Source: Cellulomonas fengjieae (lineage in GTDB: Bacteria > Actinomycetota > Actinomycetes > Actinomycetales > Cellulomonadaceae). Taken from it: a stretch of DNA of 64,000 nucleotides. The notes beneath the pieces were generated by a model, which ran no database searches, was not told the origin of the DNA, and saw only the letters and a list, made by a program, of their open reading frames with translations. Made by a program: the position numbers and the translations under genes. Below, piece after piece: positions 1 to 64,000 of the stretch. The DNA is taken from positions 2,480,001-2,544,000 of the forward strand of contig NZ_CP074404.1 in assembly GCF_018388465.1 (NCBI RefSeq). Direction: 5' to 3'. Position 1 is the first letter of the stretch, and each line of letters starts with the position of its first letter.

Positions 1-192
1 ACGAACCGCGTCGATCTGCACGAAGGTGGGCTCCGGGTCTTCCCGTGGATCGAGGCCCGGGCACGTCCAGAGGCTCTCGCCGGCGGTCGAGAGGATGTCC
101 TCGGTCAGGTTGCGCAACGTCTCTCGGCGCAGCTTGAGCTTGCGGGTCGTCGACGCGACCGGCTCCGGCTCCTCGTTCATGATCTCGTCCAT
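1..192 (-). CDS. Small peptide, possible RiPP (lanthipeptide-like) precursor, truncated at window edge
   Basis: Reading leftward from the ATG at 192, 64 codons stay open to the window edge, so the C-terminus is missing. The peptide opens with an acidic stretch. Residues 17-30 read RKLKLRRETLRNLT and are followed by EDIL, the basic 'KLxLxxETLRxL' pattern seen in leader peptides of several lanthipeptide-like precursors. WTCPG (residues 42-46) contains the only Cys visible. An in-frame ATG at 180 is an alternative start; a GGGGGGAC stretch lies before the 192 start. The leader resemblance is by eye. No modification enzyme is visible because the neighbouring DNA is outside the window. It could also be an unrelated small acidic protein. 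Confidence 0.5.
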   Translation of the reverse strand, partial: MDEIMNEEPEPVASTTRKLKLRRETLRNLTEDILSTAGESLWTCPGLDPREDPEPTFVQIDAVR

Positions 193-560
<368 letters not shown>

Positions 561-604
561 GCAGCCCCCCGGAGGGAACCACTTACGCCCGTAGGCGCTC
601 GGCG

Positions 605-610
605 AGTCTA
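605..610 (-). promoter_or_regulatory. Candidate -10 element of the tRNA-Ala gene
   Basis: TAGACT on the minus strand lies 44 bases before the tRNA 5' end and matches a common actinobacterial -10 hexamer. The -35 side is weak (TAGCGT with an 18-base spacer). Confidence 0.4.
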
Positions 611-631
611 GATCGAACGCGGGCCCAAACG

Positions 632-1330
632 CTAATCGGGGTCGCGCGTCTCGGAGTCGGCGTCGGAGTCGTGCGTCGTGTCCGGTCCGGCGTTCCAGTC
701 GGTCGACGCGTCGGTCGGGCCGATGTTGTAGCTGACCATCCGCCACGACGGCGCGTAGGCGCCGCGCGTGGCCACGAGCTCGGTCCAGTGCGCGTTGAGC
801 ATGCCCGAGAAGCCGTGCCAGTCGGTCGGCATGCCGAGCAGGTCCCCGACGCCGCAGCTGATCGCGGAGCCGTGCGAGACGACGACCAGGGTGTCCCCCG
901 GGCCGAGCGCGGCGGCGTGCTCGAGGATGCCCTCACGCACCCGCCGGGCGACCTCCGCGCGCGTCTCGGCACCGACCCCCTCGGGCTGGCCGCCGGCCCG
1001 CCAGACGGCGAACTCGTCGGGCCAGTCGCGCCGGAGGTCCTCCCCCGTCAGCCCTTCCCAGACACCGAACGCCCGCTCGCGCAGCCGGGGGTCGACCACG
1101 AGGTCGAGCCCGGCAGCGCGGCCGAGGAAGCTCGCGGTCTCGTGCGCGCGGCTCAGGTCCGACGTGACGATCACGGTGGGCTCGTGCCGCGAGAGCAGGT
1201 GCGCGGCGGCGGTGCGCGCCTGCCAGCGGCCGACCGCGTCGAGCGGGATGTCCACCTGGCCCTGGAGCCGCGCCTCCGAGTTGTACGCGGTGCGGCCGTG
1301 GCGGACCAGCAGCAGACGGCCGGCGGTCAC
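632..1330 (-). CDS. Histidine phosphatase family protein (phosphoglycerate mutase-like)
   Basis: A 232-residue member of the histidine phosphatase superfamily. The catalytic signature LVRHGRTAYNS begins at residue 8, with the phospho-accepting His at 11. A second conserved His occurs in VVVSHGSA near residue 155. The GTG start at 1330 shares bases with the TGA stop of rsfS (GTGA overlap), so the two are translationally coupled. Upstream in-frame codons give only arginine-rich shadow sequence. In this gene neighbourhood such proteins are often annotated as glucosyl-3-phosphoglycerate phosphatase or simply phosphoglycerate mutase. The substrate cannot be told from sequence. The C-terminal 30 residues are acidic and probably disordered. 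Confidence 0.88.
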   Translation of the reverse strand: MTAGRLLLVRHGRTAYNSEARLQGQVDIPLDAVGRWQARTAAAHLLSRHEPTVIVTSDLSRAHETASFLGRAAGLDLVVDPRLRERAFGVWEGLTGEDLRRDWPDEFAVWRAGGQPEGVGAETRAEVARRVREGILEHAAALGPGDTLVVVSHGSAISCGVGDLLGMPTDWHGFSGMLNAHWTELVATRGAYAPSWRMVSYNIGPTDASTDWNAGPDTTHDSDADSETRDPD

Positions 1331-1716
1331 GCCTCGGTGCCCTCGTCGGTCCCCCGCGCGTCGGCGGGCAGCTCGATGACAGGGCAGTCCTTCCACAACC
1401 GCTCGAGGGCGTAGTAGACGCGGTCCTCCGCGTGCTGCACGTGCACCACGACGTCGCCGAAGTCCACCAGCACCCAACGGCCTGCGGCCTTGCCCTCGCG
1501 GCGGATCGGCTTGGCGCCGAGGTGGAACAGCGCCTCCTCGACCGCGTCGACGATCGCGCCGACCTGGCGCTCGTTGGTGCCGGAGGCGATCAGGAAGACG
1601 TCGGTGAGCACGAGCTGCTCGCTGACGTCCAGCGCGATGATCTCCTCGGCCTTGATGTCGGAAGCGGCACGAGCCGCCGCCAGGGCCAGCTCGATCGCAC
1701 GTTCGGTCGCAGCCAC
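1327..1716 (-). CDS. rsfS: Ribosomal silencing factor RsfS (Iojap family)
   Basis: A 129-residue protein of the RsfS/Iojap family, which binds ribosomal protein L14 and blocks subunit joining under nutrient limitation. The family core (IALDVSEQLVLTDVFLIASG, then RQVGAIVDAVEE and GRWVLVDFGDVVVHV) is complete. The GTG start at 1716 has AGGAGA upstream at good spacing. The gene sits in the nadD-(membrane protein)-rsfS-phosphatase order usual in actinobacteria and overlaps the phosphatase start by four bases. Confidence 0.95.
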   Translation of the reverse strand: MAATERAIELALAAARAASDIKAEEIIALDVSEQLVLTDVFLIASGTNERQVGAIVDAVEEALFHLGAKPIRREGKAAGRWVLVDFGDVVVHVQHAEDRVYYALERLWKDCPVIELPADARGTDEGTEA

Positions 1717-1760
1717 AGGTCTCCTAGGTTCGGGTCAGGTTCAGGTCAGGGTCGAGCAGG

Positions 1761-3104
1761 TCAGGAGGGGCCGACGGGCAGGCCCGACGCCGTGGGGGTC
1801 GTGGACGACTGCGCGGCAGTGGAGCCCGGGTCGTCGTCCGAGCCGTTGTTCAGCAGCAGCACGATGAGGAAGCCGAGCACGAATGCCACCAGGGCCAGCA
1901 CGATGAGGTGCAGCCACGTGTACGGGTGGCGAGGCCGCTCGTCGTCGTAGTCGTCGTCCTCGTCGTCGTCGTACTCGTCGTCCCGGGGCTCGGCGGCCGG
2001 ACGGCCCGGCCGGTCGGGGGCCACCGCGACCGGTTCGCCGCCTCGCGGGGCAGGCAGCTCGCCGGCTGACAGGCCGGTGGGAGCCCACGCCGCAGGGGCA
2101 GCCGGCTCGGCCGCGGGCGTCGGCGCGGCGGTCCAGCTGCGCTGGGCCGGCGCGTCGGGCCGGCTCGTCACCGGGCCCGCGGAGGTCCGCGCCGGTGTGG
2201 GCTGCCACGACGGCGCGGCGGTGGCGGACGCAGGTGCGGGCTGCTGCGGGGCTGCCGGTGGCCGCGGGGAGCCGGGCTGGGCCGTGCGGGCGGGACCGGC
2301 TGCTGCGGCGGCGGCCCAGCTGGGGCCGTCGCGGCGCACGGTCGGCGGCGTGGCGCCGGGCTGCGAGGCGTCCGTCGACCGCTCCGGCGACGCAGCACGG
2401 GTCGCGGGCGTCGGAGCCCAGCCCCCACCGGTGGCGGAGCCGGTCTGGTCGGTCCCGCGCTGACCCCACGGCGTCGGGGACCCGGGTGCGGGTCGGACGG
2501 CGGGTTCGACGGGCGCGGCGGCCCCCGGGCGCGATGCCGCGCTCTGCGGGGCTGCCGGGGCTGGACGTGACGCGGGCCGCTCGGCGCCCGGGGTGGCGGG
2601 GCGGGACGTTCCCGGGGCAGCGGGGCGCTGGGCATCCGGGGCGGCCGGGCGCTGGGCGCTCGGGGTAGTCGGGCGCTGGGCTCCCGGCGCAGCGGGCCCA
2701 CGCCCGGCCGAGGACGGACCGTTCGGGTGCGAGGTCGCGGCGGAGCCGGTACCGCCCTGGCGCGGCGGCGCGGCCGGCCGGGTCGCCGCGGGTGCGGTCC
2801 ACGCCGGGGTGCCGGTGCCCGCCGACGCCGGGCGGGCGCTCGTGGGGTCGAGCGCCGTGTCACGGATCGACCGGCGGGAGCGCCCGCCGTCGCTGGCGGA
2901 CGTCGAGGCAGCCGTCCCGCGCGGGGGCGTCTCGTCGGCACCACCCTGGCCACGCATCGCGCGGCGGGACACCGGGCCGTCGGCACGGGGGGCCGTGGCC
3001 GCCTGACCGGCCGGGGCCCCGGGCTCGGGTGCAGGCCCCGGGACGGAACCCGTCTCGGGGTTGCGGTGGAGGTCGCGACGTCGGCGCCGCTCCGGTTCAC
3101 TCAT
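1761..3104 (-). CDS. Proline/alanine-rich disordered protein with one C-terminal membrane helix
   Basis: A 447-residue protein of unknown function. Residues 1-360 are low complexity, rich in Pro, Ala, Arg, Ser and Thr. They include a run of near-repeats of the type [20 protein letters not shown] around residues 150-175. A very acidic patch ([15 protein letters not shown]) around residue 385 precedes one hydrophobic helix ([19 protein letters not shown]), then a short polar tail. This predicts a cytoplasmic disordered domain anchored in the membrane. It overlaps the nadD stop by four bases (ATGA). In Streptomyces the gene between nadD and rsfS is a LytR-CpsA-Psr protein; no LCP domain is visible here. 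Confidence 0.75.
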
Positions 3105-3706
3105 GACTGACCTCGATACAACCTGTGCTTGGCGATGTACTGGACGACCCCGTCGGGGACGAGGTACCAGACCGGCTGTCCGGCCCGTTCACGTGCACGG
3201 ACGTCGGTCGAGGAGATCGCCATGGCAGGGACCTCCAGGACGTGGACGCGATCACCGGGAAGCCCGTCGACCGTCAGCGCGTGCCCGGGGCGGGTGACCG
3301 CCACGAACTGCGCCATCGCGAAGAGCTCCTCGGCATCCTTCCACGTGAGGATCTGAGCGATGGCGTCCGCACCCGTGATGAAGAGAAGTTCGGCGTCCGG
3401 ACGCGCGGCCTTGAGGTCCCGGAGGGTGTCGACGGTGTACGTCACACCCGATCGGTCCACATCCACCCGGCTCACCGTGAACCGGGGGTTCGATGCCGTG
3501 GCGATGACCGTCATCAGGTAGCGGTGCTCCGCCGCGGTGACGCCGTGGTCGACCTTGAACGCCGGGTGACCCGTCGGCACGAACACGACCTCGTCGAGGT
3601 CGAACCGCGAGGCGACCTCGCTGGCGGCAACGAGGTGGCCGTGGTGGATGGGGTCGAACGTGCCACCCATCACTCCCAGGCGTGTCCTGCGCTGCCGCTG
3701 CGTCAT
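3101..3706 (-). CDS. nadD: Nicotinate-nucleotide adenylyltransferase
   Basis: A 201-residue NadD, which converts nicotinate mononucleotide and ATP to deamido-NAD in NAD synthesis. The nucleotidyltransferase signature [11 protein letters not shown] is at residues 14-24 and the second motif ISSTDVR is near residue 180. Length is normal for the family. It overlaps the downstream membrane-protein gene by an ATGA junction. A 50-residue membrane protein gene lies just upstream. Confidence 0.96.
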
Positions 3707-3732
3707 CGATCCGGTGCCCCTCGATGCGTCGG

Positions 3733-3885
3733 TCAGTGGCGCGTCCAGACGTTGCGGAAGGCGAACGTGATCAGCAGGAGCGCGACGAGGCCGACGAACG
3801 CACCGGCACCGAAGACGACCGGCGGGAAGGGCAGCTCGATGCCGTGCTCGGCGGCCTCAGCAGCGGCGATCAGGGCAGCATGCAC
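3733..3885 (-). CDS. Small conserved-looking membrane protein (50 residues)
   Basis: Starting at GTG 3885, the protein opens [15 protein letters not shown] and ends [10 protein letters not shown]. It has a central hydrophobic helix (roughly residues 23-43, with [18 protein letters not shown]). A textbook GGAGGAAC ribosome-binding site ends three bases before the GTG, which makes a real gene likely despite its size. It lies between proA and nadD on the same strand, a place where other actinobacteria also carry a tiny membrane protein. Function is unknown. Confidence 0.8.
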
Positions 3886-3940
3886 GTCGTTCCTCCAGGG
3901 GGTGATCGGGGGGATCAGTGTCGCACGGCGGACTGGGCCC

Positions 3941-5236
3941 TCAGGGTCGGACGTGCCCGTCGCCGTGCACGATCCACTTGGTCGTCGTCAGCTCACCGAG
4001 CCCCATCGGGCCGCGGGCGTGCAGCTTCTGCGTGGAGATGCCGATCTCCGCGCCGAGCCCCAGCTGGCCGCCGTCGGTGAACCGCGTCGAGGCGTTGACC
4101 ATGACCGCCGCGGAGTCGACCTCGGCGACGAACCGCTCGGACGCCGCCAGGTCCCGCGTGACGATCGCCTCCGTGTGCCCGGAGCTCCACACGCGGATGT
4201 GCTCCAGTGCGTCGTCGAGCGAGTCGACCACCCGGACGGCGAGGTCGAGCGACAGGTACTCGCGCGCCCAGTCGTCGTCGGTGGCCGGCTCGCAGGCCGC
4301 CTCCTCCGGCGCGAGCGCGAGCGTCGCCTCGTCGCCGTGGATGGTCACGCCCTCGTCGGCCAGCATCGCCAGGGCGACGGGCAGGAACTCGTCGGCGACC
4401 GCCTCGTGCACCAGGAGCGTCTCGGCGGCGTTGCAGACCCCGACGCGCTGCGTCTTGGAGTTCAGCAGGATGGCGACGGCGACCGCCAGGTCCGCCGTCT
4501 CGTCGACGTAGACGTGCACGTTGCCGACGCCCGTCTCGACCACCGGCACGGTGGACTCGCGCACGACGGTCTGGATGAGGTCCGCCCCGCCGCGCGGGAC
4601 GAGCACGTCCACGAGCCCGCGGGCGTGCATGAGCGCCACTGCACCCTCGCGCCCCCAGGCGTCGATCGACTGCACGAGCGTGCCCGGGAGCCGCTGGGCG
4701 ACGAGCGCCCCGGACAGGACGTCCACGATGACCTCGTTGGTCGCCGCCGCGGCCGAGCCGCCCCGCAGGATGACCGCGTTCCCGCTCTTGAGCGCGAGCC
4801 CCGCGGCGTCCACGGTCACGTTGGGCCGGGCCTCGTAGATCATGCCGACGACGCCCATCGGCACGCGCACCTGGCGCATCCGCAGACCGTTGGGGAGGGT
4901 CTGGCCGCGCACGACCTCCCCGACGGGGTCCGGCAGCGCGGCCAGCTCGCGCAGGGCGCCCGCGATGGCCACGATGCGCTCCGGGGTGAGCTCCAGCCGG
5001 TCCAGCAGGCCGGGCGACGTGCCGGCGGCGCGACCTCGCTCCAGGTCCAGCGCGTTGGCGGCGACGATCTCGGGCGTCGCGACGACGAGGGCGTCCGCCA
5101 TCGCGTGCAGCGCCGCGTCCTTGGTGGCACGGGTGGCGGTGGCGAGCCGCCGGGACGCGGTCTTGGCCCGCTCCGCCACGGCGCGGACCTGTGCGGTCAC
5201 GTCCGTCTGCACCTGCTGGTCGAGCGACGTCGTCAT
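3941..5236 (-). CDS. proA: Gamma-glutamyl phosphate reductase
   Basis: A 431-residue NADPH-dependent aldehyde dehydrogenase-fold enzyme that reduces gamma-glutamyl phosphate to glutamate semialdehyde in proline synthesis. The catalytic Cys is in [13 protein letters not shown]. The substrate and cofactor motifs [21 protein letters not shown] and [18 protein letters not shown] are intact. The ATG at 5236 follows a TACCCT hexamer after exactly six bases with no ribosome-binding site, suggesting a leaderless transcript from its own promoter. proB lies upstream on the same strand, separated by a GNAT gene. Confidence 0.96.
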
Positions 5237-5242
5237 CGGACC

Positions 5243-5248
5243 AGGGTA
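5243..5248 (-). promoter_or_regulatory. Candidate -10 element for leaderless proA
   Basis: TACCCT on the minus strand, six bases before the ATG. A start site about seven bases downstream would place the first base of the mRNA at or next to the start codon. The -35 side is weak. Confidence 0.5.
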
Positions 5249-5279
5249 GACCTGGGCCCCATGCAGGCGGCACGACCCG

Positions 5280-6221
5280 TCAGTCGAGCTGCTCCACCTT
5301 CGCGTAGGTCGCCGTCGTCCTGGTCTCGACGAAGCCGAGCGAGGCGTACATCTCTCCCGCCCCGGTCGGGTTCACCGAGTCGACCTCGAGCTCGACGACG
5401 TCGTAGTCGCCCGAGGCGGCGGCCGCCGCGACCGTCCCCGCGAGGCACGCGCGGGCAAGTCCCCCGCCCCGGGCGGACTGTCGGGTCCCGACCAGGCTCA
5501 CGTACAGCTCGCGCGGGACCCACTGGGCCGTCAGGACGTACGCGAGGACCACGTCGCCGTCCCGGACGATCCGGGAGGTCTCCGGCCGGAAGGAGCGTGA
5601 GGTCACCATGTGGGTCCACTGCTCGACGGTCTGCGCCGTCGAGCCCCAGTGCGTCGCGAACGCGTCGTTGTGGGCCAGCCGGACGGCGTCGGCCAGATCG
5701 GGCCGGTACGGCTCCACCCGCGGGTCCGTCGCCGCGATCGGCGTCCCGGGAAGGGGCCTGGCCATCTCGGTGAAGTACCGCACGACCGAGTACCCCCGGT
5801 GCTCGAGCAACGGCCGCACCGGGTCGCCCTCGAGCCGGCCGCTCGAGCGCAGCTGGAGCGGCGCACCCGGGTGCCGCTGCGCGGACAGCTCGCGGGCGCG
5901 CGGCTCCATCCGGTCCATCAGCTCGGTGCCGATCCCCCGCGCACGCCACTGCGGGTGGACACCGCCGTCGAGGTTGGCGCGCACGTAGCCCTCGGCCGTG
6001 AGCGCCGCGCTCAGGCGGAGTTGGCCGTAGCCGACGAGCCGGTCCCCGTCCCACACCGCGATGCTGTCCCGCACACGGTCGAAGTCCTGCTCCTCGAGCT
6101 CCTCCGCGAGGTCCTCCGGTGCGTAGAACTCCTCGGTGCGGTCGACCGTGGCCAGCAGGTTGGTCAACTCCGACCAGGCCACGACGTCCGGGGTGTCCAG
6201 ATACGTCCAGCGCAGCGACAT
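5280..6221 (-). CDS. Tandem GNAT-domain acetyltransferase (mycothiol synthase-like architecture)
   Basis: A 313-residue protein with two GNAT folds in tandem. The first has acetyl-CoA motif [16 protein letters not shown] (about residues 88-103). The second has a degenerate version, [14 protein letters not shown] (about 247-260), followed by [15 protein letters not shown], the usual last GNAT strand. The arrangement recalls mycothiol synthase MshD, in which only one half is catalytic, but overall similarity is not enough to name it so. It sits between proB and proA. Substrate unknown. Confidence 0.8.
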
Positions 6222-6322
6222 GGGTGACCTTCCAGCGAGTTCGAGGGGCGGCTCGGTGCCGGGTTGCCGGCACGCACGAGCGAGCGCGCGCCGTGGCGCG
6301 CAGCCCCACGGACGTTACGGCG

Positions 6323-7471
6323 TCAGCGGCGCTCGCGCACCAGGACGAGGTCGTCGCGGTGGACCAGCTCGCGGTCGTAGCCCGGCCCCAGCGAGGCGCG
6401 CAGCTCCGAGGTCGAGCGACCCAGCAGGGGCGGCACCTCCTCGGCGTCGTAGGCGACCAGTCCCCGCGCCACCAGGATGCCGTCGGGGCCGACGAGCTCC
6501 ACCGGGTCGCCCGCCTCGAACGTTCCCTCCACGCCGGTGACACCGGCTGGCAGCAGCGAGGTGCCGCGCTCGAGCACGGCCCGGACGGCACCGGCGTCGA
6601 GCACGAGGCGCCCGCGGGTGTTCGCGGCGTGCGCGAGCCACAGCCGGCGGATCGACGTGCGCCGACCGGTCGCGGTGAAGAACGTTCCGACGTCCTGACC
6701 GGCCAGCGCCTGCGCCGCCTGAGCGGCAGACGTGAGCACCACGGGGACCCCGGACTGGGTGGCGATGGCGACGGACTCCAGCTTGGTCACCATGCCGCCC
6801 GTGCCGACCGCGCTCCCCCGCGACGCCACGTCGATGCCCTCCAGGTCCCGCGCGTCGACGACGGACGCGATGCGGCGCGACCCGTCGCGCGACGGAGGGC
6901 CCGTGTAGAGCGAGTCCACGTCGCTGAGCAGCAGCAGCGCGTCCGCGTGCACCAGGTGCGACACGAGCGCCGCGAGCCGGTCGTTGTCGCCGAACCGGAT
7001 CTCGTCGGTGGCCACGGCGTCGTTCTCGTTGATCACCGGGACGATGCCGAGGTCGAGGAGACGGGTCAGCGCCCGGTGCGCGTTGCGGTAGTGCACGCGA
7101 CGCACCGTGTCGTCCGCGGTCAGCAGCACCTGGCCCACCTGCAGCCCGTGCCGGGCGAAGGCCGCGGTGTAGTGCGCCACCAGGAGCCCCTGCCCGACCG
7201 ACGCGGCGGCCTGCTGGGTGGCCAGGTCCCGGGGGCGGGTAGCGAGTCCGAGCGGGCCGATCCCGGCGGCGATGGCACCCGAGGACACCAGGACGACCTG
7301 TCCGCCGGCGGCGCGGCGCTCGGCGAGCACGTCCACCAGGGCGTTCAGCCGCTCGGGGGCGAGCCGCCCCCCGGGTCCGGTCAAGGAGGACGAGCCGATC
7401 TTGACGACCACCCGGGACGCCGAGGCCAGCTGCTGGCGTTCGGTCAGGACGGTGGCGGTCACAGTCGGCAT
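6323..7471 (-). CDS. proB: Glutamate 5-kinase with C-terminal PUA domain
   Basis: A 382-residue enzyme that phosphorylates L-glutamate at the gamma-carboxyl, the first step of proline synthesis. The amino-acid kinase domain begins VVVKIGSSSLTGPGG and contains VLLVSSGAIAAG-like, VPVINENDAV and GTGGMVTKLESV motifs. Residues about 285-382 form the PUA domain (GRLVLDAGAVRAVL to the end). Proline feedback inhibition is expected from the family. obgE lies upstream with a 57-base gap. Confidence 0.96.
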   Translation of the reverse strand: MPTVTATVLTERQQLASASRVVVKIGSSSLTGPGGRLAPERLNALVDVLAERRAAGGQVVLVSSGAIAAGIGPLGLATRPRDLATQQAAASVGQGLLVAHYTAAFARHGLQVGQVLLTADDTVRRVHYRNAHRALTRLLDLGIVPVINENDAVATDEIRFGDNDRLAALVSHLVHADALLLLSDVDSLYTGPPSRDGSRRIASVVDARDLEGIDVASRGSAVGTGGMVTKLESVAIATQSGVPVVLTSAAQAAQALAGQDVGTFFTATGRRTSIRRLWLAHAANTRGRLVLDAGAVRAVLERGTSLLPAGVTGVEGTFEAGDPVELVGPDGILVARGLVAYDAEEVPPLLGRSTSELRASLGPGYDRELVHRDDLVLVRERR

Positions 7472-7528
7472 TCTGCCGGGTGGCAGCCGCAGGTCACGCG
7501 CATATCCGCCGGCCGGACACGCCCGGAC

Positions 7529-9052
7529 TCAGCGCTCGGCCGCATCCGTCCAGACGCCGGCCTCGCGCTCGGTCCACAGCTCCTCGCGCGCCTCCGTCTT
7601 GGCGTCCATGCGCTCCTTGTACTCCTGACGCTTCTCGCCACGCGTCGGGCGCGAGCGGTCCTCGATCCGCAGGTCGACACCGCGCGGGCCGCCGAGGAAC
7701 TCGGATCCCGTCATGAGCGTCGGCTCCCAGTCGAAGACGACCGCGTTGTGCTCCGGCCCGATGCGGACCTCGTCGCCGGCGACCGCACCCGCGGCGAACA
7801 GCCGGTCCTCGACGCCCAGGCGGGCGAGCCGGTCCGCCAGGTAGCCGACGGCCTCGTCGTTGGAGAAGTCGGTCTGCCGGACCCAGCGCTCCGGCTTCTC
7901 GCCGCGCACCCAGAAGTACACGCCCTGGCCGTCGACCTCGCGCCGCGTCACCGTGAAGCCCGCGTCGTCGACCGCCTTGGGGCGCAGGACGACTCGGGTG
8001 TTCTCGGGCACCGGCGCCTCGCGGCGAGCCTTGTCGACGATCTCCCCGAGCGCGAAGGTCAGCGGTCGCAGGCCTTCGTGGCTGGCGGTCGACACCTCGA
8101 AGACGCGGAACCCGCGGGCCTCGAGGTCCGGCTTGACCAGCTCGGCGAGGTCGCGAGCCTCGGGAACGTCGATCTTGTTGAGCACGACGACCTGCGGGCG
8201 CTCGAGGAGCGGTACGCGACCGCCCTCGATCGACAGGTCGCCCGCGTAGGTGCGCAGCTCGGCCTCGATGTCGTCGAGGTCGGACAGCGGGTCGCGGTCG
8301 GGCTCCAGGGTCGCGCAGTCGAGCACGTGCACGATGACCGCGCACCGCTCGATGTGACGGAGGAACTCCAGCCCGAGGCCCCGCCCCTCCGAGGCGCCCG
8401 GGATGAGCCCGGGCACGTCGGCGACCGTGTACCGCGCGCCACCGGCCTGCACCACACCGAGGTTCGGCACCAGGGTGGTGAACGGGTAGTCCGCGATCTT
8501 GGGCCGCGCAGCCGAGATGGCGGCCACGAGGCTGGACTTGCCGGCGCTCGGGTAGCCGACCAGCGCGACGTCGGCGATCGTCTTGAGCTCGAGGACGATG
8601 TCCTGCTCGGTACCGGGCTCGCCCAGCAGCGCGAAGCCGGGGGCCTTGCGCCGCTGCGAGGCGAGCGCGGCGTTGCCGAGTCCCCCGCGGCCGCCCTGCG
8701 CAGCGACGTACTGCGCGCCGACGCCGACGAGGTCGGCCAGGACGGTGCCGTCGGTCGACTTCACGACGGTCCCGTCGGGAACGCCCAGCACCAGGTCGGC
8801 GCCCGTGGAGCCGGCCCGGTGGTCGCCCATGCCCTGGGTCCCGGACGGGGCGTGCCGGTGCGGGGAGTGGTGGTAGTCCAGCAGCGTGGTGACCTGCGGG
8901 TCCACCGCGATGATCACCGAGCCGCCGTTGCCGCCGTTGCCCCCGTCGGGTCCGGCGAGCGGCTTGAACTTCTCCCGGTGGATGGACGCACAACCGTGCC
9001 CACCGTCACCGCCGGTCGCGTGCAGCACGACCCGGTCGACGAATGTCACCAC
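7529..9052 (-). CDS. obgE: GTPase ObgE/CgtA
   Basis: A 507-residue Obg GTPase, essential for 50S ribosome maturation and stress signalling. Domains in order: the glycine-rich Obg fold ([17 protein letters not shown] region, residues 1-160); the G domain with P-loop [10 protein letters not shown]3 [12 protein letters not shown] and G4 NKID; and the C-terminal OCT domain (about 345-430). An acidic/basic tail follows. The GTG start has GGGAGG upstream. Gene order rplU-rpmA-obgE-proB is the common bacterial one. Confidence 0.97.
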
Positions 9053-9107
9053 GGCTGGACCTCCCTTGCCTTCACATGCCCTACTACGTCTCGATCCTCA
9101 CACGCAG

Positions 9108-9136
9108 AAGGGGCGCACCGCACCGGTGCGCCCCTT
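9108..9136 (-). terminator. Hairpin between rpmA and obgE
   Basis: AAGGGGCGCACC (9108-9119) pairs perfectly with GGTGCGCCCCTT (9125-9136) around a five-base loop. The 12-bp stem ends in AA/TT and looks like a terminator or attenuator that would limit read-through from rplU-rpmA into obgE. Confidence 0.7.
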
Positions 9137-9182
9137 CCACGAATGACCCGACGCGGACCGATGCCGCGTCGTCATGAACTGC

Positions 9183-9443
9183 TCAGACCTGCGCTGCCGC
9201 CACGATGTCGATGACCTTGCGGCCACGGCGCGTCCCGAAGGTCACGGCGCCGGGGGCGAGGGCGAACAGCGTGTCGTCGCCGCCACGGCCGACGTTGACG
9301 CCGGGGTGGAAGTGCGTGCCGCGCTGGCGGACGATGATCTCGCCGGCCTTGACGACCTGGCCACCGAAGCGCTTGACGCCCAGGCGCTGGGCGTTCGAGT
9401 CGCGACCGTTGCGCGAGGAGCTCGCGCCCTTCTTGTGTGCCAT
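9183..9443 (-). CDS. rpmA: 50S ribosomal protein L27
   Basis: An 86-residue L27 near the peptidyl transferase centre. It begins [18 protein letters not shown] after Met and has the full family pattern ([22 protein letters not shown]). There is no Firmicutes-type cleavable N-terminal extension. It is co-transcribed with rplU, 72 bases upstream. Confidence 0.98.
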
Positions 9444-9515
9444 GACGAACCTGCTTTCGTGCTCAGAGTGTGGAGGGCTGCGCGTGCCTGTGGCCGTACG
9501 GCCGACGGCGCGAGA

Positions 9516-9836
9516 TCAGGAGATGCCGGTGACCTTGAGGCGGGTCAGCTTCTGGCGGTGACCCTTGCGCACGCGGTAGCCGGTCTTGTTCTTGTACTTG
9601 AGGATGTCGATCTTGGGACCCTTCTCGTCCCGCACGACCTCCGCCGTCACCTTGACCTTGGCCAGGGCCTTGGCATCGGTGGTGACGCTCTCCCCGTCGA
9701 CGAGCAGCAGAGCGGTCAGCTCGATGGTCGACCCGGTCTGCGCGGCGAGGCGGTCGACGACGACGACGTCGCCCACCGCGACCTTCTCCTGGCGGCCGCC
9801 AGCCTTCACGATCGCGTACACCACGTTGCTGCTCAT
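9516..9836 (-). CDS. rplU: 50S ribosomal protein L21
   Basis: A 106-residue L21, an early-assembly 23S rRNA-binding protein. Typical start ([19 protein letters not shown]) and end ([24 protein letters not shown]). First gene of the rplU-rpmA operon. A strong promoter lies about 160 bases upstream, leaving a leader of about 150 bases. Confidence 0.98.
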
Positions 9837-10082
9837 CTCTGCTCGTCGAACTACTTAGGTCACAATGCTCTGCGGTGCCCTGCCAGCGCCCGCGCACATC
9901 CCGCTGCCACCGAAATCATCCGGCCGTGGGGGTTCGCGTCGGCGCCGCTGCGGCGGCACACCTGACCAGCACGCACACGACGCGCCGACGATCTAGGGTA
10001 CGGACCCCACGGCGCACGGTCAAACCTGGCGGGCGCCCCGCGGCTCCGACGTGACGGAACGCACGTCGAACCCCGCGCGACG
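9837..10082 (-). other. rplU leader and upstream region
   Basis: No gene is seen. The segment holds the rplU promoter at 9995-10023 and a transcribed leader of about 150 bases. L21 leader RNAs are known in other bacteria, but I did not identify a specific fold here. Confidence 0.5.
9995..10023 (-). promoter_or_regulatory. Promoter of rplU-rpmA
   Basis: On the minus strand, TTGACC (10018-10023) is separated by exactly 17 bases from TACCCT (9995-10000). This is a near-ideal housekeeping promoter for the ribosomal protein operon, with a predicted start near 9988. Confidence 0.75.
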
Positions 10083-10120
10083 GGGAGCTCGCGCCGGCCG
10101 GGCGGCCGACGCGAGCTCCC
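10083..10120 (-). terminator. Terminator after the RNase E/G gene
   Basis: GGGAGCTCGCG (10083-10093) and CGCGAGCTCCC (10110-10120) form a perfect 11-bp stem. The 16-base loop can itself pair through GGCC. It begins four bases after the stop codon of the RNase gene. There is no T tract, as is usual in this group. Confidence 0.7.
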
Positions 10121-10124
10121 GCCG

Positions 10125-13100
10125 TCAGTCCTGCGTGCGGTCGGCGCCGCCGACCCAGCTGGCATCACTGTCGTCGTCGACCTCGTCGACGTCGTCGGCC
10201 TCGAACACGTCGGCGGGGACCGCCGTCAGCTCGAGCTCGTCGCTCGGCGTCGCCGCGCCGCCCCCGGCGTCGGGCTCGGCCTGCGCGCGTCCGGCCGAGA
10301 GCTCGGCGAGCACGTCCAGGCCCGGGGCCTTGGTCTCCTCGGCCGCGGCATCGCCGTCGACCTCGGGCGCCGCCGGCACCTGGGGGTCGTGGTCGTGAGC
10401 GTGCGCCGCCGCCGCCGCGATCGTGGCGAGCGTGGCCTTGACGGCCTCCCGCGCCTCGGGCAGGACGGGCACCCCTGCGTGCAGGACGTGGGCGACCGTC
10501 TCCTTGGCGCCGCCACGCTTGCGGCGGGACCGCTTGGCGTCCCCTTCCGAGGCGACGGGCTGCTGCGGCGCCCCGGCGTCAGGACGCTGGTTGTTCTTCT
10601 CGATCGGGTCCTCGTGCACGATGAAGCCGCGCCCGTGGCAGTGCTCGCACGTCTCGCTGAACGCCTCGACCAGCCCCTGGCCCACCCGCTTGCGGGTCAT
10701 CTGGACCAGGCCGAGCGAGGTGACCTCGGCGACCTGGTGCTTGGTCCGGTCCCGGCCCAGGCACTCGACCAGCCGGCGGAGCACGAGGTCACGGTTGGAC
10801 TCGAGCACCATGTCGATGAAGTCGATGACGATGATGCCGCCGATGTCGCGCAGCCGGAGCTGACGCACGATCTCCTCGGCGGCCTCGAGGTTGTTGCGGG
10901 TCACCGTCTCCTCGAGCGTGCCGCCCGAGCCGGTGAACTTGCCCGTGTTGACGTCGACGACCGTCATGGCCTCCGTGCGGTCGATCACGAGCGAACCGCC
11001 CGAGGGCAGCCAGACCTTGCGGTCCATGCCCTTGGCCAGCTGCTCGTCGATGCGGTGCGCGGCGAACACGTCGGCGTCGGACTCCCAGCGGGACACCTTC
11101 TGCGCGAGGTCCGGAGCCAGCTCGTCGATGTACGACGAGATGGTGGACCACGCCTCGGCGCCCGCGACGACGAGCGAGGAGAAGTCGTCGTTGAAGATGT
11201 CGCGGACCACGCGGATGGCCATGTCCGGCTCGCCCTGGAGCAGGGCCGGGGCGGACGCGGACTTCGACTTCTTCTCGATGGCCGCCCACTGCCCCTGCAG
11301 GCGGGCGATGTCGGCGCGCAGCTCGTCCTCGCTCGCCCCCTCGGCCGCCGTCCGGACGATGACGCCGGCGGAGTCCGGCACGATCTCGCGCAGGATCTTC
11401 TTCAGGCGGTTGCGCTCGGTGTCGGGCAGCTTGCGGCTGATGCCGGTCATGCCGCCGCCCGGCACGTAGACCAGGTACCGACCCGCGAGCGTGACCTGCG
11501 AGGTCAGGCGCGCACCCTTGTGGCCGATCGGGTCCTTGGTGACCTGCACCAGGACCGGGTCGCCGGACTTGAGCGCCTGCTCGATGCGACGCGCCGAACC
11601 GCCTTCGAGGCCTGCCGCGTCCCAGTTGACCTCACCGGCGTAGAGCACCGCGTTGCGGCCCTTGCCGACGTCGACGAACGCTGCCTCCATGCTGGGCAGC
11701 ACGTTCTGCACCCGGCCCAGGTAGACGTTGCCCACGGTCGACGCCTGCGCCTGGTTGGACACGTAGTGCTCGACCAGGACGCCGTCCTCGAGGACGGCGA
11801 TCTGCGTCCGGTTGTTCTTCTCGCGCACGATCATCGCGCGGTCGACCGACTCGCGGCGGGCCAGGAACTCCGACTCGGTGATGATCTGGCGACGCCGTCC
11901 GGCGTCGCGGCCGTCCCGGCGGCGCTGGCGCTTGGCCTCCAGCCGCGTGGAGCCGCGCAGCGCGGTGACCTCGTCGCTCGGCGCCCGCGTACGGGCCGGG
12001 CGTGCCTCGCCCTGGTCGCCGGAGTCACCCCGGGACGACCCGCGACGACGACGGCGACGGCGACGGCTCGAGCTGTCGCCCTCCCCCGTCGAGTCGTCGG
12101 CGTCGGCGTCGGGCTCCGTGTCGGACTCGGCGCCCTCGTCGGTGTCCTCGTCCGACTCGTCGGCGTCGTCGGAGTCGGCGCTGTCGGGACGGCTGCGCCG
12201 GCCCCTGCCGCCGCGGCGACGGCGCCGGCGCGGGCCGCCACCGGCGGTGTCGTCCTCGGCCTGCTCGCTGTCGTCCTCGTCGCTCTCGACCTGGTCGTCG
12301 ACGCTCTCGTCCGCAGGAGCCTGCGCGGTCGGCTCGGCGTCCTCCTCGACCACGAGGTCCTCGGCCGGGGCGGTCTCCGCCCCGCGGCCGCGACGGCCGC
12401 GACGGCGGCCTCGCGCCGAGGGTGCGGCTTCCTCGACGACCTCGGCCACCTCGTCCGACCCGCGCGCCTCGGCCTCGGCGGCCTCCTGCTCGGCGCGGCG
12501 GGCGGCCTCGGAGATCTCCTCGGGGGAACCCGTGCTCGCCTGGGCACGACGCCGGCGCGGGCGCGCCGCGGCGGGGTCCGGTGCCTGGAAGAGCAGCGCG
12601 GTGGTCGCGAAGCGGCGGCCGGTCGAGGTCGAGCTCGTGGTCGTCGACGGCTCGGTCGGCGTGACGGTCGCAGCCAGCTCGGCCAGCACGTCGAGGGCGG
12701 GGGTGGGCTCGGCGGCCTCCTCGACCTCGACCTCGACCTCCGGCGTCGGCGCGGGGGCCTGCGGCGCCGCGGCAGCGCGGGTGCCGGAGCGGCGGCGACG
12801 AGGTGCGGTCGTCGCGGGCTCGTCGGCGGCGGGCTGCTGGGCGGCCGGCTGCTCGGCAGCGGGCTGCGCTGCCACGGGCTCCTGGGCCGCGGCGGCCTCG
12901 TCGGCCGCCACCGGGACCACGGTCCGCGTGACGCGGCGCGACTTCTTCTTCGGCGCGACCGGCGCCTCGGCGGCGGGCTCCTCGGCGGCCGGCTCCGCAA
13001 CCGGCTGCTGCTGCGCGGCCGGCTCGTCCGCGGGAGCCACCGGAGCGGCCGGCGCCTGGTCGGCGGCGACCGGCACCACGGTGCGGGTCACGCGGCGCGA

Positions 13101-13328
13101 CTTCTTGACCGGGGCGGCCGGCGCCTCGGCGACCGGTTGCTCCGCCGGTGCCTGCTGCTCGACGGGTACCGGCTGCTCGGCCGGCGACGGGACGGTCACG
13201 ACGCTCTCGAGCGGTGCGTCGGTGCTGGGGGCTGCGGTCACGCGAGTGGCGCGGCGGCGGCGCGGCGGCGCGGCGGGCGCCTCCCCGGCAGCCGTCGTGT
13301 CAGCGGTGGAGGTGTTGTCGTCGGTCAC
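10125..13328 (-). CDS. rng: Ribonuclease E/G with long disordered N-terminus
   Basis: A 1067-residue RNase E/G-family endoribonuclease for mRNA decay and rRNA processing. Residues 1-490 are low complexity, with alternating Ala/Pro, Arg-rich and Asp/Glu-rich blocks and two copies of KKSRRVTRTVVPVAAD. Residues about 498-960 are the catalytic region. The S1 domain (VGNVYLGRVQNVLPSMEAAF) is followed by DNase I-like catalytic acids in VVDVNTGKF (near 791) and IVIDFIDM (near 838), and the zinc-link CEHCHGRG (near 896). The last 100 residues are acidic. LDVLAEL occurs in both the N- and C-terminal tails. The GTG at 13328 has AGGAGC upstream. The same DNA is open on the opposite strand, but only this frame encodes a recognisable protein. 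Confidence 0.93.
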   Translation of the reverse strand: MTDDNTSTADTTAAGEAPAAPPRRRRATRVTAAPSTDAPLESVVTVPSPAEQPVPVEQQAPAEQPVAEAPAAPVKKSRRVTRTVVPVAADQAPAAPVAPADEPAAQQQPVAEPAAEEPAAEAPVAPKKKSRRVTRTVVPVAADEAAAAQEPVAAQPAAEQPAAQQPAADEPATTAPRRRRSGTRAAAAPQAPAPTPEVEVEVEEAAEPTPALDVLAELAATVTPTEPSTTTSSTSTGRRFATTALLFQAPDPAAARPRRRRAQASTGSPEEISEAARRAEQEAAEAEARGSDEVAEVVEEAAPSARGRRRGRRGRGAETAPAEDLVVEEDAEPTAQAPADESVDDQVESDEDDSEQAEDDTAGGGPRRRRRRGGRGRRSRPDSADSDDADESDEDTDEGAESDTEPDADADDSTGEGDSSSRRRRRRRRGSSRGDSGDQGEARPARTRAPSDEVTALRGSTRLEAKRQRRRDGRDAGRRRQIITESEFLARRESVDRAMIVREKNNRTQIAVLEDGVLVEHYVSNQAQASTVGNVYLGRVQNVLPSMEAAFVDVGKGRNAVLYAGEVNWDAAGLEGGSARRIEQALKSGDPVLVQVTKDPIGHKGARLTSQVTLAGRYLVYVPGGGMTGISRKLPDTERNRLKKILREIVPDSAGVIVRTAAEGASEDELRADIARLQGQWAAIEKKSKSASAPALLQGEPDMAIRVVRDIFNDDFSSLVVAGAEAWSTISSYIDELAPDLAQKVSRWESDADVFAAHRIDEQLAKGMDRKVWLPSGGSLVIDRTEAMTVVDVNTGKFTGSGGTLEETVTRNNLEAAEEIVRQLRLRDIGGIIVIDFIDMVLESNRDLVLRRLVECLGRDRTKHQVAEVTSLGLVQMTRKRVGQGLVEAFSETCEHCHGRGFIVHEDPIEKNNQRPDAGAPQQPVASEGDAKRSRRKRGGAKETVAHVLHAGVPVLPEAREAVKATLATIAAAAAHAHDHDPQVPAAPEVDGDAAAEETKAPGLDVLAELSAGRAQAEPDAGGGAATPSDELELTAVPADVFEADDVDEVDDDSDASWVGGADRTQD

Positions 13329-13654
13329 GCGCGGTGCTCCTGGTGCCGGGAACCACCACCCACACGCGGCGGCACCCAGTCGGTCGGTCGTCGCACGCGT
13401 GCTGCGCGGCGACGGAAGTCGGCGGTCGTGGCTGCGGCACCGGTCGGCGCCATCGCCTGCGACGCCGGAGCCGGCGGTCCCGATCTGGGACCAGCGGGCG
13501 GCGGAGCGGCGGCTGGCGCGCACGACGTGCTGGTGCTGCGAGCTCAAGGGTCCCCGGGCGGTGTGGTCGTCCAAGGAGCCGCGGTCAGTATCGCACAGGG
13601 CTCCTCGGGTGGTGCGACCGGGTACACGTCGGCGCGTCCGCGGGGCCCGGTACC

Positions 13655-13668
13655 GGGACTTTGGTCCC
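13655..13668 (+). promoter_or_regulatory. DevR/DosR-box-like palindrome upstream of cydA
   Basis: GGGACTTTGGTCCC matches 13 of 14 positions of the mycobacterial DosR core GGGACTTTAGTCCC, with perfect GGGAC/GTCCC arms. It ends where the -35 element of the predicted cydA promoter begins. Its centre lies about 41.5 bp upstream of the predicted start (about 13703), the classical class II activator position. A DevR-like regulator gene lies downstream of the operon it would control. Confidence 0.7.
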
Positions 13669-13690
13669 AGGCGCACACTGGAGGCAGTTC

Positions 13691-13696
13691 TAGCGT
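13691..13696 (+). promoter_or_regulatory. Candidate -10 element of the cydABCD operon
   Basis: TAGCGT, 23 bases after the DevR-like box. The corresponding -35 position (13668-13673, CAGGCG) is poor, as expected of an activator-dependent promoter. The predicted leader to the cydA GTG is about 85 bases. Confidence 0.45.
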
Positions 13697-13787
13697 CTTC
13701 CCAGACCTGACGTCTGTCACCTGGCACGCCCCCGAGCGTGTCGGCCGCCCGGAGCCCATCCGAGCACGAACGCCCATGGAGGAACCC

Positions 13788-15290
13788 GTGGACACCCTCG
13801 ACGTGGCGCGCTGGCAGTTCGGCATCACGACCGTCTACCACTTCATCTTCGTCCCGCTGACGATCGGCCTGGCGCCGCTGGTCGCGGGCATGCAGACGGC
13901 CTGGGTGCGGACCGGCAACGAACGCTGGCTGCGGCTGACCAAGTTCTTCGGCAAGCTCCTGCTGATCAACTTCGCGATCGGCGTGGCCACCGGCATCGTC
14001 CAGGAGTTCCAGTTCGGGATGGCGTGGAGCGAGTACTCGCGGTTCGTCGGCGACGTGTTCGGCGCGCCCCTGGCGATGGAGGCCCTCGCCGCGTTCTTCG
14101 TGGAGTCGACGTTCCTCGGGCTGTGGATCTTCGGCTGGGACAAGCTGCCCAAGAAGATCCACCTCGCCTGCATCTGGGCGGTCGCGATCGCCACCAACCT
14201 GTCGGCGTACTTCATCCTGGCCGCGAACTCGTGGATGCAGCACCCGGTCGGCGCCACGTTCAACGCGGAGCGCGGGCGGGCCGAGATGACCGACATCGGC
14301 GCCGTGCTGTCCAACAACACGCTGCTCGCGGCGTTCCCGCACACGATCTCCGCCGCGTTCCTCACCGCGGGGACCTTCGTCGCGGGCATCGCCGCGTGGT
14401 GGATGGTCCGGCTGGTGCGCGCCGGTCAGGCCGACAAGGCGCGCGACGTCTACCGGCCGGCCGTGGTGCTCGGCGTGGTGGTCATGCTCGTCTCGGGCAT
14501 CGGCGTGGCCGTCTCCGGCGACGCGCAGGCCAAGCTCATGTTCGAGCAGCAGCCGACCAAGATGGCTGCCGCCGAGGCGCTGTGCGAGACGGAGTCGGGC
14601 GTGGCGTTCTCGATCCTCGCCGTGGGCCCGCTCGGCACGGGCGCCAACTGCGACAAGGTCACGCACCTGATCTCGATCCCCGGCGCGCTGTCGTTCATGG
14701 CCACCGGCGACTTCGACTCCACGCTGCAGGGCACCGACGAGCTGCAGCGCGAGTACACCGAGAAGTTCGGGTACACCACCGCGGACGGGCAGCCCGTCAG
14801 CTACATCCCCAACCTCGCCATCACGTACTGGTCGTTCCGGCTCATGATCGGCTTCGCGCTCGGCTCCGCCGCGCTCGCCCTCGTCGCCCTGTGGGTCACC
14901 CGCAAGGGGCGCGTGAGCGGCAACGTGTGGGTCGGCAGGCTCGGCATCGCCGCCATCGCGACCCCGTTCCTGGCCTCGTCGTTCGGGTGGATCTTCACCG
15001 AGATGGGCCGCCAGCCGTGGGTCGTCGCGCCCAACCCGAACCCCGGCGGCGTCGACGGCGTCTGGCTGCTCACCGCGCGGGGCGTGTCCACGGTGACGAG
15101 CACGGGGACCGTCCTGACGAGCCTCATCGCGTTCACCCTGCTCTACGGCGTCCTGGCCGTGTTCTGGTACCGCCTCATGCACCGCTACGCGATCGAGGGC
15201 GTCGCGGACACCGAGCACGACCCCAGCCCGGACAACCCCGACAACGACCCGGACGGCGCGGCCGACCGTCCGCTGTCGTTCGCGTACTGA
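13788..15290 (+). CDS. cydA: Cytochrome bd ubiquinol/menaquinol oxidase subunit I
   Basis: A 500-residue membrane subunit carrying the quinol site and the three haems of cytochrome bd oxidase, a high-affinity terminal oxidase. The family start (LDVARWQFGITTVYHFIFV) includes the haem b595 ligand His at residue 18. FPHTISAAFLTAGTF carries the b558 ligand region and GWIFTEMGRQPWVV is the conserved late motif. I chose the GTG at 13788 because GGAGG ends five bases before it. The in-frame ATG at 13776 overlaps that ribosome-binding site. First gene of cydABCD. Confidence 0.95.
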   Translation: MDTLDVARWQFGITTVYHFIFVPLTIGLAPLVAGMQTAWVRTGNERWLRLTKFFGKLLLINFAIGVATGIVQEFQFGMAWSEYSRFVGDVFGAPLAMEALAAFFVESTFLGLWIFGWDKLPKKIHLACIWAVAIATNLSAYFILAANSWMQHPVGATFNAERGRAEMTDIGAVLSNNTLLAAFPHTISAAFLTAGTFVAGIAAWWMVRLVRAGQADKARDVYRPAVVLGVVVMLVSGIGVAVSGDAQAKLMFEQQPTKMAAAEALCETESGVAFSILAVGPLGTGANCDKVTHLISIPGALSFMATGDFDSTLQGTDELQREYTEKFGYTTADGQPVSYIPNLAITYWSFRLMIGFALGSAALALVALWVTRKGRVSGNVWVGRLGIAAIATPFLASSFGWIFTEMGRQPWVVAPNPNPGGVDGVWLLTARGVSTVTSTGTVLTSLIAFTLLYGVLAVFWYRLMHRYAIEGVADTEHDPSPDNPDNDPDGAADRPLSFAY

Positions 15291-15304
15291 GCGGAGCGGC
15301 GACC

Positions 15305-16372
15305 ATGGAGCTCACCACCGTCTGGTTCCTGCTCATCGCGGTCCTGTGGACCGGGTACCTCGTGCTCGAGGGGTTCGACTTCGGCGTCGGGATGCTGCTC
15401 GGGCTGCTGTCGCGCGGCGACCGCGCGGCCAAGGACCGCGACCGCCGCGTCATGATCAACACGATCGGACCCGTCTGGGACGGCAACGAGGTGTGGCTGC
15501 TCACCGCCGGCGGTGCCACGTTCGCGGCGTTCCCGGAGTGGTACGCGACCATGTTCTCGGGCTTCTACCTGCCGCTGCTGCTCATCCTGCTGGCGCTCAT
15601 CGTCCGCGTCGTGTCGTTCGAGTGGCGGGGCAAGATCAACGACGACCGCTGGCGGGCGCTGGCCGACCGCAGCCTCATGGTGGGCTCCTGGGTCCCGGCG
15701 GTGCTCTGGGGCGTGGCGTTCGCCAACCTGGTCCGCGGCGTCCAGCTCGACGCCGAGCACCAGTACGTCGGCGGGTTCTGGGCACTGCTCAACCCGTTCG
15801 CCCTGCTTGGCGGCGCGACGACCGCCCTGATCTTCCTCACCCACGGCGCGGTGTTCCTCGCCCTGAAGTCGGACGGCGAGATCCGCGCCCGCGCCGGGGC
15901 GTTCGCCGCGCGGTCGTCGCTGCTCACCCTGCTGGTCGCCGGGGTCTGGGCCGTCTGGGCGCAGCTGGCGTACTCGGTGCCGTGGACGTGGGCGGCCGTC
16001 GTCGTCGCTGCCGGTGCGCTCGTGGTGCTGGTCGCCGCGACGCAGCGCCGCAGGGAAGGCCTCGCGTTCATCGCCTCCGCGGTCGCGATCGTCGCCGCCG
16101 TGGTGCTCATCTTCGGCTCGATGTACCCCGACGTCATGCCCGCGTTCGACCCCGCCAACTCGCTGACGGTGACCAACGCGTCCTCGACCGACTACACGCT
16201 CACCGTGATGACCTGGGTGGCGGTGGCGCTCACCCCGCTCGTGCTGATCTACCAGGGCTGGACGTACTGGGTGTTCCGGAAGCGGGTCTCGTCGGCGCAC
16301 ATCCCCGAGCACACCGGCCTGACCTTCGCCAAGGTGCCCGCCCTGAACAAGCCGTCGTCCAGCGACCAGTGA
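15305..16372 (+). CDS. cydB: Cytochrome bd oxidase subunit II
   Basis: A 355-residue integral membrane partner of CydA. It starts ELTTVWFLLIAVLWTGYLVL then EGFDFGVGML, the usual CydB opening, and has conserved IGPVWDGNEVWLLTAGGATFAAFP. Multiple transmembrane helices. It begins 14 bases after cydA and its stop overlaps the cydD GTG start. Confidence 0.96.
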   Translation: MELTTVWFLLIAVLWTGYLVLEGFDFGVGMLLGLLSRGDRAAKDRDRRVMINTIGPVWDGNEVWLLTAGGATFAAFPEWYATMFSGFYLPLLLILLALIVRVVSFEWRGKINDDRWRALADRSLMVGSWVPAVLWGVAFANLVRGVQLDAEHQYVGGFWALLNPFALLGGATTALIFLTHGAVFLALKSDGEIRARAGAFAARSSLLTLLVAGVWAVWAQLAYSVPWTWAAVVVAAGALVVLVAATQRRREGLAFIASAVAIVAAVVLIFGSMYPDVMPAFDPANSLTVTNASSTDYTLTVMTWVAVALTPLVLIYQGWTYWVFRKRVSSAHIPEHTGLTFAKVPALNKPSSSDQ

Positions 16373-18006
16373 GGCCGCTCGACCCGCGCCTGCTGCGGCA
16401 CGCCCGGGCCGCTCGGGGGTACGTGGCACTGACGGCAGCGCTCGGGGTGCTCACCGCGGCGCTGGTCGTGGCGCAGGCGGTGCTGCTCGCCCACGCGCTC
16501 GGAGACGCGGTGACGGACGGGGTCTCGCTCACCGTCCTCGGTCCGACCGTCGCCTGGCTGGCTGCCGTGGTGCTCGCCCGGGCGCTGGTGACCGCGGTGC
16601 AGGAGCGCTTCGCGCACCGCGCCGCGACCCGCACGGTCGCCGAGCTGCGCGAGCAGGTCGTGGCGCACGCCGTGGCGCTGGGGCCCCGCTGGCTGGCGTC
16701 CGGCGAGGGTCCGCGCGTGGTGACCCTGGCCACGCGCGGCCTGGATGCCCTCGAGCCGTACTTCGTGCGGTACCTGCCGCAGCTGGTGCTCGCCGCGACG
16801 GTCACCCCGGGCGTCCTGCTGGTCGTGCTGGGCCTGGACTGGATCTCCGCCGCGATCCTGTTCGTCGTCCTCCCCCTGGTGCCGATCTTCATGGTCCTCG
16901 TCGGGCGGCTGACCGAGGGCCGCTCGGAGCGAGGTCTGGCCAGCATGCAGCGGCTCGGTGCCCAGGTGCTGGACCTGCTGGCCGGCCTGCCCACCCTGCG
17001 CGCCCACGGCCGCGAGCGCGGTCCGGGAGCACGGGTGCGGTCGCTCGGCGACGCCCACCGCCGCGCGACGATGGGGACCCTGCGGGTCGCGTTCCTGTCG
17101 GGCATGGTCCTGGAGCTCCTCACGACCCTGTCCGTGGCGCTGGTCGCCGTCGGGATCGGCCTGCGGCTGGTGGAGGGCGACCTCGACCTGGTCACGGGGA
17201 TCGCGGTCCTCGTCCTGGCACCCGAGGTGTTCCTCCCCCTGCGTCAGGTGGGCGTGCAGTTCCACGCCGCGGCCGACGGGGTCGCGGCCGCCGGGCAGGC
17301 GTTCGAGGTGCTGGAGACCCCCGTGCCCCCGGTCGGCAGCCTGCCGGCCCCCGACCTGCGCACCGCGACGCTGCGTCTGGAGGGCGTCGGCGTGCGGACC
17401 GGGGGTGGGAGCACGCCGCACGCCCTGGACGTGGTGCTGCGCCCCGGGACTGTGGTGGCGCTCACCGGGCCGAGCGGCGTGGGCAAGACCACCGCGGTCG
17501 AGGTGGCGCTCGGGCTGCTCCGGCCGGACGTCGGACGCGCGTCGGTGGACGGGGTCGACCTGGTGGACCTCGACCTGCAGTCCCTCTGGGCACAGGTCTC
17601 ATGGCTGCCGCAGCGCCCCGTGCTCGAGCCCGGGACCGTGGCGCAGCTGGTGGGCGGTGACGAACCCGCGCGACGGGCCGCGGCCGCGCTCACCGGGCTG
17701 GACGCGGTGCTCGCGACGCTGCCGGACGGCTGGTCCACCGTGCTCGGGCGCGGCGGCGAAGGACTCAGCCTCGGCCAGCGGCAGCGCGTCGCCCTGACGC
17801 GCACGCTCGTCGAGAGCACCCCGCTCGTCGTGCTCGACGAGCCGACCGCCCACCTGGACGCTGCCGGCGAGCAGGTGGTCCTGGACACGGTCCGCGCGCT
17901 GCGGGACGCCGGCCGGACCGTGCTGCTCGTCGCCCACCGCGCCTCGCTGGTCGCCGCGGCCGACGAGGTCGTGCGCGTGCGGTCGGCCGCACCGGTGCCC
18001 GCATGA
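16369..18006 (+). CDS. cydD: ABC transporter CydD (thiol exporter for cytochrome bd assembly)
   Basis: A 545-residue half-transporter: N-terminal six-helix membrane domain (about 1-310) and a C-terminal ATPase. Walker A is TGPSGVGKTTAVEVALG, the signature is LSLGQRQRVAL, and Walker B is PLVVLDEPTAHLD. CydDC exports reduced thiols and is required for bd oxidase maturation. The GTG start forms a GTGA overlap with cydB and the stop forms an ATGA overlap with cydC, so the operon is translationally coupled. Confidence 0.94.
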   Translation: MRPLDPRLLRHARAARGYVALTAALGVLTAALVVAQAVLLAHALGDAVTDGVSLTVLGPTVAWLAAVVLARALVTAVQERFAHRAATRTVAELREQVVAHAVALGPRWLASGEGPRVVTLATRGLDALEPYFVRYLPQLVLAATVTPGVLLVVLGLDWISAAILFVVLPLVPIFMVLVGRLTEGRSERGLASMQRLGAQVLDLLAGLPTLRAHGRERGPGARVRSLGDAHRRATMGTLRVAFLSGMVLELLTTLSVALVAVGIGLRLVEGDLDLVTGIAVLVLAPEVFLPLRQVGVQFHAAADGVAAAGQAFEVLETPVPPVGSLPAPDLRTATLRLEGVGVRTGGGSTPHALDVVLRPGTVVALTGPSGVGKTTAVEVALGLLRPDVGRASVDGVDLVDLDLQSLWAQVSWLPQRPVLEPGTVAQLVGGDEPARRAAAALTGLDAVLATLPDGWSTVLGRGGEGLSLGQRQRVALTRTLVESTPLVVLDEPTAHLDAAGEQVVLDTVRALRDAGRTVLLVAHRASLVAAADEVVRVRSAAPVPA

Positions 18007-19731
18007 CGCGCGGGACGTTGCGCCGTGCGGTCCGCCTCCTCGACATCGACCCGAGGCGCCTGGCGCTGGCCCTCCTGCTCGGTACGCTCGCGCTCGGCTG
18101 CGGGGTGGCACTGGCCGCCGTGTCCGCCTGGCTCATCGCGCGGGCCTCCCAGATGCCGCCGGTGCTCCAGCTGTCCGTGGCGACCGTCGCGGTGCGCGCG
18201 TTCGGCATCGGGCGCGGCGTGCTGCGCTACCTCGAGCGGCTCGTGTCCCACGACGTCGCCCTGCGCGGCATGACCCAGCTGCGCACCACGCTGTACGACC
18301 GGCTCGCGACGGCGCGCCCGGAGACGCTGCTGCGCCTGCGCCGGGGAGACCTGCTCGCCCGCGTCGGTGCGGACGTCGACACGGTGGGGGACGTCGTCGT
18401 GCGCGGGCTGCTGCCCGCCGGGGTGGCGACGCTCCTGGGCGCGGGCACGGTGCTGGCGATGTCGTTGTTCTGGCCACCGGCCGGCCTCGCCCTGGCCGGG
18501 TGCCTCCTGCTCGCCGGGGTGGCAGGACCCGTGATCGCGGCCCGCGCGGCGCGGACCACGGAGGAGCGGGCGCTGCAGAGCCGGGCGGACATGACCGCGA
18601 CGGCGCTCGGCCTCCTGGACGACGCCGGCCCCTTGGTGGTCGCCGGGCGCGCACCCGGCGAGCTGGCCGCCCTGCGGGACGCGGACCGCCGCCTGGCCGT
18701 CGCGACCGACGCCGGGGCCGGCCCCGCCGCGCTCGCCGCCGGCCTCGGACAGCTCGCCGTCGGCCTCGCGGTGCTGGCCGCCCTGGTCACCGGCGTGCCC
18801 GCGGTCGGCGCGGGCCTGCTGACCCCGGTCGAGCTCGCCGTCGTGGTCCTCACACCGCTCGCGGCCTTCGAGGCGACCTCACTCCTTCCCGCGGCCGCGA
18901 TCCAGGTGCAGCGCTCACGTGCCGCGGCCGCGCGGGTCCTCGCCCTCCTGGACGCGCCGACCGACCCTGCGCCGACCGACCACGGCCCCGCCGGTCCCCC
19001 GCTCGTCGCGGTCGACGTCGCCGCCGGCTGGCCCGGAGCGGTCCCGGTGGTCACGGGGCTGGACCTCGAGCTGCGTCCCGGCCGCTCCGTGGCGATCGTC
19101 GGCCCGTCCGGCACGGGCAAGACCACGACGTTGCTGACCCTGGCCGGCCTGCTCCCCCGGCGCCACGGCTCGCTCACGCTCGGCGGCCACGACGTGGACC
19201 ACCTGGACCGCGGGACCGTCGTCGGCGCCGTGGTCGTCGGGACCGAGGACGCCCACGTCTTCGGCACCACGGTGCTGGAGAACCTCCGCGTGGCGCGCGG
19301 CGACGTCACGGAGGCGGAGGCGGTCGCGGTACTCGCCCGCGTCGGGCTCGACGAGTGGCTCGACGGCCTGCCGGACGGGCTGGACACGCTGCTCGGCCCC
19401 GACGCCCGCACGGTCTCCGGCGGAGAGCGTCGCCGCCTGCTGGTAGCGCGGACGCTGCTCTCGCCCGCCGCGCTGCTCCTGGTGGACGAGCCCGCGGAGC
19501 ACCTCGACCCGCAGCGGGCGGACGCGCTGGTGGCCGACCTGCTGGACGACCCGCGGGGGGTGGTGCTGGTCACGCACCGGCTGACCCCGCTGGCCGCCGC
19601 CGACGAGATCCTCTGGCTGCAGGACGGTCTCGTCCGTGCGCGCGGGACGCACGCGGACCTCGTCGCGTCGTCGCCCGGTTACCGTGAGGCGTTGCAGCGC
19701 GAACGCGCCGGCGACGAGACGGAGGCAGAAC

Positions 19732-19742
<11 letters not shown>
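18003..19742 (+). CDS. cydC: ABC transporter CydC (partner of CydD)
   Basis: A 579-residue second half of the heterodimeric CydDC exporter. The membrane domain opens with SAWLIARASQMPPVLQLSVA, a typical CydC motif, and AFGIGRGVLRYLERLVSHD. The ATPase has Walker A GPSGTGKTTTLLTLAG, signature TVSGGERRRLLVA and Walker B LLLVDEPAEHLD. Its last 11 bases overlap the start of the sensor kinase. Confidence 0.94.
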
Positions 19743-21429
<1,687 letters not shown>

Positions 21430-21444
<15 letters not shown>

Positions 21445-21460
21445 GCCGCCGCCGGGGGGC
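21430..21460. terminator. Possible bidirectional terminator between kinase and response regulator
   Basis: GCCCCCC(T)CGGC and GCCGGGGGGC form an imperfect GC-rich hairpin spanning the stop codon of the kinase. Its position between two convergent genes fits a shared terminator. Confidence 0.4.
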
Positions 21461-21474
21461 CGCGCGGTTCGCGG

Positions 21475-22140
21475 TCAGTGCCCGGACTCGGACCGCCAGC
21501 CGGCGTGCCGGTGCGACGCGACCCACGCGGCCACCTGCGTGCGTCGCTGCAGGCCCATCTTCGCCAGCAGCGACGTGATGTGGTTCTTGACGGTCTTCTC
21601 CACGACGCCCAGGCGCTCGGCGATCTCGCGGTTCGACAGGCCCTCGCCGATGAGGTCGATGACGCGCAGCTCGCTCGGCGTCAGGCTCTCCGTCGGGTCG
21701 TCGTGCCCCGCCTTGCGGCGCGTCACGGTGCGCTCGTCGAGCAGGACGCGCCCGGCCGCGACCGCGCGGATCACGTCGGTGATCTCGGCCCCGCGCACCG
21801 ACTTCAGCAGGTAGGCGGCGGCCCCGGCGTCCAGGGCCTCCGCGAGGGCGTCGTCGTCGTCGAACGACGTGAGCACGATCGCGCGTGCGCTCGGCAGCTG
21901 CTCGCGCACCGCCGTCAGAAGCTCGATCCCGGTGCCGTCCGGCAGCTGGAGGTCGACCAGCAGGACCTGCGGGCGCACCAGGGCGGCGCGCCGGACCCCG
22001 TCGGCGACCGACCCCGCCTCGGCGACGACCGTCATGCCCTCGGCCCGGTCCACCACCTCGGCGATACCCCTGCGGACCACCTCGTGGTCGTCGATGATCA
22101 TGACGGTGATAGGGGCGGCGGAGGCGCTGATGGGAGGCAC
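21475..22140 (-). CDS. NarL/DevR-like response regulator
   Basis: A 221-residue two-component regulator. The receiver domain (MIIDDHEVVRRGIAEVV, then LLVDLQLPDGTGIELL with the phospho-acceptor Asp, VLTSFDDDD and AYLLKSVRG) is followed by a LuxR-type HTH (LTPSELRVIDLIGEGLSNRE, EKTVKNHITSLLAKMG). VEKTVKN, SLLAKMGLQRRTQ and the preserved LPDGTGIEL are close to mycobacterial DevR. It is the probable partner of the adjacent GAF kinase. I chose GTG 22140 because TACCAT lies exactly six bases upstream, suggesting a leaderless mRNA; there is no ribosome-binding site. Confidence 0.88.
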   Translation of the reverse strand: MPPISASAAPITVMIIDDHEVVRRGIAEVVDRAEGMTVVAEAGSVADGVRRAALVRPQVLLVDLQLPDGTGIELLTAVREQLPSARAIVLTSFDDDDALAEALDAGAAAYLLKSVRGAEITDVIRAVAAGRVLLDERTVTRRKAGHDDPTESLTPSELRVIDLIGEGLSNREIAERLGVVEKTVKNHITSLLAKMGLQRRTQVAAWVASHRHAGWRSESGH

Positions 22141-22146
22141 GGTGGC

Positions 22147-22152
22147 ATGGTA
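22147..22152 (-). promoter_or_regulatory. Candidate -10 element of the response regulator gene
   Basis: TACCAT on the minus strand is six bases before the regulator GTG. On the plus strand the same six bases are ATGGTA, the start codon and second codon of the divergent dehydrogenase. One hexamer therefore may serve both roles. Confidence 0.45.
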
Positions 22153-23103
22153 TCGAGAGTGACGACGCTGCTGCTGCCGACCTCCATGACCGATGACCCG
22201 ACGACGCCCCCGGATGTCCGGGTCGTCCGGTATGACGTCACCGAACCCGTCCCGGACGACGCGCTGGACGCCGACGCGCTCGTGCTGTGGGGCAACGGTC
22301 GCGACCAGATGGCCGACGCCGCGCGTCGCCTCACGCGCCTGCGCTGGGTGCAGACCCTGGCCGCGGGTCCCGACGCCGCGCTCGCGGCGGGGTTCGCCGA
22401 CGACGTCGTGATCACGTCGGGTCGAGGCCTGCACGACGGCCCCGTCGCGGAGCACACCCTGGCCCTCGTGCTCGCCGCGGCGCGGCGCCTGCCGGACCTC
22501 GTCCGCGCGCAGAGCGAGCACCGGTGGGCCGACGAGCTGGGCGGCATGCCGGACCCCGACGCCGGCCCCGCGTTCCGGACGCTCGACGGAGCCCGGGTGC
22601 TCGTCTGGGGCTTCGGCTCGATCGCGGGCCGCCTCGCGCCGCTGCTGACCGCCCTGGGCGCTCAGGTCACCGGTGTCGCCACCACCGCCGGTGACCGCGG
22701 CGGGTTCCCCGTCATCTCGACGTTCTCGCTGCCCGACCACCTCCCGCAGACCGACGTGCTCATCTGCCTGCTCCCGGCCACCGAGCAGACGCGCCACGCC
22801 ATCGACGCGGACGTGCTCGACCTGCTCCCCCGGCACGCGTGGGTGGTCAACGTCGGGCGCGGGACGACCCTCGACGAGGCCGCGCTGCTGGACGCCCTGC
22901 GCTCCGACAGGCTCGCGGGGGCCGCCCTCGACGTGTTCGAGACCGAGCCCCTGCCCGCCGACTCGCCCCTGTGGGACGAGCCGCGCGTGCTGGTCAGCCC
23001 GCACGCCGCAGGGGGGCGGCCGATCGGCGCCGGCGACCTCGTGACCGCGAACCTCACCGCGTTCCTGGCCGGCGGGCAGCTGCGCAACGTCGTCGCGCGC
23101 TAG
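22147..23103 (+). CDS. D-isomer-specific 2-hydroxyacid dehydrogenase
   Basis: A 318-residue NAD(P)-dependent dehydrogenase of the D-2-hydroxyacid family. The Rossmann motif [17 protein letters not shown] is near residue 155. The family C-terminal pattern [38 protein letters not shown] and the catalytic His in SPHAAGG are present. The ATG at 22147 has GGGAGG upstream, inside the divergent regulator's coding sequence. Substrate is unknown. Its stop overlaps the convergent mutM stop by four bases. Confidence 0.88.
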
Positions 23104-24002
23104 GAGCGGGGAGCTCGCGGGCGGGGCTGACAGCGCGGGCAGCTGAAGGAGGAGCGGTTCATGAACTCCTCGCGACGCACGGGCGTGCCGCAGCGGGGGC
23201 AGGGCCGCCCCTCCTGCCCGTACACCGCCAGGGAGCGGTCGAAGTAGCCGGAGGCGCCGTTCACGTTCACGTAGAGGGCGTCGAAGCTGGTCCCGCCCTG
23301 CGCGAGCGCCTGGCTCATCACCGCTCGCGCGCTCTCGAGGGCACGCACGACGTCGGACCTGCGCAGCGCACCGGTCGGACGCGCATGGTGCAGCCGGGCC
23401 CGCCACAGCGCCTCGTCGGCGTAGATGTTGCCGATCCCCGACACGAGGGTCTGGTCCAGCAGCGCCCGCTTGAGGCCCGTCCTGCGACGCCGCACCGCGG
23501 CCACCAGCGCCGCCTCGTCCAGGGCGGGGTCGAGCAGGTCCCGGGCGATGTGCGCGACCGGCGCGGGCACGGCCGCCAGCGGTGAGCCGAGGCCGCCCGG
23601 GGCCCCGTCGGTCGTCGGCACCAGGTCCGGGACGCTCAGGTGCCCGAACGTGCGCTGGTCCACGAAGTCGAGGGCCGACCCGTCGTCGAGGTCGAGCCGC
23701 ACGCGCAGGTGGGGGTGCTCCGGTCGCGCTGCACCGGGATGCCGGACGAGCAGCTGTCCGCTCATCCCCAGGTGCGCCATGAGCGCGTCGTCGTCGCGGT
23801 CCAGCAGCAGCCACAGGAACTTGCCGCGCCGGACCGCCGACGCAAGGCGACGGCCTCGCAACCGTCCGACGAAGTCGAGCGGCCCGTCGGTGTGCCGCCG
23901 GACGCTGTAGTCGCGGCGGACCTCGACACCCGTGACCGTGCGACCGAGCACGTGCCGCGCCAGCCCGTCCCGGACCGTCTCGACCTCGGGGAGCTCGGGC
24001 AC
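23100..24002 (-). CDS. mutM: Formamidopyrimidine-DNA glycosylase
   Basis: A 300-residue bifunctional glycosylase/AP lyase removing 8-oxoguanine and FaPy. After processing of the initiator it begins [13 protein letters not shown], with the catalytic N-terminal Pro and Glu. The lesion-binding [13 protein letters not shown] and the C-terminal zinc finger (CPRCG at one end, CPRC at the other) are intact. The GTG start at 24002 lies one base after the rnc stop, so it is coupled to rnc. Confidence 0.96.
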
Positions 24003-24003
24003 G

Positions 24004-24696
24004 TCAGGGCTGCTGCTGCGCGACGAGCACCCGGTAGGCGTCCGCCGCGGCGTCCTGCTCGGCGATCTTCTTGGCGGGTCCCACGCCGATCCCCCGCGGC
24101 TGTCCGGCGACCACCGCACGAGCCGTGAACGTGCGCGAGTGGTCCGGGCCTTCACCGACGACCTCGTAGGTGGGCGCGCCCAGCCCCATCGCCGCGGAGA
24201 GCTCCTGCAACGAGGTCTTCCAGTCGAGGCCGGCTCCCAGCCCCGCGGCGGCCTCGAGCGACGGTCCGACCAGCCGCTCCACCAGGGCGCGCGCGGTCTC
24301 CACGCCGTGGCTGAGGTAGACCGCACCGAAGACGGCCTCGAGGGTGTCGGACAGGATCGAGTCCTTGTCCCGCCCGCCGGTGGACAGCTCCCCCTTGCCC
24401 AGGAGCACGTAGCTGCCGAGGTCGAGGTCCCGCGCGACGACGGCGAGCGCGCGCTGCGAGACCGTGGCCGCGCGCATCTTGGCGAGCGCCCCCTCGGGCA
24501 GGTCCGGGTGTGCGCGGTACAGCGCCTCGGTGACCACCAGCCCGAGCACGGCGTCCCCGAGGAACTCGAGCCGCTCGTTGGTCGGGATACCGCCGGCCTC
24601 GTGCGCGAAGGAGCGGTGCGTCAGGGCCAGCACCAAAAGCTCGGGGTCCAGGTGGACCCCGAGCTTCTCGTGCAGGAGCTCTGCCGCGACACTCAC
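24004..24696 (-). CDS. rnc: Ribonuclease III
   Basis: A 230-residue double-strand-specific endoribonuclease for rRNA and mRNA processing. The RNase III signature [20 protein letters not shown] contains the metal-binding acids. The C-terminal dsRBD (about residues 155-225) ends [20 protein letters not shown]. It lies between rpmF and mutM in the operon yceD-rpmF-rnc-mutM. Confidence 0.97.
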
Positions 24697-24761
24697 GCCG
24701 GTCCTCCGGTCATCGAATGCTCAGGCGGACGAGCGGGCTCTGAGAGCCGCGACCTCGATGC

Positions 24762-24959
24762 TCAGCGAACCTCGAACTCGGTACGGACGGCCTCGGCGTA
24801 GGCACGGTCCTTGTAGGTGCCGCACGACGGGCAGGCCGTGTGGGGCATCTTGTTGGCCTTGCACTGCGGGCACGTGTGGAGCGTCGTGGCAGTGGTCTTC
24901 CACTGCGACCGACGCGCACGGGTGTTGCTGCGCGACATCTTGCGCTTCGGAACAGCCAC
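24762..24959 (-). CDS. rpmF: 50S ribosomal protein L32 (zinc form)
   Basis: A 65-residue L32 beginning AVPKRKMSRSNTRARRSQW after Met. Four Cys (CPQC and CPSC) form the zinc-binding C+ version. It starts two bases after yceD ends. Confidence 0.98.
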   Translation of the reverse strand: MAVPKRKMSRSNTRARRSQWKTTATTLHTCPQCKANKMPHTACPSCGTYKDRAYAEAVRTEFEVR

Positions 24960-24961
24960 GG

Positions 24962-25576
24962 CTAGCTCTCTTTCGTCTCGTCGTTCGATCCCAGCAGGCC
25001 GCTGAGGGCGGACCAGCGGGGATCAAGCATCTCATGCGAGTGGTCAGGGTCATCCGCGAGCCGCGCTCCACACTCGGAGCACAGACCGGGGCAGTCGGGG
25101 CGGCACAGCGGCTGGAACGGCAGAGCCGGTACGACCGTGTCCCGCAGCGCGGGTTCGAGGTCGACCAGGTCGTCCTCGAACTCACGCACGTCTTCTTCGT
25201 CGTCGCCGTCCTCGGCCGCGACAGCCGCGCGCTCAGGGTAGACGTACAGCTCCACGAGGGGGACGTCGACGTTCTCGACGACCTCTCCCAGGCAGCGCAC
25301 GCACTCCCCGATCGCCCGGCCACGGACCGATCCGGTGACCAGGACCCCCTCCACGACCGCCTCGAGCCGCACATCCAGCTCGACGTCGGTCCCGGTGGGG
25401 ATGCCGATCACATCGGTGCCGAGATCCTCGGGGGCGCCCACGGTGCGCTGCACGGTCCTGGTCGATCCCGGGCGTCGGCTGAGCTCGTGCGTGTCGAGCA
25501 CGAGCGGCGAACGGGGATCGAGGCGAACTGGGCGCTGCACGGCCAAGGGTCCCCTCGTTGATCTCGGTCCCGCCAT
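24962..25576 (-). CDS. YceD/DUF177 family protein
   Basis: A roughly 205-residue YceD-family protein, usually found with rpmF and linked to 23S rRNA metabolism. Recognisable parts are SPLVLDTHELSRRPGS near the N-terminus, GRAIGECVRCLGEVVENVDV in the middle and a Cys cluster (CRPDCPGLCSECG), followed by DPRWSALSGL near the end. The start is uncertain. I give ATG 25576. A TTG at 25591 lies exactly six bases after the TAGAGT -10 element and would be leaderless. A GTG at 25540 has a GAGGGG before it. Confidence 0.88.
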   Translation of the reverse strand: MAGPRSTRGPLAVQRPVRLDPRSPLVLDTHELSRRPGSTRTVQRTVGAPEDLGTDVIGIPTGTDVELDVRLEAVVEGVLVTGSVRGRAIGECVRCLGEVVENVDVPLVELYVYPERAAVAAEDGDDEEDVREFEDDLVDLEPALRDTVVPALPFQPLCRPDCPGLCSECGARLADDPDHSHEMLDPRWSALSGLLGSNDETKES

Positions 25577-25597
25577 GAGCGGCTGAACCAACGGATA

Positions 25598-25626
25598 ACT
25601 CTACGGCACAGGTCAGGGCCGCCCAA
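25598..25626 (-). promoter_or_regulatory. Promoter of the yceD-rpmF-rnc-mutM operon
   Basis: TTGGGC (25621-25626), a spacer of exactly 17 bases and TAGAGT (25598-25603) on the minus strand. Predicted start near 25591, at the extreme 5' end of yceD. Confidence 0.7.
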
Positions 25627-25649
25627 ATCCTCGTCGAGTGGCGAGAGTC

Positions 25650-26141
25650 TCAGCTCTCGTCCACCCCGAGCCGCCCCGCGAGCTTGGCCCGGCCGGCCTG
25701 GACCTGGCCGAGGACCTTGCCCAGGTCGATCTCGAAGTCGGCGAGCCGGCGGTCGCAGTAGTCGTCGGCGTCCCGCCGCAGTCCCTCGGCGACCTGCTCG
25801 GCCTCGGCGACCAGCTGAGCCGCCCGCTCCCGTGCCGCGACGACCACCGTCTCCTGGTCGACGAGCGCGGCTGCCTGCTCCCGCGCCCGCGCCAGCAGCG
25901 CGTCGGCGTCCGCCTGCGCGGCCGACCGGGCGGCGTCCGCGTCGGCCAGCACCTCGTCGGCGCGCGACAGCTGGCTGGGCAGGACGTCGCGTGCCTGGTC
26001 CACCAGGTCGAGCAGCTCGGCGCGGTTGACCAGCACCGAGGACGACATCGGCATGGCACGCGCGCTGCCGACCGCGGACGCGATCGCGTCCAGCACGCCG
26101 GTGAGGCCCTCGGGCCTGGTGGTCGGATCCGTCTCGGTCAT
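25650..26141 (-). CDS. SepIVA-like (DivIVA-domain) coiled-coil protein
   Basis: A 163-residue protein. After a short N-terminus, residues about 40-150 are a continuous Ala/Arg/Glu-rich coiled coil (ADEVLADADAARSAAQADAD, ARERAAQLVAEAEQVAEGL). Its place beside yceD, rnc and coaD matches mycobacterial SepIVA (Rv2927c next to Rv2926c and rnc), a septum-associated DivIVA-like protein. The assignment rests mainly on gene order plus the coiled coil. It overlaps coaD by four bases (ATGA). Confidence 0.75.
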   Translation of the reverse strand: MTETDPTTRPEGLTGVLDAIASAVGSARAMPMSSSVLVNRAELLDLVDQARDVLPSQLSRADEVLADADAARSAAQADADALLARAREQAAALVDQETVVVAARERAAQLVAEAEQVAEGLRRDADDYCDRRLADFEIDLGKVLGQVQAGRAKLAGRLGVDES

Positions 26142-26626
26142 CGTGCATCCCCTCCTGGAAGTGCCGCCCGCACCGCGTCGGCGACGCCGGCCGGGACCAG
26201 GTCGTCGATCGGCCCGCCGTACCGCGCGACGTCCTTGACCAGCGACGACGCGATGTGGGCCAGGCGCTGGTCGCCGATCACGAAGACCGTCTCGGCGCCC
26301 GACAGGTGCCGGTTCATCAGGGCCATCGCGAGCTCGGCGTCGAAGTCGGCGCCGCCCCGCAGGCCCTTCACCACAGCGATGGCTCCCACCGTACGGACGA
26401 AGTCCGCGAGCAGCCCGTCGACGGGCTCGACCCGCACCCCCGGCACGTCCGCGAACGCGGCCCGCGCGAGAGCGACGCGTTGCTCGACGGCCAGCAGCGG
26501 CGACTTGGCCGAGTTCCGCGCGACGCCCACGACGACCTCGTCGAACATGGAGCGGGCACGGCGGACGACGTCCACGTGGCCGAGCGTGAGGGGGTCGAAC
26601 GACCCGGGGCAGACGGCAGTGGTCAC
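26138..26626 (-). CDS. coaD: Phosphopantetheine adenylyltransferase
   Basis: A 162-residue CoaD, fourth step of coenzyme A synthesis, making dephospho-CoA. The nucleotidyltransferase motif PGSFDPLTLGH is at residues 7-17 and the second motif (IASSLVKDVARYG) is near residue 127. The GTG start at 26626 follows TACCCT (26633-26638) by six bases with no ribosome-binding site, so the transcript is probably leaderless. Confidence 0.97.
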   Translation of the reverse strand: MTTAVCPGSFDPLTLGHVDVVRRARSMFDEVVVGVARNSAKSPLLAVEQRVALARAAFADVPGVRVEPVDGLLADFVRTVGAIAVVKGLRGGADFDAELAMALMNRHLSGAETVFVIGDQRLAHIASSLVKDVARYGGPIDDLVPAGVADAVRAALPGGDAR

Positions 26627-26632
26627 CCGGTC

Positions 26633-26638
26633 AGGGTA
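26633..26638 (-). promoter_or_regulatory. Candidate -10 element for leaderless coaD
   Basis: TACCCT, six bases before the GTG start, the same arrangement and hexamer as before proA. Confidence 0.5.
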
Positions 26639-26790
26639 GGCCAGCGGCCAGGTCCGACCGCCGACGCGTGCCGCGCGCCGCGTCAGTTCCGTCCGACCTC
26701 GGAGCGGGCCACCTCACTGGTCCCCGTGGCCAGCCGTCTGCCGACCCGCTGCCCCTGGCCGGACGGGCGAGACCGGTGCCACCCTCGGGT

Positions 26791-27435
26791 ATGCCGCTCG
26801 ACGTCTCGGTCGATGCCGCCACCGCGGCCGACTCCCCCGCCATCCGGACGGTCCTCGCGCGCGCCTACCGGGCGAACCCGCTCATGGTGTGGGCGCTGCC
26901 CGACGAGGCGACCCGCGAGGACGCCTGCGCGGCCTGGCTCGGGCCGTCGGTCGACCGCTACCTGGCCGTCGGCCGGGTGGACGTCGCGCGCCTCGACGGA
27001 GGCGTGGTCGGCGTCGCCGCGTGGCGGCTCCCGGGCGCGCCACCGCCGCCGGTCTCCCTTCCGTCGCCGGCGGGGGTGCTCGCGGCCCTCGTGGGCCGAG
27101 GACGGGCCCGGGAGGTCCTGGAAGCCCTCGGGTCGGCGGCGGCTCTGGCCCCCGCGGCGCCGGCCGCCTACCTCAACTACCTCGCCGTCGAGCCAGCCCT
27201 GCAGAGACGAGCCGTCGGCCGGCTCATGGTCGAGCAGGGGGTCGCCGCCGCGGACGCCGGGCGCATCGACACGTACCTCGGCACGACCGACGCCCGGAAC
27301 CTGCCGTTCTACCGGCGTCTCGGGTACCGGTCCACGGGTGCGGTCAGGCTCGAGCCCGACGGACCCGTCCTGGAGGTGCTGCACCGCCCTCAGGGGACGG
27401 CGAGCTCCGCGAACCACATGACGGTGTCGCCGTAG
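26791..27435 (+). CDS. GNAT family N-acetyltransferase
   Basis: A 214-residue single-domain GNAT protein. The N-terminal part (VSVDAATAADSPAIRTVLAR) is typical. The strand YLNYLAVEPALQRRAVGRLM carries a somewhat degenerate acetyl-CoA motif, and DARNLPFYRRLGYR is the usual C-terminal GNAT strand. Substrate is unknown. Its 3' end overlaps the 3' end of convergent rsmD by 46 bases. Confidence 0.8.
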   Translation: MPLDVSVDAATAADSPAIRTVLARAYRANPLMVWALPDEATREDACAAWLGPSVDRYLAVGRVDVARLDGGVVGVAAWRLPGAPPPPVSLPSPAGVLAALVGRGRAREVLEALGSAAALAPAAPAAYLNYLAVEPALQRRAVGRLMVEQGVAAADAGRIDTYLGTTDARNLPFYRRLGYRSTGAVRLEPDGPVLEVLHRPQGTASSANHMTVSP

Positions 27436-27947
27436 GCGCGCCGGTCGAGCAGCACCAGGGTCGTCGGCCACGCCGGCTCGGGCGTGCGCGACGCCCGCTC
27501 GACGACCACGACCGCGTGCATCGAGAGGGCATGCCCCACACCGGTCAGCACGCCGGCGAGGTCGTCCTCGGGCAGGTCGTACGGGGGGTCGATCAGCACC
27601 AGGTCCCAGGGCTCGGCACCGGCCCGCTGGGCGAACCGCTCCGCCTTCTCCGCGACGACCTGCACGGTCCCGGTCAGGCCGAGCGCGGTCACGTTCCGGC
27701 GGCACACGTCGGCGGCGTCGCGCGCCGACTCGACCAGCGTCACGTGCGCCGCGCCGCGGGAGGCGGCCTCGATCCCGAGCGCACCCGACCCGGCGTACAG
27801 GTCGAGGACGCGGGCACCCTCGATCACGTCGAGGTGCTCCAGCCGGGAGAACAGCGCCTCGCGGACGCGCTCGCTGGTCGGCCGGGTGCCGGCACGCGGC
27901 ACCGCGAGCGTCCGGCCCCCGACGGTCCCGGCCACGATCCGGGTCAC
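27390..27947 (-). CDS. rsmD: 16S rRNA (guanine(966)-N2)-methyltransferase RsmD
   Basis: A 185-residue SAM-dependent methyltransferase. It begins TRIVAGTVGGRTLAVPRAGT then RPTSERVREALFS, the classical RsmD opening. VLDLYAGSGALGIEAASRGA is the SAM site and LVLIDPPYDLP holds the catalytic DPPY. The GTG at 27947 forms a GTGA overlap with the upstream permease stop. Confidence 0.95.
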   Translation of the reverse strand: MTRIVAGTVGGRTLAVPRAGTRPTSERVREALFSRLEHLDVIEGARVLDLYAGSGALGIEAASRGAAHVTLVESARDAADVCRRNVTALGLTGTVQVVAEKAERFAQRAGAEPWDLVLIDPPYDLPEDDLAGVLTGVGHALSMHAVVVVERASRTPEPAWPTTLVLLDRRAYGDTVMWFAELAVP

Positions 27948-29587
27948 CGGCGCGATCCCGCCTTCTCCTGCTCCTGGGCGTCCAGGAGCCGCTCCATGAG
28001 CGAGCCGGTCTTGATCGACGACGCGATCGCCACAGCGATGACCGACAGGACGATCTGCACGTAGAGCAGCGTCGGGTTCACCGTGCGCAGCAGGACAGCG
28101 ATCCACACCGGCAGCAGACCGAGCACGACGAGGTCCGGCCCGCGGGCGAGCACCGCCGCGACGCCTGTCGGCACCGCGCCCATCGGGGTCGAGACCAGTG
28201 CTCCCGCCCAGTTCGGCGCGGGGCGGTAGGACGCGCGGACCGCCGCTGCGGCCCACACCGGCGTCGAGGCGAGGCCGAGCGCGATCCAGCCGGGCACGTC
28301 GGACGCCCACCGACCGACCGCCGCGAAAGCGACGACCGACCACACCGCCATGGCGGCGGCGGGGACCACCATGCGCAGGCGGCGCACGGTCCTGGCCTCG
28401 ATCGGCAGCAGCCGGTCGAGGATCGGCGCCATCTCCGCCCGCCGGGCGCCCTCCCCGGTCGCGCTCATCGCCACGTACCCCGCGACCAGCAGGCTCAGGA
28501 GCACGCCGAGCGGGCTGGCGAGCTCCGGCACGGTGCTGACGAGCACCGGCACGAGCGCGGCCACGACCAGCTGGACGACGTGCCGGCCGGACCGCCGGAG
28601 CACCACGAGGTCGGCCGTGACCAGCGCCGAGGCCGGTCCGCGCGCGGTGACGAGCCGGGAGGTCCACCGCCGCACCGGCGCCGCCGCGCCGTCGGTCAGC
28701 GCCCGACCGAGCTCGCGGGAGTCCATCGACACGACGGCGCCCACGGCCTGCGTGGCCACCGATCCGCTCTCGCGCAGGGTCCGTGCGGGGATCCGGCCGA
28801 GGCGACGGTCCACGACGACCGCGAGCGCGGCCAGCACGGGGACCAGCACCGCCAGGAACCACCAGGGCGGCACGGGGAGCCCGTCGACGGACCAGCCCGC
28901 CTGCGCGAGCACGACGGCGGCGACCGGCGCGAGGAAGAGCAGGACGTCACCGGCGAGTGCGGTCGACCTGCGCGAGACGCCCGCCGACTGCCCGACGGCG
29001 GCCAGCAGGACGATCCCCGCGGCCACGACCGCGGACGTCGCCGCGACCCGGGCGACGCGCAGGCCGGGGTCGGCGAGCAGGCCGGCGTCCAGCAGCGCCA
29101 CGAGCACCGCACCGACGAAGCCGGCGAGCAGAGGCAGCCGGCGCGCGGCGGGCCGCAGGAGCCCGCGTCGGTCGACGGGCAGCCCCAGCCACCAGGCCGC
29201 CTCCGCTCCCCCGGCGCCGACCGGTCCCAGGCGGCCGGCGAGGGACAGCAGGGCCCCCGCGAGCGCGACGACCACCACCACCACCAGGGTGGCGAGGCTC
29301 AGTGAGAACGGCTGGTCCACCTCGGGGGCCGGCGGCAGGGACGCCCGCATCGACTGCGCGGCACCGAGCGCCACGCCGACGCTGATCGCGATGCTGATGC
29401 CGGCGTAGTACACGCTGCCGAGCAGCGAGCCGATGCTGGCACCGCCGCGGGCGTTGCCCGCCTGGGCCGTGAAGCGCCGGATGCTCGTCGCGGACGGCAC
29501 CTCGCCGAGCTCGAACGGCTGGACCGCGGGCTCGTCGTCGGGCTCGTCCAGCCAGTCGGCCTCGTCGGCCCGGCTCGCGTCGGTCAC
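27944..29587 (-). CDS. Multi-spanning permease paired with the adjacent ABC ATPase
   Basis: A 547-residue protein: an acidic 50-residue N-terminus, then about twelve hydrophobic helices (for example LATLVVVVVVALAGALLSLA and VVAALVPVLVSTVPELA). It resembles uncharacterised actinobacterial permeases annotated as DUF6297, and I hold that name loosely. GTGA overlaps join it to the upstream ATPase and downstream rsmD. With the ATPase it should form an ABC-2-like exporter. The cargo is unknown. Confidence 0.75.
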   Translation of the reverse strand: MTDASRADEADWLDEPDDEPAVQPFELGEVPSATSIRRFTAQAGNARGGASIGSLLGSVYYAGISIAISVGVALGAAQSMRASLPPAPEVDQPFSLSLATLVVVVVVALAGALLSLAGRLGPVGAGGAEAAWWLGLPVDRRGLLRPAARRLPLLAGFVGAVLVALLDAGLLADPGLRVARVAATSAVVAAGIVLLAAVGQSAGVSRRSTALAGDVLLFLAPVAAVVLAQAGWSVDGLPVPPWWFLAVLVPVLAALAVVVDRRLGRIPARTLRESGSVATQAVGAVVSMDSRELGRALTDGAAAPVRRWTSRLVTARGPASALVTADLVVLRRSGRHVVQLVVAALVPVLVSTVPELASPLGVLLSLLVAGYVAMSATGEGARRAEMAPILDRLLPIEARTVRRLRMVVPAAAMAVWSVVAFAAVGRWASDVPGWIALGLASTPVWAAAAVRASYRPAPNWAGALVSTPMGAVPTGVAAVLARGPDLVVLGLLPVWIAVLLRTVNPTLLYVQIVLSVIAVAIASSIKTGSLMERLLDAQEQEKAGSRR

Positions 29588-30273
29588 GGGTTCTCCTGCG
29601 AGATGATGTCGGCGGCCTGCGCCGTGGGCAGCACGCGGGTCACGTCGTCCGCGACGTGCACGGCCCGGTCCGCGACGGCCCGCAGCAGGTCCGGGTCGTG
29701 CGTCGCCAGGAGGACCGCCCCGCCCGCCGCCTTCTCGGCGACGATGCGCGCCGCGAGCCGGTCGCGCATCGCGCGGTCGAGGCGCTGCTCCGGCTCGTCG
29801 AGTACCAGCAGCGACCGGGGCCGCACGAATCCCGCCGCCAGCAGGAGCCTGCGGCGCTGACCCGACGACAGCGCGACGGGCAGCGACCGCGCGTGGTCGG
29901 ACAGGCCGAACTCGGCGAGCAGGCCGGCGACCACCTCCTGCGCCCCGTGCACGCCGTGGCCGCGGGCGGTCAGGTACAGGTGCTCGGAGACCGTGAGGGC
30001 CGGGAAGTACGCGTCGTCGTCCAGGACGCTGGCGACCTTGGTGCGGAACGCGACGTCCCGCTCGTCGACGCGGGCGCCGAACACCTGCAGCGACCCGCCC
30101 GACGGCTCGAGCAGACCGATGACCGCGCGCAGCACGGTCGACTTGCCCGAACCGTTGGCCCCGACGAGCGCGACGACCTTGCCGGGTGCCAGCGTGAACG
30201 ACACGGGAGCGCACACGGGCGCCCCGCCGTAGCCGACGAGCAGGTCCTGGGCGCGGATCACGGGCTTCGACAC
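29584..30273 (-). CDS. ABC transporter ATP-binding protein
   Basis: A 229-residue ATPase. Walker A is LVGANGSGKSTVLRAVIGLL, signature ALSSGQRRRLLLAAG and Walker B SLLVLDEPEQRLD, followed by the switch His in LLATHDPD. The start at GTG 30273 is the last good in-frame start that keeps the whole domain; the ribosome-binding site is weak. It is translationally coupled to the permease downstream. Confidence 0.88.
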   Translation of the reverse strand: MSKPVIRAQDLLVGYGGAPVCAPVSFTLAPGKVVALVGANGSGKSTVLRAVIGLLEPSGGSLQVFGARVDERDVAFRTKVASVLDDDAYFPALTVSEHLYLTARGHGVHGAQEVVAGLLAEFGLSDHARSLPVALSSGQRRRLLLAAGFVRPRSLLVLDEPEQRLDRAMRDRLAARIVAEKAAGGAVLLATHDPDLLRAVADRAVHVADDVTRVLPTAQAADIISQENP

Positions 30274-30322
30274 GTGCGCCAGGGTAACCGTCCACGTCGC
30301 GGCTCCTACGCCAGTCGGCGCC

Positions 30323-32602
30323 CTAGCTCTGCCCGAGGAAGTCCTCGCGTCCGTCGGCGAGCTGCAGGTCGATCGCCGCACGCAGCGCGGGCCACGCGGT
30401 CAGCTCCGGGTCCGCCTCCACCAGCGCCTGGGCGTCCTCGCGCGCCCGCTCGATGACGGCGGCGTCGCTGACGATGCGCAGGAAGCGCAGCGTCCCGCGC
30501 CGGCCGGACTGGGCGGAGCCCAGGACGTCACCCTCCCGCCGCAGCTCGAGGTCGACGCGGGCGAGCTCGAACCCGTCCGTCGTCGCGGCGAGCGCGCCGA
30601 GCCGCTGCGCGGCGACCGTGCCCTCGGGCGCGTCGGCGACGAGCAGGCACAGTCCCGGCGCATTGCCTCGGCCCACCCGACCGCGCAGCTGGTGCAGCTG
30701 TGAGAGCCCGAAGACCTGCGCGTCGAGGATCACCATGGCCGTGGCCGCCGGCACGTCGACACCCACCTCGATCACCGTGGTCGACACCAGCACCGGCGTG
30801 CGCCCGGACGCGAAGTCGGCGATCGCCCGGTCCTTCTCCTCGGCCGTCATCCGCCCGTGCAGGAGGCCGACCGCCACGCCGCCCAGGCGCGGGTCGCCGC
30901 GCAACGTCTCGGCGACCTCGAGGACCGCGCGCAGCGGCCGCTTGGGAGCACGCTGCGCGGCGGCCTGCGCCTCCCCGACCGTCGTCGGCTCGTCGAGGAT
31001 CAGGTCCGCGCCGTCGCCGTCCCGGGACCCGGCGTCGGAGTCCTCGTCGATGCGCGCGCACACCACGAAGGCACGTCCCCCGCGCTCGACCTCCTCGCGG
31101 ACCCGGCTCCACGTCCGGTCCATCCACGCCCGGTTGTCCGCCGGCACGACGTGCGTGGTCACCCCGCTGCGCCCGGCGGGCACGTGCCGCAGCTCCGAGA
31201 TCTCCAGCTCCCCGAAGACCGTCATCGCCACGGTCCGTGGGATCGGGGTCGCCGTGGTCACCAGCAGGTGGGGCGTCTTGGCGGCCTTCGCCTGCAGCCG
31301 GCCGCGCTGCTCGACCCCGAACTTGTGCTGCTCGTCGATGACCACGAGCCCGAGGTCGGCGAACTGCACGGGGTCCGACAGCAGCGCGTGCGTGCCGACG
31401 ACGATCCCGGCCTGGCCGCTCGCCGCCTCCAGCAGGTTGCTGCGCCTCTCGGCGGCGCTCTGCGCACCGGTGAGCACGGCGACCCGCGTCCCGATCTCGG
31501 AGCCGCCCAGCAACCCGCCCTCGGCGAGGTCGCCCAGCAACGCCCGCAGCGTGCGGACGTGCTGGGCGGCGAGCACCGACGTGGGGGCCAGCAGTGCGGC
31601 CTGCCCGCCCGCGTCCACCACCTGCAGCATCGCGCGCAGGGCCACGACCGTCTTGCCGGAGCCGACCTCGCCCTGCAGCAGTCGTTGCATGGGCTGCGGC
31701 CGCGCGAGGTCCGCGGCGATCTGCTCGCCGGCGGCCACCTGACCTTCGGTCAGGACGAACGGCAGCCGGGCGTCGAAGGCCTCGAGCAGCCCGCCGGGCC
31801 GGGCGGGCCGGGCCGTCGACTCCTCGCGCTGGGCGCGGGCGCGCCGGCGGGCGAGCTCAGCCTGGAGGACGAAGGCCTCCTCGTAGCGCAGGCGGGCCTG
31901 CGCCTTGCGCCAGTCGTCCTCGGTGCGCGGCAGGTGCACGCCGCGCAGGGCGCTCCAGCGCGACGCGAGGTGGCGCGCCACGCGGACCTGGTCGGGCACC
32001 GGGTCGGGGACGTCCTGCTCGGTCAACGGCTCGAGCACGGACCGCACCGCGGCACGGATCTTGTCCGACTCGAGCCCGGCCGTCGCGGGATAGATCGGGA
32101 TGGGCCACTCGGCCTCCTCGAGCGCGACCGCCTCGTCGACCTCGTGCCCGAAGATCGCGTACGTGGGGTTGGCCAGCTGGAGGCGCCCGTTGAACAGGTT
32201 GATCTGGCCCGAGAACAGCCCGAGCGACCCCGGCACGAGGCGCTGCAGGTGGAACTTGGCCGCCGCCTCGTGCGGCATGAAGATCACGAGGTCGAGCGTG
32301 CGGGTCCCGTCGGTGACCTTGGCCTCGACCCGGGGCTTGCCCGTCTTCTGCGCGTGCCTGATCTCGGCGCTGCGCACCTGCGCCACGAGGGACACGTTGT
32401 GCCCCACGGTGAGGCTCGCGATGTCGGTGACCTCACGGGAGTCCGCGTAGCGCCACGGGTAGTGCGCCAGCAGGTCGCCGACCGTCTCGATGCCCAGCGC
32501 CGCGTACTTCTTGAGCACGGGCCCCTTGCCGGGAACGCGGCGGAACAGCAGGTCGACGTGCGAGTGCACGCTGTCGGGGTAGGTGAGCCCGTCGGCGGTC
32601 AT
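30323..32602 (-). CDS. recG: ATP-dependent DNA helicase RecG
   Basis: A 759-residue RecG, which remodels stalled forks and branched DNA. Residues 1-250 are the wedge/OB region. The helicase core has Walker A LLQGEVGSGKTVVALRAM, the DEQH box VVIDEQHKFGVEQRG, TTATPIPRTVAMTVFG and the late motif QLHQLRGRVGRGN. The ATG at 32602 is two bases after the stop of the upstream DAK2-domain gene. Confidence 0.96.
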   Translation of the reverse strand: MTADGLTYPDSVHSHVDLLFRRVPGKGPVLKKYAALGIETVGDLLAHYPWRYADSREVTDIASLTVGHNVSLVAQVRSAEIRHAQKTGKPRVEAKVTDGTRTLDLVIFMPHEAAAKFHLQRLVPGSLGLFSGQINLFNGRLQLANPTYAIFGHEVDEAVALEEAEWPIPIYPATAGLESDKIRAAVRSVLEPLTEQDVPDPVPDQVRVARHLASRWSALRGVHLPRTEDDWRKAQARLRYEEAFVLQAELARRRARAQREESTARPARPGGLLEAFDARLPFVLTEGQVAAGEQIAADLARPQPMQRLLQGEVGSGKTVVALRAMLQVVDAGGQAALLAPTSVLAAQHVRTLRALLGDLAEGGLLGGSEIGTRVAVLTGAQSAAERRSNLLEAASGQAGIVVGTHALLSDPVQFADLGLVVIDEQHKFGVEQRGRLQAKAAKTPHLLVTTATPIPRTVAMTVFGELEISELRHVPAGRSGVTTHVVPADNRAWMDRTWSRVREEVERGGRAFVVCARIDEDSDAGSRDGDGADLILDEPTTVGEAQAAAQRAPKRPLRAVLEVAETLRGDPRLGGVAVGLLHGRMTAEEKDRAIADFASGRTPVLVSTTVIEVGVDVPAATAMVILDAQVFGLSQLHQLRGRVGRGNAPGLCLLVADAPEGTVAAQRLGALAATTDGFELARVDLELRREGDVLGSAQSGRRGTLRFLRIVSDAAVIERAREDAQALVEADPELTAWPALRAAIDLQLADGREDFLGQS

Positions 32603-32604
32603 GG

Positions 32605-34137
32605 TCAGTCCAGCCCGAGCACGAGCGCCGGCCCGTGCCCCGTCGGGCCCACCACGGTCGCCTCGACGCCCGGGTGGTGGGCGGCCAGGTGCGCCACGAT
32701 CCCGTCGACGATGCCGTCGTGGGCCGTGTCCTGGAGCAGGACCGTCAGGCTCTCGCCCGCCGTGGCGCGTGGTGAGCGCAGCAGGGTCTCGACGGCGTCG
32801 GTCACCGACTGCGGGGCGGCGACGTCGATCGTCCGCACGTCGAGCCGCGCCAGGGCGGCCTGCGCGGCCGAGCACCCGAGGGACGTGGGCCCGGCGCCGG
32901 CCAGCGCCAGCGAGCCGACGCAGGCGCGCATCTCGTCGCACGCGTCGAGCACGTCGACCACCACGCCCGGGGGCTGCAGCAGCACGGCCTCGTCGCGCTC
33001 GACACCGCTGCCCGGCAGCAGCACCACGTGCGTCGCGCCCGTGTCCGTGACCGCTCGTGCCAGGTGCTCCGTGCGGACCGGGGCCTCGGGACAGCGGACG
33101 ACGACGACGGCCCCCGAGCTCGCGTACCAGCCGGAGAGGTCCGGCGCGGCGGTGCACACCACGACCCCCCAGCGCTCCGACCCGACCCGACCGGGCAGGG
33201 CCGACCCGCCCGCGTGCGCGCCCGCCAGGAGCCGCACCAGGACCTGCTCGCGGCGGCCCAGCGCCGCCCGGGCGATCGCCGCCGCCGGATCGTCGGTGTG
33301 GACGTGCACGTGCCACCACCCGTCTCCGCCGACGACCGCCACGGAGTCGCCCAGGCTGCCCATGCGGCTGCGCAGCTCCGCGCCGGTGTCGATCCGTGGA
33401 CCATCCGGGGCCGCGGACCCGTCGTCGCTGACCAGCAGCATCACCTCGAACGCTCCGCCGGTCGCCTCCACCGACGCGTGCTGCGCGGAGGTCGTCGGGA
33501 GCCAGTCGAGCGGGACCCGCGCCGGCCGCTCGTCGTCCACCGCACGCGCCAGCGCGTCGAGCACGACGACGAGCGCGCACGCCCCCGCGTCGAGGACCCG
33601 GGCGGCGCGCAGCGTGGGGTGCAGGCCGCTGATCCGGCCGAGCGAGCGCAGCGCCTCGGCCACCGCCTCGGCCAGCGTGGTGGGCAGGTCCGCGCCGGCA
33701 TCGGCCGCCGTGCGGGCCGTCGCCGCGACGACGTCGGCGAGCGTGAGCACCGTGCCCTCCTGGGGCTCGGCCGTCGCCTCGCGCGCGGCCCGCGCCGCCA
33801 CGTCGAGGCAGCGCGCCACCTCCGGGGCGCCCGCACCGTCCGGCAGCGCACGCGCGAAGCCGGTCAGGTACTGGCTGACGATGACGCCGGAGTTGCCCCG
33901 CGCGGCGATCAGCGCACCTCGGGCGAAGGCGCGAGCCACCTCGGTGACCGGGGCGCCCAGCGGGACACGCTCGACCGCCTCGAGGCCGCCGACGACGGTC
34001 AGCAGGACGTTCGTCCCGGTGTCCGAGTCCGCCACCGGGAACACGTTGACGGCGTCGATCCGGTCCGCCGCCTCGTCCAGGGCGGAGCGAGCAGTGGCCG
34101 CCCAGGCGCGCACCGCCGCAGCGTCGAGCAGGTCCAC
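32605..34137 (-). CDS. DAK2-domain (fatty acid kinase FakA-like) protein
   Basis: A 510-residue protein of the DAK2/FakA family. The N-terminal kinase-like domain has AVNVFPVADSDTGTNVLLTV (acidic nucleotide/metal site near residues 37-39) and ARGNSGVIVSQYLTGFA. The C-terminal half (about 290-510) is the FakA-type domain, with VVGGDGWWHVHVHTDD at its start. In Firmicutes FakA phosphorylates FakB-bound fatty acids. No FakB is in the window. The GTG at 34137 has GGAGGT upstream. The rpmB/(DAK2)/recG arrangement is common in actinobacteria. Confidence 0.85.
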   Translation of the reverse strand: MDLLDAAAVRAWAATARSALDEAADRIDAVNVFPVADSDTGTNVLLTVVGGLEAVERVPLGAPVTEVARAFARGALIAARGNSGVIVSQYLTGFARALPDGAGAPEVARCLDVAARAAREATAEPQEGTVLTLADVVAATARTAADAGADLPTTLAEAVAEALRSLGRISGLHPTLRAARVLDAGACALVVVLDALARAVDDERPARVPLDWLPTTSAQHASVEATGGAFEVMLLVSDDGSAAPDGPRIDTGAELRSRMGSLGDSVAVVGGDGWWHVHVHTDDPAAAIARAALGRREQVLVRLLAGAHAGGSALPGRVGSERWGVVVCTAAPDLSGWYASSGAVVVVRCPEAPVRTEHLARAVTDTGATHVVLLPGSGVERDEAVLLQPPGVVVDVLDACDEMRACVGSLALAGAGPTSLGCSAAQAALARLDVRTIDVAAPQSVTDAVETLLRSPRATAGESLTVLLQDTAHDGIVDGIVAHLAAHHPGVEATVVGPTGHGPALVLGLD

Positions 34138-34225
34138 CGCACCTCCGTCGTCTCGCACCTGGCCGACCCCGCAGCCGGGTCGCCGGTGCGCGGTCGACGA
34201 CCACCCTGCCTCATCGGGCCCACAT

Positions 34226-34254
34226 TTGGGTCGGCGTCCGCGATGGGCTAGTCT
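34226..34254 (+). promoter_or_regulatory. Promoter of rpmB
   Basis: TTGGGT (34226-34231), a 17-base spacer and TAGTCT (34249-34254). The predicted start near 34261 leaves a leader of about 155 bases before the rpmB GTG. Confidence 0.7.
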
Positions 34255-34415
34255 TGACCGGTTGCCCGGCCATGCTGGGCACTGGTGGTGCCCGATCGCG
34301 GCCCCCGAGTCCACACCCGGAAACGGTACGGAGTCGGTGTCGTGCGTGCCCCCCGACACACATGACTTCGCCGCACACGCGGCACATGATCCGCAAAGAG
34401 CAACAGGAGAAGACC

Positions 34416-34607
34416 GTGGCTGCCAACTGCGACGTCTGCGCCAAGGGCCCGAGCTTCGGGCACAGCATCTCGCACTCGCACGTGCGCACGAAGCGGCGCT
34501 GGAACCCGAACATCCAGCGCGTGCGTGCCGTCGTCGCGGGGACGCCCAAGCGTCTCAACGTGTGCACGTCGTGCCTCAAGGCCGGCAAGGTGCAGCGCGC
34601 CGTCTGA
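34416..34607 (+). CDS. rpmB: 50S ribosomal protein L28 (zinc form)
   Basis: A 63-residue L28. The start AANCDVCAKGPSFGHSISHS and the later CTSCLKAGKV give two CxxC pairs, the zinc-binding C+ type. The GTG at 34416 follows AGGAGA at proper spacing. Upstream in-frame sequence is leader, not protein. Confidence 0.97.
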   Translation: MAANCDVCAKGPSFGHSISHSHVRTKRRWNPNIQRVRAVVAGTPKRLNVCTSCLKAGKVQRAV

Positions 34608-34624
34608 CCTCGTCCGACGCATCG

Positions 34625-34656
34625 AAGGCCCGTGAGGTTCTCACCTCACGGGCCTT
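34625..34656 (+). terminator. rpmB terminator
   Basis: AAGGCCCGTGAGG (34625-34637) pairs perfectly with CCTCACGGGCCTT (34644-34656) around a six-base loop, 18 bases after the rpmB stop. Confidence 0.85.
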
Positions 34657-34690
34657 CGTCATGCCCGGTCCGTGTGGCAGGGTGACGTCC

Positions 34691-35215
34691 ATGGTCGAGC
34701 AGCTGGACGAGGTGACGATCCGGACCGCCAGCGAGGGGGACGCCGCAGAGATCGCGTCGGTGCACGTCCGCTCGTGGCAGGAGGCGTACGCGGGGATCGT
34801 GCCCGACGCCTACCTCGCCTCCCTGGACGCGGAGGAGCGCACCGCGATGTGGCGGGAGTACCTGCGCGACGGGCCCGCCGAGGAGATCCGCACCTGGGTG
34901 GCGCTCAGCGCCGACCGGGTGATCGGCTTCATCACCGTCGGTCCCAGCCGCGACGAGGACGCGCGTCGCGGCGACCGGGAGATCTACTCCATCTACCTCG
35001 ACCCCGGCATGTGGGGTCACGGCGTGGCCCGCGACCTGATGCGGACCGTGATCGCCGACATCGGCGAGCGGACCACCGTCACGCTGTGGGTGCTCGCGGA
35101 CAACGAGCGGGCGCGCCACTTCTACCGGCGCCACGGCTTCCACGCCGACGGTGTCGAGCGCTTCGACGAGATCGGCGGCGAGAACCTGCTGGAGGTCCGC
35201 TACCGCCGCGGCTGA
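34691..35215 (+). CDS. GNAT family N-acetyltransferase
   Basis: A 174-residue GNAT with a full acetyl-CoA motif region (IYSIYLDPGMWGHGVARDLM) and ADNERARHFYRRHGFHADG at the C-terminal strand. The start VTIRTASEGDAAEIASVHVR, then SWQEAYAGIVPD, is the subtype often found in small-molecule or antibiotic acetyltransferases, but the substrate is unknown. A CAGGGT hexamer seven bases before the ATG suggests a leaderless mRNA; a GTG nine bases upstream is the alternative start. Confidence 0.85.
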   Translation: MVEQLDEVTIRTASEGDAAEIASVHVRSWQEAYAGIVPDAYLASLDAEERTAMWREYLRDGPAEEIRTWVALSADRVIGFITVGPSRDEDARRGDREIYSIYLDPGMWGHGVARDLMRTVIADIGERTTVTLWVLADNERARHFYRRHGFHADGVERFDEIGGENLLEVRYRRG

Positions 35216-35233
35216 CGCTCCCTCAGCCCGCCC

Positions 35234-36214
35234 TCAGCCGGCGAAGTGGTCCCAGCCGGATGCCGCGGGCGCCGGTTCCCCGTCGACGTGCACGCCCGCA
35301 CCCGCCCGGACCCGACCGACGGGCCGGAACGCGTCGGGCAGCGCGCAGCCGGGTGGGAAGGCGGCCAACAGCCCGTGGTCCTCCCCGCCGTCCAGGACCC
35401 AGCGCTGCGCCACCGCACCGAGCGTGTCAGCGGCCGCACGCAGCCGCTCCTGGTCCTGACGGAACGCTGCACTGTCCAGCTCGATCCGTACCCCGCTCGC
35501 GCGCGCCATGCGGCCCGCGTCGCGCAGCAGCCCGTCGGACACGTCGAGCATCGCGCTCGCCCCCGCGGACGCAGCCTCGGGGCCGGCGGCCACGGGCGCC
35601 ACGGGCCGCAGGTGCGCGGCCACGAGCTCGGGATCGACGTCGGCGCGTCCGGCCTCCAGCAGCGCGAGACCCGCCGCGGACCGACCCGCCACGCCCGCGT
35701 GCGCCAGGAGGTCCCCGGCGCGGGCGCCCGAACGCAGCACGGGTGCCCGTCCGCCGAGGTCGCCGTGCGCCGTGACGGCCACGACCACCGCGGGCCCCCC
35801 GGACAGGTCACCGCCCACGACGCCGACGCCGAGCGGCAGGCACTCCGCGGCGAGCCCGCGCGCCAAGCCCTCCACCCAGGAGACGGGCAGGTCGCCGGGG
35901 ATCACCAGCGCGGCGACGAGGCTCGTGGGGCTCGCACCCATCGCCGCCACGTCGGCCAGGTTCTGCACCGCGGCGCGACGGCCGACGTCCTGCCCCGACG
36001 ACCACGCCCGGCGGAAGTGCCGATCCTCCACCAGGACGTCGGTGGTGACGACGAACCGGCCGTCCGGTGCGGCCACCACCGCGGCGTCGTCGCCGGGCGG
36101 TACGAGGGTCTGCTCTCCCCGCGGCAGCAGCGGGAGGATCCGAGCGAGCAGGCCGTCCTCGGACAGCTCGCGGACGAGGGGGCCGTCGGACGCGGGCGGG
36201 GTGTCGGCGGTCAC
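35234..36214 (-). CDS. thiL: Thiamine-monophosphate kinase
   Basis: A 326-residue ThiL, phosphorylating thiamine monophosphate to the pyrophosphate cofactor. Motifs: VPPGDDAAVVAAPDGRFVVT, DVLVEDRHFRRAW, NLADVAAMGA and VVGGDLSGGPAVVVAVTAHG. I chose GTG 36214 because TACCGT (36221-36226) lies six bases upstream; the earlier GTG at 36220 would be too close to that -10 element. Confidence 0.94.
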   Translation of the reverse strand: MTADTPPASDGPLVRELSEDGLLARILPLLPRGEQTLVPPGDDAAVVAAPDGRFVVTTDVLVEDRHFRRAWSSGQDVGRRAAVQNLADVAAMGASPTSLVAALVIPGDLPVSWVEGLARGLAAECLPLGVGVVGGDLSGGPAVVVAVTAHGDLGGRAPVLRSGARAGDLLAHAGVAGRSAAGLALLEAGRADVDPELVAAHLRPVAPVAAGPEAASAGASAMLDVSDGLLRDAGRMARASGVRIELDSAAFRQDQERLRAAADTLGAVAQRWVLDGGEDHGLLAAFPPGCALPDAFRPVGRVRAGAGVHVDGEPAPAASGWDHFAG

Positions 36215-36220
36215 CCGCAC

Positions 36221-36226
36221 ACGGTA
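36221..36226 (-). promoter_or_regulatory. Candidate -10 element for leaderless thiL
   Basis: TACCGT on the minus strand, six bases before GTG 36214. It lies 23 bases from a second TACCGT facing the other way (36250-36255). Confidence 0.5.
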
Positions 36227-36249
36227 GAGGCTCGGCGCGGTGCACGGGT

Positions 36250-36255
36250 TACCGT
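36250..36255 (+). promoter_or_regulatory. Candidate -10 element for leaderless DUF3515 gene
   Basis: TACCGT on the plus strand, six bases before GTG 36262. The GAGGAG between them touches the start codon and is too close to act as a normal ribosome-binding site. Confidence 0.5.
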
Positions 36256-36261
36256 GAGGAG

Positions 36262-36738
36262 GTGCCCCGGATACGCCGTCGACTGCAGCTGATCACCCCC
36301 GTCGCCGGCCTGCTGGCCCTGGGCGGCTGCGCCGCCGCCGTTCCCGCGCAGGTGGCGCCGCACGCGACCGACCCCGTGTGCGCGAGCGTCGTCCTGGCCG
36401 CGCCCGAGTCCCTCGGCGAAGGCCTGCCCCGGCGGGACACCAACGCCCAGGCGACGACCGCGTGGGGTGACACGTCCGCACCTGTCGTCCTGCGGTGCGG
36501 CGTGGAGCCCCCCGGTCCCACCACCGAGCGCTGCGAGAGCGTCGAGACGCCGGGCGGTGTCCGGGTCGACTGGATCGTGGTCGAGGGTGACGACGGCTGG
36601 ACGTTCACCACCTACGGGCGCGAGCCCGCCGTCGAGCTGCACGTGCCGGCGCAGGTGGCGGCCGAGCGGTCGACCGCGTTCGTCGACCAGCTCGGCAGCG
36701 CCGTCTCGCTGACGGAGCAGCTCCGCTCCTGCGTGTAG
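36262..36738 (+). CDS. DUF3515-type lipoprotein
   Basis: A 158-residue predicted lipoprotein. A basic N-terminus (PRIRRRLQ) and short hydrophobic stretch end in lipobox LALGGC with the lipidated Cys at 23. The mature part contains RDTNAQATTAWGDT and VVLRCGVEPPGPT, then a Cys and VDWIVVEGDDGWTFTTYGRE, the DUF3515 pattern. Function is unknown. It is divergent from thiL, its usual actinobacterial neighbour. Confidence 0.85.
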   Translation: MPRIRRRLQLITPVAGLLALGGCAAAVPAQVAPHATDPVCASVVLAAPESLGEGLPRRDTNAQATTAWGDTSAPVVLRCGVEPPGPTTERCESVETPGGVRVDWIVVEGDDGWTFTTYGREPAVELHVPAQVAAERSTAFVDQLGSAVSLTEQLRSCV

Positions 36739-36742
36739 CGGC

Positions 36743-37819
36743 TCAGCGCCCGTACTGGGCAGCGACCGGACAGTCGAAGGCGCCGCGGTCCGCGAGGCCG
36801 ACCCGGTTGAGGTAGCTGACGATGATCTTGTACGACCGGAAGAACCCGACCTCGGTGTACTTGACGTCGAGCTTTTCGCAGTAGTCCCGGACGACCGGCT
36901 GCACCAGCTTGAGGTTGGGCCGCGGCATGCTCGGGAACAGGTGGTGCTCGACCTGGTAGTTCAGGCCACCCATCATGAAGTCGACGGCGATACCGCCCCG
37001 GATGTTCCGGGAGGTCAGCACCTGACGGCGCAGGAAGTCCACCTTCATCCCGGCCGGGATGATCGGCATGCCCTTGTGGTTGGGCGCGAACGAGCCGCCG
37101 AGCAGGACGCCGAACAGCGCCATCTGCACCGCGATGAACGCGACCGCCTTGCCGGGCGGCAGCAGCAGGAACAGGGCCACCGGGTACGCCACGAGCCGGG
37201 TGACCACCATCGGCAGCTCGACCCAGCGGTGCTGCACTGGCTCCTTGCTCAGCAGCAGCCGCAGGCTCGACACGTGCAGGCTCAGGCCCTCGAGCGTCAG
37301 GAGGGGGAAGAAGAACCAGCCCTGGTTGCGGCCGAACCAGCCGCTGAAGCCGGTGCGGGTGTCCAGCACGTCTGCCGTCCAGACGACGACTCCGGGAGCG
37401 ATGTCGGGGTCCGAGCCCTGCTGGTTCGGCGAGGCGTGGTGCCGGTTGTGCTTGCTGCGCCACCACGAGGCGCTGAGCCCGGCGAAGCCGCAGGCCCAGA
37501 TGCGTGCCGCCCAGTCGTTCCACGCACCCGACGTGAAGATCTGCCGGTGCGCGCTGTCGTGGCCGAGGAAGGCGACCTGCGTCAGCACGACCGCGAAGGC
37601 GGCGGCGACCGCGAGCTGCCACCACGAGTCACCGACGAGCACGACGGCGACCCAGATCCCCGCGAACGCGGCGGCGGTCGCGACCATGCGCGTCCAGTAG
37701 TACCCGTAGCGGCGCTTCAGCAGGCCCGACTCGCGCACGTAGGCGGCCAGCGCGGTGTAGTCCTGCGCGTTCCTGGCGGCACGGGGTGCCGTGGTCGACG
37801 GCGACACGGGCGCGCTCAC
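36743..37819 (-). CDS. Membrane fatty acid desaturase
   Basis: A 358-residue di-iron desaturase. Three histidine boxes are present: FLGHDSAHRQIF, SKHNRHHASPN and YQVEHHLFPSMPRPN. The QVEHH third box is typical of front-end or acyl-lipid desaturases. Hydrophobic helices flank the boxes. It probably introduces a double bond into membrane acyl chains; substrate and position cannot be told. Start GTG 37819. An inverted repeat upstream (37961-37981) may be an operator. Confidence 0.9.
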   Translation of the reverse strand: MSAPVSPSTTAPRAARNAQDYTALAAYVRESGLLKRRYGYYWTRMVATAAAFAGIWVAVVLVGDSWWQLAVAAAFAVVLTQVAFLGHDSAHRQIFTSGAWNDWAARIWACGFAGLSASWWRSKHNRHHASPNQQGSDPDIAPGVVVWTADVLDTRTGFSGWFGRNQGWFFFPLLTLEGLSLHVSSLRLLLSKEPVQHRWVELPMVVTRLVAYPVALFLLLPPGKAVAFIAVQMALFGVLLGGSFAPNHKGMPIIPAGMKVDFLRRQVLTSRNIRGGIAVDFMMGGLNYQVEHHLFPSMPRPNLKLVQPVVRDYCEKLDVKYTEVGFFRSYKIIVSYLNRVGLADRGAFDCPVAAQYGR

Positions 37820-37935
37820 GCGGCGCTACCGGGCGCGGACTCGACGAGCAGGGGTCGCGACGGGGCGACTCGGGTGGCGGCCATGACGGTCACAACCAAT
37901 CTGCAGGGAGCCGTCACAGCGTGTCGGCCAGGCGG

Positions 37936-37957
37936 CGCACTCCCGGTCGAGAGTGCG
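37936..37957 (-). terminator. Hairpin downstream of ddl
   Basis: CGCACTC and GAGTGCG form a perfect 7-bp stem with an 8-base loop, about 125 bases after the ddl stop. It is weak as a terminator and could also be a protein-binding site. Confidence 0.35.
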
Positions 37958-37960
37958 GGT

Positions 37961-37981
37961 GGGACACCGGTACGACGTCCC
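37961..37981. promoter_or_regulatory. Inverted repeat, possible operator upstream of the desaturase
   Basis: GGGAC and GTCCC arms flank an 11-base centre that includes ACCGGT. It is spaced too widely to be a DevR box. It might bind a lipid-responsive TetR-type repressor, but this is a guess from position. Confidence 0.3.
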
Positions 37982-38082
37982 GACCGTGACGGTGCGACCG
38001 GCGAGCAGGGGGTCGTCGTCGCCGTACGCCCCGTCACGAGTTCCCGAAGCGTAACCTGCGTCACGCCGGACGTCCCGTCGGC

Positions 38083-39246
38083 TCAGCGAAGCCCGGTCGG
38101 ACGTGCCAGAGCGAGCCGGAGAAGCTCGTCGACCAGCTCCGCGTAGGCGACGCCGGAGGCCTCCCACATGCGCGGGAACATCGAGTGCGAGGTGAACCCG
38201 GGCATCGTGTTGATCTCGTTGACGACCACGTCGCCCTCCGGGGTCACGAACACGTCGACGCGCGCGAGACCCTCGCAGCCGACGGCCTCGAACGTCCGCA
38301 CCGCCACGTCGCGCACCGCCTCGACGATCGGCTCGGGCAGGTCCGCCGGGCAGGCCAGGGTGACGCCGGCCTCGTCCAGGTACTTGGCCTCGAAGTCGTA
38401 GAACGCGTGCCGGTGGTCCGTGACGACGATCTCGCCCGGCAGGGACGCCCGCGGGCGGTCGCCGTCGTGGCCGCCGAGCACGCCGCACTCGATCTCCCGA
38501 CCGACGATCGCGGCCTCGACGATCACCTTGGGGTCGTGCTCGCGGGCGGCGGCGATCGCGGCGGGCAGGTCGGCCAGGTCAGTGACCCGCGAGATGCCCA
38601 GGCTGGAGCCCGCTCTCGCCGGCTTGACGAACAGGGGAAGCCCCAGCTCGGCGATCCGGGCGGTCACCGCGTCGGCGTCGCGCTCCAGCTCGCCGGGGAG
38701 GACCACGCGGAACGGGCCGACCGGCAGACCGTGGCCCTCCAGGACGAGCTTCATCATGTGCTTGTCCATGCCGACCGCGGATGCGAGGACCCCCGCGCCC
38801 ACGTACCGCACGTCGGCCAGCTCGAGCATGCCCTGCAGCGTGCCGTCCTCGCCGAACGGGCCGTGCAGCAGGGGGAAGACCACGTCGACCTCACCGAGCA
38901 CGCGCGGGAGCCTGCCCGGTTCCAGCACCTGGACGTCGCGGTCGTCGACCGCCTGCGGGAGCAGCACGTGCGCCGCGGTGTCCTCCACCTGCGGCAGGCG
39001 GCCGTCCGTGATCGCCCAGCGGTCGGGGTCGTCGTCGGCGAGCACCCAGCGACCGGCGGGCGTGATGCCCACGGCCAGGACGTCGTAGCGGTCACGGTCG
39101 ATGGCGCGCAGCACGCCGCCGGCGGTGGCACAGCTGATCGCGTGCTCGCCCGACCGGCCTCCGAAGAGAACCATCACGCGGGGGCGGCGACCGGGGGTCG
39201 GCGCGGGGGTGTCGTCGTGGCCCGAGGGCTCAGGGGTGGCGTCCAT
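38083..39246 (-). CDS. ddl: D-alanine--D-alanine ligase
   Basis: A 387-residue ATP-grasp ligase making the D-Ala-D-Ala dipeptide for peptidoglycan. Motifs: MVLFGGRSGEHAISCATA near the N-terminus, FPLLHGPFGEDGTLQGMLEL, the ATP-grasp region LPLFVKPARAGSSLGISRV and the end EINTMPGFTSHSMFPRMWEA. The ATG at 39246 is supported by TAGGGT eight bases upstream (leaderless) and by the absence of homology in the 13 codons before it. Confidence 0.96.
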   Translation of the reverse strand: MDATPEPSGHDDTPAPTPGRRPRVMVLFGGRSGEHAISCATAGGVLRAIDRDRYDVLAVGITPAGRWVLADDDPDRWAITDGRLPQVEDTAAHVLLPQAVDDRDVQVLEPGRLPRVLGEVDVVFPLLHGPFGEDGTLQGMLELADVRYVGAGVLASAVGMDKHMMKLVLEGHGLPVGPFRVVLPGELERDADAVTARIAELGLPLFVKPARAGSSLGISRVTDLADLPAAIAAAREHDPKVIVEAAIVGREIECGVLGGHDGDRPRASLPGEIVVTDHRHAFYDFEAKYLDEAGVTLACPADLPEPIVEAVRDVAVRTFEAVGCEGLARVDVFVTPEGDVVVNEINTMPGFTSHSMFPRMWEASGVAYAELVDELLRLALARPTGLR

Positions 39247-39254
39247 CGCGCCCG

Positions 39255-39260
39255 ACCCTA
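39255..39260 (-). promoter_or_regulatory. Candidate -10 element for leaderless ddl
   Basis: TAGGGT on the minus strand, eight bases before the ATG. Confidence 0.45.
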
Positions 39261-39361
39261 CCGTCGGCGGGCCCGTCGCCCGCACCGCGCGGCGGGCGGC
39301 GCGCGACTCGCCGGTCTGCCCACGCAGCGCGCTCGGACGGCCCCCTCAGCGCCGCCGCGGG

Positions 39362-39367
39362 TAACCT
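39362..39367 (+). promoter_or_regulatory. Candidate -10 element for leaderless trans-sulfuration gene
   Basis: TAACCT, six bases before GTG 39374. No ribosome-binding site lies between them. Confidence 0.45.
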
Positions 39368-39373
39368 GCGACG

Positions 39374-40549
39374 GTGACCTCGCCGAGCCCGTCGCCCACC
39401 CCCGAGGACGCCGCCGACGCCCTGAGTCCCGCGACCCTCGCCGTGTCCGCCGGACGACCGGCCCGCAGCCAGGGCGCCCCCGTCAACGCGCCGCTGGTGC
39501 TCTCCTCGACCTTCGTGTCCCAGGGCGTCCCGGAGCCGGGCGAGCCGCTGTACGGCCGGATGGATGCCACGACGTGGCACCCCTTCGAGGAGGCGCTCGG
39601 CACGCTCGAGGGCTCCGCACACCCCGCGCTCGTCTACTCGTCGGGGATGAGCGCCATCGCCGCGGCCCTGTCGCTCGTCCCGCCCGGCGGCCGGCTCGTC
39701 CTGCCCCGCCACTCCTACCAGGTGACTCTCGGGTACGCGCGGGACCTGGCGGAACGGCTCGGTGTCGACGTCGCGCTCGTCGACATCGACGACACCGCCG
39801 CCGTGGCCGCCGCGCTCGCGTCACCCCGGCCGGCCTCGATGCTCTGGGTGGAGACGCCGACGAACCCCATGCTCGAGGTCGCCGACCTGCCGGCGCTGGT
39901 CGAGGCGGCGCACGCGGTCGGCGCGCTGGTAGGCGTCGACAACACGTTCGCCACTCCCCTGGTCCAGCGGCCCCTGGAGCACGGCGCCGACGTCGTCGTC
40001 CACTCGGTGACCAAGTACCTCGCCGGTCACACCGACGTCGTGCTCGGGGCGGCACTGGCCGACGACGCGGCCCTGCACGCGCGGCTGCACGCCTACCGGA
40101 CGCTGCACGGCTCGATCGCGGGGCCGTTCGAGGTCTGGCTCGCGCTGCGCGGCCTGCGCACGCTCGCGCTGCGGGTCGAGCGCGCCCAGGCCAGCGCCGC
40201 CGAGCTGGCCCGGCGGCTCAGCACGCACCCCGGCGTCGCCGAGGTCCGGCACCCGAGCCTGCCGACGGACCCCGGGCACGAGCGTGCCGCGCGGCTGATG
40301 ACCGGGTTCGGGTCGATCATCGGGCTCCGTCCGCACGGCGGTCCGGACGCCGCGGACGGGGTCGTGGCGGCGCTTCAGCTCTGGGTGCCCGCCACGAGCC
40401 TCGGCGGGGTGGAGTCGATGCTCGAGCGCCGACGCCGGTTCGCCACCGAGTCGCTCACCGTGCCGGAGGACCTGCTGCGGCTGTCGGTCGGCATCGAGGA
40501 CGTCGAGGACCTCTGGCGGGACCTCGACCGGGCGCTGCGGTCGGTCTAG
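39374..40549 (+). CDS. metB: Cys/Met-metabolism PLP enzyme (cystathionine gamma-synthase-like)
   Basis: A 391-residue trans-sulfuration enzyme. The PLP Lys is in VVHSVTKYLAGHTDVVLGA. ALVYSSGMSAIAAALSL, MLWVETPTNPMLEVADLPAL and SLGGVESMLERRRR are family motifs. Likely reaction: activated homoserine plus cysteine to cystathionine. Cystathionine gamma-lyase or a methionine gamma-lyase cannot be excluded by sequence alone. The GTG start appears leaderless. Its last four bases overlap the convergent gpsA stop. Confidence 0.8.
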   Translation: MTSPSPSPTPEDAADALSPATLAVSAGRPARSQGAPVNAPLVLSSTFVSQGVPEPGEPLYGRMDATTWHPFEEALGTLEGSAHPALVYSSGMSAIAAALSLVPPGGRLVLPRHSYQVTLGYARDLAERLGVDVALVDIDDTAAVAAALASPRPASMLWVETPTNPMLEVADLPALVEAAHAVGALVGVDNTFATPLVQRPLEHGADVVVHSVTKYLAGHTDVVLGAALADDAALHARLHAYRTLHGSIAGPFEVWLALRGLRTLALRVERAQASAAELARRLSTHPGVAEVRHPSLPTDPGHERAARLMTGFGSIIGLRPHGGPDAADGVVAALQLWVPATSLGGVESMLERRRRFATESLTVPEDLLRLSVGIEDVEDLWRDLDRALRSV

Positions 40550-41595
40550 GCGCCCTCGGCCTTGTGCGGCCGGGCGAGCAGGAGCGGGGCCAGCTGGTCG
40601 ACGGGCAGGCCCTCGTGCAGCACCTGGACGACGGCCGACGTGATCGGCATCTCGACACCCAGCGACGTGGCGAGCTCGAGGACCGACCGGCACGACTTCA
40701 CACCCTCGGCGGTGCCCCCGGTGGCGGAGATCGCCTCGTCGAGCGTCATGCCGCGGCCGATGTGACCGCCGAGCGTGTGGTTGCGCGAGTCGGGCGACGC
40801 GCACGTGGCCATGAGGTCGCCGAGGCCGGCCAGGCCCGGGAACGTGTCGGCGTCGGCGCCCAGGGCCAGCCCCAGCCGGGTGATCTCGACCAGCCCGCGC
40901 GTGATGACCGTCGCCATGGTGTTGAAGCCCAGGCCGCGGCCCTGCGAGATGCCGACGGCGAGCGCGATGACGTTCTTCACGGCGCCGCACAGCTCGACGC
41001 CGACGACGTCGTCGTTGGTGTACGGCCGGAAGTACGCGGACGCGCACGCGCGGGCGACCAGCTGGGCAGTGGCGTCGCTGGTGGAGGCCACCACCGTCGC
41101 GGTCGGCTGCCGGCGGGCGATCTCGAGCGCGAGGTTCGGCCCGGACACCACGGCGATGCGGTGCGCGGGGATCGCGAGCGACTCGGCGACGACCTCGCTC
41201 ATGCGACGGTCGGTCGACAGCTCGACACCCTTCATGAGCGAGACGGCCACGGCGTGGCTCGCGACGGCGTCGGCCAGCGGCGTGAGTGTCGCACGCGCGC
41301 TCTGCGAGGGGATGGCGACCGCGACGACGTCCGCCCCGGCGAGCACGGCCCGGGGGTCGCTCGACGCGGTGACCGCCGCGGGCAGCTCGATCCCCGGCAG
41401 GTAGGCCTCGTTGCGCCGCTCGTCGGCGATCTGCCGGCAGACCTTCTCGTCGCGTCCCCAGACGACGACGTCGCAGCCGGCGTCCGCCATCACGGCGGCG
41501 AAGGTCGTCCCCCAGGCGCCGGCACCCAGGACGGCCGCACGCAGGCGGGGTGCGCCGGCCGCGGGGAGGTCCTGCGTCACCCGGTCCGCGGTCAC
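40546..41595 (-). CDS. gpsA: Glycerol-3-phosphate dehydrogenase [NAD(P)+]
   Basis: A 349-residue GpsA making sn-glycerol-3-phosphate for phospholipids. Rossmann motif LGAGAWGTTFAAVMADAG, VSGPNLALEIARRQPTA, catalytic Lys in CGAVKNVIALAVGI, and GLGDLMATCASPDSRNHTLG. The GTG at 41595 forms a GTGA overlap with plsC, so acylation and glycerol-phosphate supply are coupled. Confidence 0.96.
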   Translation of the reverse strand: MTADRVTQDLPAAGAPRLRAAVLGAGAWGTTFAAVMADAGCDVVVWGRDEKVCRQIADERRNEAYLPGIELPAAVTASSDPRAVLAGADVVAVAIPSQSARATLTPLADAVASHAVAVSLMKGVELSTDRRMSEVVAESLAIPAHRIAVVSGPNLALEIARRQPTATVVASTSDATAQLVARACASAYFRPYTNDDVVGVELCGAVKNVIALAVGISQGRGLGFNTMATVITRGLVEITRLGLALGADADTFPGLAGLGDLMATCASPDSRNHTLGGHIGRGMTLDEAISATGGTAEGVKSCRSVLELATSLGVEMPITSAVVQVLHEGLPVDQLAPLLLARPHKAEGA

Positions 41596-42350
41596 GCCGG
41601 CTCCGTGCCGGTCGGGTCGGCACCCGGACGCTCGACGCGTGTCGCCGGCTTGCGCATGTCGTAGCGGACCGACGGCGGGGTCCCGCCGCGGACGCCCGCC
41701 AGGAGGACCGTGATCGCGTCCATCACGCGCTCGGTCGCCTCACGCAACGTCGCGGTGTCCTGCGGTCGCCCGTACAGGTCGTCCAGCACCACGGGCGGGC
41801 CCGCCACGATGGTGATCTTCTTGCGCGGGATCGGCTTGAGCACCTTGCCGTACCGGGCCAGCAGCAGCTGGGGACCCCACTGGGCGACCGGGATGACCGG
41901 TGCCTGCGTGGTGAGCGCGAGCCGCGCGATCCCCGTCTTGCCGACCATCGGCCACAGGTCCGGGTCCCGGGTCAGCGTTCCCTCCGGGAACACCGCGACG
42001 ACGTCGCCGTCCTGGATCGCCGTGACCGCGGCCGTGAGCGACTCCCCCGCCGATGCCGTGTTCCGGAACACCGGGATCTGCCCCGTCGCGCGCAGCACTT
42101 GTCCCAGCACGGGCACCGAGAACAGCGAGGCCTTGGCCAGGACCTTGGGCGCGACGCCGTTGTCCCACAGGAAGTGCGCGAACGTCAGCGGGTCGATGTT
42201 GGTCATGTGGTTCGCCGCCACGATGAACCCACCCTCGCGCGGGAAGTTCTCGGTGCCGCTCCAGTCCGGGCGGGTCATCGCACCCAGGACAGGCCGCACG
42301 ATGCGGGCGACGTTGCGAAAGGCGCGATTGGATCTGGCCGGCGGATGCAC
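41592..42350 (-). CDS. plsC: 1-acyl-sn-glycerol-3-phosphate acyltransferase
   Basis: A 252-residue PlsC-type acyltransferase. The catalytic AANHMTNIDPL (HxxxxD) and the substrate motif VAVFPEGTLTRDPDLWP are intact. The GTG start at 42350 lies eight bases after TAGCAT (42359-42364), hinting at an extra internal promoter. It also follows murA by only 18 bases. The last 25 residues are polar. Confidence 0.92.
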   Translation of the reverse strand: MHPPARSNRAFRNVARIVRPVLGAMTRPDWSGTENFPREGGFIVAANHMTNIDPLTFAHFLWDNGVAPKVLAKASLFSVPVLGQVLRATGQIPVFRNTASAGESLTAAVTAIQDGDVVAVFPEGTLTRDPDLWPMVGKTGIARLALTTQAPVIPVAQWGPQLLLARYGKVLKPIPRKKITIVAGPPVVLDDLYGRPQDTATLREATERVMDAITVLLAGVRGGTPPSVRYDMRKPATRVERPGADPTGTEPA

Positions 42351-42368
42351 GGGAGCCGATGCTACCTG

Positions 42369-43685
42369 TCAGTCGCGACTGAACTCGGCGCCCAGAGCCT
42401 CGAGCTTCGCGGTGAAACGCTCGTACCCGCGGTCGATGAGGCTGATGCCCCGCACGGACGACGTGCCCTTGGCGGCGAGCGCCGCGATCAGGTGGCTGAA
42501 CCCCCCGCGCAGGTCGGGCACCTCGATGTCCGCCGCGGCCAGCGGGGTCGGGCCCGAGATCACCGCGGAGTGGAAGAAGTTGCGCTGACCGAACCGGCAC
42601 GGCCGCCCGCCGAGGCACTCCTTGTACACCTGGATCGTCGCCCCCATGCCGACCAGGGCCTCGGTGAACCCGAAGCGGTTCTCGTAGACCGTCTCGTGCA
42701 CGATCGACAGCCCCGTGGCCTGCGTGAGCGCGACGACGAGAGGCTGCTGCCAGTCCGTCATGAAGCCGGGGTGCACGTCCGTCTCGAGGGTGATCGAGCG
42801 CAGGTCGCCACCGGGGTGGAAGAACCGGATGCCGGTGTCGTCGATCGCGAACTCGCCGCCGACCTTGCGGAACGTGTTCAGGAACGTGGTCATCTCGGGC
42901 TGCGTCGCACCGCGCACGTAGATGTCACCGCCGGTGGCAAGGGCCGCGGACGCCCACGACGCGGCCTCGATCCGGTCCGACAGCGCGGTGTGCTGATACC
43001 CGACCAGGCGGTCGACCCCCTCGATCCGGATCACCCGGTCGGTGTCCACGGAGATCATCGCGCCCATCTTCTGCAGCACGTTGATGAGGTCCATGATCTC
43101 CGGCTCGATGGCCGCGTTCGCCAGCTCGGTGACGCCTTCCGCCCGCACCGCCGTGAGCAGCAGCTGCTCGGTGGCCCCCACGCTCGGGTAGGGCAGCGCG
43201 ATCTTGGTCCCCTGCAGCCGTCGCGGCGCCCGGATGTGGATGCCGTTGTCGGTCTTGTCCACCACCGCACCGAACTGCCGCAGGATGTCGAGGTGGTAGT
43301 TGATCGGACGGTCGCCGATGCGGCATCCACCGAGGTCCGGGATGAACGCCTCGCCCAACCGGTGCAGCAGCGGTCCGCAGAACAGGATCGGGATGCGGCT
43401 GGACCCCGCGTGGGTGTCGATGTCCGCGACGTGCGCCGACTCGACGTCCGTCGGGTCCAGGTGCAGGACCCCCGACTCGGCGTCGGCGTCCACCTTCACG
43501 CCGTGCAGCTCCAGGAGCCCGGTCACCACGGCGACGTCCCGGATCTGCGGGACGTTGCGCAGCACGCTCGGCGTCTCGCCCAGCAGGGCGGCGACCATGG
43601 CCTTGGAGACGAAGTTCTTGGCGCCGCGGACGGTGATCTCGCCGGCGAGCGGGTTGCCGCCGTTGACATAGAGCAGATCGGTCAT
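42369..43685 (-). CDS. murA: UDP-N-acetylglucosamine 1-carboxyvinyltransferase
   Basis: A 438-residue MurA, first committed step of peptidoglycan synthesis. N-terminal GGNPLAGEITVRGAKNFVSK. The PEP-reactive loop reads PDLGGCRIGDRPIN, so the catalytic residue is Cys rather than the Asp that makes mycobacterial MurA fosfomycin-resistant. LETDVHPGFMTDWQQPLVVA and VPDLRGGFSHLIAALAAKGT are intact. Start ATG 43685; upstream in-frame codons are not conserved-looking. Confidence 0.95.
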   Translation of the reverse strand: MTDLLYVNGGNPLAGEITVRGAKNFVSKAMVAALLGETPSVLRNVPQIRDVAVVTGLLELHGVKVDADAESGVLHLDPTDVESAHVADIDTHAGSSRIPILFCGPLLHRLGEAFIPDLGGCRIGDRPINYHLDILRQFGAVVDKTDNGIHIRAPRRLQGTKIALPYPSVGATEQLLLTAVRAEGVTELANAAIEPEIMDLINVLQKMGAMISVDTDRVIRIEGVDRLVGYQHTALSDRIEAASWASAALATGGDIYVRGATQPEMTTFLNTFRKVGGEFAIDDTGIRFFHPGGDLRSITLETDVHPGFMTDWQQPLVVALTQATGLSIVHETVYENRFGFTEALVGMGATIQVYKECLGGRPCRFGQRNFFHSAVISGPTPLAAADIEVPDLRGGFSHLIAALAAKGTSSVRGISLIDRGYERFTAKLEALGAEFSRD

Positions 43686-43779
43686 CGAACCATCGTCTCC
43701 CACCCGAAGGCGTGCTGCTGACCGTACCCGCGCCGCCACGCCGGACCGGTGCGGGACCTCACATGGCCGCGGCCGGGCG

Positions 43780-44475
43780 TCACGACTTCTTGCCGCGACC
43801 CTTGCCGTCCTTCTGGTTCTTCTTGGCCTGCTTCTTGCCGTGCTTCTTGGCGTCCGCCTTCTTGGCGTCAGACTTCTTGGCGTCGGCCTTCTTCGCGTCG
43901 GCCTTCTTCGCGTCGGCCTTCTTCGCGTCGGCCTTCTTCGCGTCGGCCTTCTTCGCGTCGGCCTTCTTCGCGTCGGCCTTCTTCGCGTCGGCCTTCTCGC
44001 CGCGGACCTTCGTGGCGTCAGACCTGGCAGCGGTCGTCGTGCCGGTCTTGCCGTCGGCCTTCGTGGCCGGCGCCTCGGGCGCCACGTCGGCCGTGGGCGC
44101 TGCCTCGGCCGACGCCCCGGCCTGGGCCGGACCGCCCAGCCCCTGCACCGAGCTCAGGTCCGCGACGGCGCCGTGGGTCCCGGTGCCCGCGGTCCCGGGT
44201 CCGCCGGCCACCCGCGCCCGCAAGGTCGCGCCGGGACGGAACCGGGCGACCGTGGTGGCCGGAACCTCCAACGGCTCGCCGGTCCGCGGGTTGCGGGCGG
44301 TGCGGGCTCCGCGCCCGGCCGCCTCGAACGTCCCGAAACCGGTGAACGTCACCCGCTCGCCGGACGCGAGCGCCGCGGTGATCTCGTCGAGCACCGCGTC
44401 GACGGCGGCGGCCGCCGCCGGGCGGGTCGCCCCTCGTGCTGCGATCCGGTCAGCGATCTGAGCCTTGCCCACCAT
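43780..44475 (-). CDS. hupB: HU-family DNA-binding protein with lysine-rich repeat tail
   Basis: A 231-residue actinobacterial HU. Residues 1-90 are the HU fold ([20 protein letters not shown] at the start, [20 protein letters not shown] with the DNA-binding arm). Residues about 95-155 are an Ala/Gly/Thr linker. The tail carries ten consecutive five-residue units of the form ADAKK, one changed to SDAKK, and ends GKGRGKKS. The architecture resembles mycobacterial HupB, whose tail binds and compacts DNA and is a target for acetylation. A ribosome-binding site, GAGGGGAA, precedes the ATG. Confidence 0.92.
43843..43992. repeat. Ten tandem 15-bp units in the HU tail
   Basis: 150 bases made of ten 15-bp units encoding (A/S)DAKK. 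The central units are virtually identical at the DNA level (GCGTCGGCCTTCTTC on the plus strand). Terminal units differ by a few bases. Such a tract can change length by slippage without shifting the frame. Confidence 0.9.
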
Positions 44476-44574
44476 GGCGGTTCCCCTCGTCCACGGCGCG
44501 CACCGCACCGTACGGTCCACAGGCTAGCCACGCCGCCCCTGCGACGGGCCGCCGGAGCAGGCGACCCGCCGGTG

Positions 44575-45240
44575 TCAGGGTCGGCGGCCGATCTCGACCG
44601 GCACCCCGACCGGCCGGGCCGCGACGATCTCGGCCGGGGGCAGGTGCTTGGCCGGCAGCGTCGCCGGACGCCACGACTCGCGGTGCGACTCGAACTCGGA
44701 GATCTCGTCCGCGTGCGCGAGCGTCAGCCCGATGTCGTCGAGGCCCTCCATGAGGCGCCAGCGGGTGTAGTCGTCGACGTGGAAGGGCACCACGACGTCG
44801 CCGCACGTGATCGTTCGGGACTCGAGGTCGACCGTCACCTCCGTGCCCGGTCGCGTCTCGAGGATCTTCCAGATGAGCTCGATGTCCTCCTGCGCGGCCT
44901 GGGCGGCGAGCAGGCCCTGCTTGCCGGAGTTGCCGCGGAAGATGTCCGCGAAGCGGTTCGAGATGACGACCTTGAAGCCGTAGTCCTTCAGGGCCCACAC
45001 CGCGTGCTCGCGCGAGGAGCCCGTGCCGAAGTCGGGACCCGCGACGAGCACCGAGCCGCTCGCGTACGCCTCCTGGTTCAGGACGAACGCCGGGTCGCCG
45101 CGCCAGGCGGCGAACAGCGCGTCCTCGAACCCCGTGCGCGTCACGCGCTTGAGGTAGACGGCGGGGATGATCTGGTCGGTGTCGACGTTGCTGCGGCGCA
45201 GCGGGACGCCCACGCCGGTGTGCTGGCGGAACTTCTCCAT
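44575..45240 (-). CDS. leuD: 3-isopropylmalate dehydratase small subunit
   Basis: A 221-residue aconitase-type swivel subunit for leucine synthesis. [17 protein letters not shown] at the N-terminus and [20 protein letters not shown] are the family motifs. It pairs with LeuC, 20 bases upstream. Confidence 0.96.
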
Positions 45241-45260
45241 CAGTCTTCTCGCTTCCTGGG

Positions 45261-46715
45261 TCAGACCGTCTGGAGGTCGGTGAGGGGGCTGCCGTCGGGC
45301 GCCGCGAAGTCGGCCTCGAGGTCGGCGAACGACGAGAGGGTGCCGCGGATCGCGGTCGCCGCGGCGACGAGCGGCGAGACCAGGTGCGTGCGGCCGCCCT
45401 TGCCCTGACGGCCCTCGAAGTTCCGGTTGGAGGTGGACGCCGAGCGCTCCCCCGGCGCCAGCTGGTCCGGGTTCATGCCCAGACACATCGAGCACCCGGC
45501 GTTGCGCCACTCGGCGCCGAAGTCGAGGAAGATCCTGTCCAGCCCCTCGGCCTCCGCCTGCAGGCGCACGCGGGCCGAAGCCGGCACCACGAGCACGCGC
45601 ACATCGTCCGCCTTGCGCTTTCCCCGGACGACCTTGGCGACCGACCGCAGGTCCTCGATGCGCCCGTTGGTGCACGAGCCGATGAAGACCGTGTCGACCT
45701 TGATCTCGCGCAGCGGCTGGCCCGGCGTCAGACCCATGTACTCGATGGCGCGCTCGGCCGCGACACGCTCGTTCTCGTCCGCGATCTGCTCGGGCACCGG
45801 GACCGACCCCGACAGCGGCAGGCCCTGGCCCGGGTTGGTCCCCCAGGTGACGAACGGCTCGAGGTCCTCGGCCTTGAGGACGACCTCGACGTCGAACTCG
45901 GCGTCGTCGTCGCTCTTCAGCGTGCTCCAGTACGCCACCGCGGCGTCCCAGTCGGCCCCCTCGGGCGCGTGCGGGCGGCCCTTGAGGTAGTCGAACGTCG
46001 TCTCGTCGGGGGCGATCATGCCGGCGCGCGCGCCCGCCTCGATCGACATGTTGCACACGGTCATCCGGGCTTCCATCGACAGCGCGCGGATGGCCTCGCC
46101 GCGGTACTCGAGCACGTAGCCCTGCCCGCCGCCGGTGCCGATCTTCGCGATGATCGCCAGGATGATGTCCTTGCTGGTCGCGCCCACGGGCAGCTCGCCG
46201 TCGACCGTGATCGCCATGGTCTTGAACGGCGCCAGCGGCAGCGTCTGCGTCGCCAGCACGTGCTCGACCTCGCTCGTGCCGATCCCGAACGCGAGGGCGC
46301 CGAACGCCCCGTGCGTCGAGGTGTGCGAGTCGCCGCACACGACCGTCAGACCGGGCTGCGTGAGCCCGAGCTGCGGCCCGACCTGGTGCACGATGCCCTG
46401 GTCGGCGTCGCCGAGGGAGTGCAGCCGGATCCCGAACTCGGCCGCGTTGTTGCGCAGCGTCTGGATCTGCGTGCGGCTCGTCTCGTCCGCGATCGGCTGG
46501 TCGATGTCGAGCGTCGGCGTGTTGTGGTCCTCGGTCGCCAACGTCAGGTCGGGGCGCCGGACCCCGCGGCCCGCGAGCCGCAGTCCTTCGAACGCCTGCG
46601 GGCTCGTCACCTCGTGCACGAGGTGCAGGTCGATGTAGAGGAGGTCGGGCGCCCCGTTCGTGCCCCGTCGCACGACGTGCGCGTCCCAGACCTTCTCCGC
46701 CAACGTGCCGGCCAT
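45261..46715 (-). CDS. leuC: 3-isopropylmalate dehydratase large subunit
   Basis: A 484-residue catalytic subunit with a [4Fe-4S] cluster. [34 protein letters not shown] (first cluster Cys) and [17 protein letters not shown] (the other two Cys). The ATG at 46715 ([15 protein letters not shown]) matches family starts; longer in-frame options contain no homology. Divergent from the ndgR-like regulator, which probably controls it. Confidence 0.96.
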
Positions 46716-46784
46716 CTCTCGGTCCGTTCTCTCGTCGTCCTGTCGGCCGGGGGTGTGCTTTTCCCAGCTCGTCTGCCGTCGCAC

Positions 46785-46813
46785 TTGCATCTCAGCCTTC
46801 GAGACGCCAATAT
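46785..46813 (+). promoter_or_regulatory. Candidate promoter for leaderless ndgR-like gene
   Basis: TTGCAT (46785-46790), a 17-base spacer and CAATAT (46808-46813), then six bases to ATG 46820. The interval to leuC is only 104 bases and also contains a TCTC/GAGA inverted repeat (46790-46804) inside the spacer, a possible operator. Confidence 0.45.
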
Positions 46814-46819
46814 CGACCT

Positions 46820-47539
46820 ATGGACAACTCTAGCGGAGTCGGCGTGCTGGACAAGGCCGCATCCGTTCTCAGCGCTCTCGAGTCGGGACCGGCCACGCTG
46901 GCACAGCTCGTCACCGCCACCCACCTCGCCCGCCCCACGGCCCACCGCCTGGCCGTGGCGCTCGAGCACCACCGCCTCGTGGCGCGCGACATGCAGGGAC
47001 GATTCGTGCTCGGGCCCCGCCTGTCCGAGCTCGCCACCGCCGCCGGCGAGGACCGGCTGCTCGCCGCCGCAGGCCCCGTGCTCGCCGCACTGCGCGACCA
47101 CACGGGCGAGAGCGCACAGCTGTACCGCCGCCAGGGCGACCAGCGTATCTGCGTGGCCGCGGCCGAACGGCCGATCGGCCTGCGCGACTCCATCCCGGTC
47201 GGCGCGACCCTCACCATGCACGCCGGCTCCGCGGCCCAGATCCTGCTGGCCTGGGAGGAGCCCGACCGCCTGCACCGCGGGCTGCAGGGCGCCAAGTTCA
47301 CCGCGACCATCCTGTCGGGCGTCCGACGCCGCGGGTGGGCGCAGTCCGTCTCCGAGCGAGAGGTCGGCGTCGCCTCCGTGTCCGCCCCCGTGCGCGGGCC
47401 GTCGGGCAGGATCGTGGCCGCCGTCTCGGTCTCCGGGCCGCTCGAGCGACTCTCCCGGCAGCCGGGTCGGCTGCACGCCGCCGCAGTCGTCTCGGCAGCC
47501 AACCGGCTCACCGAGGTGCTGCGCCGGACGGCGGACTGA
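46820..47539 (+). CDS. ndgR: IclR-family regulator (NdgR-like)
   Basis: A 239-residue IclR protein: winged HTH at residues 5-65 (ATLAQLVTATHLARPTAHRL) and effector domain about 75-235 (VGATLTMHAGSAAQILLAW, VSAPVRGPSGRIVAAVSVSG). Position divergent from leuCD and the short IclR length match NdgR/AreB of Streptomyces, which regulates leucine and other amino acid genes. Name assigned on synteny plus family. Confidence 0.88.
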   Translation: MDNSSGVGVLDKAASVLSALESGPATLAQLVTATHLARPTAHRLAVALEHHRLVARDMQGRFVLGPRLSELATAAGEDRLLAAAGPVLAALRDHTGESAQLYRRQGDQRICVAAAERPIGLRDSIPVGATLTMHAGSAAQILLAWEEPDRLHRGLQGAKFTATILSGVRRRGWAQSVSEREVGVASVSAPVRGPSGRIVAAVSVSGPLERLSRQPGRLHAAAVVSAANRLTEVLRRTAD

Positions 47540-47540
47540 C

Positions 47541-47771
47541 GTGGCCGTGCGCGGCGCCGCCGCCTCCCGCCGCCGGCTGCGGCGTCGGGTCGCGGCCGGC
47601 GCGGCAGCCGTGGGGCTCGTCCTCGGCGTCGTGCTCGCCCTGCTGGGCGGTGGCGGAGCCGGCGACGCCGCGGTCACCGGCGTCCTGCTGGGTGCTCTTG
47701 CGGGCCTCGTCGGCTGGGGCGTGGTCGCCCTGCTGCCCACGTCCTCGTACGGGCCGCCCGGCCAGCACTGA
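47541..47771 (+). CDS. Small membrane protein (two helices)
   Basis: A 76-residue protein starting at GTG 47541, one base after the ndgR stop. A basic start (SRRRLRRR) precedes two hydrophobic segments (AAVGLVLGVVLALLGGG and GVLLGALAGLVGWGVVALL). It is probably co-transcribed with ndgR. Function unknown. Confidence 0.65.
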   Translation: MAVRGAAASRRRLRRRVAAGAAAVGLVLGVVLALLGGGGAGDAAVTGVLLGALAGLVGWGVVALLPTSSYGPPGQH

Positions 47772-47834
47772 ACCGGCGGGAAGCCGACCCGACTGCGTCG
47801 CGCACCCCGCCTGCGACGTACGGCTCGGACATGC

Positions 47835-47870
47835 AGAAGGGCCCGGTCACCGTGGTGACCGGGCCCTTCT
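47835..47870 (+). terminator. Strong terminator after the ndgR transcript
   Basis: AGAAGGGCCCGGTCAC (47835-47850) pairs perfectly with GTGACCGGGCCCTTCT (47855-47870) around a CGTG loop, a 16-bp stem. It also lies just beyond the 3' end of the convergent tRNA-Glu gene and may serve both strands. Confidence 0.88.
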
Positions 47871-47876
47871 GTCATG

Positions 47877-47949
47877 TACCCCCGACCGGATTCGAACCGG
47901 CGCTACCGCCGTGAGAGGGCGGCGTGCTAGGCCGCTACACAACGGGGGC
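47877..47949 (-). tRNA. tRNA-Glu (anticodon CTC)
   Basis: Cloverleaf on the minus strand: acceptor arms GCCCCCG and CGGGGGT, anticodon stem CCGCC/GGCGG with loop CTCTCAC giving CTC, T-arm GGTTCGAATCC, discriminator A. CCA is not encoded. Confidence 0.95.
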
Positions 47950-48034
47950 CTATTCGCTGCTCGGCCCGTAGGCCTTGCGTGCGTGTGAACACTCTATCCG
48001 ATCCTCCGAGGAGGTCGGATCAGCGGTGCTCGCG

Positions 48035-48106
48035 CTGGGGTACCAGGACTCGAACCTAGACTAACTGAACCAGAATCAGTCGTGCTGCCAATTACACCAT
48101 ACCCCA
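48035..48106 (-). tRNA. tRNA-Gln (anticodon CTG)
   Basis: Cloverleaf on the minus strand: acceptor arms TGGGGTA and TACCCCA, anticodon stem ACTGA/TCAGT with loop TTCTGGT giving CTG, T-loop GGTTCGAGTCC, discriminator G. It is followed by tRNA-Glu 85 bases on and probably co-transcribed with it. Confidence 0.95.
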
Positions 48107-48250
48107 TGGGGGTACAACGCCCGGAGCCTGAGAGTCGCCTGGCGGGGCGAACCCGCAGGCAAACCGGACGTCGTACCGGCGGTGAACATTACCTGAGGCG
48201 TGAGGCAGGGTCCAACCAGCCCGACGTGACGAATCCCACGGCGGCGGAGG

Positions 48251-48706
48251 TCAGCGCGGGATCTGCCCCAGCTCGGACGCGTCGTACCAGAGCAGATCCC
48301 GCTCGTCGAGGCGATCCACCGCGGCGTCGTCACCCGCCGCGGCCAGCACGACATCCCCGGCCGCAGCGGGCTCGTCGACGTGCACGCAGATGACGTCGGA
48401 CTGCGGCACGTCCTGGGTCAGCTCGACCGCGCTGGGCACGTCGTCGTCCGACGACACCTCCCGGACCGCGCCGTCAGGGACATCCACCGACACGACGAGG
48501 CGCAGCTGCGGAGCGTCGGGACGCGCGCCGAGGAGCTCGAGCGAGTCGTCGGCCGCGGCGAGCTGCGCCGCGAACTCGAGCCCCTCGTCGTCCTCGTCGG
48601 GGAACATCGCACGCAGCGCCGGTGTCACCGCGTGCGCGCGACGGGCCGCGAACGGTCCCGCAGCGGGGTCGAGCTGGTCGAGCGAGGCCGGGAGGTAGAT
48701 GCGCAC
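48251..48706 (-). CDS. Hypothetical protein (DUF6912-like)
   Basis: A 151-residue soluble acidic protein starting RIYLPASLDQLDPAAGPFAA after the initiator. It resembles small actinobacterial proteins annotated DUF6912; I am only moderately sure of that label. Pairs of acidic patches (DEDDEGLEF, SSDDDVPSA) are present and the end reads DLLWYDASELGQIP. No catalytic motif is seen. It follows the CpaE-like gene on the same strand. Confidence 0.7.
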   Translation of the reverse strand: MRIYLPASLDQLDPAAGPFAARRAHAVTPALRAMFPDEDDEGLEFAAQLAAADDSLELLGARPDAPQLRLVVSVDVPDGAVREVSSDDDVPSAVELTQDVPQSDVICVHVDEPAAAGDVVLAAAGDDAAVDRLDERDLLWYDASELGQIPR

Positions 48707-48741
48707 CCGGCCAGTGTGCCGCGTGCGCATCGGCGCAGCGA

Positions 48742-49992
48742 TCAGGCGCGCACGGGCTCGGCGACCGGCGCCGGCGCGAGCAGGGCGTCGACCCGCGCCG
48801 CAAGGGTGCCCAGCGCGCGGCGCGCCGGCGACCCGGGTGCGGCCTCCCGCAACGTCCTGGCCTCGAGGAGCGCGGTGTCCAGGGCCGGGCGGTCGTCGGG
48901 GACGATGCAGGCGTCGGTGACCCCGGCGTACCGCGCGAGCGCGTCGGCGATGGCCTCGGCGGGGTGCGCGCCGGCGACCGACGACCGGACGCGGTTGACC
49001 ACGACGACCCTGGTTCCGCCCAGGCCCAGGTCGGTGAGCTCCCCCAGCCCCCGGACCAGCCGCTGGATGCCGACGGGGTCCCCGGAGCCGACCACCAGCA
49101 CGACGTCCGCCGCGTCGAGCGCGCTCAGCGTGGCGGCGTTGCGGCGCGGCGCCCGAGTGTCGTAGCTGAGCACCTCGTCCTGCTCGAGGCAGAAGCCGCA
49201 GTCCACGACCGTCCACTGCGCGAGCGCGCGGGCGACGGGCCACACGGCGTCGAGGGACGACGACGGGAGCTCGGGCCACCGGTCGGCCCGCGAGATGCCC
49301 GACAGCACCCGTAGGTCCGTCGCGATCGTCGGCGTCAGCCGCGCGAGCGTGTTCAGGTCCAGGGCGCCGTGCCCGGCCGCACGCGCGGCCGCGGCCAGGC
49401 CGGGGGCCTCGTCGAGCATCCCGACGACCTGCGCCACGCACCCGCCGTACGTGTCGGCGTCGACCAGCAGGGTGCGCCTGCCCGCGGCGGCCAGCTCGGC
49501 CGCGACGTTGACGGCGACCGTGGTCCGGCCCGGGGCGCCCGTCGGCCCCCACACGGCGACCACGAGGCCGCGGGCGGGGGGCCGGACGGCGTCCGGCTGC
49601 CCCGCGGGCGGCTCCTCGTCCGGTGCGCTCGCGAGCATGGCCAGCGCCGCGCGGACCACGTCGCCCGCGGACGCCTCGTCGTGCGGCGCGACAGCCACCA
49701 GGTCGGCGCCCAGCGTCTCCAGCCGCTCTCCGAGCCACGGCCGCGCCGCGTCACCGATACCCAGCACGCGCACGCCTGCCCGGTGCAGCAGCTCGATCGT
49801 CTCGCGGTCGAGCAGGTCCAGGTCGCCGGAGACGACGGCCAGCCGGCCCAGTCCGGCCTCGGCGGCCGCCAGGAGCTCCGTGAGGTCGGCGCACCGCCGC
49901 GTCACGCTCAGGCGGCCCCCCGTCTGCTCGACGGCCTGGACGATGATCGCCTCGGCCGAGCCCTGGACGGCGCACAGCACCCCGACGGCCAC
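48742..49992 (-). CDS. CpaE/MinD-like P-loop ATPase
   Basis: A 416-residue protein. Residues 1-140 resemble a degenerate receiver or CheY-like domain. Residues about 160-400 are a MinD/ParA-type ATPase with deviant Walker A (VAVWGPTGAPGRTTVAVNVA), then TLLVDADTYGGCVAQVVGM and VDCGFCLEQDEV. CpaE-like ATPases help localise Tad pilus machinery, but no pilin, TadA or TadBC gene is in the window. GTG 49992 starts one base after the stop of the SAF-domain gene. Confidence 0.82.
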   Translation of the reverse strand: MAVGVLCAVQGSAEAIIVQAVEQTGGRLSVTRRCADLTELLAAAEAGLGRLAVVSGDLDLLDRETIELLHRAGVRVLGIGDAARPWLGERLETLGADLVAVAPHDEASAGDVVRAALAMLASAPDEEPPAGQPDAVRPPARGLVVAVWGPTGAPGRTTVAVNVAAELAAAGRRTLLVDADTYGGCVAQVVGMLDEAPGLAAAARAAGHGALDLNTLARLTPTIATDLRVLSGISRADRWPELPSSSLDAVWPVARALAQWTVVDCGFCLEQDEVLSYDTRAPRRNAATLSALDAADVVLVVGSGDPVGIQRLVRGLGELTDLGLGGTRVVVVNRVRSSVAGAHPAEAIADALARYAGVTDACIVPDDRPALDTALLEARTLREAAPGSPARRALGTLAARVDALLAPAPVAEPVRA

Positions 49993-49993
49993 G

Positions 49994-50656
49994 TCAGCCC
50001 CCGGTCCCGGGGACGGGCACCACGTCGACGGTGCCCTCCGCCGCCAGGGCCGTGAGGATGTCGGGCAGCAGGTCCAGCGGGACGAGGACCTGGACCGCGC
50101 TCCCGCCCGCGGAGGCGAACGCACCCGCGGGCTCGCTGACCTCGGCGACGGTGAGCCCACCGGCCAGCTCGCGCGGTTCGACCGGGTCGGCGCCGTCCTC
50201 GGGAGCCGGCGGGGTGAACCAGAGGTCGACGAGCGCGCCCGGCACCACGTCGGCCGACGGCGTGCGAGCGAGCGTCACCGAGACCGGTCGCAGGTCGAGG
50301 TCGGCCGCGGACCCCAGCGCCGAGGCGGGGACCAGCTCACCCCGTCCGACGGCCCGCACCACCACCTCGTCCTGCGCCACCGGCCGGTCCGCGCGCAGGT
50401 AGCGGTCGAGGTCCACGGTGCCGAGCCGGACGTCCACGACCGCCAGGTCCCGAACCGCGACCCGGTCCCCGGGCACGAGCGCCCCCCGCGCCGCGTAGAG
50501 CGGCACGGTGGCCTGCGCCGTGCGGACCGCCCAGGACCCGAGCAGCACGGACGCCGCGACCATGGCGACCCCCGCGAGCAGCCGCGGATCCCGCCAGCCG
50601 GGACGTCGCAGCCTCGCCGCCGCCGGTGCGGGCAGGTCGATCACGCTCGTGTCCAT
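49994..50656 (-). CDS. SAF-domain membrane protein (CpaB-like)
   Basis: A 220-residue protein with one N-terminal membrane helix (LLAGVAMVAASVLLGSWAVR) and a SAF domain (about residues 55-125; YAARGALVPGDRVAVRDLAV and AVGRGELVPASALG). SAF domains occur in CpaB pilus assembly proteins and flagellar P-ring factors. The ATG has CAGGAGAG upstream. It forms a two-gene operon with the CpaE-like ATPase. Confidence 0.8.
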   Translation of the reverse strand: MDTSVIDLPAPAAARLRRPGWRDPRLLAGVAMVAASVLLGSWAVRTAQATVPLYAARGALVPGDRVAVRDLAVVDVRLGTVDLDRYLRADRPVAQDEVVVRAVGRGELVPASALGSAADLDLRPVSVTLARTPSADVVPGALVDLWFTPPAPEDGADPVEPRELAGGLTVAEVSEPAGAFASAGGSAVQVLVPLDLLPDILTALAAEGTVDVVPVPGTGG

Positions 50657-50743
50657 CGACTCTCCTGGTTCGTGACGCGCTGCCCCGGCCCCCGGCCGCT
50701 CGACGGCCATCCTGCCGCGTGCGGCACACCGCGCACGGAGCAT

Positions 50744-50752
50744 TGTGGACAA
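50744..50752 (-). promoter_or_regulatory. Single DnaA-box-like nonamer
   Basis: TTGTCCACA on the minus strand is an exact match to the preferred high-GC actinobacterial DnaA box. It lies alone in the divergent region between the SAF-domain gene and the HTH gene. Confidence 0.35.
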
Positions 50753-50788
50753 ACCGGTCCACGCGCTACCGCGTGCCAGACTGCGGTC

Positions 50789-51022
50789 ATGCCTTCGCGG
50801 TTCCTGACCCTCGCGGACGTCACCGAGGTGCTCAACATCTCGGCACCGCAGGCCTACGCCCTCGTGCGCTCCGGCGAGCTGCCTGCCATCCAGATCGGCG
50901 GGCGGATGCAGTGGCGCGTGGAGTCCACGGAGCTGGAGAAGTACATCCAGCGGATGTACGAGGAGACCCGGGCTCGCATCTCGAGCGACGGCACCGCGGC
51001 CCACGGCGCCGGCGACGACTGA
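50789..51022 (+). CDS. Small excisionase/MerR-type helix-turn-helix protein
   Basis: A 77-residue DNA-binding protein. SRFLTLADVTEVLNISAPQA, then YALVRSGELPAIQIGG and MQWRVESTELEKYI, is the HTH_17 winged pattern shared by small BldC-like and excisionase-like regulators of actinobacteria. The hexamer CAGACT lies six bases before the ATG, suggesting a leaderless mRNA. It may regulate the divergent SAF/CpaE-like operon, though this is only proximity. Confidence 0.85.
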   Translation: MPSRFLTLADVTEVLNISAPQAYALVRSGELPAIQIGGRMQWRVESTELEKYIQRMYEETRARISSDGTAAHGAGDD

Positions 51023-51031
51023 CGCCGGCGC

Positions 51032-51556
51032 TCAGCCCGTCTGAACCGCCCGCAGGCCGGCGAACGCCACCGCCCACGCGCCGCGACCCGTGCCCCCGAG
51101 GTCGGTCAGGTCGAGGTGGTCGGCGCCCACCCGCTCGATCCGTCCCGTCAGATCGGTGTCGCCCGTGCGCACCCTGACCACGACGCGGTCGCGCGCGAGC
51201 GCCCGCAGGGCGTGACCCAGCCCGAGGCCCCGCTCGACCGGCCCGGGGCCGGGCGCGGCGTGGTCCTCGAGCCCGGCGACCGCGATCGCCGACCCGGTCG
51301 GCACCAGCGCGCGGCGGGCCGGTGAGGTGGCGACCAACAGCCACTGCGGGGCCGCGTCGACGAGCTCGCCCTCGATCACGTCGGTGCCGCCGAGCAGGAT
51401 CCGCACCTGACGACCGACCGACGCCCGCGCCCGGGACGCGAGCGTGACCGAGGCACGCTCCGCACGCGCCAGCTCGGCGACGTCCGCCCGCACGTCGGCC
51501 ACCCGTCCGGCCACCAGCTGGGCCTCCATGTCCGCGAAGAGTGCCTCCCACCGCAT
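51032..51556 (-). CDS. Hypothetical protein
   Basis: A 174-residue soluble protein starting MRWEALFADMEAQLVAGRVA at ATG 51556. The first 60 residues are helical and charged. The rest is rich in short strands (VRILLGGTDVIEGELVDAAP, DRVVVRVRTGDTDLTGRIER), suggesting two Sm- or SH3-like barrels. I do not recognise a named family. It faces the small HTH gene tail to tail, with a nine-base gap. Confidence 0.7.
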   Translation of the reverse strand: MRWEALFADMEAQLVAGRVADVRADVAELARAERASVTLASRARASVGRQVRILLGGTDVIEGELVDAAPQWLLVATSPARRALVPTGSAIAVAGLEDHAAPGPGPVERGLGLGHALRALARDRVVVRVRTGDTDLTGRIERVGADHLDLTDLGGTGRGAWAVAFAGLRAVQTG

Positions 51557-51627
51557 GTGAGCACCGTAGGGCGTGTGCGTCGACCGCGAACTCCCCCTGG
51601 ACACCGCGCGAGGCAGTGCGATACACC

Positions 51628-51645
51628 TATCCCACTCAAGTGATA
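51628..51645. promoter_or_regulatory. AT-rich near-palindrome in a divergent promoter region
   Basis: TATC-CCACT and AGTG-ATA arms around CA, with a perfect inner CACT-CA-AGTG. The surrounding 60 bases (51620-51675) are markedly AT-rich for this genome and contain the short direct repeat CATCA. Likely a regulator site or promoter region for the LysM gene and/or the divergent hypothetical gene. Confidence 0.4.
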
Positions 51646-51680
51646 CCAAACAGCATCAAACGACATCACCAGGGGGCACG

Positions 51681-52478
51681 ATGACGAGCCACGGGGCACG
51701 GGACAGTCAACGCGCGGGACACGGCCGGACCGGCGCCGTCATCGCCGCGTTGCTCGGGGGGACGGTCGCCGCCGGGACCCTCGCAGCCCTGCTGGTGCTG
51801 CGTCTGCAGGCACTCCACCCCGGAAGGGGAACGTGGCGCGTGGACGCCGTGACCGAGGTCGCGGTGACCACGGTCGGGGTCCTCGTCGCGGGGTGGCTCG
51901 CCTGCTCCGCCCTGGTGGCGGCCGCGTGCCTCCTGCTGCGGGCTGCAGGTGCCCGCTGGCGGACCGGTGAGCGGCTGGTGCACCGGTACGCCCCGCACGT
52001 GGTGCGCAAGGCCCTCGCCCTGACCGTCGGGGCCGGGATCGGGCTCGGCATGGCCACCGGGGCGTCGGCCGCCCCGCAGCCCGCTCCCCCGGCCGCCGTC
52101 ACGGTCACGGCAGCGCCGGCCGACCTCGGGTGGGTGGTCACCGACGCCTCCGCCGTCCAGGACCCACCCGCGCCGACCGCGGCGGCCACCGCCGCGCCGA
52201 CCGCGCCGGACGCCGCGCCCCCGGGCCTGCCACTGGTCGCCGACGTCACCCGGGCCGAGCACCCCGCACCGACCACCGCCGGCACGGTGCTCGTGCACCC
52301 CGGCGACACCCTCTGGGCCATCGCGGCCCGGCACCTGCCGCACGATGCCACCGACGCGCAGATCGCCACCGCCTGGCCGCGGTGGTACGAGGCCAACCGT
52401 GACGTGGTCGGCGCGGATCCCGACGTCCTCCACCCCGGCCAGGTGCTGACGGTCCCCGCCGCCGGGGTGTCCCCGTGA
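51681..52478 (+). CDS. LysM-domain membrane protein
   Basis: A 265-residue protein with two or three N-terminal hydrophobic helices (VIAALLGGTVAAGTLAALLV, VAVTTVGVLVAGWLACSALV, ALTVGAGIGLGMATGASAA), an Ala/Pro/Thr linker and one C-terminal LysM domain (VHPGDTLWAIAARHLPHDAT to VLHPGQVLTVPA). LysM implies peptidoglycan binding outside the membrane. The ATG has AGGGGG upstream. It overlaps the next gene by a GTGA junction. Confidence 0.85.
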   Translation: MTSHGARDSQRAGHGRTGAVIAALLGGTVAAGTLAALLVLRLQALHPGRGTWRVDAVTEVAVTTVGVLVAGWLACSALVAAACLLLRAAGARWRTGERLVHRYAPHVVRKALALTVGAGIGLGMATGASAAPQPAPPAAVTVTAAPADLGWVVTDASAVQDPPAPTAAATAAPTAPDAAPPGLPLVADVTRAEHPAPTTAGTVLVHPGDTLWAIAARHLPHDATDAQIATAWPRWYEANRDVVGADPDVLHPGQVLTVPAAGVSP

Positions 52479-53107
52479 GCGCGCTGACGCTGCCGCGCGG
52501 CGTGACGCCGGCCGAGGACGCCTTCGCGCGGGTGCGCGGCACCGTCGGCCAGCACGGGCCGACCCCGGCCCGGCCCGGCGAGCACACCCACGGCCCCGCC
52601 CGGGCACGGCCACCGCAGGTCCGCCTCGTGCCCGCGGTGGCAGCCGCGGTCGTCGAGGAGGCGACCGGACCTGCCCACGCGGCTCCCGTGGCGGCGGCCG
52701 ACCGGATCGCGGTCCTGCGCGCGAGCGACCGGTCGGTCGTCACGGACGCCGACGACGACGCACCCCGGACGCTCCCGGAGGGCGACCCGGCCGTCGTCGC
52801 CCGCGCCGTCGCGCTCGCCGCGCTGGAGGTGCTGTCCGGTCGCCGCTCCGTGGCGCAGCTCGCCCGCTGGCTCACCCCCGGCGTGTACGAGCCGCTGCAG
52901 GTGCGGGCAGGGCTGACCCAGCGGGTCGTGGGCACGCCCGCGGGCACGCGTCCGCCCGTGGTCCGCCGAGCCCGGGCCTGCCGGGTCGAGGCGCACGTCG
53001 TGGAGGCCACCGTCGTGGCCGACGACGGTGCCCGGGTCCGGGCCGTGGCGCTCCGGCTCGAAGGGCACCGGGGCGCCTGGCGGGTGACCGCGCTCGAGAT
53101 CGGCTGA
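52475..53107 (+). CDS. Rv3235-like protein
   Basis: A 210-residue protein. After a disordered first 115 residues, the C-terminal domain (VVARAVALAALEVLSGRRSV, AQLARWLTPGVYEPLQVRAG, then CRVEAHVVEATVVADDGARV) matches the actinobacterial Rv3235 family found next to secA. Function unknown. GTG start inside the LysM gene stop. Confidence 0.8.
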   Translation: MSALTLPRGVTPAEDAFARVRGTVGQHGPTPARPGEHTHGPARARPPQVRLVPAVAAAVVEEATGPAHAAPVAAADRIAVLRASDRSVVTDADDDAPRTLPEGDPAVVARAVALAALEVLSGRRSVAQLARWLTPGVYEPLQVRAGLTQRVVGTPAGTRPPVVRRARACRVEAHVVEATVVADDGARVRAVALRLEGHRGAWRVTALEIG

Positions 53108-53119
53108 GCCCGCACGCGC

Positions 53120-53151
53120 GGACGCCCGCCCCGACGTCGGGGCGGGCGTCC
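53120..53151. terminator. Bidirectional terminator between convergent Rv3235-like gene and secA
   Basis: GGACGCCCGCCCCGAC immediately followed by its reverse complement GTCGGGGCGGGCGTCC, a perfect 32-base palindrome whose hairpin can act on both strands. Confidence 0.88.
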
Positions 53152-53158
53152 GGGCGTC

Positions 53159-55975
<2,817 letters not shown>

Positions 55976-56962
55976 GCACTACTCCCGACGTGTTCGCGCT
56001 CCCGGCGCGAGCAGCGTCGGAGCGGCTGAGGTGACCGGCCGCACGGCCGGGCGCGTCCATCGTAGGCGAGCCTGCGCGGCGAGGGCGAAGAACGACCACC
56101 GCGGCGCCAACGAGCCCCGCGCCGAGCACGCCGTGGAGGCCCAGCTGCTCGCCCCGGAGCAGCACAGCGCCCACGGTCGCGGTGAGGGGCTCGAGCAGGG
56201 CGAGCAGCGCGGCCGTCGTGGCGGGCACGTGCCGCAGGCCGGTGAAGTACGCGCCGTACGCGGCTGCCGTGGGCACCACGGCGAGGTAGGCGAGCAGGAG
56301 CCAGCCGTCGACGTCCGACGGGACGGCCAGTCCCGTGGTCGCGGAGCCCGTCAGCGCGGCGACCGGCAGGAGCGCGGCACCGCCCAGCGTGAACGCCGTC
56401 GCCGTCAGCGGCAGCGGACCGAGGCCCGGCACGCCGCGCCGGTTCAGCACGGTCATCGTCGCGAACGCCACGGCGGCCAGCAGCGCCAGCAGTGCCCCGA
56501 CGGCCGCGCGCGGACCCGCCTCCGAGGGGCGGACCAGGAGCACCAGACCGGCCAGCGCGAGACCGAGGGCGGCGAGCGTGCGTGGGGCCGGCAGCCGCCG
56601 CGTGGACACCGTCGAACCCGCCGCGACCGCGAGCGGCGCCGCGCCGAGCGCGACCAGGGTCGCGACCGCGACGCCGGCACGCTGGACCGCCGCGAAGTAC
56701 GCCGCCTGGTACACCGCGGCCAGCAGCGCCGTCGCCAGCACCCGGACGACCACCGGCCGCGTCCGGGCGAACCCTCGCAGCGCCCCGGCCGCGGCGAGCC
56801 CCAGCAGCAGCACTCCCCCGCCCCCGAGCAACCGGTAGGCCGCGACCGTGAGCGGCGCCAGGTCGGCGGCGTCGGCCAGGGCCGCACCCGCGAGCCCGCC
56901 CGTGCCCCACAGGACGCCGCCGAGCGCGACGAGCGCGAAGTCTCGCGGACGGGGCTCGGCCG

Positions 56963-58228
56963 TCATGCAGAACGCACGGCGCGCGCGAGTCCCGGCGCGA
57001 GGTCGCCGCGCAGGACGCCGTCCCGGTCCCCGACGACGACGTCGTCCAGCCGGAGCCAGCCGGCAAGCTCTCGCAGCTCCGCCGCCAAGGGCTCCACGAC
57101 GTCGGCGTCGGGCAGCGAACCGGTCGCCCGGTGCGCAGCGTGGACGCGCAGGATGCCCGCCTGCCGGTCCGCCTTGAGGTCGACCAGCGCCGGCAGCGCC
57201 TCGCCGAGCAGGAATGGCAGCACGTAGTACCCCCACACGCGCTGGGGCTCGGGGACGTAGATCTCGATGCGGTAGCGCAGGCCGAACAGCGCCTCGAGGC
57301 GGCTGCGCTCGAACACCAGCGGGTCGAACGGGCTGAGCAGCGCCCGGCCCGACGCCCTGCGTGGCAGGTCCGCGTCACGGTGCCGCCAGACCTTCCCCTG
57401 GTCCCACCCGTCGACGGTGACCTGCCGCAGCACCCCGTCCTCCACCAGCTCGGCGACGGCCCGCGCCGCCCGCTCCTGCGGCAGCCGGAAGTAGTCGGCG
57501 ATGCTGCGCAGCGTCCCGATACCGTGCGCGCGGGCGCCGATCTGCACCAGCGCGCGGATCGCGTCGTCGTCGCTCGGCTCCGGCGCGAGCAGCACGTGCG
57601 GCGGCAGGACCCTGCTCGTCAGGTCGTAGCGGCGCTCGAACGCGCTGTTGCGTCCCGCCGAGGTGATCTCCCCCGTGAAGAACAGGTACTCGAGCACGCG
57701 CTTGGCCACCGACCAGTTCCACCCCCACTCGCCCCGCGTGGTGGGGTGCTCCGCCTCGAAGTCCGCCTGGACCTGGCGCGCGGTGAGCGGGCCCCGCTCC
57801 GCGATGATCGCCCGGACCTCCTCCACGAGCGGCGACAGCTTGAGTGAGACGTCCTCGATAACACCCCAGTCCTGCGTGAGGTAGGCGCGCTGGCGCCAGC
57901 CCAGGAGGCGGTACGTCTCCGGTGGCACGAAGGACGCGACGTGCGCCCACGTCTCGACGAGCCGGCGCGGCGCCCGGCCGGACGCGCGGTCCAGGAGCGC
58001 GGGGTCGTAGGCGCCGAGGCGCGAGTACGCCGGCATGAGGTGGGCGCGCGCGAGCACGTTCACCGAGTCGATCTGCAGCACACCGAGGCGGTCGACCACC
58101 TGCTGGAACTGGCGCATGGTCGGCGGTGCGGGACGTAGCGGACGCGGGCGGTCCAGCCCCTGGGCGCGCAGCGTGATGCGGCGGGCCTGCGACAAGGAGA
58201 GGCGCTCTGCCTCGAGCGACGGGATCAC
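56963..58228 (-). CDS. YcaQ/AlkZ-like winged-helix DNA glycosylase
   Basis: A 421-residue HTH_42-family protein. Three winged-helix units and a C-terminal beta domain are expected. The catalytic QxD-type motif lies in LGVLQIDSVNVLARAH (near residues 50-55). HVASFVPPETYRLLGWRQRA and SPFDPLVFERSRLEALFGLR are family landmarks. E. coli YcaQ unhooks interstrand crosslinks and Streptomyces AlkZ repairs azinomycin damage. The exact lesion here is unknown. GTG start with AGGATGGGC upstream. Confidence 0.88.
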   Translation of the reverse strand: MIPSLEAERLSLSQARRITLRAQGLDRPRPLRPAPPTMRQFQQVVDRLGVLQIDSVNVLARAHLMPAYSRLGAYDPALLDRASGRAPRRLVETWAHVASFVPPETYRLLGWRQRAYLTQDWGVIEDVSLKLSPLVEEVRAIIAERGPLTARQVQADFEAEHPTTRGEWGWNWSVAKRVLEYLFFTGEITSAGRNSAFERRYDLTSRVLPPHVLLAPEPSDDDAIRALVQIGARAHGIGTLRSIADYFRLPQERAARAVAELVEDGVLRQVTVDGWDQGKVWRHRDADLPRRASGRALLSPFDPLVFERSRLEALFGLRYRIEIYVPEPQRVWGYYVLPFLLGEALPALVDLKADRQAGILRVHAAHRATGSLPDADVVEPLAAELRELAGWLRLDDVVVGDRDGVLRGDLAPGLARAVRSA

Positions 58229-58260
58229 CCGCCCATCCTGTCGTGCGGCACCGACACGAC

Positions 58261-58295
58261 GGCGCCCGGCCGGTCCGTGGACCAGGCCGGGCGCC
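58261..58295 (-). terminator. hpf terminator
   Basis: GGCGCCCGGCC (58261-58271) pairs with GGCCGGGCGCC (58285-58295). The loop can extend pairing through GGTCC/GGACC. Located 19 bases after the hpf stop. Confidence 0.8.
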
Positions 58296-58313
58296 GTGCG
58301 TGCGAGGTCTGCG

Positions 58314-58943
58314 TCAGCCTCCGACGGCCGCCAGCGACGTCGGGCTCACGGCAGCATCCAGCTTGATCACGCCGTAGCTCCAGCCCCGTCGCCGGTACGC
58401 GACCGACGGCTGGGCCGTCTCGGCGTCGATGAACAGGTAGAAGTCGTGCCCGACGAGCTCCATCTCGTAGAGCGCGTCGTCGACCGTCATCGGCTCGGCG
58501 TGGTGGACCTTCTCGCGGATGACCACCGGCGAGTCGCCCAGGGTGATCTCCACGGCGCCGTCCGGGTCGGCCGGTGCCTGCACCTCGGGCTCGGGCTCCG
58601 GCGGCCGCACGTCCACGGGGGCGAGCGGAGTGTGGTTGCGGTGGTCCTTGCGCCGGTCGCGAGTCCTGCGCAGCCGCTCGAGCAGCTTGCCGAGCGCCAG
58701 GTCCAGGGCCGCGTACCTGTCGTCGGCGCACGCCTCCGCACGGATCACGGGCCCCCGGTCGACGACGGTGAGCTCGACCCGCTCACTCGTGCCTGCCTGT
58801 CGGGGGTTCGTCTCGTGCGACACGACGACGTCGACGCGCTGGGCGCGGGGGGCCAGCTGCTCGACTTTCGCGAGCTTCTGCTCGACGTGCGCCCGGAACT
58901 TCGGGAGCACCTCGGTGTGCCGGCCTGCAACCACGATCTCCAT
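58314..58943 (-). CDS. hpf: Ribosome hibernation-promoting factor, long form
   Basis: A 209-residue long HPF that dimerises 70S ribosomes in stationary phase. The N-terminal S30AE domain (EIVVAGRHTEVLPKFRAHVE to DDRYAALDLALGKLLERLRR) and C-terminal dimerisation domain (VVIREKVHHAEPMTVDDALY, ELVGHDFYLFIDAETAQPSV) are joined by a Pro/Glu linker. Strong ribosome-binding site AGGAGG before ATG 58943. Confidence 0.96.
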   Translation of the reverse strand: MEIVVAGRHTEVLPKFRAHVEQKLAKVEQLAPRAQRVDVVVSHETNPRQAGTSERVELTVVDRGPVIRAEACADDRYAALDLALGKLLERLRRTRDRRKDHRNHTPLAPVDVRPPEPEPEVQAPADPDGAVEITLGDSPVVIREKVHHAEPMTVDDALYEMELVGHDFYLFIDAETAQPSVAYRRRGWSYGVIKLDAAVSPTSLAAVGG

Positions 58944-59099
58944 GTGATCCTCCTACGAGGGTCAGGGACGAGCAGAGCCCGTCCAGGGGGGACAGTGCAA
59001 TGGGGCTGCCCACAGGCAGTCGGGCGGCGTCACCTCCTCCCGCGGCGGACCCGAACGCCCAGGTGAGGCACGTCCGAGCGCACCATCGGCTCTGACACC

Positions 59100-59128
59100 A
59101 CGCTAACCCCGGAGCGCGTCTGGAACCA
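59100..59128 (-). promoter_or_regulatory. Candidate hpf promoter
   Basis: TGGTTC (59123-59128), a 17-base spacer and TAGCGT (59100-59105) on the minus strand, giving a leader of about 150 bases. The same area reads GTTCC followed by GGGGTTAG, which could alternatively fit a stress sigma factor. Confidence 0.35.
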
Positions 59129-59143
59129 CTCGCCTCGCCCCGA

Positions 59144-59884
59144 TCACCCCCGTGCGCGGTCGGGGCGGGGCGGCAGCCGAGGTGCCCCGGACGGTCCGGG
59201 CGTCGATGCCAGCGTCACGGCTCCGACCACCGCGGCACCCGCTCGCTCGAGCGCCGACCGGCAGGCCGCGATGGTCGCGCCGGTGGTCAGCACGTCGTCC
59301 ACCACCAGCACCGTCCGTCCCGCGTACCGGCCCGCGGCACGCTCCGGGACCCGCACCTGACCGGCCAGGTTGCGCGCCCGGGCGCGGGCGCCGAGCCCGA
59401 CCTGGTCGTGACCGCGCGCACGCGAGAGACCGGCTCCCGGTTGCGCGGGGAGGCCGGCACCGCTCAGGCCGCGGCCGAGGCCCGCCGCGAGCGCGTCGAC
59501 CAGGTTGCCCCCGCGCCGACGGCGCGCCGCGGACGTGGAGGGTGCGGCGGCGACGAGCAGCGGGACGGGCGCCAGGTCCGTGGCGAGCGCACCACCCGCC
59601 GCGCAGAGCGCGGCGGCGAACGCGGCGGTGAGGTCGACCCGGCCGCGGTCCTTCCACGCGACGATCGCGCGGCGGACGTCCCCCGAGCAGTCGGCCAGCG
59701 TCCACACCGGCAGCGTTCCGCGGCCGTCCAGCCGGTCGAGCCGCGGGGCGCGGTCCTCGCACCGCCACGGACCGCCGGCGAGCCGCGCGGCGCAGGAGGG
59801 GCACCAGGCGACGTCCTGCGTCCCGCACCCCGCGCACTCGACCGGGACCAGCAGGCCGAGCAGCTCCCGCGCCAACCCCGTCAT
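59144..59884 (-). CDS. ComF-family phosphoribosyltransferase-like protein
   Basis: A 246-residue ComF protein. An N-terminal zinc ribbon (Cys17, Cys20, Cys28, Cys31) precedes a type I PRTase domain with the PRPP loop RTVLVVDDVLTTGATIAACR. ComF proteins support DNA uptake or single-strand handling. In actinobacteria it is regularly next to lpqB and hpf, as here. Confidence 0.9.
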   Translation of the reverse strand: MTGLARELLGLLVPVECAGCGTQDVAWCPSCAARLAGGPWRCEDRAPRLDRLDGRGTLPVWTLADCSGDVRRAIVAWKDRGRVDLTAAFAAALCAAGGALATDLAPVPLLVAAAPSTSAARRRRGGNLVDALAAGLGRGLSGAGLPAQPGAGLSRARGHDQVGLGARARARNLAGQVRVPERAAGRYAGRTVLVVDDVLTTGATIAACRSALERAGAAVVGAVTLASTPGPSGAPRLPPRPDRARG

Positions 59885-59957
59885 GGCCCGAGCGTGCCCG
59901 TCGGGTCGCGCCCGCAGGCGGGCTGGCTGTGCACGGGGCGGGCTGTGGGCGGCCCGG

Positions 59958-61610
59958 TCAGCCGGGGAACGTCGGGTACGAGGCGCCGGCCACGGCGCTG
60001 ACCTGTGCCCACGTCGAACCGACGAGCCGCCGCAGTCCGCCGTCGGTGGTGCTCACGTAGATGACCGAGCTGCCGGCCAGGTCGGCCAGGCCGGCCACCT
60101 CGGGCAGCGGCCTCGTCGGACCCGCGACGGGGACCAGGTGCACGGCGGCCTCGCCGACCGACGTGCCGACCACCCCGAGCAGCAGCTCCTCGGACCAGAC
60201 CACCGACGTCGCGTCCGCCAGCGAGGCGCCCGCGCGGACCGGCTCGCCCAGCTGCTGCGGCGCGCCCGACTCGTCGCGCGTGATCGCCGCGACGTCGAGC
60301 TGCACGCCGTCGGCACCGGTGGACACGACCGCGATCCGGACCCCGTCGCGCGCCACCCGCACGGCCCGGACGGACCGCCCCTCGAGCCAGTCCGCGGTGA
60401 CCCGCACCGGCTCGGCGTCCACCCGCGCGGCCAGCAGGCCGGTCCCCGGCTGGGCGGTCCACGCCCACCCGAACCGGTCGACCGACGGGGCGACGAGCGC
60501 GGGTCCGGTCAGCAGCGTCTGGGCGGGCGCCTCGGCGGTGGGGACCGTGGTCAGCGTCGCCGGCCCGGAGAGCATGACGCGCACCGACCCGTCCTCGTTG
60601 CTGGCGGGGCTGCGCGGGTCGAGGCCGTCGAGCGGCTCGATCCCCGGGACCGGCTCGGGCTCGCCGTCCACCAGCGCGACGATGCGGCCGTCCTGGACGA
60701 ACTCGACGTTGCTCGGCGGGGCGGAACCGCCCTCCAGCTCCGCGGCACCCTCGAGCGGCACGTCGTCGGCGAAGACCTGCACGGAGCCGATGCCGGCGAC
60801 CGGCCGCAGGCTCGCGTCGATCTGGGCCAGCAGGAGGTCACGGTCGGCGCGCGTCACCGCGAGCGCGGGCTCGAGCCGGACCTCGGCGACGCCGTCGTCG
60901 ACCGGCACGGCTGCCGGCGTGAGCTCGACGCCGTCGGGCACCGCGGTCACGACCGCATCCTGCAGCCAGGCGGAGGGACCGTCGAGGAGCTCACGGACGA
61001 TCGACGTGGAAAGGTTCTTCTCCGGGAACCAGCGTTCCTCGGGGACCAGGAACGTCTCGTCCGGGGACAGGAAGTACAGCGCGGCCGACCGGTAGCTGCG
61101 GCTGAAGTCCTCCTGCTGGAGGATCAGCCCGTCGGGGGTGGTGGCGATCCGCCACTCGCCCGCGTCGTCCTGGACCATCCCGAACGTCACGGACTCGCGT
61201 CCGTCGAGCGGGGCCTCGGCGTAGACGCCGTCCTGGTCCACCCGGGCGAGGACCGGGACGTCGATCGTGATCTCGGTCTGCGTGCTGGCGGGGGCGGGCT
61301 CCACCGGGCCCGAGACGACGACGCCCGCCGAGGGGTTCCAGGAGGCCTTCGTCTCCCCCGCCAGGTACTCCCGCGCGGTCACGAAGTTGTCGGTGAAGCC
61401 CGCGGCGCCCGCGGCGAGGAAGCCGTCGACGATCTCCGCGGGGGTGTCGCCCGACTGCGGTCCCTCGGCGAGCACGTCGATGTCCGAGGGCTCGGACACC
61501 TCTGTGTCGCCCTGCTCGACGGAGCCGGACGTGGGGATGGCGGAGCAGGCGCCCAGGAGGGCGACGCCGAGCGCCATCACGAGGCCGCGGTGCAGCCGGG
61601 TGCGGGTCAT
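59958..61610 (-). CDS. lpqB: Lipoprotein LpqB (MtrAB-associated)
   Basis: A 550-residue lipoprotein. Signal with lipobox LLGACS, lipid Cys22. Residues about 45-190 and a GerMN domain (about 190-330, SIVRELLDGPSAWLQDAVVT) are followed by a beta-propeller-like C-terminal half. In mycobacteria LpqB binds the extracellular part of MtrB and tunes MtrA. The ATG overlaps the mtrB stop (ATGA). Confidence 0.94.
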   Translation of the reverse strand: MTRTRLHRGLVMALGVALLGACSAIPTSGSVEQGDTEVSEPSDIDVLAEGPQSGDTPAEIVDGFLAAGAAGFTDNFVTAREYLAGETKASWNPSAGVVVSGPVEPAPASTQTEITIDVPVLARVDQDGVYAEAPLDGRESVTFGMVQDDAGEWRIATTPDGLILQQEDFSRSYRSAALYFLSPDETFLVPEERWFPEKNLSTSIVRELLDGPSAWLQDAVVTAVPDGVELTPAAVPVDDGVAEVRLEPALAVTRADRDLLLAQIDASLRPVAGIGSVQVFADDVPLEGAAELEGGSAPPSNVEFVQDGRIVALVDGEPEPVPGIEPLDGLDPRSPASNEDGSVRVMLSGPATLTTVPTAEAPAQTLLTGPALVAPSVDRFGWAWTAQPGTGLLAARVDAEPVRVTADWLEGRSVRAVRVARDGVRIAVVSTGADGVQLDVAAITRDESGAPQQLGEPVRAGASLADATSVVWSEELLLGVVGTSVGEAAVHLVPVAGPTRPLPEVAGLADLAGSSVIYVSTTDGGLRRLVGSTWAQVSAVAGASYPTFPG

Positions 61611-63325
61611 CGGACCTCCTGCCGGTCGCCGTCGGACGCTGCCGTGTCGAGCTCGTCGGACTCCAGGTCCGGGAGCCCTGCGGGGTCGGTCCGCGAGCGC
61701 ACGGCGGGCACCGGGACGGCGTCGACCACCGGCGGCTCGTCGGGCGCCAGCGACAGCGGCGACGAGGTGAGCCGGATGCCCGCACGGCGCGGCAGGGTGA
61801 GCCGGAAGCTCGCACCGCGACCCGGCCGGCCCCACGCCTCCAGCCAGCCGCCGTGCAGGTGGGCGTCCTCGAGCGAGATCGCCAGGCCGAGGCCGGTGCC
61901 GCCCGTGGTCCTCGCCCGCGCGGGATCCGCGCGCCAGAACCGGTCGAACACGTGCGCCGCCTCGTCCTGGGTCATCCCCACCCCACGGTCGCGCACGGTG
62001 ATCGCGACCGCGTGCGCGTCGGCACCGACGGTCACCTCGACCGTGCTGCCCTCCGCGTGCTCGACCGCGTTGACCAGCAGGTTGCGCAGGATGCGCTCCA
62101 CCCGGCGCGGGTCGATGTCGGCGACGCAGCGCTCCTCCGGGACGACCACGTGCAGCCACGCGCCGCGCCGCTCGGCCAGGCTCGCCGCCTGGTCCACCGC
62201 CTGGATGACCACGTCGCGCACGTCGCGCCCCTCGGCGTCGAGCACCGCCGCGCCCGCGTCGAACCGGCTGATCTCGAGCAGGTCGGCCAGCAGGTCCTCG
62301 AAGCGGTCGAGCTGGGTCTGCAGCAGCTCGGCCGAACGCTTCACGGCCGGGTCGAAGTCGGCGCGGGCCGCGTGAATGACCTCGCCGGCCATCCGGATCG
62401 TCGTCAACGGTGTGCGCAGCTCGTGCGACACGTCGGAGACGAACCGGCGCTGCAGCGTCGAGAGCTCCTCCATGCGGTGGATCTGGTCCTGCAGGCTGTC
62501 CGCCATCTCGTTGAACGAGCGGGCGAGCGTGGCCATCTCGTCCTCGCCCTTCTCGGGCATGCGCTCGGACAGGTGCCCGTCGGCGAGCCGCTCGGCCACC
62601 TCGGCGGCGCGGCGCACGGGCCACACCGTCTGCCGCGTGACCAACCAGGTCATGCTGCCCAGGAGCGCCACCAGGATGACCGCCGCGAGCCCGAGCGTGC
62701 GCTGCAGGAAGTCCAGCCGGTCCTGCTCCGACTGCAGGCTGTAGAGGAAGTAGAGCTGGTAGGTGCCGTCGACCGGCACGGTCACGTCCTGGCCGACCAT
62801 GACGCCCGGGGCGACGCCCCCGTCCTCGCTCGGGATCGCGACCGACTGCCACTGCTGTCCGCCGCGCGCGGTCGCGGTGCGCAGCGCGGGGCTCACGAGC
62901 GGGACGAGGGTCTGGTCGGACGCCGCGCCCGAGATGTCGAGGGGACCGCCCTGCTGCCCCGGGGCGCGCAGGAGGAAGACCTCCCGCCGGTCGGACCCAC
63001 CGGTCCGCTGGGCGCTGCCGACGTCCCGGATGAGGCGCTGCACGTCCGTGGCGACCGTCGCCGTCGAGGAGTCGAACGTCGACTGCGCCTGCAGCGTGGA
63101 CCGGGCGCTCTCCTGGAGCACCTGCTCGAGCCGCGCGTGGAACAGCCCGTCCGCCATGCGCTCACCGACGTACGCACCGACCAGCGCCAGGGCGGCCAGA
63201 CCGATCGCGAGCGTCGAGGTGATGACCCGGAGCTGCAGCGAGGAACGCCACAGCCGCGACCAGGACCGGACCCGGCGCCGCACCCGGACCCGGACGAGCC
63301 GCCAGGCGCCGCTCACCCGGACCAT
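61607..63325 (-). CDS. mtrB: Sensor histidine kinase MtrB
   Basis: A 572-residue membrane kinase. Two helices (about 32-55 and 205-230) bracket an extracellular domain. The HAMP region precedes HisKA with the phospho-acceptor His in VSDVSHELRTPLTTIRMAGE (near residue 298). ATPase motifs are NLLVNAVEHAEG, DRGVGMTQDEAAHVFDRFWR and GGTGLGLAISLEDAHLHGG. Regulates cell envelope and division genes with MtrA, 16 bases upstream. Confidence 0.95.
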   Translation of the reverse strand: MVRVSGAWRLVRVRVRRRVRSWSRLWRSSLQLRVITSTLAIGLAALALVGAYVGERMADGLFHARLEQVLQESARSTLQAQSTFDSSTATVATDVQRLIRDVGSAQRTGGSDRREVFLLRAPGQQGGPLDISGAASDQTLVPLVSPALRTATARGGQQWQSVAIPSEDGGVAPGVMVGQDVTVPVDGTYQLYFLYSLQSEQDRLDFLQRTLGLAAVILVALLGSMTWLVTRQTVWPVRRAAEVAERLADGHLSERMPEKGEDEMATLARSFNEMADSLQDQIHRMEELSTLQRRFVSDVSHELRTPLTTIRMAGEVIHAARADFDPAVKRSAELLQTQLDRFEDLLADLLEISRFDAGAAVLDAEGRDVRDVVIQAVDQAASLAERRGAWLHVVVPEERCVADIDPRRVERILRNLLVNAVEHAEGSTVEVTVGADAHAVAITVRDRGVGMTQDEAAHVFDRFWRADPARARTTGGTGLGLAISLEDAHLHGGWLEAWGRPGRGASFRLTLPRRAGIRLTSSPLSLAPDEPPVVDAVPVPAVRSRTDPAGLPDLESDELDTAASDGDRQEVR

Positions 63326-63341
63326 GGCGCCGTCCGTGAGC

Positions 63342-64000
63342 TCACGTCGAGGCCACGCCCGCCTTGTAGCCGACCCCGCGGACGGTGACGACGATCTCGG
63401 GCTGCTCGGGGTCGTTCTCGATCTTGGACCGCAGGCGCTGCACGTGGACGTTCACCAGGCGCGTGTCCGCGGCGTGCCGGTAGCCCCAGACCTTCTCCAG
63501 CAGGACCTCGCGGGTGAAAACCTGCCAGGGCTTGCGGGCGAGCGCGACCAGCAGGTCGAACTCGAGCGGCGTCAGCGAGACGGGACGACCGGCACGCTGG
63601 ACCCGGTGCCCGGGGACGTCGATCGTCACGTCACCGATCGCGAGGTGCTCGGGGGCGGGCTCGTCGCTGCGGCGGAGCCGCGCCCGGACGCGGGCCACGA
63701 GCTCCTTGGGCTTGAAGGGCTTCGAGATGTAGTCGTCGGCGCCGGACTCCAGCCCGAGCACGACGTCGACCGTGTCGCTCTTGGCGGTGAGCATCACGAT
63801 CGGCACGCCCGACTCGGCGCGGATCTGCCGGCAGACCTCGTTGCCGTCCTTGCCCGGGAGCATCAGGTCGAGCAGGACGAGGTCGGGCTGGGTGGCGCGG
63901 AACACACCGATCGCCTCGTCACCGTCCTCGCAGAACACCGGGTCGAAACCCTCCGAGCGCAGCACGATGCCGATCATCTCGGCCAGCGCGGTGTCGTCGT
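63342..64000 (-). CDS. mtrA: Response regulator MtrA (N-terminus truncated by the window)
   Basis: An OmpR-family regulator. The visible part begins inside the acidic pocket (DDTALAEMIGIVLRSEGF); about ten residues are beyond the right edge. LVLLDLMLPGKDGNEVC has the phospho-acceptor Asp, and SKPFKPKELVARVRARL is conserved. The winged helix contains LTPLEFDLLVALARKPWQVF and RLVNVHVQRLRSKIENDPEQ. Essential partner of MtrB in related species. Confidence 0.96.
   Translation of the reverse strand, partial: DDTALAEMIGIVLRSEGFDPVFCEDGDEAIGVFRATQPDLVLLDLMLPGKDGNEVCRQIRAESGVPIVMLTAKSDTVDVVLGLESGADDYISKPFKPKELVARVRARLRRSDEPAPEHLAIGDVTIDVPGHRVQRAGRPVSLTPLEFDLLVALARKPWQVFTREVLLEKVWGYRHAADTRLVNVHVQRLRSKIENDPEQPEIVVTVRGVGYKAGVAST

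Follow-up and report, generated by a model that had tools for sequence, protein, structure and literature searches.

Cytochrome bd is a high-affinity oxygen-using enzyme that lets bacteria respire at low oxygen, and the locus considered here raises the question of how its genes are switched on in Cellulomonas fengjieae. We analysed 64,000 nt of contig NZ_CP074404.1 (positions 2,480,001 to 2,544,000), hereafter the window, in which a cydABDC operon is preceded by a candidate operator (Table 1). The initial annotation had read this box as a DevR/DosR-like site through which a DevR-type regulator encoded beside the operon would activate it directly. Overall, our results support this reading, and they point to an oxygen-responsive system that would be distinct from the DevR system of mycobacteria.

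Table 1. Features of the cyd locus (positions in the window).
Feature	Position	Strand	Basis or remark
DevR/DosR-type dyad GGGACTTTGGTCCC, predicted operator of cydABDC	13655..13668	.	sequence and conservation
Predicted -10 hexamer TAGCGT	13691..13696	+	22 nt after the box, no -35
cydA	13788..15290	+	GTG start, GGAGG upstream
cydB	15305..16372	+	named by place and by eye
cydD-type ABC transporter gene	16369..18006	+	by eye; GTG start a guess
cydC-type ABC transporter gene	18003..19742	+	by eye
GAF-GAF-HisKA_3-HATPase sensor kinase, DevS/DosT-like	19732..21444	+	domains; GTG start
DevR-type response regulator, EKTVKN recognition helix	21475..22140	-	convergent with the kinase

The cydA box: sequence, conservation and spacing

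The dyad GGGACTTTGGTCCC and the hexamer TAGCGT are both found where the initial annotation had placed them. The annotation had described the box as one position away from the mycobacterial DosR core; relative to the core it used, GGGACTWWAGTCCC, the departure is at position 9. A passage of PMC6448022 gives GGGACTTNNGNCCC(T) as the stringent consensus of DosR, and the box shows no mismatch to GGGACTTNNGNCCC over 14 positions, as expected of a DosR box. The exact 14-mer occurs once in the 3.99-Mb genome and is the sole place with zero to two mismatches in the window, where seven places with up to three mismatches, relative to 5.9 expected, are chance-like. Across the genome, 17 places lie within two mismatches of the box and eight within two mismatches of the reversed pattern; two of the 17 are identical to each other and, we assume, resemble 23S rRNA. 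The 17 places include sites before pflB, phosphoketolase and class II aldolase. Further boxes before low-oxygen genes, for which the initial annotation had suggested a whole-genome search, are present at pflB and phosphoketolase, but the consensus GGGACCWWGGTCCC shows no excess at one mismatch in this genome (five places versus five), and two-mismatch matches to the looser pattern GGGACTTNNGNCCC are fewer than expected by chance (16 versus 33). This indicates that the strength of the box lies in its conservation and position rather than in genome counts. A plasmid search using the promoter returned no matches.

Conservation was assessed at 80 named loci that hold a relative of cydA by taking the best match to GGGACYWWRGTCCC in the 400 bp upstream, and 3497 control windows were drawn from the same 80 loci. 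A match with at most two mismatches precedes cydA at 61 of the 80 actinobacterial loci, which are related to one another and hence do not provide independent counts, compared with 41 of the 3497 control windows. The box is thus conserved in related genomes, with 20 loci presenting no mismatch, 27 presenting one and 14 presenting two, and the true consensus of the cydA boxes is the palindrome GGGACCWWGGTCCC. The closest named relatives include C. humilata, whose cydA is 86% identical and whose regulator is 95% identical. When eight Cellulomonas-type promoters were aligned (mean identity 50%), the box and the -10 stood out. The dyad might have arisen as a chance palindrome in GC-rich DNA, an origin with which the lack of a consensus excess in this genome would agree; the conservation rules this out and, together with the fixed spacing described below, leaves such an origin virtually no probability.

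Most of these eight promoters also keep the sequence AGTATCGCACAGG, at about 13588-13601 of the window. By eye, it reads as the putative -10 of an RNase E-like gene that runs divergently along the minus strand.

The position of the box relative to the promoter is equally informative. By arithmetic, the box centre (13661.5) lies 41.5 bp before 13703, the predicted start. The initial annotation had argued that the box stands where a good -35 element would be, and indeed the closest approach to a -35 in the range of 16-19 nt upstream of TAGCGT matches 2/6 positions (CAGGCG); a sigma-70 scan of 13350-13850 found no promoter. We compared this arrangement across 22 hand-picked box-bearing loci, namely those of the window, Cellulomonas, Actinotalea, Demequina, Actinomycetales relatives, Helcobacillus and Flaviflexus. 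The motif TANNNT follows the best box in 21 of the 22, at a distance of 22 nt (nine loci), 23 nt (one) or 24 nt (11), and in the remaining locus the motif follows a second box at 22 nt. On the opposite side of the box, no TANNNT was found at 22-24 nt in any of the 22 loci. Their best -35 matches average 2.45/6, as compared to 2.40 at random places. This spacing predicts a class II placement of the box in the picked loci, at about -41.5/-43.5. The class II placement put forward by the initial annotation is consistent with the fixed distance in Cellulomonas- and Demequina-type loci, but the spacing is not shared by the 39 remaining loci with a box, most of them from Pseudonocardiales, among which a single locus has TANNNT at 22-24 nt. 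Many of these 39 loci present, by eye, a second and looser copy about 22-24 bp further on; in Pseudonocardiales loci such as L076-L080 and L083, which retain box and regulator but whose kinases have no heme-type GAF, this is the half-site GGGACCGTCGTACC.

Because the dyad overlaps the expected place of the -35, the box could alternatively be a repressor site, at which the bound regulator would block RNA polymerase in air. However, the 22 picked loci have no -35 that could be blocked, and box-to-(-10) distances of 22 and 24 nt, or 23-24 nt at pflB, fit an activator that touches the polymerase. We consider repression at cydA quite unlikely.

Regulator, kinase and Rex

The GTG of the kinase overlaps the stop of cydC (19732-19742), which makes the kinase gene the last gene of the cydABDC operon; the kinase should consequently be produced from the cyd operon itself, a positive feedback. 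Its GAF-GAF-HisKA_3-HATPase architecture is that of DevS/DosT, and among solved structures DosT and DevS come closest to its first GAF. We aligned 23 kinases (22 chosen from 50 kinase hits, plus that of the window). The histidine aligned with the heme ligand of DevS is kept in 21 of the 23 rows and a tyrosine in all 23, and the window kinase keeps both; we take these residues to be the proximal His and distal Tyr of the DevS heme pocket. The kinases of the 39 Pseudonocardiales-rich loci mostly match only from about residue 220 and are devoid of the heme-type GAF. Heme oxygen sensing therefore cannot be general among the box-bearing loci.

The regulator combines a receiver domain (PF00072) with a LuxR-type HTH (PF00196), and its start was assigned to the GTG at 22140 because the first beta strand is needed. 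Its best solved relative is DevR of Mycobacterium tuberculosis (3c3w, E = 6e-49), with which it shares the EKTVKN helix; we assume the Lys, Lys and Asn of this helix to be the DNA-contacting residues of DevR. In a tree of 70 regulators, the window regulator falls in a clade of 48 rows (support 96/99), mostly cyd-linked, whereas M. tuberculosis DevR belongs to a seven-row clade (98/93) that is sister to it, the two jointly forming a group of 55 rows (98/98). The 48-row clade includes a long-branch paralogue from the same genome (L110), whose placement is unsure. The initial annotation was right to place a DevR-type regulator beside the operon, and this protein carries the recognition helix of DevR, but the separate sister clades indicate that it is not a DevR orthologue.

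We evaluated the co-occurrence of box and regulator at the 69 loci with at least 9.5 kb of sequence downstream of cydA. Both are present at 41 loci, the box only at 11, the regulator only at two and neither at 15 (Fisher p = 1.2e-6, with related loci counted as independent). For nine of the 11 box-only loci the genome was searched, and all nine encode a related regulator (E<=1e-38). Conceivably, another DevR-type or LuxR-type regulator from elsewhere in the genome binds the box. In line with this, no regulator lies downstream at 11 of the 52 loci that have a box and whose sequence extends far enough, and Oerskovia and Cellulosimicrobium possess the box and only a DevR-proper regulator. In the genome of the window, however, we detected 16 NarL-type regulators (E<=1e-10), and the EKTVKN helix is found in the cyd neighbour only; the remaining 15 do not have the DevR helix, and binding by one of them appears unlikely.

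Two regulator-bearing cydA loci (L060 and L096) present no box, and their kinases also do not have the heme histidine. A rule that the box is missing wherever the heme histidine is missing would be based on these two cases among the 23 chosen rows, and we do not rely on it, since loci whose kinases have lost the whole GAF (L073, Pseudonocardiales) keep the box. The genome of Cellulomonas fimi SB (L049) presents cydA with neither the box nor an adjoining regulator; its cyd-type regulator is encoded on a different contig, and pflB and ctaC both have boxes.

Rex is the other candidate to be weighed. Passages of PMC7739888 and PMC5355995 state that Rex controls cydAB in Streptomyces by redox state, and the same could hold here: a Rex-family gene (PF06971) is present in the genome, and a Rex operator (at most two mismatches) precedes cydA at 13 of the 80 loci, three of which also carry the box. 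Relatives without a cyd-type regulator often have Rex operators. Against Rex control of this operon, the operator TTGTGAAnnnnTTCACAA, which would assign it to the Rex regulon, has no match with up to three mismatches in the whole window, and none of the 43 regulator-bearing loci presents a Rex operator with at most two mismatches before cydA. This makes Rex control of cydABDC here very improbable. Loss of the Rex gene is not the reason for the missing Rex control: Rex-family genes exceed the cut-off in 19 of 32 genomes, and the genome of the window and most Cellulomonas-type relatives keep theirs.

Candidate further targets and the aa3 oxidase

The pflB box is conserved beyond the window's genome. 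It was detected with at most two mismatches at 16 of 30 loci of relatives versus none of 240 control windows, and, with the own locus counted, at 15 of the 25 loci from regulator-bearing genomes. The motif TANNNT follows the pflB box by 23-24 nt at 19 of the 22 regulator-bearing loci with up to three mismatches. Counting against regulation of pflB by this protein, ten of the 25 loci have no box at this level, and two of six pflB loci from genomes without the regulator do have one, 213-215 bp away. Four of these six have a Rex operator (at most two mismatches). Phosphoketolase, which we considered as a second conserved target, was set aside as weak (five of 28 loci versus four of 224 control windows, at most two mismatches).

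At one mismatch, the consensus occurs 264 times in 24 regulator-bearing genomes versus 78 times for the reversed pattern, and 59 versus 38 times in eight genomes without the regulator, of which Oerskovia and Cellulosimicrobium contribute 33 versus 10. The raw list of sites in relatives, compiled with no shuffled control, includes boxes before nrdD, the pyruvate:ferredoxin oxidoreductase gamma gene, feoA, sucC, ccsB and thiolase genes. As a raw count, again with no shuffled control and for part of the sites of these genomes, 21 of 91 groups of box-downstream genes recur in at least two genomes. Universal stress proteins and the regulator's own gene belong to the core dormancy genes controlled by DevR. 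By eye, boxes precede two universal-stress-like genes in relatives (L200 and L260); none was seen among the 17 places of the window's genome. In three genomes (L007, L248 and L281), a box lies upstream of the gene for a small membrane protein that belongs to no known family.

Taken with the spacing and the co-occurrence, these observations lead us to a reading to which we assign a probability of about 0.8: the box would be the binding site of the neighbouring DevR-type regulator, which would activate cydABDC and pflB at low oxygen through a class II contact, with the kinase as oxygen sensor. From these sequence features we infer the following chain of sensing, phosphorylation, binding and activation. 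At low oxygen the kinase, whose first GAF retains the DevS/DosT heme-pocket residues, would phosphorylate the regulator, which would then bind the dyad where a -35 would otherwise stand, with its centre near -41.5. Acting as a class II activator, the bound regulator would contact RNA polymerase and switch on cydABDC, including the kinase gene at its end, and would thereby reinforce its own signal. The same regulator would activate pflB from a box at a like distance from the -10 and probably also further anaerobic genes in relatives.

This reading might be extended to a reciprocal switch, in which the same regulator would repress the aa3 branch, through dyads at or just after the ctaC start and less clearly at ctaE, while activating cydABDC. 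The ctaC and ctaE sites of the window's genome were found with a looser pattern. At ctaC, a AGGACGAAGGTCCC-type dyad lies about 10 nt after a -10-like TAGGCT, and 13 of the 23 regulator-bearing genomes, that of the window among them, have it with at most two mismatches, versus none of 214 control windows. At ctaE, 10 of 13 Cellulomonas-type genomes carry a GGG-C/T-C....G-N-CCC dyad (three mismatches) 30 or 38 nt ahead of the match start, as compared to 10 of 184 control windows with three mismatches and none with a better match, and Demequina maris presents GGGACCTATGTCCC over the start codon of ctaE. Relative to the predicted promoters, these positions would be compatible with repression. However, one of eight genomes without a cyd-type regulator has the ctaC dyad at the same place with at most two mismatches and five more have it with three or four; the ctaE dyad reaches at most two mismatches in just two of 23 regulator-bearing genomes and one of eight others; and in Pseudonocardiales no dyad was found at two mismatches in 12 ctaC and eight ctaE upstream regions. 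Because the ctaC dyad persists in genomes without the regulator, we regard repression of the aa3 branch as a bold and tentative proposal, somewhat short of an even chance.

Relation to known systems and meaning

The system resembles mycobacterial DevR/DosR-DevS/DosT in its box sequence, recognition helix, heme-pocket GAF kinase and kinase-regulator pairing. It differs in that its regulator belongs to a sister clade, that it sits with cydABDC and that its predicted target is cydA. Our preferred reading must be weighed against the situation in M. smegmatis, where, according to passages of PMC7739888, DevR does not control cydAB: the genes are not part of the DevR regulon, and their induction persists in a devR mutant. 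The same passages attribute induction of cydAB under respiration-inhibiting conditions to Crp, likewise an activator of cydAB but a cAMP receptor protein rather than a two-component system. A passage of PMC8125079 further describes DosR as dispensable for growth with CO in M. smegmatis. Rex of Streptomyces is another protein with another operator, and among the cydA loci analysed here its operator appears only where the cyd-type regulator is absent.

DevR-like regulators are also described outside mycobacteria. Parts of PMC5069765 report that OsdK-OsdR of Streptomyces coelicolor recognizes a related palindrome, with consensus AGGGCCGATCGGCCCT, and the word 'cyd' does not occur in the main text of that paper. 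Similarly, the DevS/DevR-like pair PolS-PolR of Microlunatus phosphovorus binds direct repeats, GTTCACnnnnnGTTCaC, before phosphate genes, as stated in passages of PMC6754071. A full-text literature search, with subscription journals mostly outside its reach, found no paper on a cyd-linked DevR-type system. In the literature passages that we consulted, the named regulators of actinobacterial cyd genes are Rex and Crp, and the single DevR tested was without cyd control.

It is conceivable, although we put this forward as a doubtful generalization rather than a probable one, that a large part of Actinobacteria relies on a sister system of DevRS, dedicated to cyd, as its main terminal-oxidase switch and as an alternative to Rex. 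A single operator would serve throughout, with cytochrome bd and pyruvate formate-lyase activated from about -42 and, in Cellulomonas-type genomes, aa3 repressed just after its start; the sensor would have changed, with the heme GAF lost in Pseudonocardiales, while the operator was kept. If true, a conserved cyd-linked system of this type would explain oxidase choice in many actinobacteria. Two operons, cyd and pfl, would then both have exchanged Rex for a two-component system, a clear case of regulator replacement in soil species. The arrangement of box and regulator recurs in many relatives, and it may help these bacteria to swap respiratory enzymes when oxygen is short.
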